From the NCBI RefSeq assembly GCF_018524365.1, contig NZ_JAEKFT010000007.1:124001-188000 (forward strand): DNA of 64,000 bases, written 5' to 3'. The notes beneath the pieces are model-generated. The model made no database searches and was not told the DNA's origin. It worked only from the letters and a program-made list of their open reading frames with translations. Every line of letters starts with the position of its first letter. Position 1 is the first letter of the stretch. Below, piece by piece: positions 1 through 64,000 of the stretch. The position numbers and the translations under genes are program-made. The DNA is from Denitromonas iodatirespirans (GTDB lineage: Bacteria; Pseudomonadota; Gammaproteobacteria; Burkholderiales; Rhodocyclaceae).

Positions 1-1109
1 GCGGTGGTGCCACGCGTCATGCCGAGCAAGGTGCCTCGGGCGTAGGCGTCCCAGTGCGGCGCGCCGAGGCCGGCGAAGGCCGGCACCATCACCACCTCGC
101 CGGCGTCCGGCACGCTGGCGGCGAGCGCTTCGATCTCGTCGGCGGCGCGGATCAGCCCGAGCCCGTCGCGCAGCCACTGCACCACCGCGCCGGCCATGAA
201 GACGCTGCCTTCGAGCAGGTAGTCGGTATGCCCGCCGCGCTGCCAGGCGATGGTGGTGAGCAGGCGGTTGTCGGAGGCCACCGCCTGGGTTCCGGTGTTG
301 AGCGTGAGGAAGCAGCCGGTGCCGTAGGTGTTCTTGGCCATGCCGGGGCGCAGGCACAGCTGGCCGAAGGTGGCCGCCTGCTGGTCTCCGGCCACCCCGG
401 CGATGGGGATCGCGCCACCGAACAACTCGGCGGTGGTGTGGCCGAGCACGCCGGAGGAGTCGACCACCTGCGGCAGCACCCCCGGCGGGATGTCGAGCAG
501 CGCCAGCAGATCCTCGGCCCAGCAGCCGCGATGGATGTCGTAGAGCATGGTGCGCGCCGCGTTGCTGGCGTCGGTCACATGCCGCGCGCCGCCGGTGAGC
601 TGCCAGATCAGCCAGCTGTCGATGGTGCCGAAGGCCAACTCGCCGGCCTCGGCCCGCGCGCGCGCGCCGGGCACGGTGTCGAGCAGCCAGGCCAGCTTGG
701 TGGCCGAGAAGTAGGCATCGAGCTCCAACCCGGTGCGCGCGCGGATCAGGGGCGCATGGCCGGCCGCACGCAGGGCATCGCAGCGCGCGGCGGTACGGCG
801 GTCCTGCCAGACGATGGCCGGTGCCAGCGGCTGGCCGGTGCTACGGTCCCACAGCACGGTGGTCTCGCGTTGGTTGGTGAGGCCGATGGCGCGCACCTGC
901 GCGGCCGCCACGCCGGCCTCTTGCAGCACCTGCTGCGCGCAGGCCAGCTGAGTGCGCCAGATCTCCATCGCGTCATGCGCGACCCAGCCGGGCTGCGGAA
1001 AATGCTGGGTGAATTCGCGCTGGGCCTGCGCGCACACCTGGGCGCGGGCATCGAACAGCATCGCGCGGGAGCTGGTCGTGCCCTGGTCGAGGGCGAGCAG
1101 ATAGTCCAT
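1..1109 (-). CDS. glpK: glycerol kinase, 3' end cut by window edge
   Basis: FGGY-family kinase that phosphorylates glycerol to sn-glycerol 3-phosphate with ATP in the cytoplasm. About 369 N-terminal residues are visible of the usual ~495-500. The N-terminal phosphate-binding loop DQGTTSSRA (residues 8-16), [23 protein letters not shown], the substrate motif IVWQDRRT and the second-domain [12 protein letters not shown] and YGTGCF motifs are all seen. The start is the ATG at 1109, just before [11 protein letters not shown]. The C-terminal third lies beyond position 1. It is divergent from ilvE. No glpF or glpD is visible on this side. Confidence 0.95.
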
Positions 1110-1412
1110 GAGGCAGATCCTTTGCGGCAAAGGCATCACCGCGACATGTGCATGTGCGCCCCCGACGATAGCCGATTCGACCGCCGGGCGGAACCGGCCC
1201 CGGCGGCGTCGCATGAATTTGGCTCACCTATCACCCAGCCGTTTTCGTTTGATGCCCGGCCCCACCGGGCCGCATCCTGAGCGCATCCCTTCTCCGCCCG
1301 GAGACGCCCCGCCCACCCGGCCATCGGCACCCCTCCCGGCCCCGCGCACCGCACAACGGACGTCCTGCCGGCAGGCTTGCCGGTTCATTCAACGTATTTG
1401 AGGACGCACATC
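1110..1412. other. glpK/ilvE divergent intergenic region
   Basis: About 300 bp between two divergent start codons, so it must hold both promoters. It is GC-rich and carries no convincing sigma-70 pair, operator dyad or RNA structure that I can support. A GAGGA Shine-Dalgarno for ilvE lies at 1400-1404. Confidence 0.5.
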
Positions 1413-2339
1413 ATGAGTATGGAAAACCGCGACGGCTGGATCTGGATGGACGGGCAATGGACGCCCTGGCGCGACGCCCGGGTGCACGCCATGACCCACA
1501 CCCTGCACTACGGCCTGGGCTGCTTCGAGGGCATCCGCGCCTACGCCACCGGCCAGGGCCCGGCCATCTTCCGGCTGGACGAACACATCGAGCGCCTGTT
1601 CGACTCGGCCAAGATCCTCGGACTCGACATGCCCTACGACCCACCCACCCTGCGCCAGGCCTGCATCGACGCCATCGGCAAGAACGGGCTGGAGAGCGGC
1701 TACATCCGCCCGCTGGTGTTCCTCGGCGCCGAAAAGGCCGGCGTCGATCCGGTCGGCACCGAGGTGCACGTGATGATCGCCGCCTGGGCCTGGGGCGCCT
1801 ACCTGGGCGACGACGGCATGGACAAGGGCATCCGCGTCAAGGTGGCGAGCTTCGCGCGCCATCATGTGAACGTGCAGATGTGCCGCGCCAAGTCGGTGTC
1901 GACCTACACCAACTCCATCCTCGCCTGCCGCGAGGCCCGGCAGGAGGGCTATGACGAGGCGCTGCTGCTCGACACCGACGGTTTTGTCGCCGAAGGGCCG
2001 GGCGAGAACGTGTTCGTGGTCAAGCGCGGCACGCTCTACGAGCCGGAGATCACCTCCGCGCTCGACGGCATCACCCGCCGCACCATCCACGCGCTGGCCG
2101 CCGACGCGGGCTATACGATCGAGGCACGCCGCATCACGCGCGACGAGCTGTACGTGGCCGACGAAGTTTTCTTCACCGGCACCGCCGCCGAAGTCACTCC
2201 GGTGGTGGAGGTTGACCGCCGCCGTGTCGGCGCCGGCACGCCCGGCCCGATCACGCGGGAGTTGCAGCGCCGCTTCTTTGCCACCGTGCGCGGCGAAGAC
2301 ACGCAGCACGCCGACTGGCTGACGCCCTGCCGAGCGTGA
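1413..2339 (+). CDS. ilvE: branched-chain amino acid aminotransferase
   Basis: PLP-dependent fold-type IV transaminase that interconverts Leu, Ile and Val with their 2-oxo acids, using 2-oxoglutarate/glutamate. It is 308 aa, the usual family length. Seen: HTLHYGLGCFEGIRAY near the N-terminus, the PLP lysine K160 in RAKSVSTYTNS, and the cofactor-phosphate region EGPGENVF followed by SALDGITRRT. The start at 1413 is chosen over an upstream in-frame ATG at 1377 because GAGGA at 1400-1404 is correctly spaced and the family begins with MSM(E)xRDG. A D-amino acid transaminase is the alternative, but the motifs favour BCAT. Confidence 0.94.
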   Translation: MSMENRDGWIWMDGQWTPWRDARVHAMTHTLHYGLGCFEGIRAYATGQGPAIFRLDEHIERLFDSAKILGLDMPYDPPTLRQACIDAIGKNGLESGYIRPLVFLGAEKAGVDPVGTEVHVMIAAWAWGAYLGDDGMDKGIRVKVASFARHHVNVQMCRAKSVSTYTNSILACREARQEGYDEALLLDTDGFVAEGPGENVFVVKRGTLYEPEITSALDGITRRTIHALAADAGYTIEARRITRDELYVADEVFFTGTAAEVTPVVEVDRRRVGAGTPGPITRELQRRFFATVRGEDTQHADWLTPCRA

Positions 2340-2363
2340 CGCCGCCGGGCCGGCGGTGGCAAG

Positions 2364-2882
2364 ATGGGCGCTCGCCCCGTCCATCGAGCCATCGCCTTGC
2401 CCGCTGACCCACCGCCCGACTCGCCGACCTGCTGGCACGCCTGGTTCGACGGTGCCGCCTCGCCCAACCCCGGCCGACTCGGCCTCGGCGTGGTGCTGCA
2501 GTCGCCCGAAGGCGCGCTGACCGAAGTGTCCACCCGCGGCGAAGGCACCGGCTGCAGCAACGAAGCCGAGTTGCATGCCCTGCGCACCGCCCTTGAACAC
2601 GCCCACGCCGCCGGTGCCCGTCGCCTCGTTCTCACCGGCGACAGCGACTTCGCCGTGCGCCATGGCGCCGGCCTCGACCACACCGCCGTGCCGCGCCTCG
2701 CCGCACTGATCGCCCAGGTGCAGGCCTGGGCCGCACGCTTCGAGCAACTCGAATGGCGCTGGGTGCCCCGGCATCGTAATCAAGTGGCCGATCGCCTCTC
2801 GCGCCAGGCCCTCGGCCTGCCGCCAAAACCGGCGCCGCATCCGGGCAAGCGGCGAACCGCCCAAGGCCACACCGGGCGCTGA
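2364..2882 (+). CDS. RNase HI-like protein
   Basis: 172-aa RNase H-fold protein, expected to cut the RNA strand of RNA-DNA hybrids. The four acidic catalytic positions are present: D29 in WFDGAASPNPG, E69 in NEAEL, D93 in TGDSDF and D143 in NQVADRLSR. It lacks the extended basic loop of E. coli RNase HI and looks like the shorter double-psi type found as an extra copy in many proteobacteria. No strong Shine-Dalgarno precedes the ATG, so translation may depend on read-through from ilvE, 24 bp upstream. It is probably not the housekeeping rnhA, which normally sits beside dnaQ. Confidence 0.82.
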   Translation: MGARPVHRAIALPADPPPDSPTCWHAWFDGAASPNPGRLGLGVVLQSPEGALTEVSTRGEGTGCSNEAELHALRTALEHAHAAGARRLVLTGDSDFAVRHGAGLDHTAVPRLAALIAQVQAWAARFEQLEWRWVPRHRNQVADRLSRQALGLPPKPAPHPGKRRTAQGHTGR

Positions 2883-2987
2883 CCTGCACCACCGCCGACA
2901 CGGCTTTTTCGCCAGCGGGTGCAATCCGCCACGCCAAGCGGGCCGGGTCAGCCCATAGAATGCGGTTTTCAAAGGAGGAGACTGGCC

Positions 2988-3464
2988 GTGAACATCCGTG
3001 GCGTCTTCCATGCCTTGCCGCCTAGCGTGTTTGGCAGCCGCATCCGTACCCGCGACGATCTGGCCGCCTTCGTGCGCGGCACGCATGCCATCGCCGCCAG
3101 CGACCGCCTCGACATCGCCGACGCCGCCGACGGTCTCACCGCCTTGTGCGAGCGCCTCGAACTGCATGGCGCCATGGGCCGGCAGCCCCTCGCCATCCCC
3201 GGCACCGTCACCGCCGACTACCTCCCCGCCTATCGACTGCCGGCGCTGGCCGATCGCATCGACGCGGTCACCCCCGGCACGTTGGCCGCTGCCATCGGCA
3301 GCCTCGGCACCCATCCGCTCGCCCGGGACTCGCACTGGATCGCCGACAAGGGCGGGCTGGCACGCCTGTTCCTGCAGCTCAAGCGTTTCCATCGGAACTG
3401 CGCCACGCAGCGCGCGGATGTGCTGTTCGTCCAACACGCGGCCCCGGACGGCGCCGAGGGCTGA
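2988..3464 (+). CDS. conserved hypothetical protein (158 aa)
   Basis: I do not recognise a family. The GTG at 2988 is preceded by a near-perfect Shine-Dalgarno, AAAGGAGGAG (2971-2980), which decides the start against an upstream in-frame ATG at 2919 that lacks one. The product is soluble, with no signal peptide or membrane segment. It mixes helices rich in Ala, Asp and Arg with a basic C-terminal part (LKRFHRNCATQRADVLF). It lies 105 bp after the RNase H-like gene and converges on tRNA-Ser. GC-rich codon use matches its neighbours. Confidence 0.72.
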   Translation: MNIRGVFHALPPSVFGSRIRTRDDLAAFVRGTHAIAASDRLDIADAADGLTALCERLELHGAMGRQPLAIPGTVTADYLPAYRLPALADRIDAVTPGTLAAAIGSLGTHPLARDSHWIADKGGLARLFLQLKRFHRNCATQRADVLFVQHAAPDGAEG

Positions 3465-3522
3465 TGCCCGCCGACCGCGATCGGGCAGATCGGCGGCGGG
3501 CGTGTTTTGCGGGGCGCGACCC

Positions 3523-3556
3523 ACAAAACAAAAGAGCCCTTGAAGATCAAGGGCTC
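3523..3556 (-). terminator. intrinsic terminator downstream of tRNA-Ser
   Basis: Perfect 10-bp inverted repeat GAGCCCTTGA / TCAAGGGCTC (3534-3543 and 3547-3556) with a 3-nt loop. On the minus strand it is followed by a T-rich run (TTTTGTTTTG, 3533-3524). It lies just 3' of the tRNA and in its orientation. Confidence 0.85.
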
Positions 3557-3566
3557 AAAAGAATTC

Positions 3567-3656
<90 letters not shown>

Positions 3657-3711
3657 GCTCGAAGGACGGCATTATAGAAAGGTTCTTGAAAAAAAGCACC
3701 TCCAAACGATC

Positions 3712-4065
3712 TTATTCGCTCTTCGGCAGCATCTCGTCGTAGGCGCGCACGGCTTCGGCGGCGTACATCAGGGTCGGGCCGCCGCCCATGTAGGTGCAGA
3801 TGGCGAGGGTTTCCATCAGTTGCTCGCGGGTCACGCCGAGACGGATCAAGGCCTTCACGTGGTAGCCGATGCACGCATCGCAGCGCGACGAGATGCCGAT
3901 GGCCAGGGCGATCAGCTCCTTGTGCAAGGCGCTGATGCTCCCTTCGGCCAACGCCGCCCGAGCCATCGCCGAGAAGCCTTTCATGGTGTCCGGAACTTCC
4001 TTGTGCATGGCCTCGAGGCCACGAGACACGTCGCTGGTGATCTGCTTGAAGGATTTGCTGCCCAC
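3712..4065 (-). CDS. carboxymuconolactone decarboxylase/AhpD-family protein
   Basis: 117-aa all-helical AhpD-like protein. It carries the redox motif C62-x-x-C65 with H69 (RCDACIGYH) and the partner glutamate in the HKELIAL helix, as in AhpD-type thiol peroxidase reductases. The single-domain, short form is typical of stand-alone members whose in vivo substrate is unknown; a role in peroxide or disulfide reduction is inference. An AT-rich island upstream (about 4081-4120), containing the palindrome TATTCGAATA at 4088-4097, is the likely promoter region and stands out in this GC-rich genome. Confidence 0.85.
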   Translation of the reverse strand: MGSKSFKQITSDVSRGLEAMHKEVPDTMKGFSAMARAALAEGSISALHKELIALAIGISSRCDACIGYHVKALIRLGVTREQLMETLAICTYMGGGPTLMYAAEAVRAYDEMLPKSE

Positions 4066-4310
4066 GGGTCGACTCCGTAAATAAGATTATTCGAATATTC
4101 ATTCTATCGAATTTCTTGAAGAAACGTACCTGTACGTATGGTCTACGTCGCGCCACCGGCCCGCGGACCGACCGGGTCACGACCGCACTTGCGAACCCGT
4201 CGTCATGGCCAGCCGTCGCCCGACCGACCGGAAGGAAAACTTGATGTAGCCGATTTGCGGCATCCGGCGCCTGCGGCGACAATCGGCGAGCCCGTTTCGG
4301 AATCCGTCGT

Positions 4311-7012
<2,702 letters not shown>

Positions 7013-7217
7013 TCAAGGGGATCGGGCGCCAAAAGAGAAACGCCTATTCTAAACCGCTGCGTCGCACCATTGAAGGGTGCTATGAAAGGAAACAAACCGA
7101 GAGAAAAACGGAATTTGCCAAGTCCGATTCCCGGCTTATCCTGAGAAAACAAGACACATAAAACAGATGGGGTCAGATCAAAAAGAACCCATCGAAAAGG
7201 ACCGGAGGAGAACCACC

Positions 7218-7481
7218 ATGCTATCGATTCGCGATTGCCTGGATTACTGCGATTTGACCGACGACGAAGTCGCCCTGATCGCAGAACACGAAGGCATTCC
7301 AGACGTGGCCGCTGCCCAGGTGGCATGCGGCTTGGTGCAGACGCCCGAGGGCACGCTGCTCATGACCCGCTACATGACCGATCTGCTCGAACGCGCCGAA
7401 CGGGCGGGTGAGCAGGACAAGGCGACCCGCGCACGGGCCGTGATCGCACGCTTCAGCGCCGACCACCCGCTCGCCCACTGA
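7218..7481 (+). CDS. hypothetical protein (87 aa)
   Basis: Small acidic, mostly helical protein of no family I recognise. The start is the ATG at 7218 with Shine-Dalgarno GGAGGAG (7204-7210). An in-frame ATG at 7167 has no such site. The N-terminus reads MLSIRDCLDYCDLTDDEVALI, followed by an EHEGIP turn and a C-terminal helix rich in Arg and Ala. It stands alone on the plus strand between two minus-strand housekeeping genes. The motif TGGGGTCAGATC (7168-7179) precedes it. Confidence 0.68.
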   Translation: MLSIRDCLDYCDLTDDEVALIAEHEGIPDVAAAQVACGLVQTPEGTLLMTRYMTDLLERAERAGEQDKATRARAVIARFSADHPLAH

Positions 7482-7498
7482 GCACTACAGGCGTCACG

Positions 7499-8824
7499 TC
7501 AGCCGCGCGGCCGTTTGGCGGCGCGCTGGTCGAGTGCGCGCAGGCTGTCGAGCTTCTCGCGAATCCGCGCCTCCATACCGCGATCGGTGGGCTGGTACCA
7601 GTGCGTGGCGTCGACGCCATCGGGCAGATAGCGCTCGCCGGCGGCATAGCCCTCGGCCTCGTCATGCGCGTAGCGATAGCCTTCGCCATGGCCCATCGAT
7701 TTCATCAGCTTGGTCGGTGCATTGCGCAGATGCATCGGCACCGGCCGTGAGCCGTCTTCGGCAATGAAGCGGCGCACCGCCTTGTAGGCGGTATAGACCG
7801 CATTGGACTTGGCCGCGCAGGCCAGAAACACGGTGGCTTGCGCCAGCATCAGTTCGCCCTCGGGCGAGCCCAGGCGCTCGTACGCGGCGCAGGCCTGCAG
7901 CGTCATCTCCAGCGCGCGCGGGTCGGCCAGGCCGATGTCTTCGCTCGCCATGCGCACCAGGCGCCGGCCAATGTAGCGCGGGTCGGCGCCACCGTCGAGC
8001 ATGCGGCACAGCCAGTACAGGGCGGCATCCGGGTCCGAGCCGCGCACCGATTTGTGCATGGCCGAGATCTGGTCGTAGAAGGCGTCGCCGCCCTTGTCGA
8101 AACGCCGCAGGTTGCGCGACAGCGCCTGATCGACGAACTCGGCCGAGACCGGATTGACACCGGCCGTCTGCGCCGCGACCACCAGTTGTTCGACCAGCCC
8201 GATCAGCCGCCGCCCATCGCCGTCGGCAAAGCCGATCAGCCGGTCGCGAGCTGCGTCGTCGATCGCCAGTGCGGCGTCGGCGGTGCTGCGGGCGCGTTCG
8301 AACAGCACCTTCAGCTCGGCCTCGTCGAGCGACTTGAGGACATACACCGCGGCCCGCGACAACAGCGCCGCGTTGACCTCGAAGGACGGGTTCTCGGTGG
8401 TGGCGCCGATGAAGGTCAGCAGCCCCTGCTCGACGAAAGGCAGGAAGGCGTCCTGCTGGGCCTTGTTGAAGCGGTGCACCTCATCGACGAAGAGAATCGT
8501 GTGGCGCCCGCGCTCGCGCGCCATCTGCGCCCGCTGCACGGCCTCGCGGATGTCCTTGACGCCCGAGAACACGGCCGACAAGGCGATGAAATCTGCCTCG
8601 AAGGCCTCGGCCATCAGCCGCGCCAGCGTGGTCTTGCCGACGCCGGGCGGGCCCCACAGGATCATCGAGTGCAATCGCCCAGAGGCAAAGGCCAGCCGCA
8701 GCGGCTTGCCCTCGCCCAGCAGATGCGCCTGACCGACCACCTCGTCCAGCGTCGCCGGGCGCAGGCGCTCGGCCAGCGGGACACTACCCGAAGGCGTGTC
8801 GGCGAACAGGTCTCCCGAGCTCAC
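7499..8824 (-). CDS. rarA: replication-associated recombination protein A (AAA+ ATPase)
   Basis: 441-aa member of the RarA/MgsA/WRNIP1 family, which acts at stalled replication forks with SSB and RecA. Walker A GPPGVGKTTLA and Walker B ILFVDEVHRF are present, then sensor 1 (GATTENPSF) and the C-terminal tetramerisation domain (GADPRYIGRRLVRMASEDIG). The length is usual. It is third in the minus-strand unit ftsK-lolA-rarA, 12 bp after lolA. Confidence 0.95.
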   Translation of the reverse strand: MSSGDLFADTPSGSVPLAERLRPATLDEVVGQAHLLGEGKPLRLAFASGRLHSMILWGPPGVGKTTLARLMAEAFEADFIALSAVFSGVKDIREAVQRAQMARERGRHTILFVDEVHRFNKAQQDAFLPFVEQGLLTFIGATTENPSFEVNAALLSRAAVYVLKSLDEAELKVLFERARSTADAALAIDDAARDRLIGFADGDGRRLIGLVEQLVVAAQTAGVNPVSAEFVDQALSRNLRRFDKGGDAFYDQISAMHKSVRGSDPDAALYWLCRMLDGGADPRYIGRRLVRMASEDIGLADPRALEMTLQACAAYERLGSPEGELMLAQATVFLACAAKSNAVYTAYKAVRRFIAEDGSRPVPMHLRNAPTKLMKSMGHGEGYRYAHDEAEGYAAGERYLPDGVDATHWYQPTDRGMEARIREKLDSLRALDQRAAKRPRG

Positions 8825-8836
8825 CGCAACGGCCGC

Positions 8837-9472
8837 TTACTCGCCGACCACGTCGACGCCGGCTGGCGGCGTGAAGCTGAACAGGTCGGCCGCGAGCGTG
8901 GGATTGGTCTTGAACTCGGTGAAACGCAGCACGGTGGTCTGGCCGAAGTTGTCCTGGATCTCCATGGCGGCCAGGCGTCCGTCGGCAAAGCCCATCTTCA
9001 TGCGCTCGAAGCTGCTGTCGGCGGCGCGCGGCGTGGCCACGGCCCAGTCGAGCTCGTTCATCCGGCCGCCGTCTTCGAGGGTGAAATTCTTGTCGAGATC
9101 GCCGTTGCCGGCCAGGATGGCGGCCGGCGTCGCCCCCAGGGCGTCGCCCAGGGTCTTGACCGTCACCTGTTGCAGCTCCGGATCGTAAGACCACAGCTTC
9201 TTGCCGTCGCCCACCAGCAACTGGCGATAGGGTTTGGCGTATTCCCAGCGGAACTTGCCGGGGCGCTCGAAGGCGAAATGCCCCTCCGACTGCTCGCCGC
9301 GGCCACCGTTCTGGCGATACACCGCCTGCACGAACTGTCCTTCGGCACGCGCCGTCTGCTGCACGAAACGCTTGAGCAGCGCTACGCCGGACTCGGCCCA
9401 CACCGCCGTCGACAGCCCGAACGCCAGCACGGCGACGAGCCCGCGGCTCATGCCCTTTCTTGCCTGTTTCAA
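8837..9472 (-). CDS. lolA: outer-membrane lipoprotein carrier protein LolA
   Basis: Periplasmic chaperone that takes lipoproteins from LolCDE to LolB. The Sec signal peptide (MKQARKGMSRGLVAVLAF, cleaved after VWA) is followed by a single LolA domain, in which RFVQQTARAEGQF and WEYAKPYRQLLV are family-typical. Start choice: TTG at 9472 directly abuts the ftsK stop and has a strong GAGGAGAG site inside the 3' end of ftsK. The internal ATG at 9451 has only a weak site and would lose the basic n-region. Translational coupling to ftsK is likely. Confidence 0.9.
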   Translation of the reverse strand: MKQARKGMSRGLVAVLAFGLSTAVWAESGVALLKRFVQQTARAEGQFVQAVYRQNGGRGEQSEGHFAFERPGKFRWEYAKPYRQLLVGDGKKLWSYDPELQQVTVKTLGDALGATPAAILAGNGDLDKNFTLEDGGRMNELDWAVATPRAADSSFERMKMGFADGRLAAMEIQDNFGQTTVLRFTEFKTNPTLAADLFSFTPPAGVDVVGE

Positions 9473-11764
9473 TCAGCTCTCCTCGCGCACCGGCGCCAGC
9501 ACTTCGCGGTTGCCGTTGCTCCCCATCGGAGACACCAGCCCGGAACGTTCCATTTGTTCGATCAGTCGGGCCGCCCGGTTGTAGCCGATGCGCAGATGCC
9601 GTTGCACCAGCGAAATCGAGGGGCGGCGGGTTTTGACCACCACTTCGACCGCCTGGTCGTACAAAGGATCCGCCTCCATGTCCTCGCCGTCGCCGCTCGA
9701 CAGGCCGTCACCGGATTCCTCCTGCGCATCGAGGATGCCTTCGACATAGTCGGGCGCACCCTGCTTCTTGAGGAACTCGACCACCGTGTGCACTTCGTCG
9801 TCAGCGACGAAGGCGCCATGCACCCGCATCGGCAGACCGGTGCCGGGCGGCAGGTAGAGCATGTCGCCCATACCCAGCAGGCTTTCGGCGCCCATCTGGT
9901 CGAGGATGGTGCGCGAATCGATCTTGGACGACACCTGGAAGGCCATGCGGGTCGGGATGTTGGCCTTGATCAGGCCGGTGATCACGTCCACCGAGGGGCG
10001 CTGGGTGGCCAGGATGAGGTGGATGCCCGCCGCCCGCGCCTTCTGCGCCAGACGGGCGATCAGCTCTTCGACCTTCTTGCCGACCACCATCATCATGTCG
10101 GCCAGCTCGTCGACCACCACCACGATATGCGGCAGGGTTTCGAGCGGCTCGGGGTTGTCCGGGTTGATGGCGAAGGGGTTGGTCAGCGGCTTGTCGGCCT
10201 TCTTCGCCTCACTCACCTGCTTGTTGAAACCGGCCAGATTGCGCACGCCGACGGCGGCCATCAGCTTGTAGCGTTTTTCCATCTCCGCCACGCACCAGTT
10301 GAGCGCGTTGGAGGCATGCTTCATGTCGGTGACCACCGGCGCCAGCAGGTGCGGGATGCCCTCGTACACCGACAGTTCGAGCATCTTCGGGTCGACCATG
10401 ATCAGCCGCACCTTGTCCGGCTCGCTCTTGTAGAGCAGCGACAGGATCATGGCGTTGATGCCCACCGACTTGCCCGAGCCGGTGGTGCCGGCCACCAGCA
10501 GATGCGGCATCTTGCCCAGGTCGGCCACCACCGGGTTGCCGGAAATGTCCTTGCCCAGGCCCATGGTCAGCGGCGAGTGCATATCGTGATAGGCCTTGGA
10601 GCCGAGAATCTCCGACAGGCGCACGGTCTGGCGCTTGGGGTTGGGCAACTCGAGCGCCATGCATGATTTGCCCGGCACGGTCTCGACCACGCGGATGGAG
10701 ATCAGCGACAGCGCACGCGCCAGATCCTTGGCCAGATTGACCACTTGCGAGCCCTTCACGCCGGTGGCCGGCTCGAACTCGTAGCGGGTGATGACCGGGC
10801 CCGGATAGGCGGCGATGACCTTCACCTCGACACCGAAGTCGGCCAGCTTCTGCTCGATGAACCGCGAGGTGAATTCCAGCGTCTCGGCGCTCGGCGGCGT
10901 CACATCCTGCGAGGCCTCGTCGAGCAACGAGACCGGCGGCAAGGCGCCATCGCCGGCCTCGCCGAAGAGATTCTGCTGGCGCTCTTTCTGCACCCGCTCG
11001 GACGGCACCACCACGGCCATGGCCGGTTCGATGCGCACCGGCGGCGCCGGCGTGCGCACCGCCTTTTCGCGCCGCGTCTTGACCACCGCCTCGCGTTTTT
11101 GCGCCAGCTCGCGCCCGGCACGGCGGTCGCGCCAGGCCTGCGTGGCACGTTGGAAGGCCTGCCAGCTCTGCTCCAGCCACAAGCCCAGCCGCTCGGTCGC
11201 CGACAACCAGGAGATGCCGGTAAACAAACTCAGGCCACCAGCGATCAAGGCCAACAAGACCAGTGTGCCGCCGGTAAAGCCCAGGTAGCGCAGCGCCGCG
11301 GCGCCGAGCTCGGTGCCGAGCAGCCCGCCGGGCGCCAGCGGCAGGCCGGCACCGGTGGAGTGGAAACGCAGGGATTCGAGCGCGGCACTCGACAGCAGCA
11401 CCGTCAGGAAACCGGCCATGACGATGAAGAAGGAGCGCTTGTCGGCGTTGAACTCATGGCGGAAGCGACGGAAGCCCCAGGCGATGCCATAGCCGAGGAA
11501 AATCACCAGCCACCAGGCCGAGCCGCCGAGCAGGTAAAGCAGCACATCGGCCAGCCAGGCACCGAAGCGCCCGCCGGGATTGGTCACCCGCGCCACTTCG
11601 GTGGCATGCGACCAACCCGGATCGGCCTTGTTGTAGCCGAGCAGAATCATCGCCACGTAGATGGACACGACGCCCAGTACGATCCAGCGGGTTTCCTGGA
11701 GCAGATGGGCAATACGCTCAGGCAAAGGCTGATTGCGGGAACGGGTTTGAGACGAAGACGCCAT
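9473..11764 (-). CDS. ftsK: DNA translocase FtsK
   Basis: 763-aa septal DNA pump that drives chromosome dimer resolution and segregation. Four to five N-terminal membrane segments (about residues 20-190) are followed by a short charged linker, the alpha/beta motor domain with Walker [11 protein letters not shown] and Walker [10 protein letters not shown], and the C-terminal winged-helix gamma domain ([19 protein letters not shown]) that reads KOPS sequences. The ATG at 11764 is chosen over the in-frame GTG at 11776 because it gives the common MASxxQ start; neither has a clear ribosome site. Confidence 0.95.
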
Positions 11765-11895
11765 GGGAGGGCACACACACGCTGCGCGACGCAGCGGCCA
11801 GAAGACACTGGCGCATTATACGAAAATGGCCCGCCCTCTGCGGCAGGCCACACGAATCCGGCACCGAGCGTCGGGCCGGTGGCGCAACGATGGAA

Positions 11896-12567
11896 TCAGA
11901 GTTCCTGGATACGATCGCGCAGGATGATGCCGCGCGGCGTCTCCTCGATCAGGCCCTGCAGGCCCAGATCCTTCATGACACGACTGACCATCTCGCGCGA
12001 GGCGCCGATCATCTTGGCAATGTCCTGTTTCGATATCTTGCGCACCACGATCATCTCGCCGTCGTGTTCCTCGCCCATTTCGAGCAGCAGATGCGCCACC
12101 CGGCCATACACATCCATCAGCGCCAGGCTTTCGATCTTGCGGTCGGCGTTGCGCAGGCGCTCGGCCAGATTGCTCATGATGCGCCAGGCGATATCGAAAT
12201 CGTCGCGCATCAGCTGCTTGAAATCGTGCTTGGAGATCATCACCAGGTCGGAAGGCATCACCGCCACCACCGACGCCGAGCGCGGCTGCTCGTCGAACAT
12301 GCCCATCTCGCCGAACAGCTCGCCCTGGCCGAGGATGGTCAGGATCACTTCGCGGCCGTCTTCGTCGCTGACCAGCACCTTGAGGCTGCCGGTGAGCACG
12401 AAATACACGTAATCCGGCGCGTCGCCGGCATGCACCACCGCCTGGCCGCGTGGCACGCGCCGCATCATGGCACAGCGCGCCACGCTGTTCAGGCGGTCGT
12501 CGCCGAGCCCCTGAAACAACGGAAAAGTTCGCAATGCAATCGGTGAAACCGCGGCCGTCTGGACCAT
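11896..12567 (-). CDS. Crp/Fnr-family transcriptional regulator (CRP-like)
   Basis: 223-aa regulator with an N-terminal cyclic-nucleotide-binding jelly roll (GELFGEMGMFDEQPRSAS at the phosphate-binding cassette), a dimerisation helix and a CRP-type HTH. The recognition helix SREMVSRVMKDL keeps the R-E-x5-R pattern of E. coli CRP (SRETVGRILK). The cassette retains the G-E and R-S-A residues that contact cAMP, so a cyclic nucleotide ligand is plausible but unproven. There are no N-terminal Fe-S cysteines. The ATG at 12567 has AGGAGCG upstream. It is divergent from trxB. Confidence 0.88.
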   Translation of the reverse strand: MVQTAAVSPIALRTFPLFQGLGDDRLNSVARCAMMRRVPRGQAVVHAGDAPDYVYFVLTGSLKVLVSDEDGREVILTILGQGELFGEMGMFDEQPRSASVVAVMPSDLVMISKHDFKQLMRDDFDIAWRIMSNLAERLRNADRKIESLALMDVYGRVAHLLLEMGEEHDGEMIVVRKISKQDIAKMIGASREMVSRVMKDLGLQGLIEETPRGIILRDRIQEL

Positions 12568-12717
12568 ACAACGCTCCTGTCGCAAAAGCAGCACCGGCAC
12601 CAAGCCCCTGAGAATGCGGACGATTCGCGGCTACCGGGCAACCGAGACACTATCACGTTCTCATAGAAACGTAACGCCCCCCGCAGTACGCCCAGGCTAT
12701 CGCCGCGATACATACGC

Positions 12718-13751
<1,034 letters not shown>

Positions 13752-13755
13752 GGCC

Positions 13756-14748
13756 ATGGCTCGCAAGCGCCGTCCGGCCGCCGCCCCCGCGGCTGCGCCG
13801 GCGCGCTTGCCCGACGCACGCTTTGCCGCACTCAAGCCGCTGAAAGCGGCCCGGCGCGGCCAAGCCCCCCAGCCACCCGCCCCGCCTCTTGATGCCGCCC
13901 CTGACGAGCCGGCGGACGAGGCCGCGTCGGACACCGAACTCTTTCGCAGCGCCATCGGTACCATCCAGCCGATCGACGACGGCAACCGGGCCGAGATCGC
14001 ACCGCCGCGCCCGGCCCCGGTGCCCAAGGCCAGGCCCGTCGAAACACACGACGACGCACCGCGCCGCCACGCCCCGGCGCCTGGGCAGGACGAGGCTGCC
14101 TGGTTCCAGCATCAGATGCAGGACGTGATTCCGCTGCCGGACGACGACCACGCCTGGCCGGAAGACACCCCGCCCCTGCCCGCGCCCCCTGCGGCCGAGC
14201 CGCTCCCGCCGCCGACCAGTGATGTCATGGCCTGGCTGGCCAGCGGCACCCAGCCGCTCAAACCCGCCAATCGCGCCGATGTCGTCACACCGCCGCCGGT
14301 GGCCGCACCGCGCCTGCGCGAGGCCGACGAGCAGGCCGCCCTGCGCGAGAGCCTGGAGGCCCCGCTGAGCTTCGAAGACCGGCTCGACATGGGCGACGAG
14401 GCCGCCTTCCTGCGCACCGGCCTGCCGCGCCGGGTGCTCACCGATCTGCGCCGCGGCCGCTGGGTGGTGCAAGGCGAAATCGACCTGCATGGCCTGACCC
14501 GCGACGAAGCCCGTGCCGCCCTGGCCGAGTTTCTCGCCGGCGCACTGCGCCGCGGCGCGCGCTGCGTGCGCGTGGTGCACGGCAAGGGGCTGCGCTCGCC
14601 GGGCAAGATCGGCATCCTCAAGCAGTTGTCGAAGGGTTGGCTGTCGCAGCGCGAGGAGATCCTGGCCTTCTGCCAGGCGCGTGCCAACGAGGGCGGCAGC
14701 GGCGCCCTGCGCGTGCTCTTGCGCGCGCCGGACAAGGCCCGCCCCTAG
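13756..14748 (+). CDS. Smr-domain protein
   Basis: 330-aa protein whose last ~90 residues form a small MutS-related domain. It contains the EIDLHGLTRDEAR and VVHGKGLRSP motifs (the HGxG loop) typical of Smr nucleases. The N-terminal ~200 residues are Pro/Ala-rich, low in complexity and probably disordered, which is longer than in most stand-alone Smr proteins such as E. coli YdaL/SmrB (~180 aa). Smr domains act as DNA- or mRNA-cleaving nucleases, including at collided ribosomes (SmrB). Which role applies here is not visible. Confidence 0.85.
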   Translation: MARKRRPAAAPAAAPARLPDARFAALKPLKAARRGQAPQPPAPPLDAAPDEPADEAASDTELFRSAIGTIQPIDDGNRAEIAPPRPAPVPKARPVETHDDAPRRHAPAPGQDEAAWFQHQMQDVIPLPDDDHAWPEDTPPLPAPPAAEPLPPPTSDVMAWLASGTQPLKPANRADVVTPPPVAAPRLREADEQAALRESLEAPLSFEDRLDMGDEAAFLRTGLPRRVLTDLRRGRWVVQGEIDLHGLTRDEARAALAEFLAGALRRGARCVRVVHGKGLRSPGKIGILKQLSKGWLSQREEILAFCQARANEGGSGALRVLLRAPDKARP

Positions 14749-14753
14749 ACGGC

Positions 14754-14781
14754 ACAACGGCTGCCCGCGGGCAGCCGTTGT
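14754..14781. terminator. inverted repeat between smr and glnB
   Basis: A perfect 28-bp palindrome (ACAACGGCTGCCCG and its complement) lies between two convergent genes. No U-tract follows on either strand, so a bidirectional terminator role rests on position and stem strength only. Confidence 0.55.
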
Positions 14782-14802
14782 CGTGTGGCGGCGAGCGATC
14801 GA

Positions 14803-16790
<1,988 letters not shown>

Positions 16791-16856
16791 AGGCGTGTAA
16801 CTATACCGTCTGCCCTCGGGTTTGTGCGGCCCCCGCCATCGGCGCGCATCGCCAAG

Positions 16857-16902
16857 CTATCCACAATCCCGGTGCACAAAGCTGTGGATAATCCGTGGAT
16901 AA
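16857..16902. promoter_or_regulatory. cluster of three DnaA-box-like 9-mers
   Basis: In the 224-bp gap between nadE and the divergent FemAB-like gene are CTATCCACA (16857-16865), TGTGGATAA (16883-16891, a perfect DnaA box on the minus strand) and CGTGGATAA (16894-16902). The outer two differ from TTATCCACA or its complement by one base. DnaA-responsive promoter control of nadE or a DnaA-titrating site is inference. Confidence 0.55.
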
Positions 16903-17014
16903 GGCCGGCAGCCCGGGGGACCGGTCGGCGCGGCTTACGCTGCCTCATCCTGCAGCAACATCGACCACCACCTGCCACTATTGACCCCTTGGGCCCCGGA
17001 CGCCTCCCCCCGAC

Positions 17015-18148
17015 ATGAGCGACTCTCTCCGCTTCTTCGAACGCATCGACGCCATTCCCGCCGCCGCCTGGAACCGCCTCGCCGGCCCCCACGCCGGGCT
17101 GCAACACGCCTTTCTCCATGCCCTGGAGGCGAGCGGCTCGGTCGGCGGCAACACCGGCTGGACCCCTCATCACGCCACGCTGTGGGAAGGCGATACGCTG
17201 GTGGCCGCCATGCCGCTGTACCGCAAGTGGCATTCCTGGGGCGAGTATGTGTTCGACTGGGCCTGGGCCCAAGCCTATGAGCAGCACGGTCTGGCCTACT
17301 ACCCCAAGTGGCTGTGCGCGATCCCCTTCTCGCCGCTGCCGGGGCGGCGCCTGCTCGGCGCCGACATCGCCCACCGCGCGCAGTTGCTGCGCGAGACGCT
17401 GGGCTGGATCGCTGCCGGCGAGGCCAGCTCCTTCCACCTGCTGTTTCCCGATGCCGACGACACCGCCCTGGCCGCCGCTGCCGGCCTGCAGATCCGCCAC
17501 GGCGTGCAGTTCCACTGGCACAACGCCGGCTACCAGGACTTCGCCCACTTCCTGAGCCACCTGACCCGCGACAAGCGCAAGAAGATCCGCCAGGAGCGCC
17601 AGCGCGTGGCCGCCGCGGGCGTGATATTCGACTGGCTCGCGGGCGGGGACATCGGCGATGCCGCGCTCGATTTCTTCTACCACTGCTACTGCCTGACCTA
17701 CGCCCTGCGCCGCTCGACGCCCTACCTCACGCGCGACTTCTTCGCCCGCCTGATCGCCACCGCCCCGGACAATGTGCGCCTGCTGATCGCCCGCCGCGAC
17801 GGCAAGCCGGTGGCCAGCGCCTGGTTCCTGGCGGACGCACAGGCGCTGTACGGGCGCTACTGGGGGGCGGTCGAGGACATCTCCTGCCTGCATTTCGAGG
17901 CCTGCTACTACCAGGGCATCGACTACGCCATCCGCCATGGTCTGGCGCGCTTCGAGGGCGGCGCCCAGGGCGAACACAAGCTCTCGCGCGGGCTGGTGTC
18001 CACACCGGTCAGCTCGGCGCACTGGATCCGCGACGCGCGCTTCAGCGCGGCGATCGCCGACTATCTGCGCCGCGAGCGTGCCGGGATTGCCGGCTACCTG
18101 GACGAACTGGACGAGCGCAGCCCCTTCCGTTCCCAGCCGCCGGCATGA
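17015..18148 (+). CDS. FemAB-like GNAT-fold protein (DUF482/PF04339 type)
   Basis: 377-aa protein of the peptidogalycan biosynthesis/recognition family (FemAB_like). Two GNAT-type subdomains resemble the FemX/FemA aminoacyl transferases. Family hallmarks are PLYRKWHSWGEYVFDWAWA near residue 70, RDKRKKIRQERQRV in the middle, and the C-terminal RFEGGAQGEHKLSRG. No signal peptide or membrane segment is seen. A peptidoglycan or glycan precursor as acceptor is assumed from the family and has not been shown. Its stop codon touches the terminator shared with ppa. Confidence 0.85.
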   Translation: MSDSLRFFERIDAIPAAAWNRLAGPHAGLQHAFLHALEASGSVGGNTGWTPHHATLWEGDTLVAAMPLYRKWHSWGEYVFDWAWAQAYEQHGLAYYPKWLCAIPFSPLPGRRLLGADIAHRAQLLRETLGWIAAGEASSFHLLFPDADDTALAAAAGLQIRHGVQFHWHNAGYQDFAHFLSHLTRDKRKKIRQERQRVAAAGVIFDWLAGGDIGDAALDFFYHCYCLTYALRRSTPYLTRDFFARLIATAPDNVRLLIARRDGKPVASAWFLADAQALYGRYWGAVEDISCLHFEACYYQGIDYAIRHGLARFEGGAQGEHKLSRGLVSTPVSSAHWIRDARFSAAIADYLRRERAGIAGYLDELDERSPFRSQPPA

Positions 18149-18174
18149 AAAAAGCCCGCGCGAAGGCGGGCTTT
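18148..18174. terminator. bidirectional intrinsic terminator (ppa side strongest)
   Basis: A 9-bp stem AAAGCCCGC/GCGGGCTTT with a GCGAAG loop lies between two convergent genes. On the minus strand it runs into six T (18153-18148), so it terminates ppa. The plus strand has only TTT within the stem. Confidence 0.82.
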
Positions 18175-18194
18175 CGGAACAACCTGACGCAGGC

Positions 18195-18716
18195 TCAGGC
18201 GTTGGCGATGCCGTTCAGGATTTCCTGACGGGCCTCGTCCACCGTGCCCCAGCCGACCACCTTGACCCACTTGCCCGGCTCGAGATCCTTGTAGTGCTCG
18301 AAGAAATGCACCACCTGCTTCATCAGCAGCTCGGGCAGATCGTCGGTGCTCTGCACCTTGTCGTACAGCGGCGTCAGCTTGGACACCGGCACGGCCACGA
18401 CTTTCGCGTCTTCGCCCGACTCGTCTTCCATCTTCAGCACGCCCACCGGACGGCAGCGGATCACCACGCCCGGCTGCAGCGGGAAGGGGGTGACCACCAG
18501 CACGTCGACCGGGTCGCCGTCGCCCGCCACCGTGTGCGGCACATAGCCGTAGTTGCACGGATAGCGCATGGTGGTGCCCATGAAACGGTCGACATAGACG
18601 CAGCCGCTGTCCTTGTCCACCTCGAACTTGATCGGCTCGCCCTGGGCCGAGATTTCAATGATGACGTTGATGTCGTTCGGCACATCCTTGCCGGCCTTGA
18701 CCTGATCGAATCCCAT
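18195..18716 (-). CDS. ppa: inorganic pyrophosphatase (family I)
   Basis: 173-aa soluble Mg-dependent enzyme that hydrolyses PPi to phosphate. The family signature DGDPVDVLV supplies metal-ligand Asp residues, and [24 protein letters not shown] and KVVAVP are also conserved. The ATG at 18716 follows a strong AAGGGGAGGG site; a TTG 30 bp further up has no support. The length matches bacterial family I enzymes. It has a single gene unit with its own terminator. Confidence 0.96.
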
Positions 18717-18900
18717 ACAACCCTCCCCTTGAAAAAATTCGGACAATTATAGGGGTTTTTGCGGATGGCCAAAAATCTGCCGGCCAAATCGCGCCCCCGG
18801 CGCACTCAAGCTCCCGCCGCCCCGGCCGATAAATCGTCCACAGAAAATATGTTCGACGCGCCGGCCATGTCCCGGTCCGTCGCAGGAGACCCGCCCGCCC

Positions 18901-21843
18901 ATGACAGGCGTCCGACCGAGCCCGGTCCGTTCCTCGATCCCTGCCCAGCGCGTGGCGGCCCCGCCTCTCCAGCCGGAATCCGCCACACGCGCCGAGCGCT
19001 GGCTGCCGCGGCTGATGCTGGGCGCCATGCTCGCGCTGGTGCTGGTGCTGCTGGTGAGCATGGGCAGCTACTACATCTACCGGCACGAACAAGCCTTCGA
19101 GAGCCGCGCGGCGGACATCGAAAAGCACGCGTTCGCGCGGCTGGAGCAATCGCTGCACGAAGAGGTGGCCTATCTGGGCAAGAGCCTCAAGGAGCACCGG
19201 GAGAGCTTCGACACACGCCTGGCGGCACGCCTCGACTATCACAGCCGACTCGCCCTCGACGCCGCCGAACGCACCTATCGCAACCTGCGCACCACGGCCA
19301 GCGACGCGCAGGCACGGAAGATGGTGCTCGAGGTGCTGCGGACCATGGGCCAGCCGGATGCCGGCCTCGTGCCCTTCATTGTCGATGCCGATGGCCGGGT
19401 ACGCCTCTTCGCCCTCGATCCGTCGCAGGAAGGGCACTCGCTGGCGACCGTGATCGACGACACCGGCCTGCCGCTGATCGACCGTCTGGTGGATGTGGCC
19501 ACCTTGGGCGACGGCCATCTGCGCCTGCGCTGGCGCCCGCAGAGCGGCGACGGGTCGATGACCGACCTGCAGGCCCATGTCGGTCGCTTTGCGCCCTTCG
19601 GCTGGATCGTCGGCGTCGGCATCGATCAGGCGCAGGCGCAGGCCACGGCCCGCGAGCAGGCGCTGGGCATTCTCTCGCGGCACAGTCCGCCCGACGACCG
19701 GGTCATCCTGGTGGTCAACCAGCATGGCCAGATCCTGGCGGGCGGCCTGCCCGCCCTCGGCGATCAGCTGCCCGAGTGGATCGGCGAGATCGCCCGCACC
19801 GGGCGTCGCGGCGGGCAGGTGCTGCGGATCGACATGCGGCAGGCCCCCTCACAGCCGATCGCGCCGCACCTGGTCCATGTCGCAGGCCAGGACGAATGGG
19901 GCTGGACGCTGGCCGCGATTGCCCGACTCGACGATGTCGACCAGGTCATCGCCGCCGAACGCGAACGCATGGAAGCGAGCAAACGCGAAGACTTCACGGT
20001 GACGCTGTTCGCCATGCTCACCGCCACCGCCCTCGCGCTGCTGCTGTCGATGGTCTTCTATCGCTGGATCAACCAGCGCTTCCAGCGCTACCAACAGGAC
20101 ATCGGCGCGCGCAACCAGGCGCTCAAGGAAAGCGCCCGCGAGCTGCGCCTGTCGGCCCAGGTGTTCGACGCCAGCAACGAGGCCATCGCCATTCTCGACC
20201 ACCGCTTCCGCATCGTGTCGGTGAATCCGGCGCTGGCGCGGATCAGCGGCTTCCACCAGGCCGACATCGTCGGGCGCCACTGCGCCGAGCTGCTCATCGG
20301 CGAGCATGCCGACGGCGAGGTGTGGCGGCGCACCGCCTCGCGCCTGCGCTCTGCCCGCCACTGGTCGGGCGAGATCGAACTGCAGCGCGCCGACGGCAGC
20401 CACTACCCGGGCTGGATCTCGCTCGGCGCCATCACCAACGACACCGGCCGGATCACCCATTTCGTGGTGTCGATCTCCGACATCTCCGAGCGCAAGCGCA
20501 CCGAGCAGCGCTTGCGCCACATGGCCGAATACGACGCGCTGACCGGCCTGCCCAACCGCATCCTGCTGCTCGACCGCATGGGCAGCGCCATCGAGAATGC
20601 ACGGCGCAACGACGGCCACCTGGCCGTGCTGTTCATCGACCTGGACCGCTTCAAGAACATCAACGACTCGCTCGGCCATGCCGCCGGCGACGGCCTGCTG
20701 CGCCAAGTGGCCGGTCGGCTCAGCGCCGTGGTGCGCAGCTGCGACACGGTCAGCCGCCTGGGCGGGGACGAGTTCGTCGTGCTGCTCATCGATCTGGACA
20801 GCGCCGCCCGCGCGGCCACCGTGGCCGGCAAGATCCTCAAGGCGCTGGCCACGCCCTATGAAGTCAATGGCCATGAGCTGTCGATCACGCCGAGCATTGG
20901 CATCACCGTCTTCCCCGAAGACGGCGACAACCGCGAACTGCTGCTCAAGAATGCCGACGCGGCGATGTACCACGCCAAGGAAAACGGCCGCAACAGCTAC
21001 CAGTTCTTCACCGACGAACTCAACAACCGCGCGCACACCCGGCTGGCGCTGGAGAACGAATTGCGCCGGGCGCTGACACGCCGGGAATTCTCCCTGCACT
21101 TCCAGCCCCAGTTCGATCTGGCCCACCGTCGCCTGATCGGCGCCGAAGCCCTGCTGCGCTGGAATCACCCCGAGCGCGGCATGATCCCGCCCGACCAGTT
21201 CATCCCCATCGCCGAAGAGACCGGCCTGATCATCCCGCTCGGCGCCTGGATCCTGCACGAGTCCTGCCGCATCGCTCAGGGCTGGCGGGACGAAGGCCTG
21301 CCCGATCTATGCATCGCGGTGAATATTTCGGCCCTGCAGGTGCGCCGCGGCCAGCTCGACAGCACCGTGGTCGAGGCGCTCGGCGAAAGCGGCCTACCCG
21401 CCCGGCTACTGGAGCTGGAGGTGACCGAAAGTGCGCTGATGACGCATCAGGCGCATGTATCGGCCACCCTCGACGCCATCCACGCGCTGGGCGTCAAGCT
21501 GGCCATCGACGACTTCGGCACCGGCTACTCGTCGCTCGCCTATCTCAAGCGCTTCAAGCTCGACAAGCTCAAGATCGACCGCTCCTTCATCCGCGACCTG
21601 CCCGACGACGCCGAAGACGCCCACCTGACCCGGGCCATCGTCGGCATTGCCCATCACCTGGGCATGACGGCCGTCGCCGAAGGCGTCGAGACCAAAGCCC
21701 AGGAGGCCTTCCTCTCCGAGCTGGGTTGCGATCTGGCGCAGGGCTATCTCTACGCCCGGCCGCTGCCCGCCGACGCCTTCCGCCAGATGCAGATCGATCT
21801 CGGCCTTCAGGCCGCGTCGAAACCCGCCGCCTCCACCGCCTGA
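18901..21843 (+). CDS. membrane sensor GGDEF-EAL protein (c-di-GMP turnover)
   Basis: 980-aa hybrid c-di-GMP enzyme. Layout: transmembrane segment (~residues 40-60), a large periplasmic double-Cache-like sensor (~60-370), a second transmembrane segment (~365-390), a PAS domain (~415-535), GGDEF (~540-705) and EAL (~725-970). The cyclase motif is intact (GGDEF, 621-625), with an RxxD product-inhibition site (RSCD) five residues before it. The phosphodiesterase motif EALLR begins at E749 and DDFGTGYSSL is present. Both activities are therefore possible. The periplasmic ligand is unknown. The 3' end overlaps the convergent HMA gene by 37 bp. Confidence 0.9.
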   Translation: MTGVRPSPVRSSIPAQRVAAPPLQPESATRAERWLPRLMLGAMLALVLVLLVSMGSYYIYRHEQAFESRAADIEKHAFARLEQSLHEEVAYLGKSLKEHRESFDTRLAARLDYHSRLALDAAERTYRNLRTTASDAQARKMVLEVLRTMGQPDAGLVPFIVDADGRVRLFALDPSQEGHSLATVIDDTGLPLIDRLVDVATLGDGHLRLRWRPQSGDGSMTDLQAHVGRFAPFGWIVGVGIDQAQAQATAREQALGILSRHSPPDDRVILVVNQHGQILAGGLPALGDQLPEWIGEIARTGRRGGQVLRIDMRQAPSQPIAPHLVHVAGQDEWGWTLAAIARLDDVDQVIAAERERMEASKREDFTVTLFAMLTATALALLLSMVFYRWINQRFQRYQQDIGARNQALKESARELRLSAQVFDASNEAIAILDHRFRIVSVNPALARISGFHQADIVGRHCAELLIGEHADGEVWRRTASRLRSARHWSGEIELQRADGSHYPGWISLGAITNDTGRITHFVVSISDISERKRTEQRLRHMAEYDALTGLPNRILLLDRMGSAIENARRNDGHLAVLFIDLDRFKNINDSLGHAAGDGLLRQVAGRLSAVVRSCDTVSRLGGDEFVVLLIDLDSAARAATVAGKILKALATPYEVNGHELSITPSIGITVFPEDGDNRELLLKNADAAMYHAKENGRNSYQFFTDELNNRAHTRLALENELRRALTRREFSLHFQPQFDLAHRRLIGAEALLRWNHPERGMIPPDQFIPIAEETGLIIPLGAWILHESCRIAQGWRDEGLPDLCIAVNISALQVRRGQLDSTVVEALGESGLPARLLELEVTESALMTHQAHVSATLDAIHALGVKLAIDDFGTGYSSLAYLKRFKLDKLKIDRSFIRDLPDDAEDAHLTRAIVGIAHHLGMTAVAEGVETKAQEAFLSELGCDLAQGYLYARPLPADAFRQMQIDLGLQAASKPAASTA

Positions 21844-22013
21844 CGCAGCGCCGCCGCATCGGTGCGCTGCGGATCGAAGTCGACCGTCGCCGCGCCCGGC
21901 GTCAGCGTCACGTTCACCGCTTGCACGCCCGGCACCGCCTGCAGCGCCGTCGTCACGCCTTTCACACAGCCCTGGCAGCTCATGCCGCCCACCTGGATTG
22001 TCACCTGCGTCAT
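21807..22013 (-). CDS. heavy-metal-associated (CopZ-like) metallochaperone
   Basis: 68-aa single HMA ferredoxin-like domain with the metal-binding loop GMSCQGC (Cys-x-x-Cys). It is the right size and fold for a CopZ/Atx1-like cytosolic copper carrier. It lies 25 bp downstream of copA on the same strand, so delivery of Cu(I) to the adjacent ATPase is the likely role. The Gln between the cysteines is a modest departure from GMTCxxC chaperones. Confidence 0.88.
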   Translation of the reverse strand: MTQVTIQVGGMSCQGCVKGVTTALQAVPGVQAVNVTLTPGAATVDFDPQRTDAAALRQAVEAAGFDAA

Positions 22014-22038
22014 TGCCCGCTCCTGTTTGAATACAAAA

Positions 22039-24426
22039 TCATCGACTCGGCCGCCAGCGCTTGAGCCACAGCGAGTTGCTCACCACCGACACCGAACTGA
22101 GGGCCATCGCCGCCCCGGCCACCACCGGGTTGAGGAAGCCGAAGGCCGCCAGCGGAATGCCCAGAATGTTGTAAATGAAGGCGAAGAACAGGTTCTGCCG
22201 GATCTTCGCCAGCGTGGCGCGCGACAGCTCCACCGCATCGGCCACGCCATTGAGGTCGCTGCACATCAGCGTGATGTCCGCCGCCGCCACCGCCACGTCG
22301 GCCCCGGTGCCGATGGCGAACGACACCTCGGCAGCCGCCAGCGCCGGCGCATCGTTGATGCCGTCGCCGGCCATGCCGACCCGCCGGCCGCCCGCCGCCA
22401 GCGCGCGCACCGCCTGTGCCTTGTCGGCCGGCAGCACGCCGGCCTCGAAATGCGCAATACCCACCGCCTCGGCCACCGCGCGGGCAGTGGCCGGATGGTC
22501 GCCGGTGAGCATCACCACCTCGATGCCGGCGCGCTGCAAGCGGGCCACCGCCGCCACCGAGGTCGAACGCACCGGATCGGCCACACCGATCAGGCCGGCA
22601 AAGCGCCCATCGACCGCCACCGCCACCAGCGTGCGCCCCTGCGCCGCCAGCGCCTCCGCCTCGGCCGTCGGCACCTCGACACCGGCCTCGCGCAGAAAAG
22701 CCGGGCTGCCCACCTGAACCGCCCTGCCCTCGACACTGCCACGCACCCCGCGGCCCGGTACGGTGTCCACCGCCTGCGCGGTCGGCACCCGCCCCGCCGC
22801 AGCGACGATCGCCCGCGCCAGCGGATGCCCGCTGGCCGATTCCAGCGCCGCCGCCCAGGCCAGCAACTGGTCGCGATCGACCGCCGGCGCCGGATGCACA
22901 TCGGTGACTTCGGGGCGCCCTTCGGTCAGCGTGCCGGTCTTGTCCACCGCCAGCACGCCCAGTTTTTCGGCGCGCTCCAGCGCCTCGGCGTTCTTCACCA
23001 GGATGCCGTGCTGCGCACCCAGGCCGGTGCCCACCATGATCGCCGTCGGCGTCGCCAGACCGAGCGCACACGGGCAGGCGATCACCAGCACCGCCACGGC
23101 ATTGATCAAGGCCTCGGTCGCCGCACCGCCCCACCACCAGCCGCCGAAAAAGGTCAGCACCGCAATGGCCACCACCACCGGTACGAACACCGCCGCCACC
23201 CGGTCGGCCAACCGCTGCACCGGCGCCTTGCTGCCCTGCGCCTCCTCGACCAAGCGGATGATGCCGGCCAGCAAGGTGTCGGCGCCCACGCCCGTGGCCT
23301 CGCAGCGCAACGTGCCGTCGCCGTTGACGGTGGCCGCATACACCGTGTCGCCCTCGGCCTTGGCCACCGGCAGGCTCTCGCCGGTGAGCATCGATTCATC
23401 CAGCGCCGACTGGCCACCGCGCACCACGCCATCGACCGGCACGCTGTCGCCGGCGCGCACCACGAAGCGGTCTCCCGGCGACAGGCTCGCCACCGGCACC
23501 TCGGCGAGGGCACCGTCGCGCGCCACCCAGGCAGTACGCGGCTGCAAGCGCACCAGCGCTTCGAGCGCATCCGCGGTGCGCGCCTTGGCCCGCGCCTCGA
23601 GCACCTTGCCCATCAGCACCAGGGTGATGATGGCGGCCGAGGCCTCGAAATACACATGCAGATCCATCCGCCCCAAGAGCGTGACGATGGCGCTGAAGCC
23701 GTAGGCCACCGAGGTGCCCAGCGCCACCAGCACGTCCATGTTGGCGCCCCCGCCGCGCAAGGCCGACCAGGCGCCGCGATAGAAGCGCAGGCCGATCCAG
23801 AACTGCACCGGCGTGGCCAGCAGCCATTGCCAGGCGCGCGGGATCAGATCGTGCTCGGCCGAGCCGAAGAACATCGCCGGCATCTGGGCCAGCAAGGGCG
23901 CGGTGAGCAGCAGCGAGATCAGGAAGCGGTTGCGCTCGGCGCGCCACTCGGCAGCCTTGCGCGCCTTTTCCTCGGCACGGGCGGCCTCGCCACGCAACCG
24001 GGCGGTAAAGCCGGCGCCGGCCACCGCCTCGATGATCCGGGCCTCGCTTACGGTGCCCGGCGGGTAGTGCAGCTGGGCGCTCTCGGTGGCGAAGTTGACC
24101 GTCGCTTCGACCCCCGGCAGGCGGTTGAGTACCTTCTCCAGGCGGCTCGCGCAGGCCGCGCAGGTCATACCCGAAATGGCCAGCTCGGTGCGCGCATCGG
24201 GCACCTCGAAGCCCGCCCGGCGGATGGCGTCGACCACGGCCTGCACATCAGGGGCATCGCCCGCTGCCAACCGGACCGACGCGCGCTCGGTCGCGAAATT
24301 GACCTGGGCGTCGACGCCCGGCAGGCGCTTGAGCACCCGCTCGATACGACTGGCGCAGGCGGCACAGGTCATGCCGCGAACCGGCAGATCGAGGCGTAGC
24401 GGGCGGTCGGTGACAGAGAGATTCAT
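22039..24426 (-). CDS. copA: Cu(I)-exporting P1B-type ATPase
   Basis: 795-aa inner-membrane pump. Two N-terminal HMA domains each carry GMTCAAC. They are followed by eight membrane helices, the actuator loop (TGES), CPC in helix 6 ([10 protein letters not shown]), the phosphorylation site DKTGTLTEG and the hinge [10 protein letters not shown]. The last helices show the P1B-1 (copper/silver) signature YN and MxxSS ([11 protein letters not shown]). The ATG at 24426 begins MNLSVTD. Upstream lies a MerR-type promoter shared with the divergent regulator. Ag(I) is a possible second substrate. Confidence 0.94.
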
Positions 24427-24454
24427 GGCTTGACGGAACGGAGACGACGGGGCC

Positions 24455-24486
24455 AGTCTAATGTCTGTAGTCAGGTACGGAGTCAA
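24455..24486 (-). promoter_or_regulatory. MerR-type promoter of copA
   Basis: On the minus strand TTGACT (24486-24481) and TAGACT (24460-24455) are separated by 20 bp, the over-long spacing typical of MerR-activated promoters. The spacer contains the imperfect dyad CCGTA-N6-TACAG where the regulator would bind. The layout is like promoters described for CadR/PbrR/ZntR-type regulators. Confidence 0.72.
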
Positions 24487-24488
24487 GC

Positions 24489-24926
24489 ATGACATCGATG
24501 ACCATCGGTCGCCTCGCGGCGGCTGCCGAGGTGGGAGTTGAAACGGTGCGCTACTACCAGCGGCGCGGCCTGCTGGCAGTGCCCGAGCCCGCGCGTGGAC
24601 AAGTGCGTCACTATGGCGACACCGCGCTGTCGCGCCTGCGTTTCATCCGCCGCGCGCAGCAACTCGGTTTCAGCCTCGACGAGATCGCCGAGTTGCTCGA
24701 CCTCGATGAAAACACCGATCGTCAGGCGGCGCGCGCGCTGGCCCGCGACAAGCTCGCCCAGATCGACGAGCGCATGGCCCGGCTGGCGGCCATGCGCACG
24801 GCGCTGACCGAGTTGGTCAGCTGCTGCGAGCACACGACCTCGGCCCAGCCCTGCCCGATCCTGCACACCCTCGCCCATCCGGACGAGGACGTGCCCGCCT
24901 TACTCGAAGTCGATCGGCGCCGGTAG
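24489..24926 (+). CDS. MerR-family metal-responsive regulator
   Basis: 145-aa activator divergent from copA. The N-terminal winged HTH ([20 protein letters not shown]) is followed by the dimer helix and a C-terminal metal loop C-C-x-H-x6-C ([15 protein letters not shown]). The loop resembles that of ZntR/MerR. The dimer-helix cysteine of MerR and ZntR (C82/C79) is absent, which argues against Hg(II) sensing. Divergence from a P1B-1 ATPase suggests Cu(I)/Ag(I), yet the loop looks more like a Zn/Cd/Pb site, so the inducer is uncertain. It overlaps the rhodanese gene by 27 bp. Confidence 0.87.
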
Positions 24927-25283
24927 ATCGACCGGCAGGCCGCTGGCCGCCCAGGCATCGAAACCGCCGGCCAGCGACACCGCGTGGGACACGCCCATGC
25001 GCTGCAGGACGACAGTCGCCAGCGCGGCCCGACCACTGGTCTTGCAATAGACCACGATCGTGCGGCGCGGATCGTTCAGCTCGGGGATACCGGCCAGGCG
25101 GAATTCGAGCATGCCGCGCGGAATGTGGAGGGCGCCGGGCAGATGTCCGGCGGCGAACTCCTCCGGCTCGCGCACATCCAGGACGACTGCGCCGCCCTGG
25201 ATCAGACGCCGGGCGTCCTCTGGGCTCACTTCACGAATGGCTTGCTTGGCTTCGACCACCAGGTCGTGGCTGGTTTTGGGCAT
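24900..25283 (-). CDS. rhodanese-domain protein
   Basis: 127-aa single-domain sulfurtransferase. The active-site loop C-K-T-S-G-R (VYCKTSGRAAL) carries the persulfide cysteine, and VLDVREPEEFAAGHLPGALH is the conserved N-terminal motif. The ATG at 25283 has GGAG 7 nt upstream; the longer TTG start at 25295 would place that site inside the gene. The six-residue loop is typical of thiosulfate/glutathione persulfide-type rhodaneses rather than Cdc25/arsenate types. The physiological sulfur donor is unknown. Confidence 0.88.
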   Translation of the reverse strand: MPKTSHDLVVEAKQAIREVSPEDARRLIQGGAVVLDVREPEEFAAGHLPGALHIPRGMLEFRLAGIPELNDPRRTIVVYCKTSGRAALATVVLQRMGVSHAVSLAGGFDAWAASGLPVDLPAPIDFE

Positions 25284-25370
25284 GACGGGCTCCAAATGCT
25301 GAATGGCGCCGGAGCGGCGCCAAAAAACACATAAGGATACTCTAATGTTTCGCCCGCTGCCGCAGCGCGC

Positions 25371-26078
25371 TCAGGTCACGCAGAGCACGCCGTTCCACAA
25401 GCGGCTGCCCAGCGTCGAGGCATTGACCAAGCCGAACACCCCGAAACCAAGCACCACCGAGCCGGCCAGGGTGCGCACCCAGGGGCGACGCGTCACCCCT
25501 TGCAAGCGCTTGAGCAGCACCCCGGCCAGCATCAGGTTGGGCAGGGTACCGAGACCAAAGGCCAGCATCAGCCCCGCCCCGCCGGCGGCCGAGCCGGTGA
25601 TCAGGGCCGTGGTCAGCACGCTATACACCAGGCCACAGGGCAACAGCCCCCACAGCAGCCCCAGCGGGATCGCCTGGCGCATGCCGCGCGCCGGCAGGAA
25701 ACGCCGGGTCAGCGGCTGGACGCGGCGCCACAACCGCTGGCCCATGCGCTCGAGCGGGGCCAGCAAGCGGGTGAAGCCGGTGAGGTAGAGGCCGAGGGCC
25801 ACCAGCATCAGATTGGCCATCAGGTAGAGGACCATCTGCACGGGCAGGAAGTCGTCGAACAGCAGGCCGACCGAGCCGATGGCGCCGAGCAGCGCCCCGA
25901 GGCTGGTGTAGGTGGTGATGCGCCCGAGGTTGTAGGCGAGGTGGATCGGCCATTGCCGCCGCACCTGGCCGGGGATCTGCACCGTCAGCGCGCTGACGAT
26001 GCCGCCGCACATGCCGACACAGTGCGTGCCGCCAAGCAGGCCGATGAGGAAGACGGCGATGTAGCCGGTTTCAGGCAT
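25371..26078 (-). CDS. DsbD_2/UreH-type membrane protein
   Basis: 235-aa integral membrane protein with six predicted helices in two related halves. It has GGTHCVGMCGG in the first helix and LLPCGLVY in the fourth: paired cysteine motifs of the DsbD_2 (sulfite exporter TauE/SafE-like) family. Relatives often sit beside cbb3-oxidase and hemN/fnr genes, as here, and are suspected of metal (copper) or reductant transfer during oxidase assembly. That role is inferred from neighbourhood. It lies 64 bp downstream of hemN on the same strand. Confidence 0.82.
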   Translation of the reverse strand: MPETGYIAVFLIGLLGGTHCVGMCGGIVSALTVQIPGQVRRQWPIHLAYNLGRITTYTSLGALLGAIGSVGLLFDDFLPVQMVLYLMANLMLVALGLYLTGFTRLLAPLERMGQRLWRRVQPLTRRFLPARGMRQAIPLGLLWGLLPCGLVYSVLTTALITGSAAGGAGLMLAFGLGTLPNLMLAGVLLKRLQGVTRRPWVRTLAGSVVLGFGVFGLVNASTLGSRLWNGVLCVT

Positions 26079-26142
26079 GGGTCGGGGCGTCGAATCGAGA
26101 GCCGGGGCGCCGAGCCTATCACAGCCCGACGCCGCGCCCGAC

Positions 26143-27534
26143 TCAGATCACCTTGGAGTAACGCGCGCGCTCCCGGTCGGAACGCAGGTAGCGGTCGAAA
26201 ACCATGGCGATGCCGCGCACCAGCAGACGCCCCGGCGGCAGCACGGTGATCCACTTGTCTTCGAGCTTGAGCAGGCCGGCGGCCTCCATGGTGCGCAGGT
26301 CTTCGAGCTCCTGGGCGAAGTAGCGCTTGAAATCGACCATGTAGGCGACTTCGATCGAATCGATCGACAGCTCGAAATGGCACATCAGCGCCTGGATGAT
26401 GGCGCGGCGCAGGATGTCGTCGGGCGTCAGCTCGATGCCGCGCAGCACCGGCAGGCGGTCCTGATCGAGGATGTCGTAGTACTCGTCGAGCGTCTTGACG
26501 TTTTGTGCGTAGGTGGGCCCCACCTTGCCGATGGCCGACACGCCGAAGGCCAGCAGATCGCACTCGGCATAGGTCGAGTAGCCCTGGAAATTGCGGTGCA
26601 AGCGGCCCTGGCGCTGCGCCACGGCAAGCTCGTCGTCCGGCTTGGCGAAGTGGTCCATGCCGATATACACATAGCCCGCCTCGGTCAGCCGACGAATGGC
26701 CAGCTGCAGGATCTGCAGCTTGGTGTCGGCCGAGGGCATGTCGTCCGGTGCGATGCGTCGCTGCGGCTTGAACAGGCCCGGCAGGTGCGCGTAGCTGTAG
26801 AGCGAGATCCGGTCGGGCGACAGTTCGAGCACCCGTTCGAGCGTGCTGTTGAAGCTGATCACGTTCTGCTTGGGCAGGCCGTAGATGAGGTCCATGCTCA
26901 CCGATTTGAAACCGGTCTGGCGCGCAGCGTCCTGCACCAGCTTGGTTTCCTCGAAGCTCTGCACCCGGTTGACCGCGCGCTGGACGTCGATGTTGAAGTC
27001 CTGCACACCGATGCTCATGCGGTTGAAGCCCAGTTCGGCGAGCAGCGCGACGGTTTCGAAGTCGACCTTGCGCGGGTCGACCTCGATGGAATACTCGCCG
27101 TTGGGCAGCAGCTTGAAATGCTGGCGCACGGTGGCCATCAGCTGGCGCATTTCGTCATGCGAGAGGAAGGTCGGCGTACCGCCGCCCAGGTGCAACTGGA
27201 TGGCCTCATGCCCGCCGTCGAGCTGCGCCGCCTGCATGGCGACCTCTTTGGCCAGGTAGGTCAGATACTTGGCCGAGCGCCCATGATCTTTGGTTATGAT
27301 CTTGTTGCAGGCGCAGTAGTAGCAGATCGTATTGCAGAACGGGATATGGAAGTACAATGACAGCGGCCGGCCAAAACCACCGACCGCACGCTGCCCCAAC
27401 CAATTTCCCAACGCGTCGGCATTGAACGCCTCGACAAAGCGGTCAGCAGTCGGGTATGAAGTGTACCGCGGGCCGTTGACGTCGAATCGGCGAATCAGTT
27501 GCGGATCGAAAACGAGTTCTTTCTGGTTATCCAT
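26143..27534 (-). CDS. hemN: oxygen-independent coproporphyrinogen III dehydrogenase
   Basis: 463-aa radical-SAM enzyme that makes protoporphyrinogen IX without oxygen, feeding heme to the cbb3 oxidase in this island. The 4Fe-4S motif is C-x3-C-x2-C with the extra HemN cysteine (FCNTICYYCACNK). YFHIPF, GGGTPTFL and the C-terminal HemN domain are present. The ATG at 27534 is taken, since HemN proteins start shortly before FDPxLIRRFD; a GTG at 27558 is in frame. An FNR box lies 55-68 bp upstream, giving anaerobic control. Confidence 0.96.
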   Translation of the reverse strand: MDNQKELVFDPQLIRRFDVNGPRYTSYPTADRFVEAFNADALGNWLGQRAVGGFGRPLSLYFHIPFCNTICYYCACNKIITKDHGRSAKYLTYLAKEVAMQAAQLDGGHEAIQLHLGGGTPTFLSHDEMRQLMATVRQHFKLLPNGEYSIEVDPRKVDFETVALLAELGFNRMSIGVQDFNIDVQRAVNRVQSFEETKLVQDAARQTGFKSVSMDLIYGLPKQNVISFNSTLERVLELSPDRISLYSYAHLPGLFKPQRRIAPDDMPSADTKLQILQLAIRRLTEAGYVYIGMDHFAKPDDELAVAQRQGRLHRNFQGYSTYAECDLLAFGVSAIGKVGPTYAQNVKTLDEYYDILDQDRLPVLRGIELTPDDILRRAIIQALMCHFELSIDSIEVAYMVDFKRYFAQELEDLRTMEAAGLLKLEDKWITVLPPGRLLVRGIAMVFDRYLRSDRERARYSKVI

Positions 27535-27588
27535 AATCAGGCTTCTGCTCAATGACACTCACGATCTCAAAAAGCTGAACCAAGCGGG

Positions 27589-27602
27589 TTGACGTGGATC
27601 AA
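27589..27602. promoter_or_regulatory. FNR-type box of hemN
   Basis: TTGAC-GTGG-ATCAA lies between hemN and fnr. For hemN the box centre is about 41.5 bp upstream of a predicted start near 27554, which leaves a 20-nt leader. The -10 match (GATCGT) is weak. For fnr the same geometry would put the start on its own Shine-Dalgarno, so activation of hemN, perhaps with repression of fnr, is the better reading. Confidence 0.8.
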
Positions 27603-27646
27603 ACGCCCCATCGCCGAGCGAAAACGAATCAAGGAGAGCGCAGGAC

Positions 27647-28390
27647 ATGCCAAATCGGGCCGTCGTGCCAATTACCGTCGAAGGCCTGAAAACGGCTTGT
27701 TCCCAATGCAACCTGCAGGAGCTGTGCCTGCCCTACGGCATGAGCGAAGGCGACATCAACCAGCTCGATGCGCTGGTCGGCGCGCGCCGCAAGGTCAAGC
27801 GCCATCAGCACCTGTATCGCGCCGGCGACACCTTCGAGTCGATCTACGCCGTGCGCACCGGTTCGTTCAAGACCGACGTACTGCTCGAGGACGGCCGCGA
27901 GCAGGTCACCGGTTTCCAGATGTCCGGCGAGATCATCGGGCTCGACGGCATCAGCACCGATGCGCACAGCTGTAACGCCGTCGCCCTCGAGGACAGCGAG
28001 GTGTGCGTGATCCCCTTCGCCAACCTGGAGGAAATCTCCCGTGAAATCGGCTCGCTGCAGCACCAGTTCCACAAGGTGATGAGCCGCGAGATCGTCCGCG
28101 ACCATGGCGTGATGATGCTGCTCGGCTCGATGCGTGCCGAAGAGCGCCTGGCGGCCTTCCTGATCAACATGTCGCAGCGCTTCACCGCCCGTGGTTTCTC
28201 GGCGGCGGAGTTTCACCTGCGCATGACGCGCGAAGAAATCGGCTCCTACCTGGGCCTCAAGCTGGAGACGGTATCGCGCGCCTTCTCGCGCTTCCAGGAA
28301 AACGAGCTCATCACGGTGCAGCAAAAACACATCCGCATCCGCGACATCGACGGCCTCAAGGCCCTGCTCAGCCACCTGCCCAACGTCTGA
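27647..28390 (+). CDS. fnr: FNR-type oxygen-sensing transcriptional regulator
   Basis: 247-aa FNR/ANR protein. Four cysteines that bind the oxygen-labile 4Fe-4S cluster are present: the N-terminal CSQCNLQELC group and the distal one in TDAHSCNAV. The jelly-roll sensor domain and dimer helix (MSREIVRDHGVMMLLGSMRAEERL) follow. The HTH recognition helix LETVSRAFSRFQ has the E-x2-S-R pattern that reads TTGAT half-sites. The ATG has AAGGAGA upstream. It is the obvious candidate to bind the five boxes in this window. It ends 0 bp from the convergent hemerythrin gene. Confidence 0.95.
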   Translation: MPNRAVVPITVEGLKTACSQCNLQELCLPYGMSEGDINQLDALVGARRKVKRHQHLYRAGDTFESIYAVRTGSFKTDVLLEDGREQVTGFQMSGEIIGLDGISTDAHSCNAVALEDSEVCVIPFANLEEISREIGSLQHQFHKVMSREIVRDHGVMMLLGSMRAEERLAAFLINMSQRFTARGFSAAEFHLRMTREEIGSYLGLKLETVSRAFSRFQENELITVQQKHIRIRDIDGLKALLSHLPNV

Positions 28391-28927
28391 TCAGCGCGGC
28401 AATCGGCGGCGCGCCACCATCTGCTCGCTCAAGGCGGTCAGGTCGGCCGCGCTCAGCAGCTGGGCCGCATAGGGAAACAGCTCGTTGTCTTCACGGTCGA
28501 TATGGCTGAGATAGCGCGAGGCATAGTTGGCCACCTCGTCGGCGTCCAGCTCGGCCGACGTCCCGGCGGCAATCGCGGCTAGCTGGGGGCGCAGCCGCTG
28601 CCAGGCGGCCGCCATCTCCTCGTGATCCTGGCGAATCCAGTCCACCAGGCGCTTCAGGCGGGGTCGGCCCGCACTCGACACCCGCTCAAAGAGCAGCGGA
28701 AACAGGCTGACCTCTTCGTCCTGGTGGTGATTGACGGCCGCCGTATCGAAATAGCGAATGATGTTGGTGGCCGCCTTGCGCGCGTCGTCGTCGGCGCCAT
28801 GCTCGGGCAACCAGCGCACCAGCCGGTCGAGCGTTCGCAACTGCGACTGCATGCGTGAATGACAGGCGGTCAGCACTTCCAGCGGCTGATCCAGCCCCGG
28901 CGCCAGCGGCAACAGGGATTCGGTCAT
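28391..28927 (-). CDS. hemerythrin-domain protein (178 aa)
   Basis: Four-helix bundle with the diiron ligand pattern in order: HSRM, NHHQDEE, QDHEEM and HIDREDNELFPY. It is a cytoplasmic hemerythrin-like protein (PF01814), the first of three unlike copies in this island. Family members bind O2 or NO or protect Fe-S proteins; which applies here cannot be read from sequence. It is directly convergent with fnr (stop codons adjacent) and 16 bp downstream of the SirB2-like gene, so those two are probably co-transcribed. Confidence 0.87.
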   Translation of the reverse strand: MTESLLPLAPGLDQPLEVLTACHSRMQSQLRTLDRLVRWLPEHGADDDARKAATNIIRYFDTAAVNHHQDEEVSLFPLLFERVSSAGRPRLKRLVDWIRQDHEEMAAAWQRLRPQLAAIAAGTSAELDADEVANYASRYLSHIDREDNELFPYAAQLLSAADLTALSEQMVARRRLPR

Positions 28928-28943
28928 TGGGTTCCTTTCCTGT

Positions 28944-29321
28944 TTACAAGCATCCGAAAAATCCCGCGACAGACTTGGTGAGTGCCACGGACACGATCCA
29001 GCCGAAGGTGCCTATCGCGGCCACCAGCGCCGCGATGCGCACCGAACGTGTTCGCCCGCGCTTGAGCGCCAGGCTGCCGAGGACGACATACACCACCAGA
29101 CCGGCAACCTTGGCCCAGACCCAATCGGGGACCGCGCCATAGTACGTCACCAGCACGATGGCGGAGCCCAGCAAGAGGGTGTCGACCACATGCGGCAAGA
29201 TGCGGGTCAAGCGATGGCTCAGCAGCGGCGAGCCGCTCAGCATCCAGCCCGCACGCAACAGAAAACCCAAGCCGGAGAGGCTCACACAGGCGACATGAAG
29301 GTGTTTGACGGCTTGATACAT
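28944..29321 (-). CDS. SirB2-family membrane protein
   Basis: 125-aa protein with four membrane helices. The N-terminus MYQAVKHLHVACVSLSGLGF matches the SirB2 family (PF04247), whose conserved His-x-His motif lies in helix 1 and could bind a metal or heme. The ATG at 29321 with GGAG 8 nt upstream is chosen over the GTG at 29330. Function is unknown across the family. Its pairing with a hemerythrin gene next to fnr suggests a role in respiratory or redox physiology. Confidence 0.84.
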   Translation of the reverse strand: MYQAVKHLHVACVSLSGLGFLLRAGWMLSGSPLLSHRLTRILPHVVDTLLLGSAIVLVTYYGAVPDWVWAKVAGLVVYVVLGSLALKRGRTRSVRIAALVAAIGTFGWIVSVALTKSVAGFFGCL

Positions 29322-29522
29322 CGCTAGCACTCCGGAATCGTGATACTGGGCCGCCGCATGACGCCGCGGGCGCGAGCGGCATGGTGCGCGGCTGCTGGGC
29401 CGAGACCGTGGAAACGAGGAACGGAGAAACGATGGATCATGATTTTCTGATATTTAGACAGCCATTACGCCCAAGTTTGGGGCGTGGTACATTCTGCCGC
29501 TACTGGTGACCTGTGCCCGATC

Positions 29523-30218
29523 ATGAGTCAAGAAAAAATCGATATCCCCGGATTGCTCAGCCGCATGCCGCTCTTCAGCGCCCTGTCGTCGGAAGACTTG
29601 CAGCAAGTCGCCGACGCCACCCGCGAGAAGCGCATCCAGAAAGGCGAGATGCTGTTCCAGCGCGGCGACCAACCCAAGGGGTTTTACTACGTCATCTTCG
29701 GCCAGATCAAGCTGGCCTTCTCCTCGCCCAACGGCAACGAAAAAGTGGTCGAAATCCTCGGACCGCACCAGAGCTTCGGCGAGGCCGTGATGTTCATGGA
29801 TCGCCAATACCCGGTGTTCGCCGAGTCGCTGGCCGACACCCTGCTGCTGCACATCACCCGCGATGCGGTGTTCAACCTCATCGACCAGGACGCCGGCTTC
29901 GCCCGCCGCATGCTGGCCGGCATGGCGATCCGCCTGCACAGCATGGTGCGCGACGTGGAATCCTACTCGCTGCGCTCGAGCACCCAGCGCGTGATCGGCT
30001 ACCTCTTGCAGCAAGTCTCCGATGCGCCCTGCAAGGGGGCCACGCAGGCCGCCGTCGATCTGCCCACCAGCAAGCAGATCATTGCCTCGCGCCTGAACCT
30101 GACGCCTGAAACCCTGTCGCGCATCTTCAACGAACTGAGCAACGCCGGCCTGATCACCGTGCAGGGCAAACATATTTCCCTGCACAACGTCGACAAGCTG
30201 CGCAACTACGAAGGCTGA
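29523..30218 (+). CDS. Dnr/NnrR-like Crp/Fnr regulator
   Basis: 231-aa Crp/Fnr protein without the FNR cysteine cluster: a jelly-roll domain (SFGEAVMFMDRQYPVFAESL), dimer helix, and HTH with recognition helix PETLSRIFNELS. The E-x2-S-R arrangement predicts binding to TTGAT-type boxes. Overall form and genomic setting resemble Dnr, the heme-based NO sensor of denitrifiers. NO sensing is inference. The ATG at 29523 is preferred over a GTG at 29484, though neither has a strong ribosome site. The 3' end overlaps the next gene by 13 bp. Confidence 0.86.
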   Translation: MSQEKIDIPGLLSRMPLFSALSSEDLQQVADATREKRIQKGEMLFQRGDQPKGFYYVIFGQIKLAFSSPNGNEKVVEILGPHQSFGEAVMFMDRQYPVFAESLADTLLLHITRDAVFNLIDQDAGFARRMLAGMAIRLHSMVRDVESYSLRSSTQRVIGYLLQQVSDAPCKGATQAAVDLPTSKQIIASRLNLTPETLSRIFNELSNAGLITVQGKHISLHNVDKLRNYEG

Positions 30219-31450
30219 GCCTTCTTCAGCGCGGCGCGGGCCCGCTGCACCACCCGCCACAGCTGCGCACCGAGCAGACCGGCGCCGGCCATCAACAGCC
30301 CGCCGGCCGGATACACCATCGGCCACCACACGGTCGCCAGCACCGCCACCATGATCGTCGCCCCGTGCACGCCCTCGTGCCAGCGCAGCCAACGCTCGTT
30401 GAGCATGCGCGTCATCGGCGGCACCCCCTGCACCCGTGGCTGAAGATAGAGCCACAGGATGAAGGGCACGATCTTGTACAACATACCCACGATCACCGAA
30501 ACGAAGCCGCCGAGAATCGCCAGCACGCCTGCCGCGATCGGCATCGCGTTGCCGCCGACATCGAAGATCGCCAACAGCGCAGCGCCGCAGGCGAGCAGCA
30601 CACAGATCATGCCCAGGCGCCAGAAGCGGAAGGTGGCGTCCACCTTGGCGCGGCGGCGACGTCGCTGGCGATCGAGCGTGACGCCGGCAAACAGGGCGAT
30701 CAGGCCGAGCAGCGGAATCCATGCCACGGCGCGGGCCACGATCGCACCGAACGCGATCGCCAGCGCGACGGCGCCGGCGAAACGGCGGACGAACCAGCCC
30801 GGGTAGGCGGGCGTCAGCTGGAACATCGGCACCACCAGGTAGCCGGTTGCCGCGACCAGAATGGTGCCCCAGCCGGCCAGCCCGAGGGCCACATGTGTCG
30901 ATGTCAGTGTGAGCCACTGTCCATCCGCAGTGCCGGCACGGGCGAGGGCCATGCCGCCGCCCGCCACCACGGTCAACAAGAACGCCGGCAACGCGATGCG
31001 CAGCGCCGTCATCGACGGGCTGGTCGCCGGGCTGCGCCACAGCGCGACGAGTGCCGCCACCACGAACACCATGACGCCTGCGCCCAGGGCCAGCACGGCC
31101 GCCTGATAGGCCCAGGCGAGTTGATGGTGAAACCCCACCGCCAGCAACAAGGCGCCGAGCACGGCGCCCACATGCACCGGCAGCGCCAGCAGGCGCGGTC
31201 GCCACAGATTGGCGCCGGCGGCGACGGGCATTAGCTGGAACAGGGCGCCGAGCATGACCTGGAGCATGAAGCCGGCCGTCATCAGGTGGGTCAGCGCCAG
31301 AGCGGCCGGCGTCCAGCGCGAGGCCATCACCACCTCGCCATCGACGAGCAGCAGCGCGCCGGCCAGCAGCAGGAACAGCGGCGCGGTCAGAAAGAAGCGC
31401 AGCGGCACCGACGGTGGCGGGGCCTGCTCGAAGGACATGGCCTGCATCAT
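30206..31450 (-). CDS. polytopic membrane protein, heme-copper-oxidase subunit I-like
   Basis: 414-aa protein with about twelve membrane helices and conserved histidines in LTHLMTAGFMLQVMLGALF, TSTHVALGLAGWG and RWHEGVHGA. The His-x9-G pattern within helices recalls heme-copper oxidase subunit I/NnrS-like relatives that bind heme. I do not see the full proton-channel or Cu-B set, so it is not a working oxidase. The ATG at 31450 has GAGG upstream. It is the last gene of the hemerythrin-DUF2249 unit, controlled by an FNR-type box. A role in NO or heme handling is a guess from context. Confidence 0.72.
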   Translation of the reverse strand: MMQAMSFEQAPPPSVPLRFFLTAPLFLLLAGALLLVDGEVVMASRWTPAALALTHLMTAGFMLQVMLGALFQLMPVAAGANLWRPRLLALPVHVGAVLGALLLAVGFHHQLAWAYQAAVLALGAGVMVFVVAALVALWRSPATSPSMTALRIALPAFLLTVVAGGGMALARAGTADGQWLTLTSTHVALGLAGWGTILVAATGYLVVPMFQLTPAYPGWFVRRFAGAVALAIAFGAIVARAVAWIPLLGLIALFAGVTLDRQRRRRRAKVDATFRFWRLGMICVLLACGAALLAIFDVGGNAMPIAAGVLAILGGFVSVIVGMLYKIVPFILWLYLQPRVQGVPPMTRMLNERWLRWHEGVHGATIMVAVLATVWWPMVYPAGGLLMAGAGLLGAQLWRVVQRARAALKKAQPS

Positions 31451-31515
31451 GTGCGCCTCAGGGCGTCGCGCGGCCACCGGGCGCGAGCGCCGGGAGCCGC
31501 CACCGCCGGGCCGGT

Positions 31516-31755
31516 TCAGTCGCCGTCGGCCTGGCGGATGTGGATGTGGAACATGCCATCGGGCTGGGGCTCGACGGTGTAGGCATAGCCGTTATTGCGC
31601 AACATGTCGAACAGCGGCGCCGGCTGGCGCGGAATCATCAGCAGCACCGCCTGCCCCGGTTGCAGCGCGTCGAGCGCTTCGAGTGTGCGCTCCATGGGTT
31701 CGGGCGGCATCATCAACCGCGCATCGACGACGATCGGCGGCATGGGTTCAGTCAT
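31516..31755 (-). CDS. DUF2249-family protein
   Basis: 79-aa protein of the DUF2249 family, which has a TusA/SirA-like two-layer fold (VVDARLMMPPEPMERTLEAL, then LLMIPRQPAPLFDMLRNNGY and a beta hairpin). It lacks the TusA N-terminal cysteine, so sulfur transfer is not implied. The gene overlaps the upstream hemerythrin by 8 bp. DUF2249 and hemerythrin domains are often neighbours or fused in denitrifiers, pointing to a shared function in NO or redox chemistry. Confidence 0.85.
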   Translation of the reverse strand: MTEPMPPIVVDARLMMPPEPMERTLEALDALQPGQAVLLMIPRQPAPLFDMLRNNGYAYTVEPQPDGMFHIHIRQADGD

Positions 31756-32200
31756 GGGGGCCCTCCTCCACCAGGTCGGCGACCGCGCGGCACACTGCCG
31801 GGTCGCCCGCCACGGTCTGATCGCACATGGGGTAGAGGATGTTCTCCTCCTTCATGTTGTGCTGCTGCATCAGGAGCAGCAGCGTTTCGGCCGCATCGGA
31901 GAAGCCGTCGCCATCCGCCGCTGCGGCGGCCTCGACCAGCAGGCTCATCAATTCGCGCATCTGCACGTGCTCGCCGCGCATCACCCGGGTCGGCCCCTCG
32001 GTCATGCCGGTTGCCGCTTCGAAGGCAGGGAAGATCGCCTCTTCTTCGGTCGTGAAGTGGGCCAGCACCGCGGCGCGAAACTGCCGCGCAGCCTGTTCGC
32101 AGGCCGGCCAGTCGGCGCGCTCGGCGGCGGCTTCGGCCCGGGCAAACACGTCATCGCAATGCGTGTGATGGCCGGCCATTGTTGTTGAGAGGGATGTCAT
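31748..32200 (-). CDS. hemerythrin-domain protein (150 aa)
   Basis: Second hemerythrin-like gene. Diiron ligand motifs in order are MAGHHTHCDDVF, HFTTEEEAIFPAF, GEHVQMREL and QQHNMKEENILYPMCD, close to the bacteriohemerythrin and RIC (YtfE/ScdA) pattern. It lacks the N-terminal ScdA cysteine domain. The ATG at 32200 begins MTSLS. It heads the unit hemerythrin-DUF2249-membrane protein. An FNR-type box with matching -10 and a palindrome at the predicted start lie upstream. NO defence or Fe-S repair is the likely role by analogy. Confidence 0.87.
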   Translation of the reverse strand: MTSLSTTMAGHHTHCDDVFARAEAAAERADWPACEQAARQFRAAVLAHFTTEEEAIFPAFEAATGMTEGPTRVMRGEHVQMRELMSLLVEAAAAADGDGFSDAAETLLLLMQQHNMKEENILYPMCDQTVAGDPAVCRAVADLVEEGPHD

Positions 32201-32219
32201 ACCGTTCGATGCTCCGTGA

Positions 32220-32239
32220 ATTCCAGCAACTGCTGGAAT
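32220..32239. repeat. 20-bp perfect inverted repeat at the hemerythrin operon start
   Basis: ATTCCAGCA-AC-TGCTGGAAT spans the transcription start predicted at about 32234 from the adjacent FNR box. It would either be an operator for a second regulator or form a hairpin at the very 5' end of the mRNA. Confidence 0.7.
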
Positions 32240-32241
32240 CG

Positions 32242-32282
32242 ATTGTCTCGCACCGGCATTGAACCGCATTGACACGCATCAA
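32242..32282 (-). promoter_or_regulatory. FNR-dependent promoter of the hemerythrin operon
   Basis: Box TTGAT-GCGT-GTCAA on the minus strand (32282-32269), with a -10-like GACAAT at 32247-32242. The spacing equals that at ccoN and the candidate sRNA. The predicted start is near 32234, with a 34-nt leader to the ATG at 32200. Confidence 0.8.
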
Positions 32283-32305
32283 CCGATGTTTCTCCCCGCC
32301 GCGGC

Positions 32306-34060
32306 TCAGTGCTCGTGCACGTAGGCGCCGGGCGCGGCACCCAGGCTGGGGTGAGCCGCATCGGCAGCCGGCCGGGCACGCGTCTGGGCGCCGCTGCGCG
32401 GTTTGAGCCAGCGCATCCAGTCTTCCCACCAGCTGCCTTCGGTGGGCGTGGCACGCTCGCGCCAGGCTTCCCAGCGATCGGCGCGATGCGCCGTTGCGGC
32501 CCAGTAGCGGCGTTTGGCCGGCTTGGTCGGCGGATTGACGATGCCGAGGATATGCCCCGAGCTGGACAGCACGAAGCGTTTCGGGGCGGCGACGAAGTGG
32601 ATGATGCGGAAGGTCTGCTGCCACGGCGCAATGTGGTCGTCTTCGGCCGACACGGCGTACAGCGGCTGGGTGATGCGATTGAGGTCGATCGGCTCGCCGG
32701 CGATCGTCAGCGCGTCCGGCTCGACCAGCCGGTTGTGCAGATAGAGCTCGCGCAGGTACCACGAATGCATGCGGTAGGGCATGCGCGTGGTGTCCATGTT
32801 CCAGAACAACACGTCGAAGGCGGGCAGCTTCTCGCCGTACAGCCAGCTGCGCTCGGCGAAGTTCCAGATCAGCGAATTGGCGCGCAGCAGGCGGAAGGCC
32901 GAGGCCATCTGGCCGCCGTCGAGGTATCCCTTGCGCGCCATGCCGGCGCTGATGAAATTGACGCTGCCTTCATCGACGAACACTTCGATGTCGCCCGGTT
33001 TGCGAAAATCGACCAGGGTGGTGAACAAGGTCCAGTCGGCCACCGGCATGGCCTCGGCGCCGAAGCGACGATTGGCCCAGGCCATGTAGACCGCCAGCGC
33101 CGTGCCGCCGATGCAATAGCCGATGGCGTGCACATTGGGCTGCCCGCTTTGCTCCCGCGCCGCTTCGATGGTGGCATGCACCCCGTCGAGGATGTAGTCG
33201 TCGAAGCGCAGCTCGCGCAGACTGGCGTCGGGGTTCTTCCAGCTGGTGATGTAGACGTCCAGGCCCTGATCGAGCAGGTAGCGGACCATGCTTTTGCGCT
33301 CGGTCAGATCGAGGATGTAGAACTTGTTGATCCACGGGGTGACAATCACCACCGGCCGGGCCCGGATCCGGCTGCGCGTGGGGGCATAGTGGATGACCTC
33401 GACCAGCCGGTTGCGAAACACCACTTCGCCCGGCGTGGTGGCCAGGTTGCCGCCCACCTTGAAGCCGTCCGGGTCGCTCATGCGCACCATGCCGGCCTGC
33501 ATGTCGTCCAGGAAGTTCTGCCAGCCCGCCTGCAGGCTGCGCCCTTGCGTCTCGGCGGCCTTGCGCAGCGCCACCGGATTGCTGATCAGGAAGTTGGTCG
33601 GCGCCACCGCGTTGAGCCAGTTCCGCCACCAGAAGGCCGCCCGTCGCCGCTCGCCGCTCGACAGCCCGGGCGTGGCGTACAGCATGTCCTGGGTATGGCG
33701 GGTGGTCATCAGGTACCACGATTTGACGAGGTTCCAGGGCACCGAGTCATGCCACACCGGATCGCGGAAGCGGGTGTCGTCGTCATGGGGTTGCACCGGA
33801 TCCACGCTCGACGCGCCGACCATGCGCCGGTAGCTGTGCCACTGCAGGGCCCACAGATGACCGGAAAAGCCGACCATGGCCTCGGCCAGCTCCTGAGGAT
33901 GCGACAGCCACGCCAACTGGGCATGGACGAGGGGTGCGTAGAGGCCCATCGGATCGATCATCGACTCCCACTGCACATGCCAACGGCGCAGGGCCTGGTC
34001 GGCCAGTTGGAGCGGCGCCAGATGGCGGTCGGCCACGGCGTTTGAAGACGAAGCCATCAT
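32306..34060 (-). CDS. phaC: class I poly(3-hydroxyalkanoate) synthase
   Basis: 584-aa PHB polymerase acting on 3-hydroxyacyl-CoA at granule surfaces. The catalytic cysteine lies in the lipase-like box GYCIGG. The Asp (AEDDHIAPW) and His (SSGHILGIVNPP) complete the triad. The length and lack of a phaE partner make it class I. Two tandem ATGs (34060, 34057) follow AGGAGA; the second has better spacing. No phaA, phaB or phasin is adjacent. It is divergent from usp across a perfect FNR box, so this copy is probably induced at low oxygen. Confidence 0.92.
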   Translation of the reverse strand: MMASSSNAVADRHLAPLQLADQALRRWHVQWESMIDPMGLYAPLVHAQLAWLSHPQELAEAMVGFSGHLWALQWHSYRRMVGASSVDPVQPHDDDTRFRDPVWHDSVPWNLVKSWYLMTTRHTQDMLYATPGLSSGERRRAAFWWRNWLNAVAPTNFLISNPVALRKAAETQGRSLQAGWQNFLDDMQAGMVRMSDPDGFKVGGNLATTPGEVVFRNRLVEVIHYAPTRSRIRARPVVIVTPWINKFYILDLTERKSMVRYLLDQGLDVYITSWKNPDASLRELRFDDYILDGVHATIEAAREQSGQPNVHAIGYCIGGTALAVYMAWANRRFGAEAMPVADWTLFTTLVDFRKPGDIEVFVDEGSVNFISAGMARKGYLDGGQMASAFRLLRANSLIWNFAERSWLYGEKLPAFDVLFWNMDTTRMPYRMHSWYLRELYLHNRLVEPDALTIAGEPIDLNRITQPLYAVSAEDDHIAPWQQTFRIIHFVAAPKRFVLSSSGHILGIVNPPTKPAKRRYWAATAHRADRWEAWRERATPTEGSWWEDWMRWLKPRSGAQTRARPAADAAHPSLGAAPGAYVHEH

Positions 34061-34119
34061 TTTCTCCTGTGTCGCGTGCGGGCCGGCCGAAAGTGGTTCG
34101 GTGCCATGCTCGCTGACTC

Positions 34120-34190
34120 ATTGTGCGCGGCTCGCCCACGCGGTATTTGATCGGTATCAATCATGGTTTTCGTCAGGCGACGACTATAAT
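34120..34190. promoter_or_regulatory. shared FNR-dependent promoters of phaC and usp
   Basis: The perfect box TTGAT-CGGT-ATCAA (34147-34160) lies between the divergent genes. Toward usp a perfect TATAAT occurs at 34185-34190, placing the box near -43. Toward phaC CACAAT (34125-34120) sits in the same register as in the ccoN and hemerythrin promoters, with a start near 34112. One box can therefore serve both directions. Confidence 0.82.
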
Positions 34191-34220
34191 CGGTACGTCA
34201 ATTCGAATGGGAGCAAGGCC

Positions 34221-34664
34221 ATGTTCAAGCATCTGCTGGTCCCCACCGACGGGTCCGATCTGTCCGAGGCCACCGTCAATCGTGCCATTTCCTTCGCCAA
34301 GGAAACCGGGGCACGCATCACCTACTTCTATGCCCAGCCGGACTTCCCGATGCCGATCTACGGCGAAGGTGCCCTGATCGACCCCACGACGCCGGAACAG
34401 TTCGCCAAGGGCGCCGAGGAAGAGGCACAGAAGATCCTCGCCAGCGCCCGCGGCAAGACCGAGGCGGTCGGCGTTGCCTGCGCAACCGACACGACGGTCA
34501 ACGAGGTGCCTTACGAGGCCATCATCGACGCCGCCGAGCGCCATGGCTGCGACCTCATCTTCATGGCCTCTCACGGCCGCCGGGGCCTGGCCAGCCTGTT
34601 GCTGGGCAGCGAAACGCAGAAGGTACTGACGCACACGCGGATCCCGGTGCTGGTGTATCGCTGA
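34221..34664 (+). CDS. universal stress protein (UspA family)
   Basis: 147-aa cytoplasmic Usp-fold protein. The N-terminal KHLLVPTDGSDLSE and the ATP-binding C-terminal motif G-x2-G-x9-G-S (SHGRRGLASLLLGSETQKVL) are intact, so it should bind ATP. The start at 34221 has GGGAG upstream. FNR/ANR-controlled Usp proteins support anaerobic survival in other proteobacteria (for example in Pseudomonas), which fits the FNR box and TATAAT here. Confidence 0.92.
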   Translation: MFKHLLVPTDGSDLSEATVNRAISFAKETGARITYFYAQPDFPMPIYGEGALIDPTTPEQFAKGAEEEAQKILASARGKTEAVGVACATDTTVNEVPYEAIIDAAERHGCDLIFMASHGRRGLASLLLGSETQKVLTHTRIPVLVYR

Positions 34665-34687
34665 GCCGGCATCCGAGAAGCAAACGC

Positions 34688-34708
34688 GCGGGGAGGCGCC
34701 CTCCCCGC
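34688..34708. terminator. GC-rich hairpin after usp
   Basis: A perfect 9-bp stem GCGGGGAGG/CCTCCCCGC with a CGC loop lies 24 bp after the usp stop codon. It has no U-tract, so it is either a weak terminator or a 3' mRNA-stabilising hairpin. Confidence 0.45.
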
Positions 34709-34749
34709 CCTGCGTCCTTGACGATCTCACCTTCGTTCGGAGCCCGGTC

Positions 34750-35340
34750 ATGTTCAACGCAGCCATCCACATCATCCAGGAAGAACACCGTTCGCTGGCG
34801 GCGATCGTGCATGGCCTGAAATACCTGGTCAATGACGCCCGCAGCAACGGCGCCCAGGCCAACTTCAAGGTCCTGCGGGCCATGCTCCACTACATCGACA
34901 ACTTCCCCGAACGGCTTCATCACCCCAAGGAAGATGCCTATCTGTTCGCCCACCTGCTCAAGCGCACCCACGAAGCCGATGCGGTGATCGACGAACTCAA
35001 GGCACAGCATGAGGACGGTGCCCGACTGGTCAGTGCCCTGCACACCCGGCTGGATGCCTACGAGGCCGGCGAATCGGGTGGCTTGGCGGCGTTCGGCGAG
35101 GCAGTCGACACGTTTGCCGATGCCATGTGGCAGCACATGGCCCTGGAAGAGAAGGTCCTGCTGCCGCTGGCCCGGCAACACCTGACGGACGCCGACTGGG
35201 TGGAGATCGGCCAGGCCTTCGGCGACAACGGCGATCCGCGCTTCAGCGCCGATGCCGAGAACGAATTCAGCACGCTGTTTTCACGCATCGTGACGATCGC
35301 CCCGCCGCCGATCGGCGTGGGCCCGTCGTCAGGCCGCTAG
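34750..35340 (+). CDS. hemerythrin-domain protein (196 aa)
   Basis: Third hemerythrin-like gene of the island, and the longest. Ligand motifs in order are QEEHRSL, HHPKEDAYLFAHL, AQHEDGARL and QHMALEEKVLLPLARQH. A C-terminal tail of about 40 residues past the fourth helix distinguishes it from the other two. It lies 85 bp after usp on the same strand. I see no FNR box of its own, so it may be read through from usp. It is convergent with the end of the cco cluster, with 14 bp between stops. Confidence 0.86.
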   Translation: MFNAAIHIIQEEHRSLAAIVHGLKYLVNDARSNGAQANFKVLRAMLHYIDNFPERLHHPKEDAYLFAHLLKRTHEADAVIDELKAQHEDGARLVSALHTRLDAYEAGESGGLAAFGEAVDTFADAMWQHMALEEKVLLPLARQHLTDADWVEIGQAFGDNGDPRFSADAENEFSTLFSRIVTIAPPPIGVGPSSGR

Positions 35341-35354
35341 GCGGTCGGCGACGC

Positions 35355-35600
35355 TCAGTTGCCAGCGCGTCCGGCGCGGTTGATGTCCTCGCCCGGGCGC
35401 TGGAAAAACACCGTCAGCAGGCTGGAGGCCGCGCACACCAGCCAGAAACCGAAGAACCCGATCGAGTACGTGGCAATCGGCGAAAAATCCACCGGTTTTC
35501 CAAACAGGAACAGCTGCTGCGGATCCACCACCGTAAAAAACACCATCTCAGCAATGCCGGCCACCAGAAACGACGGCCAAAGTACGAGAATCTGCTTCAT
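35355..35600 (-). CDS. small membrane protein at the end of the cco cluster
   Basis: 81-aa protein with two membrane helices (about residues 5-27 and 45-67). The loop contains VDPQQLFLFGKPVDFSP and the C-terminus is charged. I do not know a named family, but proteins like this follow ccoH in related genomes. It lies 36 bp after the DUF3149 gene on the same strand, so it is the last gene of the ccoN-to-ccoH unit. An accessory role for the oxidase is inferred from position. Confidence 0.7.
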   Translation of the reverse strand: MKQILVLWPSFLVAGIAEMVFFTVVDPQQLFLFGKPVDFSPIATYSIGFFGFWLVCAASSLLTVFFQRPGEDINRAGRAGN

Positions 35601-35636
35601 CGTTGGTCCTTGTCTGATCCGCAGCAGCCCGGGCGC

Positions 35637-35783
35637 TTAGTGTCCCTGACCGTGGGCGCGTTCATCTTCCTGCACATGCTGCTTGACGTAGCGGCCAATG
35701 AAAACCGCCATGCCGATGATGAACGCAATGGTGAACACGCTCAGCAAGCCGATATCGGTGCTGAACAATTCCTTCAAAGCCAT
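35637..35783 (-). CDS. DUF3149-family small membrane protein (48 aa)
   Basis: Very short gene with a strong AAGGAGA ribosome site before the ATG at 35783. The product MALKELFSTDIGLLSVF continues into one membrane helix (FTIAFIIGMAVFIGRYV) and a charged tail ending HGQGH. This matches the DUF3149 pattern of tiny proteins found beside cbb3-oxidase genes in betaproteobacteria. It is 12 bp downstream of ccoH. By size and setting it may be a structural or assembly peptide of the oxidase, like CcoQ or CcoM. Confidence 0.82.
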   Translation of the reverse strand: MALKELFSTDIGLLSVFTIAFIIGMAVFIGRYVKQHVQEDERAHGQGH

Positions 35784-35795
35784 GATGCTTCTCCT

Positions 35796-36305
35796 TCAGT
35801 TCACAGGGGGGAGCGCCGCGAGGCGCACTTCTGTCTCTGCAGGGAGGTCAATGGTCCCGGTCAAACGCCATGCGCGGGACTCGTCTTCGAGCAGCACTTG
35901 CCAATGCCCTTCGGGCACCTCGGTGCTTGCTGTGTATATGCCGTTTTCGCCGACCAGCGAGAGGGTGCGATCCAGGTCGGTGCGGGTCGGGTGAATCAGC
36001 CCCAGGAACACCGACGCGGGCGCCACGCCATCGCGACTCGACAGCGTCAGCTTCACCTGGCCGGCCTCGAAACGCATCGTGGCGGCGAGGCCCAGCCGTG
36101 TGGCCTCGTGATCGCGGACGATCGATTTCTGGAGCGCCAGCCCTTGCTTGTAGTAGTCGTCCGCCACCAGGCCGTCGTCGGACTCCACCGCCAGCCAGAA
36201 GGTGATGAACCCGGCAATCACGGCCGTCGCCGGCAGGGCGATCAGGAACCAGGGCCACGATTGGCGAAACCAGGGCTGTACGGATTTGTTCAGGGACATG
36301 CTCAT
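35796..36305 (-). CDS. ccoH: FixH/CcoH cbb3-oxidase assembly protein
   Basis: 169-aa FixH-family protein with one N-terminal membrane anchor (WFLIALPATAVIAGFITFW, ~residues 20-38) and a periplasmic immunoglobulin-like domain. The conserved ADDYYKQGLA follows the helix. CcoH stabilises assembly intermediates of cbb3 oxidase. The ATG at 36305 is 2 bp after the ccoG stop, implying coupling; an internal ATG at 36299 would also serve. The order ccoG-ccoH after ccoNOQP is classical. Confidence 0.9.
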   Translation of the reverse strand: MSMSLNKSVQPWFRQSWPWFLIALPATAVIAGFITFWLAVESDDGLVADDYYKQGLALQKSIVRDHEATRLGLAATMRFEAGQVKLTLSSRDGVAPASVFLGLIHPTRTDLDRTLSLVGENGIYTASTEVPEGHWQVLLEDESRAWRLTGTIDLPAETEVRLAALPPVN

Positions 36306-36307
36306 AC

Positions 36308-37756
36308 TCAACGCGGCAAGAGGAAAGTGGACGCTTCATGGACGGCAACGGACGTATCGTCCTTCGCCTTGATATCGAAATGGATCACGTTGGAGGAGCC
36401 CGGCTCGCCGGTGTCGACCGGCACCCGAACTTGCAGCGTGAGCGCATGCATGCTGGCCGAAGGCACCTCGACCTGACCGCCGAAATCCGCGATCCGGATG
36501 CCGTCGAGGCCACTTACCGACACCTCGAAACTGCGAGGCGCCTCGGTCATGTTCATGATCTGGAGCTGATACACGTTCTCGATCAGCCCGCCCGCCACTT
36601 CACGCGACAGCGTCGCACGGTCGCGGATCACGTCAACCCGCAGCGGTTCGCGTGTGGCCAGCCCCCACACGAAGGCCATGCACACCAGCGCCAGGATACC
36701 GCCGTAGATCAGGGTGCGCGGGCGCATCACATGGCCGACGATCTCCTTGCGCCCCCAGTGCTTCTTGAGCGCATTTTCGGTGGAGTAGCGGATCAGGCCA
36801 CGCGGATAGTTCATCTTGTCCATCACCTCGTCGCAGGCATCGATACACGCCGCGCAGCCGATGCACTCGTATTGCAGGCCCTTGCGGATGTCGATCCCGG
36901 TCGGACAGACCTGGACACAGAGGCTGCAATCGATGCAGTCGCCCTTGCCCACCGAGGCCGGATCGACCCCCTTCTTGCGCGAGCCGCGCGGCTCGCCGCG
37001 TTCCTCGTCGTAGGTGATGATGAGCGTGTCGGGGTCGAACATCACGCCCTGGAAGCGGGCGTAGGGGCACATGTACTTGCACACCTGCTCGCGCATGATG
37101 CCGGCGAAGAAATAGGTGAAGGCGCCGTAGAACAGGATCCAGAAGATCTCCCACGAGCCGAAGGCGAAGGGCACGAACGAGCCCAGCAACTCCTTGAGCG
37201 GCGTGAAGTAGGCGACGAAGGTAAAGCCGGTCCACAGCGCGACGACCGCCCACGCCGTGTGCTTGGCAGCCTTGAGCCCGAACTTGCGCCCGCTCATCGG
37301 CGCCTTGTCGAGCTTCATGCGCTTGTTGCGATCGCCTTCGATCTTCTCCTCGATCCACAGAAAGATCTCGGTATACACCGTCTGCGGACAGGCGTAGCCG
37401 CACCACAATCGACCGGCGATCGCGGTGAAGAAGAACAGTGCGTAAGCGGAAATGATCAGCAGGATGGCCAGGAAAAACACATCCTGCGGCCAGAACACCC
37501 AGCCGAAGATATAGAACTTGCGCTCGACCAGGTGGAACAGCACGGCCTGCCGGCCATTCCACTGCAGCCACGGCAGGCCGTAGAACAGAAGCTGCGTGAC
37601 CCACACCAGAATCCAGCGCCAGTTGGCAAACACGCCGGAAATGGAGCGCACATAGACCTTCTTGCGCGACTCATAGAGCGAACCTTCCTGCTCAGCCGTT
37701 TCGGCGGCCTTTTGGGACGGGACGAGCTTGATGGGCTGAGAGTCTGGATGGTTCAT
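36308..37756 (-). CDS. ccoG: cbb3-oxidase accessory protein CcoG (FixG/RdxA)
   Basis: 482-aa membrane-bound ferredoxin-like protein that reduces Cu(II) for oxidase assembly. The cytoplasmic N-terminus and membrane helices contain CGYACPQTVYTEIF. Two 4Fe-4S clusters are predicted from CIDCSLCVQVCPTG and CIGCAACIDACDE, and a C-terminal Ig-like domain follows. The length is normal. It is 93 bp after ccoP, across a 10-bp-stem hairpin that may lower read-through. Confidence 0.95.
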   Translation of the reverse strand: MNHPDSQPIKLVPSQKAAETAEQEGSLYESRKKVYVRSISGVFANWRWILVWVTQLLFYGLPWLQWNGRQAVLFHLVERKFYIFGWVFWPQDVFFLAILLIISAYALFFFTAIAGRLWCGYACPQTVYTEIFLWIEEKIEGDRNKRMKLDKAPMSGRKFGLKAAKHTAWAVVALWTGFTFVAYFTPLKELLGSFVPFAFGSWEIFWILFYGAFTYFFAGIMREQVCKYMCPYARFQGVMFDPDTLIITYDEERGEPRGSRKKGVDPASVGKGDCIDCSLCVQVCPTGIDIRKGLQYECIGCAACIDACDEVMDKMNYPRGLIRYSTENALKKHWGRKEIVGHVMRPRTLIYGGILALVCMAFVWGLATREPLRVDVIRDRATLSREVAGGLIENVYQLQIMNMTEAPRSFEVSVSGLDGIRIADFGGQVEVPSASMHALTLQVRVPVDTGEPGSSNVIHFDIKAKDDTSVAVHEASTFLLPR

Positions 37757-37797
37757 GATCGCTATATCACTACATTCTGATTTTGTCGCCGCAAATA

Positions 37798-37822
37798 TCC
37801 CCGGGGCACGCCCGGGGATACC
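37798..37822 (-). terminator. intercistronic hairpin between ccoP and ccoG
   Basis: A perfect 10-bp stem TATCCCCGGG/CCCGGGGATA with a 5-nt loop. On the minus strand only ATATTT follows, so it looks like a partial terminator or an mRNA-stabilising element that sets ccoNOQP above ccoGH. Confidence 0.6.
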
Positions 37823-37849
37823 TGCAATCCAACAAACGACGTGCCGGCC

Positions 37850-38770
37850 TTACTTGTCGCCGGCCTTGTCGGACAGGCCATACACATAGGCGGCCAGCAA
37901 GTGCACCTTGTCGTTGCCGAGGAAGGCTTCGAACGCGGGCATACGGTTGCTGCGACCCTTGGTGATGGTCTCGATGATGGTCGCTTTCGACGAACCGTAG
38001 AGCCAGGTTTCATCCGTCAGGTTCGGCGCGCCCACGGCGTGCATCCCCTTGGCGTCGGCACCGTGACATGCGACACAATTCTGCTCGAACAGTTCCTGGC
38101 CGCGCTGCGCACGCAGCGAATCGTGCGCCAGATTGGACAGCGAGCGGACATAGTTGGCCACATCTTCCGTGCCATCGCTGCCCAGCGCGGCGCCCAGCGG
38201 CGGCATGACGCCCTGACGGCCACCGAGAATCGTGGTCTTGATCATGTCCGGTTCGCCACCATACAGCCAGTCATTGTCGGCCAGATTCGGGAAGCCCTTG
38301 GCGCCGCGCGCATCCGCACCGTGGCACTGAGCGCAGTAGGTCAGGAACAGACGACGCCCCATGGCCTTGGCTTCCGGATCGGCAGCCACTGCGGCCAGAT
38401 CCATCTCCGCATACTTCTTGAAGATCGGCGCGTAGGTGGCTTCGGCCTTGGCCATTTCACCCTCGTACTGGCCTTTCGACGACCAGCCCAGGAAGCCCTG
38501 GACATTTCCGAAACCCGGGTAAGCCGCCATATAGACGATGGCGAAGAACACGGTGATCCAGTACAGGTATTTCCACCACTGCGGCAGCGGATTGTTGTAC
38601 TCGGCCAGCGTCTCGTCCCACACGTGACCGTGCAGTTCGACCTTCTCGCCCTTCTTGGCGCCCTTACCCTCGCCCATGTTCGACATGAGAATGAACACAC
38701 AGAAAGCGATACTCAGGGCCACCAGGACCATGACGTACGCGTTCCAGAAGCCGCTCACAAAGTCAGCCAT
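37850..38770 (-). CDS. ccoP: cbb3-type cytochrome c oxidase subunit III (diheme)
   Basis: 306-aa subunit that brings electrons to CcoO. It has an N-terminal domain with two membrane helices (second YLYWITVFFAIVYMAAYPGFG), then two periplasmic cytochrome c domains with CAQCH and CVACH heme sites and downstream Met ligands (GVMPPLG, RMPAF). The start at 38770 (MADFVSGFW) has GGAAGGA upstream; frames further up have no support. It is 4 bp after ccoQ. Confidence 0.96.
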   Translation of the reverse strand: MADFVSGFWNAYVMVLVALSIAFCVFILMSNMGEGKGAKKGEKVELHGHVWDETLAEYNNPLPQWWKYLYWITVFFAIVYMAAYPGFGNVQGFLGWSSKGQYEGEMAKAEATYAPIFKKYAEMDLAAVAADPEAKAMGRRLFLTYCAQCHGADARGAKGFPNLADNDWLYGGEPDMIKTTILGGRQGVMPPLGAALGSDGTEDVANYVRSLSNLAHDSLRAQRGQELFEQNCVACHGADAKGMHAVGAPNLTDETWLYGSSKATIIETITKGRSNRMPAFEAFLGNDKVHLLAAYVYGLSDKAGDK

Positions 38771-38774
38771 TTTT

Positions 38775-38957
38775 TTATCCTTCCTTCCGTTGCTGGTCCG
38801 GCTCTTTCCGGACCGGCGGATCGTCATCGGTGAAGGGCAGTTGCGCCGCTTCGTCAAACCCCTGCCTGGCCGACTTGCTGTACGCCCAGAGACAAATCCC
38901 CAGGAAGCACACCAAGCCCAGCACCGTCAGGATCGAACGCAAATCATTGAGTTCCAC
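38775..38957 (-). CDS. ccoQ: cbb3-type oxidase subunit IV
   Basis: 60-aa single-helix protein (LTVLGLVCFLGICLWAYS) with the typical CcoQ charged tail (FTDDDPPVRKEP). It stabilises the CcoP-core interaction. Size, position between ccoO and ccoP, and the WAYSKSARQGFDEAA segment make the call secure. Confidence 0.93.
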   Translation of the reverse strand: MELNDLRSILTVLGLVCFLGICLWAYSKSARQGFDEAAQLPFTDDDPPVRKEPDQQRKEG

Positions 38958-38974
38958 GACGCAACCTCACCCTG

Positions 38975-39595
38975 TCACTGCACGTTCTGAAGCGCGAGAC
39001 CCATACCCTGCAGGTACGCGATCACGGCATCCATCTCGGTCTTGTCTTGGAGGGCCGCCTTGGCGCCGGCGATCTCCTCGTCCGAGTACTTGTGCAGGCC
39101 AACCATGTTGAGCGAGCGCATCTTGTCTTCGATGTCACTGGCGTTGACCGGGCGCTCCAGCCACGGGAAAGCCGGCATGTTCGACTCGGGCACCACGTCA
39201 CGCGGATTCATCAGGTGAACACGATGCCATTCGTCGGAGTAGCGGCCGCCCACGCGGGCCAGATCCGGCCCGGTGCGCTTGGAGCCCCACTGGAAGGGAT
39301 GGTCATAGACGAACTCACCCGCCACCGAGTAGTGCCCATAGCGCTCGGTTTCGGCGCGGAAGGGACGGATCATCTGCGAGTGGCAGTTGTAGCAGCCCTC
39401 GCGGATATAGACGTCGCGCCCGACCAGGCTGAGCGGGTCATACGGCTTGACCATCTCGTTGGCCGGCGTGGTCGTCGACTTCTGGAAGAACAGCGGAACG
39501 ATCTCGACCAGACCGCCGACGCTCACCACCAGCAGCGTGAGGACGATCATCCAGCCGACGCTGCGCTCGATAAAATCATGCTTCGATTGAGCCAT
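38975..39595 (-). CDS. ccoO: cbb3-type cytochrome c oxidase subunit II (monoheme)
   Basis: 206-aa subunit with one N-terminal membrane anchor and a periplasmic cytochrome c domain. The heme c site is CYNCH ([15 protein letters not shown]) and the axial Met lies in [11 protein letters not shown]. It is the usual length. It is 15 bp after ccoN and 17 bp before ccoQ, in the classical order. Confidence 0.97.
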
Positions 39596-39610
39596 TTTCG
39601 TCTCTCCGGA

Positions 39611-41035
39611 TTAGGCGTGTGCGGCCTGCGGCGCGACCACCGGTGCGCTGTAGGCTTTCTGACCAGCGATCGTCTTCACCATGTTGTAGAACATGAGAAG
39701 CATGCCGCCGAGGAAGAGCACACCGCCAAGCAGACGGATCGACCAGAACGGATAACTGGCTTTCACCGACTCGACGAAGGAGTAGGTCAGCGTGCCGTCC
39801 GGGTTGGTGGCGCGCCACATCAGACCCTGCATCACACCGGCGATCCACATCGAGGCGATGTACAGCACCACGCCGATGGTGGCGATCCAGAAGTGGGTCG
39901 TGATCAGCTTGGTCGAGTACATCTCGGTCTTGCCGTACATACGTGGCAGCAGGTAGTAGATGGCGCCGATCGACACCATGGCCACCCAGCCCAGCGCGCC
40001 GGAGTGCACATGGCCGACCGTCCAGTCGGTGTAGTGCGACAGCGCATTGACGGTCTTCACCGACATCATCGGACCTTCGAAGGTCGACATGCCGTAGAAG
40101 GACAACGAGGTGATCAGGAACTTGAGGATCGGATCGGTGCGCAGCTTATGCCAGGCGCCCGACAGGGTCATGATGCCGTTGATCATGCCGCCCCAGGACG
40201 GCGCCAGCAGAATCAGCGAGAAGATCATGCCGACCGACTGGGTCCAGTCCGGCAGCGCGGTGTAGTGCAGGTGGTGCGGACCCGCCCACATGTAGGTGAA
40301 GATCAGGGCCCAGAAGTGGACCACCGACAGACGATAGGAATAGACCGGGCGATCAGCCTGCTTCGGCACGAAGTAGTACATCATGCCCAGGAAGCCGGCG
40401 GTCAGGAAGAAGCCCACCGCGTTGTGGCCGTACCACCACTGGATCATCGCGTCCTGCACACCGGCATAGGCCGAGTAGGACTTGGTCAGGCTGACCGGAA
40501 TCGCCGCGCTATTGACGATGTGCAGCAGGGCCACGGCGATGATGAAGGCTCCGTAGAACCAGTTGGCCACATAGATATGCGAGGTCTTGCGCTTGGCAAT
40601 GGTGCCGAAGAAGACGATGGCGTAGGAGACCCACACGACGGCGATCAGGATGTCGATCGGCCACTCGAGCTCGGCGTATTCCTTGCTGGTGGTGATGCCC
40701 AACGGCAAGGTGACCGCGGCGAGCACGATGATCAGCTGCCAGCCCCAGAACGTAAACGACGCCAGCTTGGGCGCGAACAAGGGTACGTGGTTCGTACGCT
40801 GCACCACATAGTAGGACGTCGCGAACAACGCACAGCCACCAAAGGCAAAAATCACTGCGTTGGTATGAAGCGGGCGCAGCCGACCGAAATGGAACCACTC
40901 GGCGAAGTTCAGTTCGGGCCATACGAGCTGTGCTGCGACGATCACGCCGACCAGCATGCCCACAATACCCCACACCACCGTCATGATGGCGAACTGGCGC
41001 ACGACTTTATAGTTGTAAGTCGCTTGCGATTGCAT
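39611..41035 (-). CDS. ccoN: cbb3-type cytochrome c oxidase subunit I
   Basis: 474-aa catalytic subunit with twelve membrane helices holding low-spin heme b and the heme b3-CuB centre. Histidine motifs seen are [29 protein letters not shown] and THFWIATIG. It reduces O2 to water with high affinity. The ATG at 41035 is chosen: AGAGG lies 8 nt upstream, and the GTG at 41044 would overlap that site. An FNR box with -10 lies about 105 bp upstream, giving induction at low oxygen. Confidence 0.97.
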
Positions 41036-41107
41036 GTGAGTCACCTCTTAGAATAAAAACCTGGAACCCCCCTGCACCGCGACATATCGCCGCGATGCTC
41101 CGGACGA

Positions 41108-41148
41108 AGGATACGCGCACGCCCGGGAAGGCTTTTGATACAGGTCAA
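41108..41148 (-). promoter_or_regulatory. FNR-dependent promoter of ccoN
   Basis: Box TTGAC-CTGT-ATCAA on the minus strand (41148-41135), followed by a -10-like TATCCT (41113-41108). The predicted start is near 41100, with a 65-nt leader. This is class II geometry, with the box centred at about -41.5. Confidence 0.85.
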
Positions 41149-41213
41149 TATTCTATTGCACCGCAAGATGCCCGCAAAGCCTTGACGTTGCGGGGATTAG
41201 GAGTATACGGGCG

Positions 41214-41241
41214 AAAAAAAAGGGTGCGTTTTCACGCACCC
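41214..41241 (-). terminator. strong intrinsic terminator between ccoS and ccoN
   Basis: On the minus strand GGGTGCGT-GAAA-ACGCACCC (8-bp stem, GNRA loop; 41241-41222) is followed at once by eight T (41221-41214). It ends either the ccoIS transcript, the small RNA proposed here, or both. Confidence 0.92.
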
Positions 41242-41319
41242 CCAACCCCAACAGAGAGACTTGAAACTGTTCGATTGGTCCGGAATCGCCGCTTCGTTGC
41301 GGCCCCGTGCCAATAACCA
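41214..41319 (-). ncRNA. candidate FNR-activated small RNA
   Basis: Predicted ~106-nt transcript starting near 41319 from the FNR box/-10 at 41367-41327. The 5' part can fold: ATTGG (41314-41310) pairs with CCAAT (41278-41274), enclosing a GCCGC-AACGAA-GCGGC hairpin (41303-41288). An unpaired, CU- then GU-rich stretch follows (about 41273-41243, containing CAAGTCTCTCTGTTGG). The terminator with eight U closes it. This 5' stem, open seed, U-tailed terminator layout is typical of Hfq-type sRNAs. No protein-coding sense is apparent. The alternative is an untranslated tail of the ccoIS operon. Confidence 0.6.
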
Positions 41320-41326
41320 TGTGCGT

Positions 41327-41367
41327 AGTATGACTTTCTCAAAACTGTTGGCGTTGACATGGATCAA
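41327..41367 (-). promoter_or_regulatory. FNR-type promoter downstream of ccoS
   Basis: Box TTGAT-CCAT-GTCAA on the minus strand (41367-41354) with a -10-like CATACT (41332-41327), in the same register as the ccoN promoter. No start codon with a ribosome site follows before the terminator, so it should drive a non-coding transcript. Confidence 0.75.
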
Positions 41368-41399
41368 TTTGGAAATTTTTTGCGATCGCCGGTCAGTCG

Positions 41400-41624
41400 T
41401 CAGCGCGGTTCGGTGTCGCTGTCCGGCGTTTTCCCGGCATCGGGCTGAGCAGATTTTTCCTTGGCGGTCGGGGACGCCGGCGGACGATCGTCGTCCATCA
41501 TCATTCGGTAGGCCGGCCCCTCAAGGTCGTCGAACTGACCCGAGCGCACCGACCACCAGAACAGCAGGCCGATCACGAACACCAGCACGACAGAGAGCGG
41601 AATCAGCAGGTACAGGCTATCCAT
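41400..41624 (-). CDS. ccoS: cbb3-oxidase maturation protein CcoS
   Basis: 74-aa single-pass membrane protein (MDSLYLLIPLSVVLVFVIGL) with the conserved FWWSVRSGQFDDLEGPAYRM motif and a hydrophilic tail. CcoS is needed to insert heme b and CuB into CcoN. The ATG at 41624 is 2 bp past the ccoI stop codon, implying coupled translation. The tail (~30 residues) is longer than in many CcoS proteins. Confidence 0.93.
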   Translation of the reverse strand: MDSLYLLIPLSVVLVFVIGLLFWWSVRSGQFDDLEGPAYRMMMDDDRPPASPTAKEKSAQPDAGKTPDSDTEPR

Positions 41625-41626
41625 GA

Positions 41627-44092
41627 TTACTCGCGGTGCGGTCGGACTCGTTGCAGCCGCAAGGCATTGAGGACGACGAAGAGAGAACTGGCGGACATTC
41701 CGATGCCGGCCATCCAGGGCGTCACCCAGCCGGCGACGGCCAGCGGGATCGCCACAAAATTGTAGCCGAAGGACCAGAACAGGTTCTGGCGGATGATCTT
41801 GAGCGTGCGCCGCGCCAACGCGATACCGTGGGTCAGCGCCATCAACTGGCCGCCGAGCAAAACGATGTCGGCATGCGTGCGCGCCAACTCCGTGCCCTCG
41901 CCCATCGCCACCGACACATGCGCCTTGGCCAGCACCGGCGCGTCGTTGACCCCGTCGCCGACCATCGCCACCACCCGGCCCTGCGCCTGCAAGGCCTCGA
42001 TGGCGGCGTGTTTGTCCTGCGGCGACAGGCCGCCCTGGTAGCGACCGACGCCCAGCGCATCGGCAAACGCCTGCACGGTTGCCGGCGCATCGCCACTGAG
42101 GATGCCGATCTCCAGGCCATGCGTCCTCATCCATTGCATGGCGTCGCGGGCGTGCGGGCGCGTCACGTCCTCCAGCAGCAGCACTGCCAGCCAACGGCCT
42201 TCGCCCCCCAGGAAGACGCGGGTCTGGATCCCCCCGTCGGCCTCGCGCAACGCGACCGGAGCCGTCATGCCCACCAGTTCCGCGACGAAATCCTCGCGCC
42301 CGATGCGATAGCGCACACCGTCGACCACCCCCTCGACGCCCCGCCCGGTCTCGGCCATGACGGCCATCGCCTGCTTGCGAACGCCCGTCGAGGCCGCCCG
42401 CACGCCAGAGGCAATGGCGTGTTCCGAGCCCTGCTCGAGCGCCGCCGCGATCGCCAGCGCCACGCTGCCATCGACGCCCTCGGCGCTCACCACGCGGGAC
42501 ACGTGCACCGCGCCCTCGGTGAGCGTGCCGGTCTTGTCGAACATGATCGTGTCGGCATTGGCCAGCGCCTCGATGGCATGGCCGCGGGTCACCAGCACGC
42601 CCAGCCGGGCCATGGCGTCCGAGGACACCGTCAGCGCGGCCGGCGTGGCCAGCGAAAGGGCGCAGGGGCAGCTGACCACCAGCACCGAGACGAAGATCCA
42701 CAAGGCCCGACTCGGGTCGACCAGATACCAGCCGATGCCGGCGGACACGGCCAGCACGATCAGCGCAGCGATGAACCAGGCGGCGATCCGGTCGGCCTGG
42801 CGCATCAGACGCGGCTTTTCGGTGGCGGCCCGCTCCATCAGGCGCAGGATGGCCGCCAAACGGGTCGCATCGCCCACCTGCCGGATCTCGACGACCATCG
42901 GACTGGCCACGTTCAGGCTGCCGCCGGTGACGGCATCGCCGATCGTCTTGGGTATCGGCCGGCTCTCGCCGGTGAGCAGCGACTCGTCCGCCGCGCTGCC
43001 CCCGTCGACGACCACACCGTCGGCCGGAATCGCCTCGCCGGGCTTGACCCGCACCCGGTCGCCGGGCACCAGGGTCGACACCGGCACCCGTTCGTCCGAC
43101 CCATCGGCCAGCACCCGTTCGGCAAATGCCGGCAGCACCTTGCCCAGGGCCTCGACGCCGCGCACCGCCTTCTGCCGCGCGATCATCTCGAGATAGCGCC
43201 CGCACAGCAGGAAAAACACGAACATGGTCACCGAGTCGAAATACACCTCGCCCGAGGCCACCACCGTGGCATAGCAGCTGGCAGCGAAGGCGCTGCCCAC
43301 GCCGAGCGCCACCGGCACGTCCATGCCCAGGCGCCGCAGGCGGATGTCGCGCCAGGCGCGCTGGAAGAAGGGCGCAGCCGAATACAGCACCACCGGCACG
43401 GTCAGCACCAGGCTGGCCCAGCGCAGCAGCTGGTCGATATCGGCGGTCATGTCGCCATCGCCGGCCACATAGGCGGGGATGGCGTACATCATCACCTGCA
43501 TCATGCCGAAGCCGGCCACGAACAGGCGCCACAGCGCGCTGCGCCGTTCGCGCCGGGCGATCTGCTCGGAGCGCGCCTCGTCATAGGGATAGGCGCGGTA
43601 GCCGATGGCCTGAATCGCCGCGAGGATGTCCGACAACTTGACCCGCTCGGCGTCCCAGCGCACCCGGGCGCGGCGCGTCGCGTAGTTGATCTCGATCGCC
43701 TCGACGCCGGGCAGACGCGCCACATGCTGCTCGTTGAGCCACACGCAGGCGGCACAGGTGATGCCCTCGAGCAAGAGCGAGGCCTCGCGGCTGTTCGCGC
43801 CGAGCGGGCGCACGAAGGATTTCTGGAAATCCGGATGATCGAACAGACCGAGCTCGCCGAGCGCCTCGGGCAAGGCCTCCTTGCGCGACTCGGGCAAGGC
43901 GTCGCGATGGCGGTAGTAGTCGGTCAAGCCATTGTCGACAATCGCCTGCGCCACCGCCTGGCAGCCGGCGCAGCACATCTGCCGGCTGACGCCGTCGATC
44001 ACCACGTCGTAGCGAATCGCCTCGGTCGCGGGCAGCCCGCAGTGGTAACACTCGGGGCTGTCGGCTTCGGCAGCCAGGGCTTGATCAGACAC
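41627..44092 (-). CDS. ccoI: cbb3-oxidase copper-supply P1B-type ATPase
   Basis: 821-aa CcoI/FixI pump exporting Cu(I) for CuB assembly. The extra N-terminal metal domain has CYHCGLP and CCAGCQAV, followed by one HMA domain with GITCAAC, eight helices, the CPC motif [19 protein letters not shown] and GDGVNDAPVL. The YN and MSASS residues of helices 7-8 give P1B-1 specificity. The N-terminal cysteine-rich extension and coupling to ccoS separate it from the detoxifying CopA at 22-24 kb. Confidence 0.95.
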   Translation of the reverse strand: MSDQALAAEADSPECYHCGLPATEAIRYDVVIDGVSRQMCCAGCQAVAQAIVDNGLTDYYRHRDALPESRKEALPEALGELGLFDHPDFQKSFVRPLGANSREASLLLEGITCAACVWLNEQHVARLPGVEAIEINYATRRARVRWDAERVKLSDILAAIQAIGYRAYPYDEARSEQIARRERRSALWRLFVAGFGMMQVMMYAIPAYVAGDGDMTADIDQLLRWASLVLTVPVVLYSAAPFFQRAWRDIRLRRLGMDVPVALGVGSAFAASCYATVVASGEVYFDSVTMFVFFLLCGRYLEMIARQKAVRGVEALGKVLPAFAERVLADGSDERVPVSTLVPGDRVRVKPGEAIPADGVVVDGGSAADESLLTGESRPIPKTIGDAVTGGSLNVASPMVVEIRQVGDATRLAAILRLMERAATEKPRLMRQADRIAAWFIAALIVLAVSAGIGWYLVDPSRALWIFVSVLVVSCPCALSLATPAALTVSSDAMARLGVLVTRGHAIEALANADTIMFDKTGTLTEGAVHVSRVVSAEGVDGSVALAIAAALEQGSEHAIASGVRAASTGVRKQAMAVMAETGRGVEGVVDGVRYRIGREDFVAELVGMTAPVALREADGGIQTRVFLGGEGRWLAVLLLEDVTRPHARDAMQWMRTHGLEIGILSGDAPATVQAFADALGVGRYQGGLSPQDKHAAIEALQAQGRVVAMVGDGVNDAPVLAKAHVSVAMGEGTELARTHADIVLLGGQLMALTHGIALARRTLKIIRQNLFWSFGYNFVAIPLAVAGWVTPWMAGIGMSASSLFVVLNALRLQRVRPHRE

Positions 44093-44186
44093 GATGAACC
44101 TCGAAATCGAACGGGCGCACGCTGCGCCGCATCAACCGACGCCTTGTATCACACTTGCCCCACTCTCCCCAAACCTGCCGGACATG

Positions 44187-44215
44187 AAAAACGCGACCCG
44201 CGGGCCGCGCTTTTT
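44187..44215. terminator. bidirectional terminator between the SDR gene and ccoI
   Basis: An imperfect stem built from AAAAACGCG and CGCGCTTTTT around an inner CCCGCGGG palindrome, with T runs on both strands (44187-44191 read as T on minus; 44211-44215 on plus). It lies just past the stop of the SDR gene and would end its transcript before the ccoI promoter region. Confidence 0.75.
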
Positions 44216-44233
44216 ACGTGCTACGCCAATGGC

Positions 44234-45001
44234 TTACTTCGGCGCCATGCGGATCGCGCCATCCAGGCGGATCACCTCGCCATTCAGATAGCTGTTCTCG
44301 GCAATATGGCGCACCAGGGCCGCGTACTCGGCCGGTTTGCCCATGCGCGAGGGGAAAGGCACCATCTTGCCCAGCGCATCCTGCACCTCGGCCGGCATGC
44401 CCATCAGCATCGGGGTTTCCATGATGCCCGGGGCGATGGTCATCACGCGGATGCCGCTTCGCGCCAGTTCGCGCGCCACCGGCAAGGTCAGCGCCACCAC
44501 GCCACCCTTCGACGCGGCATAGGCCGCCTGACCGATCTGACCGTCGTAGGCCGCCACCGAGGCGGTGCTGACGATCACGCCGCGCTCGCCCATGGCGTTC
44601 GGCGTGTTCCGGCTCATCGCCTCGGCCGCCAGACGGATCATGTTGAAGGTGCCCACCAGGTTGATGCCCACCACCTTGGCAAACGACTCGAGCCGGTGCG
44701 CGCCCTCGCGGCCGACCACCTTCTCCGCCGGCGCCACGCCGGCGCAGTTGACCAGGCCGGTGACCGGACCGAAGGCCTCGGCCGCCGCAGCAAAGGCCGC
44801 ACGCGCGCTGTCTTCGTTGGTGACGTCGGTCAGCACGAAGCGTGCCGCCGCGCCCAGCTCGGCGGCACGCGCTTGCCCGGCTTCTGCGTTCACATCGGCC
44901 AGCACCACGCTGCCGCCGGCCTCGACCACCATCTGCGCCGTCGCCGCGCCGAGGCCCGAGCCCCCGCCGGTGACGACAAAAACACTGCCCTTCATTTCCA
45001 T
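44234..45001 (-). CDS. SDR-family 3-hydroxyacyl-CoA dehydrogenase (HSD10 type)
   Basis: 255-aa short-chain dehydrogenase closest in pattern to type II 3-hydroxyacyl-CoA / 3-hydroxy-2-methylbutyryl-CoA dehydrogenase (HSD17B10), which acts in isoleucine and fatty-acid breakdown. Seen: NAD motif [13 protein letters not shown], catalytic Y-x3-K in [10 protein letters not shown], and the HSD10-like [20 protein letters not shown]. The ATG at 45001 has AGGGGAA upstream. A palindromic operator over its promoter suggests dedicated control by an acyl-CoA catabolism regulator. Confidence 0.9.
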
Positions 45002-45037
45002 GAGATTCCCCTGCAACGCTTCCGCACAATGACGGAC

Positions 45038-45067
45038 ACAATAGGCAACGTTGACGTTAACGTCAAC
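45038..45067 (-). promoter_or_regulatory. promoter with embedded palindromic operator for the HSD10-like gene
   Basis: On the minus strand TTGACG (45066-45061), 17 bp, then TATTGT (45043-45038): a good sigma-70 promoter. The perfect 18-bp palindrome GTTGACGTTAACGTCAAC (45050-45067) covers the -35 and half of the spacer, so a bound protein would block RNA polymerase. From memory, its core resembles operators of the LiuR-type regulators of branched-chain amino acid and acyl-CoA catabolism. Confidence 0.78.
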
Positions 45068-45174
45068 ACGATGCCGACACCCCAACTTCATCCTTGCAGC
45101 TGTCGTGCCGGCGTCAAGTCCAACCGCTAGAATGTGAGGCTGTCATCGCCCACACCACAAGAACAGGACACCTC

Positions 45175-46620
45175 ATGTCTCGCCATACCAAGATCGTCGC
45201 CACCCTCGGCCCCGCCTCGTCCGACCCTGCCGTGCTCGAATCCATGGTGCACGCCGGCGTGGACGTGGTGCGCATGAACTTCTCCCACGGCACTGCCGAA
45301 GACCACATCGCCCGCGCCGAGTCGATCCGCGAAGTCAGCGCCCGCACCCGACGGCCGGTAGGCATCCTGGCCGATCTGCAGGGGCCGAAGATCCGTGTCG
45401 GCAAGTTCACCGAGGGCAAGGTCACGCTGGTCAAGGACGCCGCCTTCATCCTCGACGCCACCTGCGAGATGGGCGACGAGAAGCGCGTGGGCCTGGACTA
45501 CCCCGACCTGCCGGGCGACGTGGCGCCGGGCGACATCCTGCTGCTCGACGACGGCCGCCTCAAACTCGGTGTCGAAAAAGTGCTCGGCACGGCGATCCAC
45601 TGCCGCGTGCGCGTCGGCGGCACGCTCTCCAACAACAAGGGCATCAACCGCCAGGGCGGCGGGCTGTCGGCCCCGGCGCTGACCGCCAAGGACATGGACG
45701 ACGTGCGCACCGCCGCCAAGATCGGCGTCGACTTCATCGCCGTCTCCTTTCCCAAGAGCGCGGCCGACATGTACATGGCGCGCCAGCTGATGCGCGCGGC
45801 CGGCGGCAAGGCACTCTTGATCGCCAAGATCGAACGCACCGAGGCGGTCGCCAACCTCGACGAGATCCTCGATGCCTCGGACGGCATCATGGTGGCGCGC
45901 GGCGACCTGGCCGTCGAAGTGGGCGACGCGGCCGTGCCCGCGCTGCAAAAGAAGATGATTCGCGCCGCCCGCGAGAAGAACAAGCTGACCATCACCGCCA
46001 CCCAGATGATGGAGTCGATGATCACCAGCCCGGTGCCGACCCGCGCAGAGGTGTCGGATGTGGCCAATGCCGTGCTCGACGGCACCGACGCCGTCATGCT
46101 GTCGGCCGAGACCGCCGCCGGCAGCTTCCCGGTCGAAGTGGTCGAAGCCATGTCGCGGGTCTGTCTGGAAGCCGAGAAGTCCTCGGAGGTGACGCTCGAC
46201 CGCGACGTGCTCAACCGCACCTTCACCCGCATCGACCAATCCATCGCCATGGCCGCGATCTGGACCGCCCACCACCTCAAGGTCAAGGCCATCGCCGCCC
46301 TCACCCAGACCGGCTCCACCGCCCTGTGGATGAGCCGGCTCAACAGCGGCGTGCCGATCTACGCCCTCACGCCGGAAAAATCCGCGCGCAACCAGATGAC
46401 GCTCTACCGCGAGGTGTATCCGCTGCTGATGTCGCAACCGCACCAGGACCGCGACATGCTGCTGTGGGAAGCCGAGCGTATCCTCATCGACCAGGGCGTG
46501 GTCACCTACGGCGACCTGATCGTGCTCACCATCGGCGAGCCGATCGGCACCGCCGGCGGCACCAACACGCTCAAGATCGTCCGCGTCGGCGAACACACCG
46601 CGCCCGGCACCGCGGATTAA
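45175..46620 (+). CDS. pyk: pyruvate kinase
   Basis: 481-aa glycolytic enzyme that converts phosphoenolpyruvate and ADP to pyruvate and ATP. The N-terminal TKIVATLGPASSD, RMNFSHG, the active-site lysine in AKIERTEAV and the signature VARGDLAVEVG / TATQMMESMI are present, followed by the C-terminal allosteric domain. The ATG at 45175 has AGGA 9 nt upstream, and the protein starts MSRHTKIV like its relatives. The pyk-fba spacing (bluB in between) is a common betaproteobacterial arrangement of central carbon genes. Confidence 0.96.
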   Translation: MSRHTKIVATLGPASSDPAVLESMVHAGVDVVRMNFSHGTAEDHIARAESIREVSARTRRPVGILADLQGPKIRVGKFTEGKVTLVKDAAFILDATCEMGDEKRVGLDYPDLPGDVAPGDILLLDDGRLKLGVEKVLGTAIHCRVRVGGTLSNNKGINRQGGGLSAPALTAKDMDDVRTAAKIGVDFIAVSFPKSAADMYMARQLMRAAGGKALLIAKIERTEAVANLDEILDASDGIMVARGDLAVEVGDAAVPALQKKMIRAAREKNKLTITATQMMESMITSPVPTRAEVSDVANAVLDGTDAVMLSAETAAGSFPVEVVEAMSRVCLEAEKSSEVTLDRDVLNRTFTRIDQSIAMAAIWTAHHLKVKAIAALTQTGSTALWMSRLNSGVPIYALTPEKSARNQMTLYREVYPLLMSQPHQDRDMLLWEAERILIDQGVVTYGDLIVLTIGEPIGTAGGTNTLKIVRVGEHTAPGTAD

Positions 46621-46621
46621 G

Positions 46622-46735
46622 AAGGCCCCCACGCTTGCCGCTGCGCGCCGGCGCTGCCCCCCGAGGGGGCGCAGCCCGGCTTGGGACGGCCCGGCGCCGG
46701 GCTGGGACGGCCCTCCCAAGCTTGACGTTGCGGCG
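46622..46735. repeat. GC-rich REP-like intergenic element
   Basis: Just after pyk lies a palindromic, G/C-run-rich segment: a CTGCCCC-CCGA-GGGGGCGCAG stem (about 46654-46674), then two copies of GGGACGGCCC (46683-46692, 46704-46713) flanking a CCGGCGCCGG palindrome. The look is that of the dispersed REP/BIME-like elements common between genes in betaproteobacteria. It may double as the pyk terminator. I see no second full copy in this window. Confidence 0.6.
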
Positions 46736-46790
46736 CTGCAAGATCCCGCCGGGCGCGGCGCTCTGCTAGACTGGCGGCCGTTTTTCATGT

Positions 46791-46980
46791 CGCTTTCCGG
46801 TGCCCGTCGCAGGACGGGAGAATCGGGAATGCGGTGAGGCGCCGGGGCCTGCCCCGGCCGCCGATTCCGCAACGTGCCCAACGCTGTGAGGGGGATGTCT
46901 GTCGCCATATGCCACTGCCCGATCCGGGCGGGAAGGCGCGGCAGACGCCGAACCCGAGTCAGAAGACCGGCCGGAAAGCG
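46791..46980 (+). promoter_or_regulatory. cobalamin riboswitch upstream of bluB
   Basis: The P1 stem is a perfect 10-bp pair, CGCTTTCCGG (46791-46800) with CCGGAAAGCG (46971-46980). Core elements in order: GGGAATGCGGTGAGG (46825-46839), TTCCGCAACG, GCCACTG (46911-46917), GGGAAGG (46930-46936) and the B12 box AGTCAGAAGACCGGCC (46957-46972). Downstream, CTCGGCAG/CTGCCGAG (46986-46993, 47004-47011) forms a hairpin without a U-tract before the AAGGGG ribosome site, suggesting control of translation. Adenosylcobalamin should shut off bluB. Confidence 0.93.
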
Positions 46981-47037
46981 TTTACCTCGGCAGTCAGGCC
47001 CGGCTGCCGAGCCATGCGCTTGAATCAAGGGGACTCC

Positions 47038-47790
47038 ATGCAAGCGACCCAAGGCCACCAGGCCATCCATCAATTCAGCGACGCCGACCGCGCCGTCATC
47101 TACCGCAACATCCTCGCCCGCCGCGACGTGCGCGGCCAGTTCCTGCCCGACCCGGTGCCGGACGACATGCTGGCGCGGATTCTCACCGCCGCGCACTTCG
47201 CCCCGTCGGTCGGCTTCATGCAGCCGTGGAGCTTCGTGCTGGTGCGCGACGCGGCGGTCAAGCAGCGGGTGCACGACGCCTTCACCACGGCCAACGCCGA
47301 GGCCGCCGACATGTTCGAAGGCGAGCAGCGCGAGGTGTACAAGACGCTGCGCCTGCAGGGCATCCTGGAGGCGCCGATCAACCTGTGCATCACCTGCGAC
47401 CGCGACCGCGCCGGCCCGGTGGTGATCGGCCGCACCCACATCAAGGCGATGGACATCTACAGCTCGGTGTGCGCGGTGCAGAACCTGTGGCTGGCCGCGC
47501 GCGCCGAGGGCCTCGGCGTGGGCTGGGTGAGCATTTTCCGCCAGTCGGCGATCCGCGAGATTCTGCAGTTGCCCGAGCGCATCATGCCGGTGGCCTATCT
47601 GTGCATCGGCAAGGTCAGCCATTTCTTCGACAAGCCCGAGCTCGAAGCGGCCGGCTGGCGCCAGCGCCTGCCGCTTGAGGAGTTGCTGCATTTCGACACC
47701 TGGGGCGGCACCGACGCGCATGCCGATGGTCTGAACGCCGAAATCCGTGCGTGTCAGGCCAAGGCGAGCCAGGGCATCCCGCCCGTGTGA
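47038..47790 (+). CDS. bluB: 5,6-dimethylbenzimidazole synthase
   Basis: 250-aa flavin-destructase of the nitroreductase fold. It cleaves reduced FMN with O2 to make DMB, the lower ligand of vitamin B12. Seen: the FMN-binding RRDVRGQFLPDPV, APSVGFMQPWSF and the helix AVQNLWLAARAEGLGVGWVS, in the BluB rather than the NfsB pattern. The ATG at 47038 has AAGGGG upstream. It is governed by the riboswitch just before it. The enzyme needs oxygen, so this route works only aerobically. No other cob genes are in the window. Confidence 0.93.
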   Translation: MQATQGHQAIHQFSDADRAVIYRNILARRDVRGQFLPDPVPDDMLARILTAAHFAPSVGFMQPWSFVLVRDAAVKQRVHDAFTTANAEAADMFEGEQREVYKTLRLQGILEAPINLCITCDRDRAGPVVIGRTHIKAMDIYSSVCAVQNLWLAARAEGLGVGWVSIFRQSAIREILQLPERIMPVAYLCIGKVSHFFDKPELEAAGWRQRLPLEELLHFDTWGGTDAHADGLNAEIRACQAKASQGIPPV

Positions 47791-47901
47791 CGGCTGACGC
47801 ACCGCAGCAGCGACACTCACGGTAAAATAGTCGCATTTCGCCGGGGCCCGGCGCTTCGATCGGCGCCCCGGCCAGCTTCGACCCCATTCAGGAGACTCCC
47901 C

Positions 47902-48966
47902 ATGCCGCTCGTATCCATGCGACAGCTTCTCGACCACGCCGCCGAGCACAGCTACGGTCTGCCCGCCTTCAACGTCAACAACCTGGAACAGGTGCAGGCC
48001 ATCATGGAAGCGGCGTCCGAGCTCGACAGCCCGGTGATCATGCAAGCCTCGGCCGGCGCCCGCAAATATGCCGGCGAAGCCTTCCTGCGCCATCTCATCG
48101 ATGCCGCCGTCGAAGCCTATCCGCACATCCCGGTCGTCATGCACCAGGACCACGGCCAGTCGCCGGCGGTGTGTCTCACCGCCATCCGCTCCGGCTTCTC
48201 CTCGGTGATGATGGACGGCTCGCTGCTCGAAGACGGCAAGACCCCGTCCTCGTATGACTACAACGTCGAGGTCACCCGCAAGGTGGTCGAGATGTCGCAT
48301 GCCATCGGCGTCACCGTCGAGGCCGAACTGGGCTGCCTCGGTTCGCTCGAGACCGGCGAGGCCGGCGAGGAAGACGGCATCGGCGCCGAAGGCAAGCTCG
48401 ATCACTCGCAGCTGCTCACCGACCCCGATCAGGCCGCCGACTTCGTCAAGCTGACCGACTGCGACGCGCTGGCCATCGCCATCGGCACCAGCCACGGCGC
48501 CTACAAGTTCACCCGCAAGCCCACTGGCGACATCCTCGCCATCGACCGCATCAAGGCCATCCACGCCCGCATCCCCAACACCCACCTGGTGATGCACGGC
48601 TCCTCCTCGGTGCCGCAGGAGCTGCTCGCCATCATCCGCGAGTTCGGCGGCGACATGAAGGAAACCTACGGCGTGCCGGTCGAGGAAATCGTCGAGGGCA
48701 TCAAGTACGGCGTGCGCAAGATCAACATCGACACCGACATCCGTCTGGCCATGACCGGCGCGATCCGCAAGTTCCTGTTCGAGAACCCGTCCAAGTTCGA
48801 CCCGCGCGAATACCTCAAGCCGGCCCGCGAAGCGGCCAAGCTGGTGGTCAAGGCGCGCTTCGAGGCCTTCGGCTGCGCCGGCCGCGCCAGCCAGATCAAG
48901 CCGGTGTCGCTGGAGAAGATCGCCGCCCGCTACAAGGCCGGCGAGCTGACCCAGGTGGTGCGCTGA
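47902..48966 (+). CDS. fba: class II fructose-1,6-bisphosphate aldolase
   Basis: 354-aa zinc-dependent aldolase of glycolysis and gluconeogenesis. Zinc ligands and catalytic groups lie in [29 protein letters not shown] and HGSSSVPQE, and the phosphate site in [11 protein letters not shown]. It belongs to the CbbA-like subgroup. AGGAGA precedes the ATG at 47902. TAAAAT at 47823-47828 is a likely -10. A terminator follows the gene. Confidence 0.96.
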
Positions 48967-48989
48967 GCGCCCTGCGCCCGGCCCACTCG

Positions 48990-49012
48990 ACGGCACCTGC
49001 GGGTGCCGTTTT
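48990..49012 (+). terminator. intrinsic terminator of fba
   Basis: Stem ACGGCACC/GGTGCCGT with a TGCG loop, followed by TTT, 24 bp after the fba stop codon. Confidence 0.78.
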
Positions 49013-49027
49013 CACACCCGCGCCGAC

Positions 49028-49456
49028 ATGATCCGCCCAACCGCCTGCTTCACCTACGGCTCGCTGATGTGCGAAGACATCTTTCGCGCTGTCACCGGCC
49101 AGCCGTGCCGCACCGAGCCCGCCGCCCTGGCCGGCTACCGCCGCCATCCGGTACGCGGCGAGGACTACCCGGGCATCCGCCCGGCCGGCGACGCTACCGT
49201 CGACGGTGTGCTCTATCACGGCGTGAGCCCAGCTGCCCTGGCCCGTCTCGATGCCTTCGAAGGCGCGCACTACCTGCGCGAGGCGGTCGAGGTGCGCACC
49301 GTGGGCGGCGCCATGGTGGCCGCCTGGGTATATGTCTTCCACCCCGCCCAGGCCCACCGTCTCGCCCCCGGCGACTGGGATGCGGCCGCCTTCAAGCGCC
49401 ATGGCAAGGTCCGCTTCCTGCGCCGCTATCGGCCGACCGGCCGGTCGGACATGTAA
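49028..49456 (+). CDS. gamma-glutamylcyclotransferase-like protein (AIG2 fold)
   Basis: 142-aa protein of the AIG2/GGCT family. The N-terminal CFTYGSLMCEDIF is the substrate-binding YGSLM loop, and the conserved glutamate lies in DAFEGAHYLRE, corresponding to the catalytic acid of GGCT. Single-domain bacterial members are mostly uncharacterised, so release of 5-oxoproline from gamma-glutamyl substrates is assumed from the fold. It starts 16 bp after the fba terminator and carries no signal peptide. Confidence 0.87.
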   Translation: MIRPTACFTYGSLMCEDIFRAVTGQPCRTEPAALAGYRRHPVRGEDYPGIRPAGDATVDGVLYHGVSPAALARLDAFEGAHYLREAVEVRTVGGAMVAAWVYVFHPAQAHRLAPGDWDAAAFKRHGKVRFLRRYRPTGRSDM

Positions 49457-49550
49457 CCCGCCCCGTCACCGCGCTACCCGTGCAGGAATCGGGCTGCTAC
49501 AGTAGGCCGCTTCCCGGCGCTACGCCGATCGCATCACGGTGCACACGCCC

Positions 49551-50843
49551 ATGACCCTGTTTGAAGAGCATCCCCTCCGGCAGAGCCTCAACGACGAAGT
49601 CCACGCCCGCCCGCCGGTCCCGCTGCGCGGCCCGACCCGCATCAGCTACCTGGCCTTCGTCCATGACAACGGCAGCAGTGACCAGGAACACCACCATCTG
49701 CAGCAACTGGCGCGCCAGCTGGACATTCCCTTGCCCGAAACCGGCAAGGGCCACCTGCTGCTCGATGCCGGCGAATTCCGCCTCAAGTGGGAGCGCCACA
49801 ACGAGTTCTCCAGCTACACCTTCCTGCGCGATGTGGACGACGCCGAGACCGAAGACACCACCGCCCTGCTCGCCGTGCCGGCTGCCTGGCGCAAGGCGAT
49901 TCCCGGCAAATTGATGGTCGCCTCGCATGTGGCGGTGCTGTCGGGGGGCCTTCAACCGGCCGAAACGCACGCCGCCCGACTGGCCGACCCGGACCGCTCG
50001 GTGATCGTCTCGCGCTTTGCCGACGGTGCCGGCTGGGTGCTCACCGACTTCCAGATCCATGACGGCTTCTCGCACTTCACGATCCTCGACGACGGGCTCG
50101 AGCCGCGCCAGGCCGGGCGCAATCTCCAGCGTGTACTGGAGATCGAAACCTACCGGATGATGGCGCTGATGGCCTTCCCCGTGGCCAAGTCGGTGAGCCG
50201 AACGCTCAAGGCCGCCGAGGACGAGCTGGCCGACCTGATGGACGCCATGGGCCAGACCGCCACCGCCAACGACGAACGCGACATCCTCACCCGCCTCACC
50301 CGGCTGGCCACCGAAGTCGAGCATGCCGTGGCACGCACCACCTACCGCTTCGGCGCGGCCGCGGCCTATTACCGGCTGGTGCAGCAACGCACCGCCGAGT
50401 TGCGCGAGCAGCGCCACGCCGGCTACCCGAACATCACCGACTTCATCGAACGCCGCCTGGCGCCCGCCATCAACACCTGCGCCGCCATCGCCCGCCGGCA
50501 GGAAGAACTCTCCGCCCGCATCGCGCGCAGCAGCCAGTTGCTGCGCACCCGGGTGGACATCGCCCTGCAGCAGCAGAACCAGGAACTGCTCGGCCAGATG
50601 AACCGCCGCGCCAAACTCCAGCTGCGCCTGCAGGAAACCGTCGAGGGCCTGTCGGTGGTCGCCATCACCTACTACGCCTCGCAGCTGGTCAACTACATGG
50701 CCAAGGGCGCCAAGCACGCGATCGAACCGCTCACGCCGGAACTCCTCACCGCCATCACCATTCCGGTCATTGCCACGGCCGTCGCACTCGGCCTGCGGCG
50801 CATGCGCAAGGCGCTGGCGGCCGAAGAATCGGACGGGCATTGA
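49551..50843 (+). CDS. DUF3422-family membrane-anchored protein
   Basis: 430-aa protein of the DUF3422 family. The N-terminal segment HPLRQSLNDEVHARPP is its hallmark. A long alpha/beta and coiled-coil middle part follows, and two C-terminal hydrophobic helices (LSVVAITYYASQLVNYM and LLTAITIPVIATAVALGL) probably anchor it in the inner membrane. No function is known for the family. The ATG at 49551 is chosen over the GTG at 49539; neither has a good ribosome site. It appears to stand alone. Confidence 0.86.
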   Translation: MTLFEEHPLRQSLNDEVHARPPVPLRGPTRISYLAFVHDNGSSDQEHHHLQQLARQLDIPLPETGKGHLLLDAGEFRLKWERHNEFSSYTFLRDVDDAETEDTTALLAVPAAWRKAIPGKLMVASHVAVLSGGLQPAETHAARLADPDRSVIVSRFADGAGWVLTDFQIHDGFSHFTILDDGLEPRQAGRNLQRVLEIETYRMMALMAFPVAKSVSRTLKAAEDELADLMDAMGQTATANDERDILTRLTRLATEVEHAVARTTYRFGAAAAYYRLVQQRTAELREQRHAGYPNITDFIERRLAPAINTCAAIARRQEELSARIARSSQLLRTRVDIALQQQNQELLGQMNRRAKLQLRLQETVEGLSVVAITYYASQLVNYMAKGAKHAIEPLTPELLTAITIPVIATAVALGLRRMRKALAAEESDGH

Positions 50844-50939
50844 TGACGAACCGCACACTCACCCGGGAGAAGGCAGCCCGCTGAGCGCCCCGTGCGCTAG
50901 GCTGTCACGAACCCCCGCCGATCGAGATCCGAACGCCCC

Positions 50940-52418
50940 ATGCTCTTCACCAGCGCGGCCTTTGCATTTCTCTATCTCCCGCTCGTCCTCCTTGTCTTCT
51001 ATCTGCTGCCCGAGCGCCACCGCACCCTGGCGGCCGGCTGGCTGTTCGCCGCCTCGCTGTTCTTCTACGGCTACTGGATGCCGGAATTCGTGGCGCTGCT
51101 GCTCGGCTCCATCGTCTGGAACTACAGCATCGGCCGCCGCATCGCCATCAGCGGCGCGCGCAGCCCGGCGGCCAAGCGCTGGCTGATCCTCGGCGTCACG
51201 GTCAACCTGCTGCTGCTGGGCTATTTCAAGTACGCCAATTTCTTCGTCGACAGCCTCAACGCCCTCTTCGACACCGGCTGGCACATCGGCGAGGTGCTGC
51301 TGCCGATCGGCATCTCCTTCTTCACCTTCACCCAGATCGCCTTTCTGGCCGACGGCTACCAGAAAGGCGTGCGCGAATTCGCCTTCACCCACTACGGCCT
51401 GTTCGTCACCTACTTCCCGCACCTGATCGCCGGGCCGGTGCTGCATCACGCGCAGATGATGCCGCAGTTCCGCGACACGGCGAACGACCGCTTCAAGCCC
51501 GGCAATTTCGTCGGCGGGCTGATGATCTTCGCGCTCGGGCTGTTCAAGAAAGTGGTCCTGGCCGACGGTGTCTCCCCCTATGCCGACACCGTCTTCAATG
51601 CCGCACAGGCCGGCGCCCAGCCCGACCTGGTCGAGGCCTGGATCGGCGCGCTGGCCTACACCTTCCAGCTCTACTTCGACTTCTCCGGCTACTCCGACAT
51701 GGCCATCGGCCTGTCATGGATGTTCAACATCCGCCTGCCCTACAACTTCAACTCGCCCTACCGCGCCACCTCCATCTCCGAGTTCTGGCGCTGCTGGCAC
51801 ATGAGCCTGTCGGCCTTCCTGCGCGACTATCTCTACATCCCGCTCGGCGGCAGCCAGAAGGGGCCGGCGCGGCGCTATGTGAACCTGTTCATCACCATGC
51901 TGCTCGGCGGCCTGTGGCATGGCGCGGCCTGGACCTTCGTGGTGTGGGGCGGCCTGCACGGCCTGTATCTGGCGATCAACCACGCCTTCCGGGCCGCGGT
52001 GGCGCGCCATGTGCCGCAGTGGAGCGAGCGGCTCGCCTACAAGCTGGCTGCCTGGGGCATCACGATGCTGGCGGTGATCGTCGGCTGGGTGTTCTTCCGT
52101 GCCGAGAGCTTCGCCGCCGCGGGCCGTATCCTGACGGGCATGACCGCCATCGACGCCCCGGCCGGCGCCAGTCATCCGCTCTTGTGGAACACCGGGCTCG
52201 ACACCGCGCGCGGCCTGCTGTGGTGCGCGGTGCTGGGCGCGCTGGCCTTCCTGTGCCCCAACAGCAACCGCATCGGCGAAGCCCTGCTCAGCCGCACCCG
52301 CGCTCGGCCCGGCCTGTGCGCCCTGCTCGCCGGCGCGGGGCTCACGCTGGCCGTGCTGCTGGTGTTCATCAATGAAACGCGCGACGCGGCCAGCGCGTTC
52401 ATCTACTTCAATTTCTGA
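50940..52418 (+). CDS. MBOAT-family O-acyltransferase (AlgI-like)
   Basis: 492-aa polytopic protein with about ten or more membrane helices. It moves acyl (usually acetyl) groups across the inner membrane for attachment to extracellular polysaccharide. Seen: LPIGISFFTFTQIAFLAD, the YFPHLIAGPVLHH motif, FDFSGYSDMAIGLSWMF, FWRCWHMSLSAFLRDYLYIP and the catalytic histidine in GGLWHGAAWTF. It matches AlgI/DltB relatives. Its stop overlaps the next start (TGATG), so the SGNH partner is translationally coupled. The polysaccharide itself is not encoded here. Confidence 0.93.
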   Translation: MLFTSAAFAFLYLPLVLLVFYLLPERHRTLAAGWLFAASLFFYGYWMPEFVALLLGSIVWNYSIGRRIAISGARSPAAKRWLILGVTVNLLLLGYFKYANFFVDSLNALFDTGWHIGEVLLPIGISFFTFTQIAFLADGYQKGVREFAFTHYGLFVTYFPHLIAGPVLHHAQMMPQFRDTANDRFKPGNFVGGLMIFALGLFKKVVLADGVSPYADTVFNAAQAGAQPDLVEAWIGALAYTFQLYFDFSGYSDMAIGLSWMFNIRLPYNFNSPYRATSISEFWRCWHMSLSAFLRDYLYIPLGGSQKGPARRYVNLFITMLLGGLWHGAAWTFVVWGGLHGLYLAINHAFRAAVARHVPQWSERLAYKLAAWGITMLAVIVGWVFFRAESFAAAGRILTGMTAIDAPAGASHPLLWNTGLDTARGLLWCAVLGALAFLCPNSNRIGEALLSRTRARPGLCALLAGAGLTLAVLLVFINETRDAASAFIYFNF

Positions 52419-53437
52419 TGATGAAGATCCTGCACCCGCTCCGCCTGCTGCTGCTCGGGGTCCTGCTCACGCTGCTCGGGCTGGAAGGGCTCCTGCGTTT
52501 GCTGCCGGTGTCGACCGCCACCATGGTCGACTACCATGTCGCGCCGACCATCCTCACCTACCCGCCTCATCTCGATTTCACGGTGGCCTCCGGCTGGGAC
52601 CTGAAGAACGCGCGCCATCTGCGCAGCAACAACTTCGGCTTCGTCGACAACCAGGATTTCACCCCCGACCCGGGCGCTGTGGCGGTGATCGGCGACAGCT
52701 TCGTCGAAGCCAACATGCTCGCGCCCGACGACCGCATCGGCCCGGCGCTGTCGCGTGCGCTGGACGGCACGGCGGTGTATTCGATGGGCGGACCCGGCTC
52801 CAGCCTGCTCGACTACGCCGAACGCGCGCGTCTGGCCGCCGAGCGACTGAACGTGCAGCGCTTCGTGTTCGTGCTGGAACTGGGGGATGTGCAGCAGGTG
52901 CTGTGCGGCTCGGGCAATCACCACGGGCCGTGCATCGATCCGCGCGACGGATCGCTCAAACCCTTCACGCGGCCGTCGGCCAGCGGGCTCAAGACCTGGG
53001 CGCGGCACTCGGCGCTGGCGCAGTATGTGTTCTCGCAGCTCAAGTTCAACCCGGCGCGGCTGTGGCAATCGCTGCGCCCGGCCGTGGCAGCCGGCGGCCG
53101 GCCAAAGGCCGACCCGATGACCCCGGCGCTGACGCGCGAGATCGTCACCCGTTTTCTCGACGCGCTACCGGCCACTGCGCAACCGCCAATCTTGCTGATC
53201 GACGGCCCGCGCGGTCGCCACAGTGACGAGATCACGCGGCAATTGGCGCAGATGGCGCAACTGCGCACGCTGGCCGAAGCCGCTGGCGCCCGGGTCATCG
53301 ATCTCGCGCCACACTTCGCGGCCTGGCGCGCGGCCAACGGACTGTCACTGGAAGTCGGCCCCTACGACGGCCACTGGAATCCGGTCGCGCACCGGATCGC
53401 CGCCGAGGCGGCGGCCGAGGCGCTGCGCGCGCCCTGA
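52418..53437 (+). CDS. SGNH/AlgX-like periplasmic acyltransferase partner
   Basis: 339-aa protein with an N-terminal membrane anchor (LRLLLLGVLLTLLGLEGLL) and an SGNH-hydrolase fold. Block I is VIGDSFVEANML, with the catalytic Ser. Block V is DGHWNPVAHRIAAEA, with the Asp and His of the triad. Such proteins pair with MBOAT transporters and put the acetyl group on the glycan in the periplasm. The start codon overlaps the MBOAT stop by 1 nt; an ATG directly after it at 52421 is equally possible. Confidence 0.88.
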   Translation: MMKILHPLRLLLLGVLLTLLGLEGLLRLLPVSTATMVDYHVAPTILTYPPHLDFTVASGWDLKNARHLRSNNFGFVDNQDFTPDPGAVAVIGDSFVEANMLAPDDRIGPALSRALDGTAVYSMGGPGSSLLDYAERARLAAERLNVQRFVFVLELGDVQQVLCGSGNHHGPCIDPRDGSLKPFTRPSASGLKTWARHSALAQYVFSQLKFNPARLWQSLRPAVAAGGRPKADPMTPALTREIVTRFLDALPATAQPPILLIDGPRGRHSDEITRQLAQMAQLRTLAEAAGARVIDLAPHFAAWRAANGLSLEVGPYDGHWNPVAHRIAAEAAAEALRAP

Positions 53438-53484
53438 GGCCGCGCCGGCCTCACTGGCCGCGCATTTTGCCGCTTATTTGCCGC

Positions 53485-53700
53485 TCATTTACCAATCTGG
53501 TCGCCAATCACCCCGCCGACGGCGGCACCGCCGACCGTGCCGAGCACGCCCCCATCGGTCATCACCGCGCCGGCCACCCCGCCGACGCCGGCACCGATGG
53601 CGGCGCTGCGTTCGCGGTGGGACATGCCTTCCCAGGTACTGCAACCGCTCGCCCCGATCATCAGGAAAGCGGCCATCAAGAGTGTGATATGCGTTTTCAT
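53485..53700 (-). CDS. OsmB-like glycine-zipper lipoprotein
   Basis: 71-aa small lipoprotein. The signal peptide MKTHITLLMAAFLMIGASGC ends in a lipobox-like ASGC. The mature part begins STWEGMSHRERSAAIGAG and continues into a glycine zipper (G-x3-G repeats) forming two short membrane-inserting helices. The ATG at 53700 has a strong GAGGAGG site. OsmB-type proteins are induced by osmotic or stationary-phase stress and sit in the outer membrane. The exact function is unknown. Confidence 0.87.
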   Translation of the reverse strand: MKTHITLLMAAFLMIGASGCSTWEGMSHRERSAAIGAGVGGVAGAVMTDGGVLGTVGGAAVGGVIGDQIGK

Positions 53701-53967
53701 GATGCCTCCTCGGACGGCGCCCAATGCCGTCGCTCACACCCGTTCGACCGCGGCCGCCGAGAGAATTTCTGCATGAATGTATCTGGATCTCTCGGCCCCG
53801 CCGCGCGACACGCCTTGCCGACGCCGGCCGCCGCCTCCGATCCGGCGCCATGCGCGCGCCGTCGGCGATTTACATTCGATTACCGCCGATCGCCGCCCTT
53901 CACCCGACGCCACGGGCGACGCGCGAGGCCGCTATAATTCCGCTTTGCCCCGTTCTGGCCGACATTC

Positions 53968-54903
53968 ATGACCACGCCCCTGTTCCAGTCCAGCATCACT
54001 TCCCTGCCCCTGCTCGCCCGCGGCAAGGTGCGCGATATCTACGCTGTCGACGACGAAAAGCTGCTCATCGTCACCTCCGACCGCCTGTCCGCCTTCGACG
54101 TCATCCTGCCCGACCCGATCCCGCGCAAAGGCCAGGTGCTCACCGCGCTGGCCGGCTTCTGGTTCGACCGTCTGGCCCATGTGGTGCCCAACCAGCTCAC
54201 CGGCATCGCCCCTGAAACCGTGGTGGCGCCCAACGAGCGCGACCAGGTCGCCGGCCGTGCGCTGGTGGTCAAGCGCCTCACCCCGCTGCCCATCGAGGCG
54301 GTGGTGCGCGGCTATGTGATCGGCTCCGGCTGGAAGGACTACCAGCAGACCGGCGCCATCTGCGGCATCGCGCTGCCGGCCGGTCTCAAGCAGGCGGCCA
54401 AGCTGCCGGCGCCGATCTTCACCCCGGCCTCCAAGGCCGACGTGGGCGATCACGACGAGAACATCTCCTTTGCCGACGCCCAGACCCGCACCGCCGCCGC
54501 CCTCTCCGGCCTGCTCGCCGGAACCGGCAAGAACGGCGCGCAACTGGTCGAAGAAGCGCGCAAGGCGGCCATCCAGCTCTACACCGAGGCGGCCAACTAC
54601 GCCGCCGGGCGCGGCATCATCATCGCCGACACCAAGTTCGAGTTCGGCGTCGACAAGGCCGGCACGCTGCACCTGATCGACGAGGCGCTCACCCCCGACT
54701 CCTCGCGCTTCTGGCCGGCCGACCAGTATCGCGAAGGCATCAGCCCGCCGTCCTTCGACAAGCAGTACGTGCGCGACTATCTCGAGACGCTCGACTGGAA
54801 CAAGACCGCCCCCGGCCCGCGCCTGCCCGTCGACGTGGCCGAGCGCACCGGCGCCAAGTATGTGGAAGCCTACGAGCGCCTCACCGGCCGCACGCTGGGC
54901 TGA
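53968..54903 (+). CDS. purC: SAICAR synthetase
   Basis: 311-aa purine-biosynthesis enzyme that joins CAIR and aspartate with ATP. Seen: [47 protein letters not shown], the Mg/substrate motif [10 protein letters not shown] and the signature [14 protein letters not shown]. It is of the longer (about 300 aa) type shared with fungi and many betaproteobacteria, rather than the ~240-aa E. coli type. TATAAT at 53933-53938 is a likely -10. It has its own terminator. Confidence 0.96.
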
Positions 54904-54907
54904 CCGC

Positions 54908-54945
54908 CATTGCGGCATCGCCGATGCCGCAATGCAGCTTTCCTT
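54908..54945 (+). terminator. intrinsic terminator of purC
   Basis: A perfect 12-bp stem CATTGCGGCATC/GATGCCGCAATG (54908-54919, 54923-54934) with a 3-nt loop begins 5 bp after the purC stop codon. It is followed by a T-rich run (CTTTCCTT). Confidence 0.82.
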
Positions 54946-55001
54946 CCGCCGGATCGCGTTCTAGATTGTGAGGGTCTCCCCTCACGACCCGGAGCGCGTT
55001 C

Positions 55002-55775
55002 ATGGATAGACCCGCCGATTTCCTGTCGCAGCATTTCGACCTACCCCGCATCCGGGCCGTAACCCCGCAACGCCCGCTCGACTGGCTGCAGCGCGGCTGG
55101 TCCGACATGCGCGACAACCTCGGTGCCAGCCTGGCCTACGGCCTGTTTTTCGCGCTCATCGGCTATCTCCTGCTGATGTTCGCCGCGCCGCGCCCCTATC
55201 TGTTCTCCACCGCGATCTCCGGCTTCCTGCTGATCGGCCCACTCGCCGCCGCCGGCCTGTACGAGATCTCGCGCCGGCACGAGGCCGGCGAGCGCACCAG
55301 CCTCAAGGCCTCGCTGAGCGGGCTGCGCCAGCGGGCCGACGTGCTGTTCCATTTCGGCATCCTGCTGGCGCTGCTGCTGATCGTCTGGGAGCGCGTCTCC
55401 GCCGTGGTCTTCGCGCTGTTCTATGCCGACAACGTGCCCGACCTGGAAAACTTCTTCCAGTCGATCTTCCTCTCCGGCGAGTACACCGCGCTGGTGCTGG
55501 CCTACATCGCGGTCGGCGGCATCCTCGCCGCCGTGGTGTTCAGCGCCACCGTGATCGCCATCCCGATGATGATCGGCCGCGACACCGACATGCTCACCGC
55601 CATGGCCACCAGCCTGCGCGCCGTGGCGCTCAATCCCTTGCCGATGCTGGTGTGGGCAGTGCTGATCGTCCTCCTCGTGGCGCTGGGCTTCGCCACCCTG
55701 ATGGTCGGCATGGCGATCCTGCTACCCCTGCTCGGCCACGCCTCCTGGCACGCCTATCGCGACCTGGTTCGCTGA
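55002..55775 (+). CDS. DUF2189-family membrane protein
   Basis: 257-aa integral membrane protein with six predicted helices. The N-terminal IRAVTPQRPLDWLQRGWSDM, before helix 1, and the GPLAAAGLYEISRRHEAGE loop after helix 2 are typical of DUF2189 (PF09955) proteins, seen in alpha- and betaproteobacteria often near oxidase genes. No catalytic residues stand out. Transcribed alone, with a hairpin after it. Function unknown. Confidence 0.85.
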   Translation: MDRPADFLSQHFDLPRIRAVTPQRPLDWLQRGWSDMRDNLGASLAYGLFFALIGYLLLMFAAPRPYLFSTAISGFLLIGPLAAAGLYEISRRHEAGERTSLKASLSGLRQRADVLFHFGILLALLLIVWERVSAVVFALFYADNVPDLENFFQSIFLSGEYTALVLAYIAVGGILAAVVFSATVIAIPMMIGRDTDMLTAMATSLRAVALNPLPMLVWAVLIVLLVALGFATLMVGMAILLPLLGHASWHAYRDLVR

Positions 55776-55809
55776 CCGCTTACCCCAAGCGGGCCCAGCT
55801 CGGCCCGCT

Positions 55810-55838
55810 GCCCCCGGCCACTGTGCCGGGGGCTCTTG
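55810..55838 (+). terminator. hairpin terminator after the DUF2189 gene
   Basis: A 9-bp stem GCCCCCGGC/GCCGGGGGC with a CACTGT loop, then TCTTG. A second GCGGGCC/GGCCCGC hairpin precedes it (about 55789-55808). The U-run is short. Confidence 0.62.
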
Positions 55839-55944
55839 ATTCTCCCGGCTCCGCCCCGACCTGATCCCGTACCGGCCGCGCGTCCGTCGCGCAGCCGGGC
55901 CGGACTTTGCCTACAATCGGCGCATTCCCTTTTCAGGAACCTCC

Positions 55945-58014
55945 ATGTCTGCCGTCTCCGACAATCCGCTGCTCGACTTCACCGACCTCACCCACTTCGA
56001 CCGCATCACGCCGAGCGATGTCGAACCGGCCATCCGCCATCTGCTCGACACCGCGCGCGACACACTGGCCAAGCTCGAAGCCGACGCCACGCCCGCCACC
56101 TGGGACGGCTTCGTGATCCCCATGACCGAGGCCACCGAGCACCTCGGTCGCGCCTGGGGTGTGGTCGGCCACATGCACAGCGTGATGGACACCCCCGAGT
56201 GGCGCGCCGCCTACAACGCACTGCTGCCCGAGATCAGCGGCTTCTACGCCGATCTGGGGCAGAACGAAGCGCTCTACGCCAAGTACCGCGCGCTGCGCGA
56301 CAGCGCCGAATACGCCACGCTGTCGCCGGTGCGCCAGCGCATCATCGACCATGAACTGCGCGACTTCCGCCTCTCCGGCGCCGAGCTGCCCGAGGCGCAA
56401 AAACCGCGCTTCAAGGCCATCAGCGAGGAGCAGTCGGCGCTCGGCGCCAAGTTCTCCGAAAACCTGCTCGACGCCACCAACGCCTTCGCCGAATGGGTTA
56501 CCGTCGAGGCCGAACTGGCCGGCCTGCCCGACGACGTAGTCGCCGCCGCCCGCGCCGCCGCCGAGAAGGACGGCCGCGAGGGCTGGAAGTTCACCCTGCA
56601 GATGCCCTCCTACCTGCCGGTGATGCAATACGCCGACAGCGCCCGGCTGCGCGAGACGATGTACCGCGCCAACGGCATCCGCGCCTCCGAACTGGGGAAG
56701 CCGGAATGGGACAACGGCCCGATCATCGGCCGCCTGCTGGCCCTGGCCGCCGAAGAGGCGAAGATGCTCGGCTACCGCAGCTACGCCGAGCTGTCGCTGG
56801 TGCCCAAGATGGCCGAAACCCCCGAACAGGTGCTCGGCTTCCTACGTGAGCTCGGCGCCAAGGCCAAGCCCTACGCCGAGCGCGACCTGGCCGAGCTGAA
56901 AGCCTTCGCCGCCAAGGAACTGGGCCTCGCCGAGCTGCAGCCCTGGGACATGGGCTACGCCAGCGAAAAGCTGCGCCAGGCGCGCTACGCCTTCTCCGAG
57001 AACGAGGTGCGCCAGTACTTCCCCGAGCCGCGCGTGCTCGACGGGCTGTTCGGCGTCATCGAATCGCTCTACGGCGTGCAGCTGCGCCATGACAGCGCGC
57101 CGGTGTGGGACCCGTCGGTCAAGGTGCTGCGCATCGAGCGTACCGGCCAACTGATCGGCCAGCTCTACCTCGACCTGCATGCGCGCGACACCAAGCGCGG
57201 CGGCGCCTGGATGGACTCGGCGCGCAGCCGCCAGCGCAGCGGCAGCCGCCTGCTCACCCCGGTCGCCTACGTGGTGTGCAACTTCTCGCCGCCGGTCGGC
57301 GACAAGCCCGCCACGCTGACCCATGACGACGTGCTGACCCTGTTCCACGAATTCGGCCACGCGCTGCACCACCTGCTCACCGAGGTCGACGAGGTGGCGG
57401 TTTCGGGCATCCACGGCGTCGAGTGGGACGCGGTCGAGCTGCCCAGCCAGTTCATGGAAAACTTCTGCTGGGAGTGGGATGTGCTCAGCGGCATGAGCGC
57501 CCATGTGAACACCGGCGAGACGCTGCCGAGCGAACTGTTCGACAAAATGCTCGCCGCGCGCCACTTCCAGAGCGGCATGCAGATGGTGCGCCAGCTCGAG
57601 TTCAGCCTTTTCGACCTGCGCCTCTACCACGAGATCGAGGCCGAGCAGCCGGTGCCGGTCGCCACCGTGCTGGCCCTGCTCGACGAGGTGCGCCGCGAGG
57701 TGGCCGTCACCTTCCCGCCGACCTGGCACCGCTTCCCGCTGAGCTTCTCGCACATCTTCGCTGGCGGCTATTCGGCCGGCTACTACAGCTACAAGTGGGC
57801 CGAGGTGCTCTCCGCCGATGCCTTCGCCGCCTTCGAGGAGGCCGGCGCCGGGCGCGGCAGTCTGCTCGATCCGGAAACCGGCCGACGCTTCTGGCGCGAG
57901 ATCCTCGCCGTCGGCGGCAGCCGCCCGGCGCTCGACTCCTTCATCGCCTTCCGCGGCCGCGAGCCGCAGGTCGACGCCCTGCTGCGCCACAGCGGCATGC
58001 TCGAAGCCGCCTGA
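55945..58014 (+). CDS. prlC: oligopeptidase A (M3 metallopeptidase)
   Basis: 689-aa cytoplasmic thimet-type peptidase that degrades short peptides, including cleaved signal peptides. The zinc motif HEFGHALHH, with the downstream Glu in GVEWDAVELPSQFMENF, marks the active site. FSHIFAGGYSAGYYSY is the family's C-terminal substrate motif. Length is normal for PrlC/OpdA. TACAAT at 55912-55917 is a likely -10. The last codons lie within a long palindrome shared with the convergent EAL gene. Confidence 0.95.
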   Translation: MSAVSDNPLLDFTDLTHFDRITPSDVEPAIRHLLDTARDTLAKLEADATPATWDGFVIPMTEATEHLGRAWGVVGHMHSVMDTPEWRAAYNALLPEISGFYADLGQNEALYAKYRALRDSAEYATLSPVRQRIIDHELRDFRLSGAELPEAQKPRFKAISEEQSALGAKFSENLLDATNAFAEWVTVEAELAGLPDDVVAAARAAAEKDGREGWKFTLQMPSYLPVMQYADSARLRETMYRANGIRASELGKPEWDNGPIIGRLLALAAEEAKMLGYRSYAELSLVPKMAETPEQVLGFLRELGAKAKPYAERDLAELKAFAAKELGLAELQPWDMGYASEKLRQARYAFSENEVRQYFPEPRVLDGLFGVIESLYGVQLRHDSAPVWDPSVKVLRIERTGQLIGQLYLDLHARDTKRGGAWMDSARSRQRSGSRLLTPVAYVVCNFSPPVGDKPATLTHDDVLTLFHEFGHALHHLLTEVDEVAVSGIHGVEWDAVELPSQFMENFCWEWDVLSGMSAHVNTGETLPSELFDKMLAARHFQSGMQMVRQLEFSLFDLRLYHEIEAEQPVPVATVLALLDEVRREVAVTFPPTWHRFPLSFSHIFAGGYSAGYYSYKWAEVLSADAFAAFEEAGAGRGSLLDPETGRRFWREILAVGGSRPALDSFIAFRGREPQVDALLRHSGMLEAA

Positions 58015-58030
58015 GGCTCAGGCGGCTTCG
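58002..58030. terminator. 29-bp palindrome spanning both stop codons of two convergent genes
   Basis: CGAAGCCGCCTGA - GGC - TCAGGCGGCTTCG is a perfect 13-bp stem with a 3-nt loop. The TGA of prlC and the TGA of the EAL gene are mirror images inside it, so both proteins end in Glu-Ala-Ala. It is a likely bidirectional terminator encoded within coding sequence, lacking U-runs. Confidence 0.72.
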
Positions 58031-59814
58031 GCGCAGCAGTCGTCGGCGGGCAGCACATGGAAAAAGTCGGGCCGCCCCTTGGCCACCTTCTTGGCCGCCG
58101 CGGCGGCCGAGGCGATGGCTTCGGGGTCGAGCCGGCAGCCCCGCGTCACCATGACGATGCCGACCGACAGCGAGGTGATCGGGAAGAACGCCGCAAAGCC
58201 GCGGCGGTCTTCCGCATCCAGCCCGCCTTGCACCCGCTCGCGCGCGTCGTACAGTGACGGCGCCGTCTCGGCGAAGCTGTCGATGATGCGCCGGCAGCGC
58301 GCCTCCCAGTCCTCGCTCTGAAACAGCGCCACGAAGTCGTCGCCACCCACATGGCCGAGGAAGTCGCAGCTCTTGTCGCACTGCGCCGAGATCGCGCTGG
58401 CCGCCAGCTTGATCATCTCGTCGCCGCGCCAGTAACCGTATCGATCGTTGTAGGGTTTGAAGTTGTTCAGGTCGAAATAGGCCGCGGCAAACGCCACTTG
58501 GGCATCGAGCAGCCGCCGGATGTGCGCAGTGATCGGCAGGTTGCCGGGCAGGCAGGTGAGCGGATTGGCCAGGCGCGCGGCCTCGATGCGCCGCTCGGTG
58601 ACTGCCCGCACCAGGCCGTCGCCGGTGGCCAGGCCGGCATAGCGGCCGCCATCGGTGAGGATGAAGCCTTCGCTCAGGTAGCCCTGGTTTTCGCCCATCA
58701 GGATGCCGACCAGCGAGTCGATGGTGCTCAAGCGATCCACCTTGAGCGGATCGGCATTCATGAACAGCGTGCACGAGCGCCGGCCGAACAGGTCGGCATG
58801 GTAGGGCCGCGCCATCTGGTCGACCAGGGTGCGCCGGTTGATCAGGCCGATCGGGGAGCTCCCCGCCACCACCGCCACGGCATGCAGCATGTCATGCCTG
58901 GCGAACAGGTTCAGCACCGACTGGCAGGAATGCTCGGCCGTCACCGTCGGCGCGGCGATGCACAAGGCGTCGACCGTCAACAGCGGGTCGGCATGCAGCG
59001 GGGCGCTGGGCAACACCGCCAGTTTGGCCGATTTCAGCACCGTCCCCACCGCGTCGCACAGCGTACGCGGCGGCTCGACACTCGGGCGGGCGATGAAATA
59101 CCCCTGCGCAAAGCGGCAGCCCAGATCACGCACCACGGCCAGTTCTTCGGCCGTCTCCACGCCCTCGATCACCAGCGGCGTGCCGAAAGCCTTGGCCAGG
59201 CTCATCACCGTGCGCAGCACTTCCAGCTTGCGGCTGTCGCGGTGGACCTCGCGCACGAAATAGCGGTCGATCTTGACCACTTCGGGGTTCAGTTGCGCCC
59301 ACAGGCGCAGGCTGGAGCGGCCGTCGCCGAAATCGTCGATGGCCAGTTGCGGCCCCTCGGCGCGCAGGCGGGCCACCGCGGTTTCGAGCGCCACGATGTC
59401 TTCGACCCGCTCATGCTCCGTCAGCTCGAACACCAGCCGCCCCGGTGCCACGCCAGCCTCGCGCGCCACCTGCAAGACATGCCCGCCCGCGTCGGCGGCG
59501 ATCAGTTGCAGGGCCGGTGCGCTGACGTTGAGGAACAGCTTGCCGCCGAGTCGCTGCCGGGCGAAGGCTTCGATCGCCAACTCGCAGCAGCGCAACTCGA
59601 AGGCCTCCGTCATGCCGGCCTGCCGCGCCGCATGCAACAAGGCCTCCGGCGCCGCCAGCGCGGTATTTTCGGGGCCACGAACCAGCGCCTCGTAGCCATA
59701 CACATCGCCCCCCTTGAGATTGGCGATCGGCTGGAAGACGAAAGACAGGCCGTCACCCTCGATCAGGGGCTGGATGCGGGTGGCGTGGATGGGGTTGAAG
59801 CGCGCGCGGGTCAT
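58018..59814 (-). CDS. EAL-CBS-GGDEF cytoplasmic c-di-GMP protein
   Basis: 598-aa soluble protein with reversed order: EAL (~20-260, EALVR from E42, DDFGDGRSSL), a CBS-pair region (~280-415) that may bind a nucleotide, and a C-terminal GGDEF domain (~430-590). The cyclase motif reads GGDDF, with the usual Glu replaced by Asp, and the inhibition-site Arg is Lys (KSCD), so cyclase activity is doubtful. The EAL residues look intact, making phosphodiesterase the likelier activity, perhaps tuned by ligand bound to CBS. Confidence 0.88.
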   Translation of the reverse strand: MTRARFNPIHATRIQPLIEGDGLSFVFQPIANLKGGDVYGYEALVRGPENTALAAPEALLHAARQAGMTEAFELRCCELAIEAFARQRLGGKLFLNVSAPALQLIAADAGGHVLQVAREAGVAPGRLVFELTEHERVEDIVALETAVARLRAEGPQLAIDDFGDGRSSLRLWAQLNPEVVKIDRYFVREVHRDSRKLEVLRTVMSLAKAFGTPLVIEGVETAEELAVVRDLGCRFAQGYFIARPSVEPPRTLCDAVGTVLKSAKLAVLPSAPLHADPLLTVDALCIAAPTVTAEHSCQSVLNLFARHDMLHAVAVVAGSSPIGLINRRTLVDQMARPYHADLFGRRSCTLFMNADPLKVDRLSTIDSLVGILMGENQGYLSEGFILTDGGRYAGLATGDGLVRAVTERRIEAARLANPLTCLPGNLPITAHIRRLLDAQVAFAAAYFDLNNFKPYNDRYGYWRGDEMIKLAASAISAQCDKSCDFLGHVGGDDFVALFQSEDWEARCRRIIDSFAETAPSLYDARERVQGGLDAEDRRGFAAFFPITSLSVGIVMVTRGCRLDPEAIASAAAAAKKVAKGRPDFFHVLPADDCCAEAA

Positions 59815-59998
59815 CTGGGTTCCTTGTGCATGGCACTAGTTCTTTCGGCCGAATGATCGACAACTTCTCCGCCGCCTTGAATGAAGTTTTCGTGACACGC
59901 GCCGGGCCGGCCACCGTGCCCGTCGCGGCGCGTGTCGTTTGGTCCGGGGCCTCCCAACTGGCAAAATGGCGCCATCCCGGTTTCTCACCCTGCCTCCC

Positions 59999-60760
59999 AT
60001 GAAAATCGCCACCTGGAATGTGAACTCCCTCAAGGTCCGCCTGCCGCATCTGCTCGACTGGCTCGCCGCCGAGCAGCCCGACGCGGTCTGCCTGCAGGAG
60101 CTGAAGCTGGAGGACAAGGCCTTTCCGCAAGCCGAGCTCGAGGCGGTCGGCTACCAGGCGGTGTTCAGCGGCCAGAAGACCTACAACGGCGTGGCCATCC
60201 TGAGCCGGCAGGCGCCGGCCGAGGTGGTGCGCGGCATCCCGGGTTTCGATGACGAGCAAAAGCGCATCATCGCCGAGACGATCGGCGATGTGCGGCTCAT
60301 CTGCGGCTATTTCCCCAACGGCCAGGCCGTCGGCTCGGACAAGTTCGCCTACAAGCTCGACTGGCTCGCGGCACTGACCGCCTGGGTCAAGGACGAACTG
60401 CGCCAGCACCCGCGCCTGGTGCTCGCCGGCGACTTCAACATCGCGCCCGAAGACCGTGACGCGCATCCGGGCTGGAAGGACGAGATCCATGTCTCCGTGC
60501 CCGAGCGCGACGCCTTCCGCGCGCTCGAACTGCTCGGCCTGACCGATGCCTTCCGCCTGTTCGACCAGGCGGCCAACAGCTTCTCGTGGTGGGACTACCG
60601 CATGAACGCCTTCGCCCGCAATTTCGGCCTGCGCATCGACCACCTGCTGATCTCCGATCCGCTGGTGGCCGACTGCCGCCGCTGCTGGGTGGACACCGCG
60701 CCGCGCCAGCTTGAGCGCCCCTCGGACCACGCCCCGGTGCTGATCGAACTGACCCGATGA
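59999..60760 (+). CDS. xth: exodeoxyribonuclease III
   Basis: 253-aa Mg-dependent AP endonuclease and 3'-5' exonuclease in base-excision repair. Motifs: WNVNSLKVR, LQELKLEDK (metal Glu), the catalytic AGDFNIAP, WWDYRMNAFARNFGLRIDH and the terminal PSDHAPVL. It is of the XthA/ExoA class. The ATG at 59999 starts MKIATWNVNS. It overlaps the next gene by 4 bp (ATGA), forming a unit with the hydrolase. Confidence 0.95.
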   Translation: MKIATWNVNSLKVRLPHLLDWLAAEQPDAVCLQELKLEDKAFPQAELEAVGYQAVFSGQKTYNGVAILSRQAPAEVVRGIPGFDDEQKRIIAETIGDVRLICGYFPNGQAVGSDKFAYKLDWLAALTAWVKDELRQHPRLVLAGDFNIAPEDRDAHPGWKDEIHVSVPERDAFRALELLGLTDAFRLFDQAANSFSWWDYRMNAFARNFGLRIDHLLISDPLVADCRRCWVDTAPRQLERPSDHAPVLIELTR

Positions 60761-61470
60761 CGATCGGCGTCGTCCTGCTGCACGGCAAGTGGGACACGCC
60801 GCCGTTTGCCGTCGCGGCCCTGGCCGAGCCGCTCGCCGGCGCCGGCTGCGCGGTGCGTCTGCCGACCCTGCCGTGGGCGCTGCGCCGCCTGTATGACGCT
60901 TGTTTCGACGCCGCACTCGACCAGATCGCCGATGAAGCCGCCGCCCTGCGCCACGCCGGCTGCCGGCGCGTCCTGCTGTGCGGCCACAGCCTCGGCGCCT
61001 GTGCTGCCCTGGCCACGGCGGCCCAGCGCGGCGGTATCGACGGGTTGATCCTGCTCGCCCCCGGGCATTTTCCGGAACGCCTGGCGGCCGCCGGCCACAC
61101 CGCCGAATCGCTGCATGCCGCCCGTGCGGCGGTGACGGCCGGCCGGGGCGCACAACGCCTGCCGCTGGTCGACGTGCACCAGGGCCGCGTGCGCCGCTTG
61201 CGCCTGCGGCCCGACCACTACCTGGGCTACTTCTCGCCCGACGGTCCCGCCGCGTGGCCGGCCAACGCCGCCCGGCTCGCCGCGCCGCTGCCGATGCTGT
61301 GGCTCACGCCGCACAGCGACACGGCCCATGCACCGGGAATCGACTATGCTTTCGAGCGGGCGCCTCACCATCCGGCCAGCAATTGGCGCGGGGTGGCCGC
61401 CGCCCATCACGACACGCCCGCGCAAGCCGTCGGCCCCATCCTCGACTGGCTGCGCACCCTCGACTGGTAA
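60757..61470 (+). CDS. alpha/beta-hydrolase
   Basis: 237-aa single-domain hydrolase. HGKWD near the N-terminus is the oxyanion region. The nucleophile elbow is GHSLG (LLCGHSLGACAAL), and a late histidine (HHDTPAQAV) can complete the triad with an Asp. No signal peptide. The substrate is unknown. The start overlaps the xth stop by 4 bp, and the next gene, a Crp/Fnr regulator, starts 5 bp after its end, so all three are probably one transcript. Confidence 0.82.
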   Translation: MTIGVVLLHGKWDTPPFAVAALAEPLAGAGCAVRLPTLPWALRRLYDACFDAALDQIADEAAALRHAGCRRVLLCGHSLGACAALATAAQRGGIDGLILLAPGHFPERLAAAGHTAESLHAARAAVTAGRGAQRLPLVDVHQGRVRRLRLRPDHYLGYFSPDGPAAWPANAARLAAPLPMLWLTPHSDTAHAPGIDYAFERAPHHPASNWRGVAAAHHDTPAQAVGPILDWLRTLDW

Positions 61471-61475
61471 CGCCC

Positions 61476-62129
61476 ATGCCCCCCGACACAGCCCTTGCCG
61501 ACCGCTACCCCGTCCTCGCTGCGCTGCCGCCGGCCGTGCGCGACGCCGCCCTGGCGCGCCTGCAGACCCTGCGGGTGCCGGCCGGCACCGTGCTGTTCGA
61601 CGATCGCCAGGCCTGCGAGGGCTTCCCCTTCGTGCTGCGCGGCTCGATCCGCGTCATCAAGGCCTCGGCCAGCGGCCGCGAGCTGCCGCTGTACCGGGTG
61701 GCGCCGGGGGAGACCTGCGTGATCTCCTCCTCCTGCCTGCTCGGCCACGAGGATTACAACGCCCGCGGCATTGCCGAGACCGACACCGAACTGGTGCTGC
61801 TGCCCAAGGCGGTGTTCGACGAGCTGCTGGCCGAGCCGGCCTTTCGCGGCTTCGTCTTCCACCTGTTCGCCGAGCGCATCGCCGACCTGATGCAGCTGAT
61901 CGAGGAGGTCGCCTTCCACAAGCTCGACCAGCGTCTGGCGGCGCTGCTGCTGGGCAAGGGGCGCGTGCTGCACACCACCCACCAGCACCTGGCCGACGAG
62001 CTGGGCAGCGTGCGCGAGATCGTCAGCCGCCTGCTCAAGGGCTTTGCCGCGCAGGGGCTGGTGAAGCTGTCGCGCGAGCAGATCGAGATCGTCGACGCGG
62101 CCGGCCTGCGGCGGGTCGCCGCCGGCTGA
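61476..62129 (+). CDS. Crp/Fnr-family regulator (fourth in window)
   Basis: 217-aa regulator: jelly-roll sensor domain with the unusual stretch ETCVISSSCLLGHEDYNA where CRP has its cyclic-nucleotide cassette, dimer helix, and HTH with recognition helix SVREIVSRLLKGFA. The R-E-x5-R pattern suggests a CRP- rather than FNR-type DNA site. Two cysteines eight residues apart in the cassette (C-x7-C), plus one earlier (QACEGF), could sense redox state or bind a cofactor; that is inference. It is third in the xth-hydrolase unit. Confidence 0.85.
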   Translation: MPPDTALADRYPVLAALPPAVRDAALARLQTLRVPAGTVLFDDRQACEGFPFVLRGSIRVIKASASGRELPLYRVAPGETCVISSSCLLGHEDYNARGIAETDTELVLLPKAVFDELLAEPAFRGFVFHLFAERIADLMQLIEEVAFHKLDQRLAALLLGKGRVLHTTHQHLADELGSVREIVSRLLKGFAAQGLVKLSREQIEIVDAAGLRRVAAG

Positions 62130-62138
62130 CCCGGGCCC

Positions 62139-63026
62139 CTAGGGCGCGCGCGTGGCCTGGAACACCATCGGCGGTGCGGGGTCGAAGCCGCCGCTGGTGC
62201 TGTAGCGTACCTTGAGCTGCTCGCCGTCGCGGGTGATCAGGTAGCGGTGGGTCGTCACCCGGCTCTCATCGTCCATCACCGATTCCGACTGCGTGGTGAA
62301 GCTGAGCCGGCCGTCGTCCCAGTGCGCGTCCGTCAGCGCCCGCGGCCGGCCGAGGAAGCTGGCGCTGCCGTGCACCGCATCGCCGACCCGCTCGAACTCG
62401 AAGCGTTCCTGGTGGGTGGCGCCCCAGTGGTAGCGCACATCGGCGACCCACACGCCGGCCGGGAACGGCGTGGCCGGCATGGCAAACCACCAGGCAGCGC
62501 CGATCGCCAGGGCGAGCGCCAGCGCAAGCGCGGCGACACGGCGCCGCTGGCTGGCTACCCGCCGCCGGCCGCCCAGCGCCGCATCGAGCGCAGCGACCAG
62601 CCGTGCCACATCGTCGGCCCAGCCGTCGTCCGACACCCGCACGGCGTGGCGCTGCAGCAGCGGACGCATGTCGGCTGGCAGATCCGCGGCCACCGGCATC
62701 GGGGTGTCGTCGAGCAACACCGGCACGACCGGGATGTCGCGTGCCAGCGCCCGGGTCACCTCCATGCGCACATAGTCGTCGGGCAGGCTCAGGCGGGGCG
62801 TGCCGTCGCGCTCGGCGCTGAGCCAGTGCGGGCCGATCAGCACCAGCACCAGATCGGCGCTCTGCAGCCGGGCCTGCAACGCGTCGGGAAAGGGCTGGCC
62901 GGGCAGCAGATCCTCCACGTCGCGAAACACACTGTGCGCGCCGAAATGCCGCTCGAGCGCTTCTTCGAGCCGGCCGGCATGGCCGGCGCTGTCCTCGCGG
63001 CGGTAGGAGATGAAGATCTGGCTCAT
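62139..63026 (-). CDS. TIR-domain membrane-anchored protein
   Basis: 295-aa protein with an N-terminal bacterial TIR domain (residues ~1-150: IFISYRREDSAGHAGRL, SVFRDVEDLLPG, LVLIGPHWL, and E89 in YVRMEVTRAL at the position of the NADase glutamate). A basic linker, one membrane helix (about 164-182) and a C-terminal ~110-residue beta-rich domain of unknown type follow. The TIR end should be cytoplasmic and the C-terminal domain periplasmic. It stands alone with no recognisable defence partner. NAD cleavage or scaffold signalling are both possible. Confidence 0.84.
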   Translation of the reverse strand: MSQIFISYRREDSAGHAGRLEEALERHFGAHSVFRDVEDLLPGQPFPDALQARLQSADLVLVLIGPHWLSAERDGTPRLSLPDDYVRMEVTRALARDIPVVPVLLDDTPMPVAADLPADMRPLLQRHAVRVSDDGWADDVARLVAALDAALGGRRRVASQRRRVAALALALALAIGAAWWFAMPATPFPAGVWVADVRYHWGATHQERFEFERVGDAVHGSASFLGRPRALTDAHWDDGRLSFTTQSESVMDDESRVTTHRYLITRDGEQLKVRYSTSGGFDPAPPMVFQATRAP

Positions 63027-63099
63027 GGCGGCGTGCGCTGTACGGTCACGCCTTCACTGTAGAAGCGCCGCCCGGCCGGCGCCAGGCGGCGGCGCCGGC

Positions 63100-64000
63100 T
63101 CACTTGGCCGGCGTGGAGGCCGTCCGGTGGGCGATGAAGCGCTCGAAGGCCGCCGCCGGCAAGGCGGGGCTGACCAGGTAGCCCTGGCAGGCGTTGCAGC
63201 CGAGGCGCACGAGAAACGCCAGTTGCCGCTCGGTTTCCACCCCTTCGGCCACCACCCGCAGCTTGAGGTTGCGCGCCATGGCGACGATGGTGGCGACGAT
63301 TTCGCTGTCGCTGGCGTCGTCGGGCGTATCGCGCACGAAGCTGCGGTCGATCTTCATCTCGTCGATCGGGAAGCGCTTGAGGTAGGCCAGCGACGAGTAG
63401 CCGGTGCCGAAGTCGTCGATCGACAGGCTCACGCCGAGCGCCTTGAGCGATTGAAGCAAGGCTTCCGCCTCCTCGCCCTGGCCCATGATCATGCTCTCGG
63501 TCAGCTCCAGCTTGAGCCGATCGGGCGGCAGGCCGGTGCGCTCAAGCACCTCGGCCACCCGCTGGGCCAGATCGCGTTGATGCAACTGGCGCGCCGACAA
63601 ATTCACCGCCATCACCAGATCGGCCACGCCGGCGTCGCGCCACGCCTTCGCCTGGGCGCACGCGGTCTCCAGCACCCACTGGCCGAGCGGCACGATCAGA
63701 CCGGTGTCTTCGGCCAGCGGGATGAAGCGGTCGGGCGGCATGAGACGTCCGTCGGCATCCTGCCAGCGCACCAGCGCCTCGCAACCGACCACCTCGCCGG
63801 TGCTCGCCTCGAACTGGGGCTGGAAATGCAGGACGAACTCCCCGGCGTTCAGCGCCCGCCGCAAACGCCCCTCCATCGCCAACCGCTGATCGGCTGCCTC
63901 GGTGAGTGCGGCGGTATAGAAGCGGAAGGTATTGCGCCCCTGCCCCTTGGCCTGGTACATGGCGGCGTCGGCCTGGCGGATCAGTTCGGTGGTGCCGTTG
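63100..64000 (-). CDS. GGDEF-EAL protein, N-terminus cut by window edge
   Basis: Only the C-terminal ~300 residues are in the window. The end of a GGDEF domain (TTELIRQADAAMYQAKGQGRN) runs on past position 64000 and is followed by a complete EAL domain (EALVR, LELTESMIM, DDFGTGYSSLAYL, AEGVET). EAL catalytic residues look intact, so c-di-GMP hydrolysis is likely. The sensor part and GGDEF motif cannot be seen. It is the third c-di-GMP enzyme here. The stop is at 63100-63102. Confidence 0.92.
   Translation of the reverse strand, partial: NGTTELIRQADAAMYQAKGQGRNTFRFYTAALTEAADQRLAMEGRLRRALNAGEFVLHFQPQFEASTGEVVGCEALVRWQDADGRLMPPDRFIPLAEDTGLIVPLGQWVLETACAQAKAWRDAGVADLVMAVNLSARQLHQRDLAQRVAEVLERTGLPPDRLKLELTESMIMGQGEEAEALLQSLKALGVSLSIDDFGTGYSSLAYLKRFPIDEMKIDRSFVRDTPDDASDSEIVATIVAMARNLKLRVVAEGVETERQLAFLVRLGCNACQGYLVSPALPAAAFERFIAHRTASTPAK

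Follow-up and report, generated by a model that had tools for sequence, protein, structure and literature searches.

A predicted FNR-driven, base-pairing small RNA between ccoS and ccoN

The gap between ccoS and ccoN probably encodes a small RNA (sRNA) that acts in trans by base pairing and has its own class II FNR promoter. The RNA would be transcribed at low oxygen, and its conserved core would block the translation of mRNAs that carry CCCCAACCCCAACAGAGA-type sites. A probability of roughly 0.8 is given to this reading, for which promoter elements, a terminator, conservation, independence of the neighbouring genes and an excess of complementary sites at gene starts argue at the level of sequence. 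An earlier note on this DNA had proposed an FNR-activated sRNA at this place, and the conserved FNR box, the register of the -10 element, the core and the independence of the locus support that proposal. The term “window” is used here for the whole stretch of 64,000 nucleotides that was analysed; its relevant features are collected in Table 1.

In the proposed mechanism, a fall in oxygen would allow FNR to activate transcription of the sRNA from the class II promoter. The core, 5′-UCUCUGUUGGGGUUGGGG-3′, would then pair with CCCCAACCCCAACAGAGA-like sequence over or beside the Shine–Dalgarno region of the target mRNA, presumably with the assistance of Hfq. This pairing would occlude the ribosome binding site and so repress translation. 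The targets appear to vary by genus, and many of them would share a role in oxygen-using catabolism, oxidative defence, or electron and sulfur transfer.

Table 1. Coordinates of the predicted sRNA, its elements and the genes discussed (positions in the window)
Feature	Position	Strand	Basis
Predicted sRNA, ~106 nt	41214..41319	-	Predicted start 48 nt from the first base of the FNR box, which is centred at -41.5
Variable 5′ domain	41262..41319	-	Hairpin in predicted fold; sequence kept within the genus only
Conserved core UCUCUGUUGGGGUUGGGG, predicted target-pairing region	41240..41257	-	Invariance in alignment A1; complementarity to translation initiation regions
Intrinsic terminator (8-bp stem, GAAA loop, eight U)	41214..41241	-	Sequence, scan, alignment, model R1
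FNR-type box TTGATCCATGTCAA, putative class II sRNA promoter	41354..41367	-	Motif match
-10 element CATACT	41327..41332	-	Starts +35 from the first base of FNR box TTGATCCATGTCAA
ccoN's own FNR box TTGACCTGTATCAA	41135..41148	-	Separate from the sRNA box
ccoS, upstream neighbour	41400..41624	-	Position after ccoI and sequence recognition
ccoI, upstream neighbour	41627..44092	-	Sequence recognition
ccoN, downstream neighbour	39611..41044	-	Sequence recognition
fnr, likely activator	27647..28390	+	NCBIfam NF008365 Fnr, 255.3 bits (cut-off 228); Cys motif, E-SR helix

Promoter, terminator and fold

The FNR-box scan placed TTGATCCATGTCAA at 41367-41354 on the minus strand, with a single mismatch to TTGATNNNNATCAA. 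The ccoN promoter is built in the same way, as TTGACCTGTATCAA (41148-41135) is followed by TATCCT, likewise at +35 from the start of the box. Both the box and the CATACT in the register of the ccoN promoter had been pointed out in the earlier note and were confirmed. In 113 of 124 loci the best -10-like hexamer begins at +35 or +36 from the box, as is typical of class II FNR promoters. Of the 126 distinct loci that could be assessed, 124 have a perfect TTGAYN4RTCAA box in the 160 nt upstream of the core; L025 and L048 are the exceptions. Elsewhere in the same loci such boxes number 10 per 773,344 bases, or 0.0021 expected per 160-base stretch. The unit therefore appears to have a promoter of its own, with the FNR box at about -41.5 from the predicted start, and a -10 element.

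The terminator stem is formed by GGGTGCGT/ACGCACCC (8 bp) and is followed by eight T at 41221-41214 on the minus strand; its description in the earlier note, an 8-bp stem with a GAAA loop and eight U, was accurate in every detail. The terminator scan places it at 41243-41220, and model R1 matches 41214-41261 with 70.6 bits. The U tail would be compatible with Hfq binding. The fold of 41322-41205 reaches -44.9, compared with -36.2 (sd 3.5) for shuffled sequences (z -2.45). A scan of 10 kb of single sequence gave 6 terminator-like sites against 5.4 expected, with no promoter-like call at the sRNA site. As this promoter and terminator scan performed no better than on shuffles, it was dropped as evidence; the unit is held to be non-random because it is conserved.

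The predicted RNA is 65-157 nt long over 124 loci, with a median of 78 nt. Folding pairs parts of the core, and the mean unpaired probability in the predicted folds is high at the core UGUU and UU and low at the runs of G. The layout proposed at the outset, a folded 5′ domain followed by a CU/GU-rich stretch, held for the hairpin and for the stretch itself. The 5′ domain was rejected as a conserved structure because its conservation ends at the genus. The constrained part is the CU/GU-rich stretch at 41257-41240 together with the terminator.

Conservation and distribution

A BLASTN search with 166 bases against 61 genomes found the unit in 26 of 37 genomes of the same family and in none of 24 from other families, and the alignments beyond the genus cover the 3′ end only. 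An exact scan of named genomes with the core pattern gave 106 loci, for a combined set of 132, or 127 after five duplicates were dropped. Because the pattern covers no forms other than four-G and GGGGGGCG, the list of named taxa is incomplete, and as these loci were chosen by their core, its invariance among them stems partly from selection. The sets obtained by BLASTN and with the covariance model carry less of this bias. The covariance search suggested in the earlier note, run on the core and terminator, matched 202 of 247 family genomes and 54 of 62 genera. Five of the 202 matches are weak (E 5e-5 to 6e-4) and four genera depend on these alone; the other 45 genomes gave no match.

In an alignment of 36 sequences picked from 85 distinct ones, TCTCTGTTGGGGTT is invariant, and the first 14 columns of the core are invariant in alignment A1. 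The terminator loop differs in length and sequence among the 36, with indels, and the conservation is of the nucleotide level. Named genomes with the sRNA include Azonexus, Dechloromonas, Azospira, Thauera and Accumulibacter, and the unit is present in the record of Azospira oryzae DSM 21223 (L067); the home family comprises denitrifiers, aromatic degraders and wastewater bacteria. Two records titled Comamonadaceae and Desulfobulbus (L082 and L102) also carry the sRNA and FNR box, and are possibly mislabelled bins.

Among 300 genomes of the order, all R1 matches above 60 bits belong to the home family, with at most 27 bits elsewhere. In 370 genomes of the class, only the genome under study exceeded 31.2 bits. 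Homologues outside the family were rejected on this ground, the class and order searches having yielded just matches of 21-31 bits. Of 32 outside-family loci, just one, the AniS-like L214, carried an FNR box in the 150 nt upstream of its match. Rfam at its gathering threshold has no family at the sRNA site. In searches of the openly accessible literature, no title or abstract opening describes the unit.

Neighbouring genes and coding capacity

The reading frames that flank the sRNA are taken to be ccoS, ccoI and ccoN from recognition of their sequences. Of 117 assessable loci, 112 have ccoN on the same strand within 700 nt downstream, and 111 of 122 have ccoS or ccoI upstream of the unit. The five loci that have no ccoN within this distance (L018, L038, L051, L070 and L109) keep both the core and the FNR box. 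ccoN lies about 0.74 kb away at L051 and 2.4 kb away at L038, and was not found in the flank examined at L018, L070 and L109. The core is also kept in all 11 loci where ccoS and ccoI were not found upstream, 10 of which have the box. Among the 16 loci that miss a nearby ccoN or ccoS/ccoI, L048 alone is without a perfect box. This persistence speaks against the unit being purely a ccoIS 3′ UTR or a ccoN leader.

In the first of these readings, the locus only ends the ccoI-ccoS transcript as its 3′ UTR and terminator, and an sRNA might be processed from it. The unit does lie directly downstream of ccoS on the same strand, and its terminator would end ccoS transcripts too. Such a 3′ UTR would nevertheless leave unaccounted for a consensus FNR box and -10 element upstream of the core in nearly all loci, besides the loci where the unit survives apart from ccoS and ccoI. 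Most of the core, moreover, falls outside the helix of the terminator, and sites complementary to it occur at the starts of other genes. The earlier note had stated that conservation of the terminator, but not of the FNR box and 5′ domain, would favour the 3′ UTR. The box proved to be kept and the core near-invariant, and the loss beyond the genus concerns the 5′ domain. The 3′ UTR reading is considered very unlikely. A similarly slight chance is given to a leader or attenuator of ccoNOQP, in which transcripts started at the first FNR box would either terminate or read through into ccoN. The position on the same strand, about 170 nt upstream of ccoN, is in its favour, and readthrough would be compatible with the sequence. 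Against it, 115 of 126 loci have a second perfect FNR box, fit to serve ccoN, no more than 260 nt downstream of the core, and the unit is kept where ccoN is not nearby. As the 5′ domain is unconserved, no conserved antiterminator is apparent, and a leader would not explain the complementary sites at other genes. At L017, three perfect FNR boxes, 52 nt apart, lie between the core and ccoN.

The early statement that no gene follows the promoter is upheld, as the list of open reading frames ahead of ccoN has mechanical ones on the opposite strand only, and no conserved frame was found across 124 loci. A frame that opens at the ATG at 41320 passes through the core and beyond the terminator, which could be taken to suggest that the unit encodes a small protein. 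It is not a shared frame, however: 35 of the 124 loci have no ATG or GTG between the start and the core, in 7 further loci no frame from such a codon extends to the core, and the remaining 82 differ among themselves in frame. With conservation at the nucleotide level and indels in the terminator loop, a small protein is the least credible of the alternatives and is given next to no weight. The unit thus shows both an intrinsic terminator with a U run and the lack of a conserved reading frame that are expected of an FNR-activated sRNA.

Complementary sites at gene starts

The core is complementary to Shine–Dalgarno regions, and this genome has 8 non-self matches to its complement (18-mer, at most 3 mismatches). 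Across 10 congeneric genomes, a plausible start follows after 2-25 nt at 16 of 42 distinct sites, compared with 7 of 73 for a control permutation that retains the Shine–Dalgarno-like AACAGAGA (Fisher 5e-4). Five settings of this position test gave p values of 1.5e-4 to 2.5e-3, for one permutation and with the settings varied after a first classifier. That classifier, which gave 11/42 vs 4/73, missed clear starts such as that of a cytochrome c-like gene, and for this reason five settings are reported. The raw count of 18-mer complements in the same 10 genomes gave no excess, with 45 non-self sites vs 36 for the reversed and 75 for the permuted core. The signal is in the position of the sites and not in their number.

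In the 247 family genomes, the pattern CCCCAACAGAG-N2..16-ATG was found at 46 distinct non-self sites, compared with 12 for the reversed pattern, a crude control (binomial p 4e-6). The search returned 69 rows, comprising 2 repeats, 21 at the sRNA locus and these 46. The six bases 5′ of the seed, which the search did not demand, match at five or more positions at 11 of 45 sites, where about 0.5 would be expected under an assumed base composition. As five of these 11 belong to tusE in a single genus, the sites are not independent. A search with a 10-base seed and ATG in 37 genomes gave mostly noise and few leads. Seed matches also occur in G104, G161 and G200, whose sRNA match is weak or absent, and none of them precedes a recognisable gene. 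Pairing energy alone is weak evidence, since among 115 background gene starts 11 attain -24 kcal/mol, 5 attain -28 and 1 attains -35; these starts were drawn from the window and from four stretches of 20 kb selected because they surround candidate sites, and the -35 case is the hydrolase candidate. The pairing region suggested by complementarity, 41260-41240, is close to the seed of 41273-41243 that had been put forward beforehand. On these counts, the core appears complementary to gene starts beyond chance.

It may be asked whether the sRNA is real and its core acts mainly on protein or on ribosomes, as a decoy resembling the anti-Shine–Dalgarno sequence, with the complementarity at gene starts being incidental. 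UCUCUCU does resemble the anti-Shine–Dalgarno sequence, and many gene starts pair moderately with the core. The control that preserves the Shine–Dalgarno-like motif nonetheless gives fewer gene-start sites, and at several tusE and sodC starts the complementarity extends 5′ of the Shine–Dalgarno sequence over CCCCAACCCC, reaching about 20 nt. The decoy is thought unlikely, if less so than the other alternatives, and base pairing with mRNAs is preferred.

Predicted targets

In this genome, predicted sites lie 7-10 nt before the starts of BoxA (TIGR03224, 734 bits), a fumarylacetoacetate hydrolase-family protein and a small CxxCH protein that resembles cytochrome c and has no NCBIfam or Pfam match. 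Two further sites are located 34-36 nt before a 2Fe-2S protein and MinC. Of the 46 sites from the seed-and-ATG search, 28 precede a gene with a family match or one that shares the N-terminus of a scanned gene. The repeated targets are TusE/DsrC (six), HppD, or 4-hydroxyphenylpyruvate dioxygenase (four), Cu/Zn SOD (three), ErpA (two) and allantoicase (two). Single cases are PobA, an MmoC/BenC-type reductase, proA, lipoamide dehydrogenase, a DsrE-family protein, a DoxX/HvfX-family protein, an MSMEG_0572-family protein, an alpha/beta hydrolase, a branched-chain amino acid-binding protein, a Ycf48-like protein and YeiH; the matches of the reductase, the lipoamide dehydrogenase (cut at the locus end), the binding protein, the Ycf48-like protein and YeiH lie below the NCBIfam curated cut-offs. 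A sarcosine oxidase-like protein is also among the predicted targets; together with BoxA, HppD, PobA, the reductase, SodC, TusE/DsrC, ErpA and the cytochrome c-like protein, it represents the theme of oxygen use, oxidative defence, and electron and sulfur transfer. Allantoicase, proA, YeiH, aspA and MinC are predicted targets that have no link with oxygen.

Orthologues of boxA, fetched by protein and not by site, are present in 21 of 120 genomes. Nine of them, from five genera, pair with the core at -24 to -38 kcal/mol, and at most 12 of 300 shuffled cores pair as well; all nine genomes carry the sRNA. Among the 12 genomes where boxA has no strong site, the sRNA match is absent in G015 and G026, weaker in G137 and strong in nine. 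Orthologues of the cytochrome c-like protein were found in 36 of 120 genomes, at 30 loci of which 20 could be placed. The site is clear or similar in seven of these 20: it is clear in four g1 rows and similar in g58, g10 and g79, the g10 case having originally been found through its site. The site is missing from g67, where the sRNA is present, and from g6, where any sRNA match is weak. The target sites appear to be real as a class and yet to turn over between genera.

Sites resembling CCCCAACAGAGC occur before a YeiH-family gene at L274 (G006), L233 (G003) and L244 (G001), in three copies with a 31-nt spacing in G006 and in two copies in G003. It is possible that one YeiH-family mRNA carries multiple sites for the sRNA. 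At L426 (G133), the antisense motif is repeated at greater length, as CCCCAACCCCCAACCCCAACAGAGGGG, and no clear gene follows.

A wider reading is judged slightly better than an even bet: that the sRNA constitutes a family-wide, post-transcriptional oxygen switch of Rhodocyclaceae type, in which one FNR-driven RNA beside the genes of the high-affinity oxidase silences ring cleavage and oxidative defence. BoxA, HppD, PobA and oxygenase reductases would be silenced as oxygen falls, through an invariant core and genus-specific targets that turn over quickly. No match obtained points to homology with FnrS; were this reading correct, the two RNAs would have evolved convergently, and the switch between aerobic and anaerobic life in aromatic degraders would have a layer that had gone unrecognised. 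With a conserved FNR sRNA, a defined core and predicted oxygenase targets, this post-transcriptional layer can be tested directly. In the parts of a systems paper on Aromatoleum that were available, small RNAs figure only as possible further participants in the control of denitrification genes (PMC9765128).

Comparison with known small RNAs

FnrS of Escherichia coli and Salmonella, for which Rfam holds a model, is absent from the gathering-level Rfam matches in the window and from nine sub-threshold matches. The best explanation is that the unit would work like enterobacterial FnrS and matches no known family. Like FnrS, the unit would be activated by FNR, and it is predicted to repress functions that are dispensable without oxygen, as is reported for FnrS. 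The overproduction of FnrS lowers more than 30 mRNAs of aerobic respiration, oxidative stress and central metabolism, according to the sections available of PMC8139620. The targets predicted here differ, being oxygenases and functions of aromatic catabolism, and the unit offers an independent comparison for FnrS.

AniS of Neisseria is described, in the available portion of PMC4423775, as a betaproteobacterial sRNA that is controlled by FNR and made in oxygen limitation. The sRNA would share FNR control with AniS (RF02274) and is built similarly, with a GU-rich linker and a GC terminator; the score of 17.1 bits against a gathering score of 50 sets the sRNA apart as a non-member. Two loci in another family, L214 (G625) and L264 (G738), resemble the AniS consensus, with an FNR box 131 nt upstream of the L214 match. 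They match R1 with 21-22 bits via the 3′ part only, and the core UCUCUGUUGGGG is absent. SorY of Rhodobacter (RF02651) has CUCCCUGUUGG beside its terminator, which resembles the core, but the sRNA scores 28.2 bits against a gathering score of 111 and is not a member. We know of no FNR link for SorY.

S17 of Bordetella pertussis, a betaproteobacterial sRNA, has a short invariant region and targets predicted at gene starts, and is said to be conserved in Aromatoleum and AP021857.1, as far as the available text of PMC11722255 goes. The first two traits are likenesses to the sRNA described here. The same text places S17 beside coq7, with a Bvg-linked sigma-A promoter and processing by RNase E (PMC11722255), in which it differs. 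S17 is also reported there across Burkholderiales, whereas the sRNA core gives strong matches in just one family among the 300 order genomes; the two are set apart by this description and not by sequence.

FNR regulator and further elements in the window

An FNR-type box with one mismatch at 27589-27602 lies directly ahead of fnr on the plus strand, which suggests autoregulation of fnr. A mismatch-free TTGATN4ATCAA box at 34147-34160 precedes a gene at 34750 that is presumably hemerythrin-like from a reading of its sequence, and a one-mismatch box is located at 32269-32282. These two boxes are likely to be further FNR promoters. The only gathering-level Rfam matches in the whole window are tRNA and a cobalamin riboswitch at 46781-46989 (+, 118.6 bits). 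The reading frame that overlaps this riboswitch runs on to 47790 and presumably encodes a BluB-like protein.
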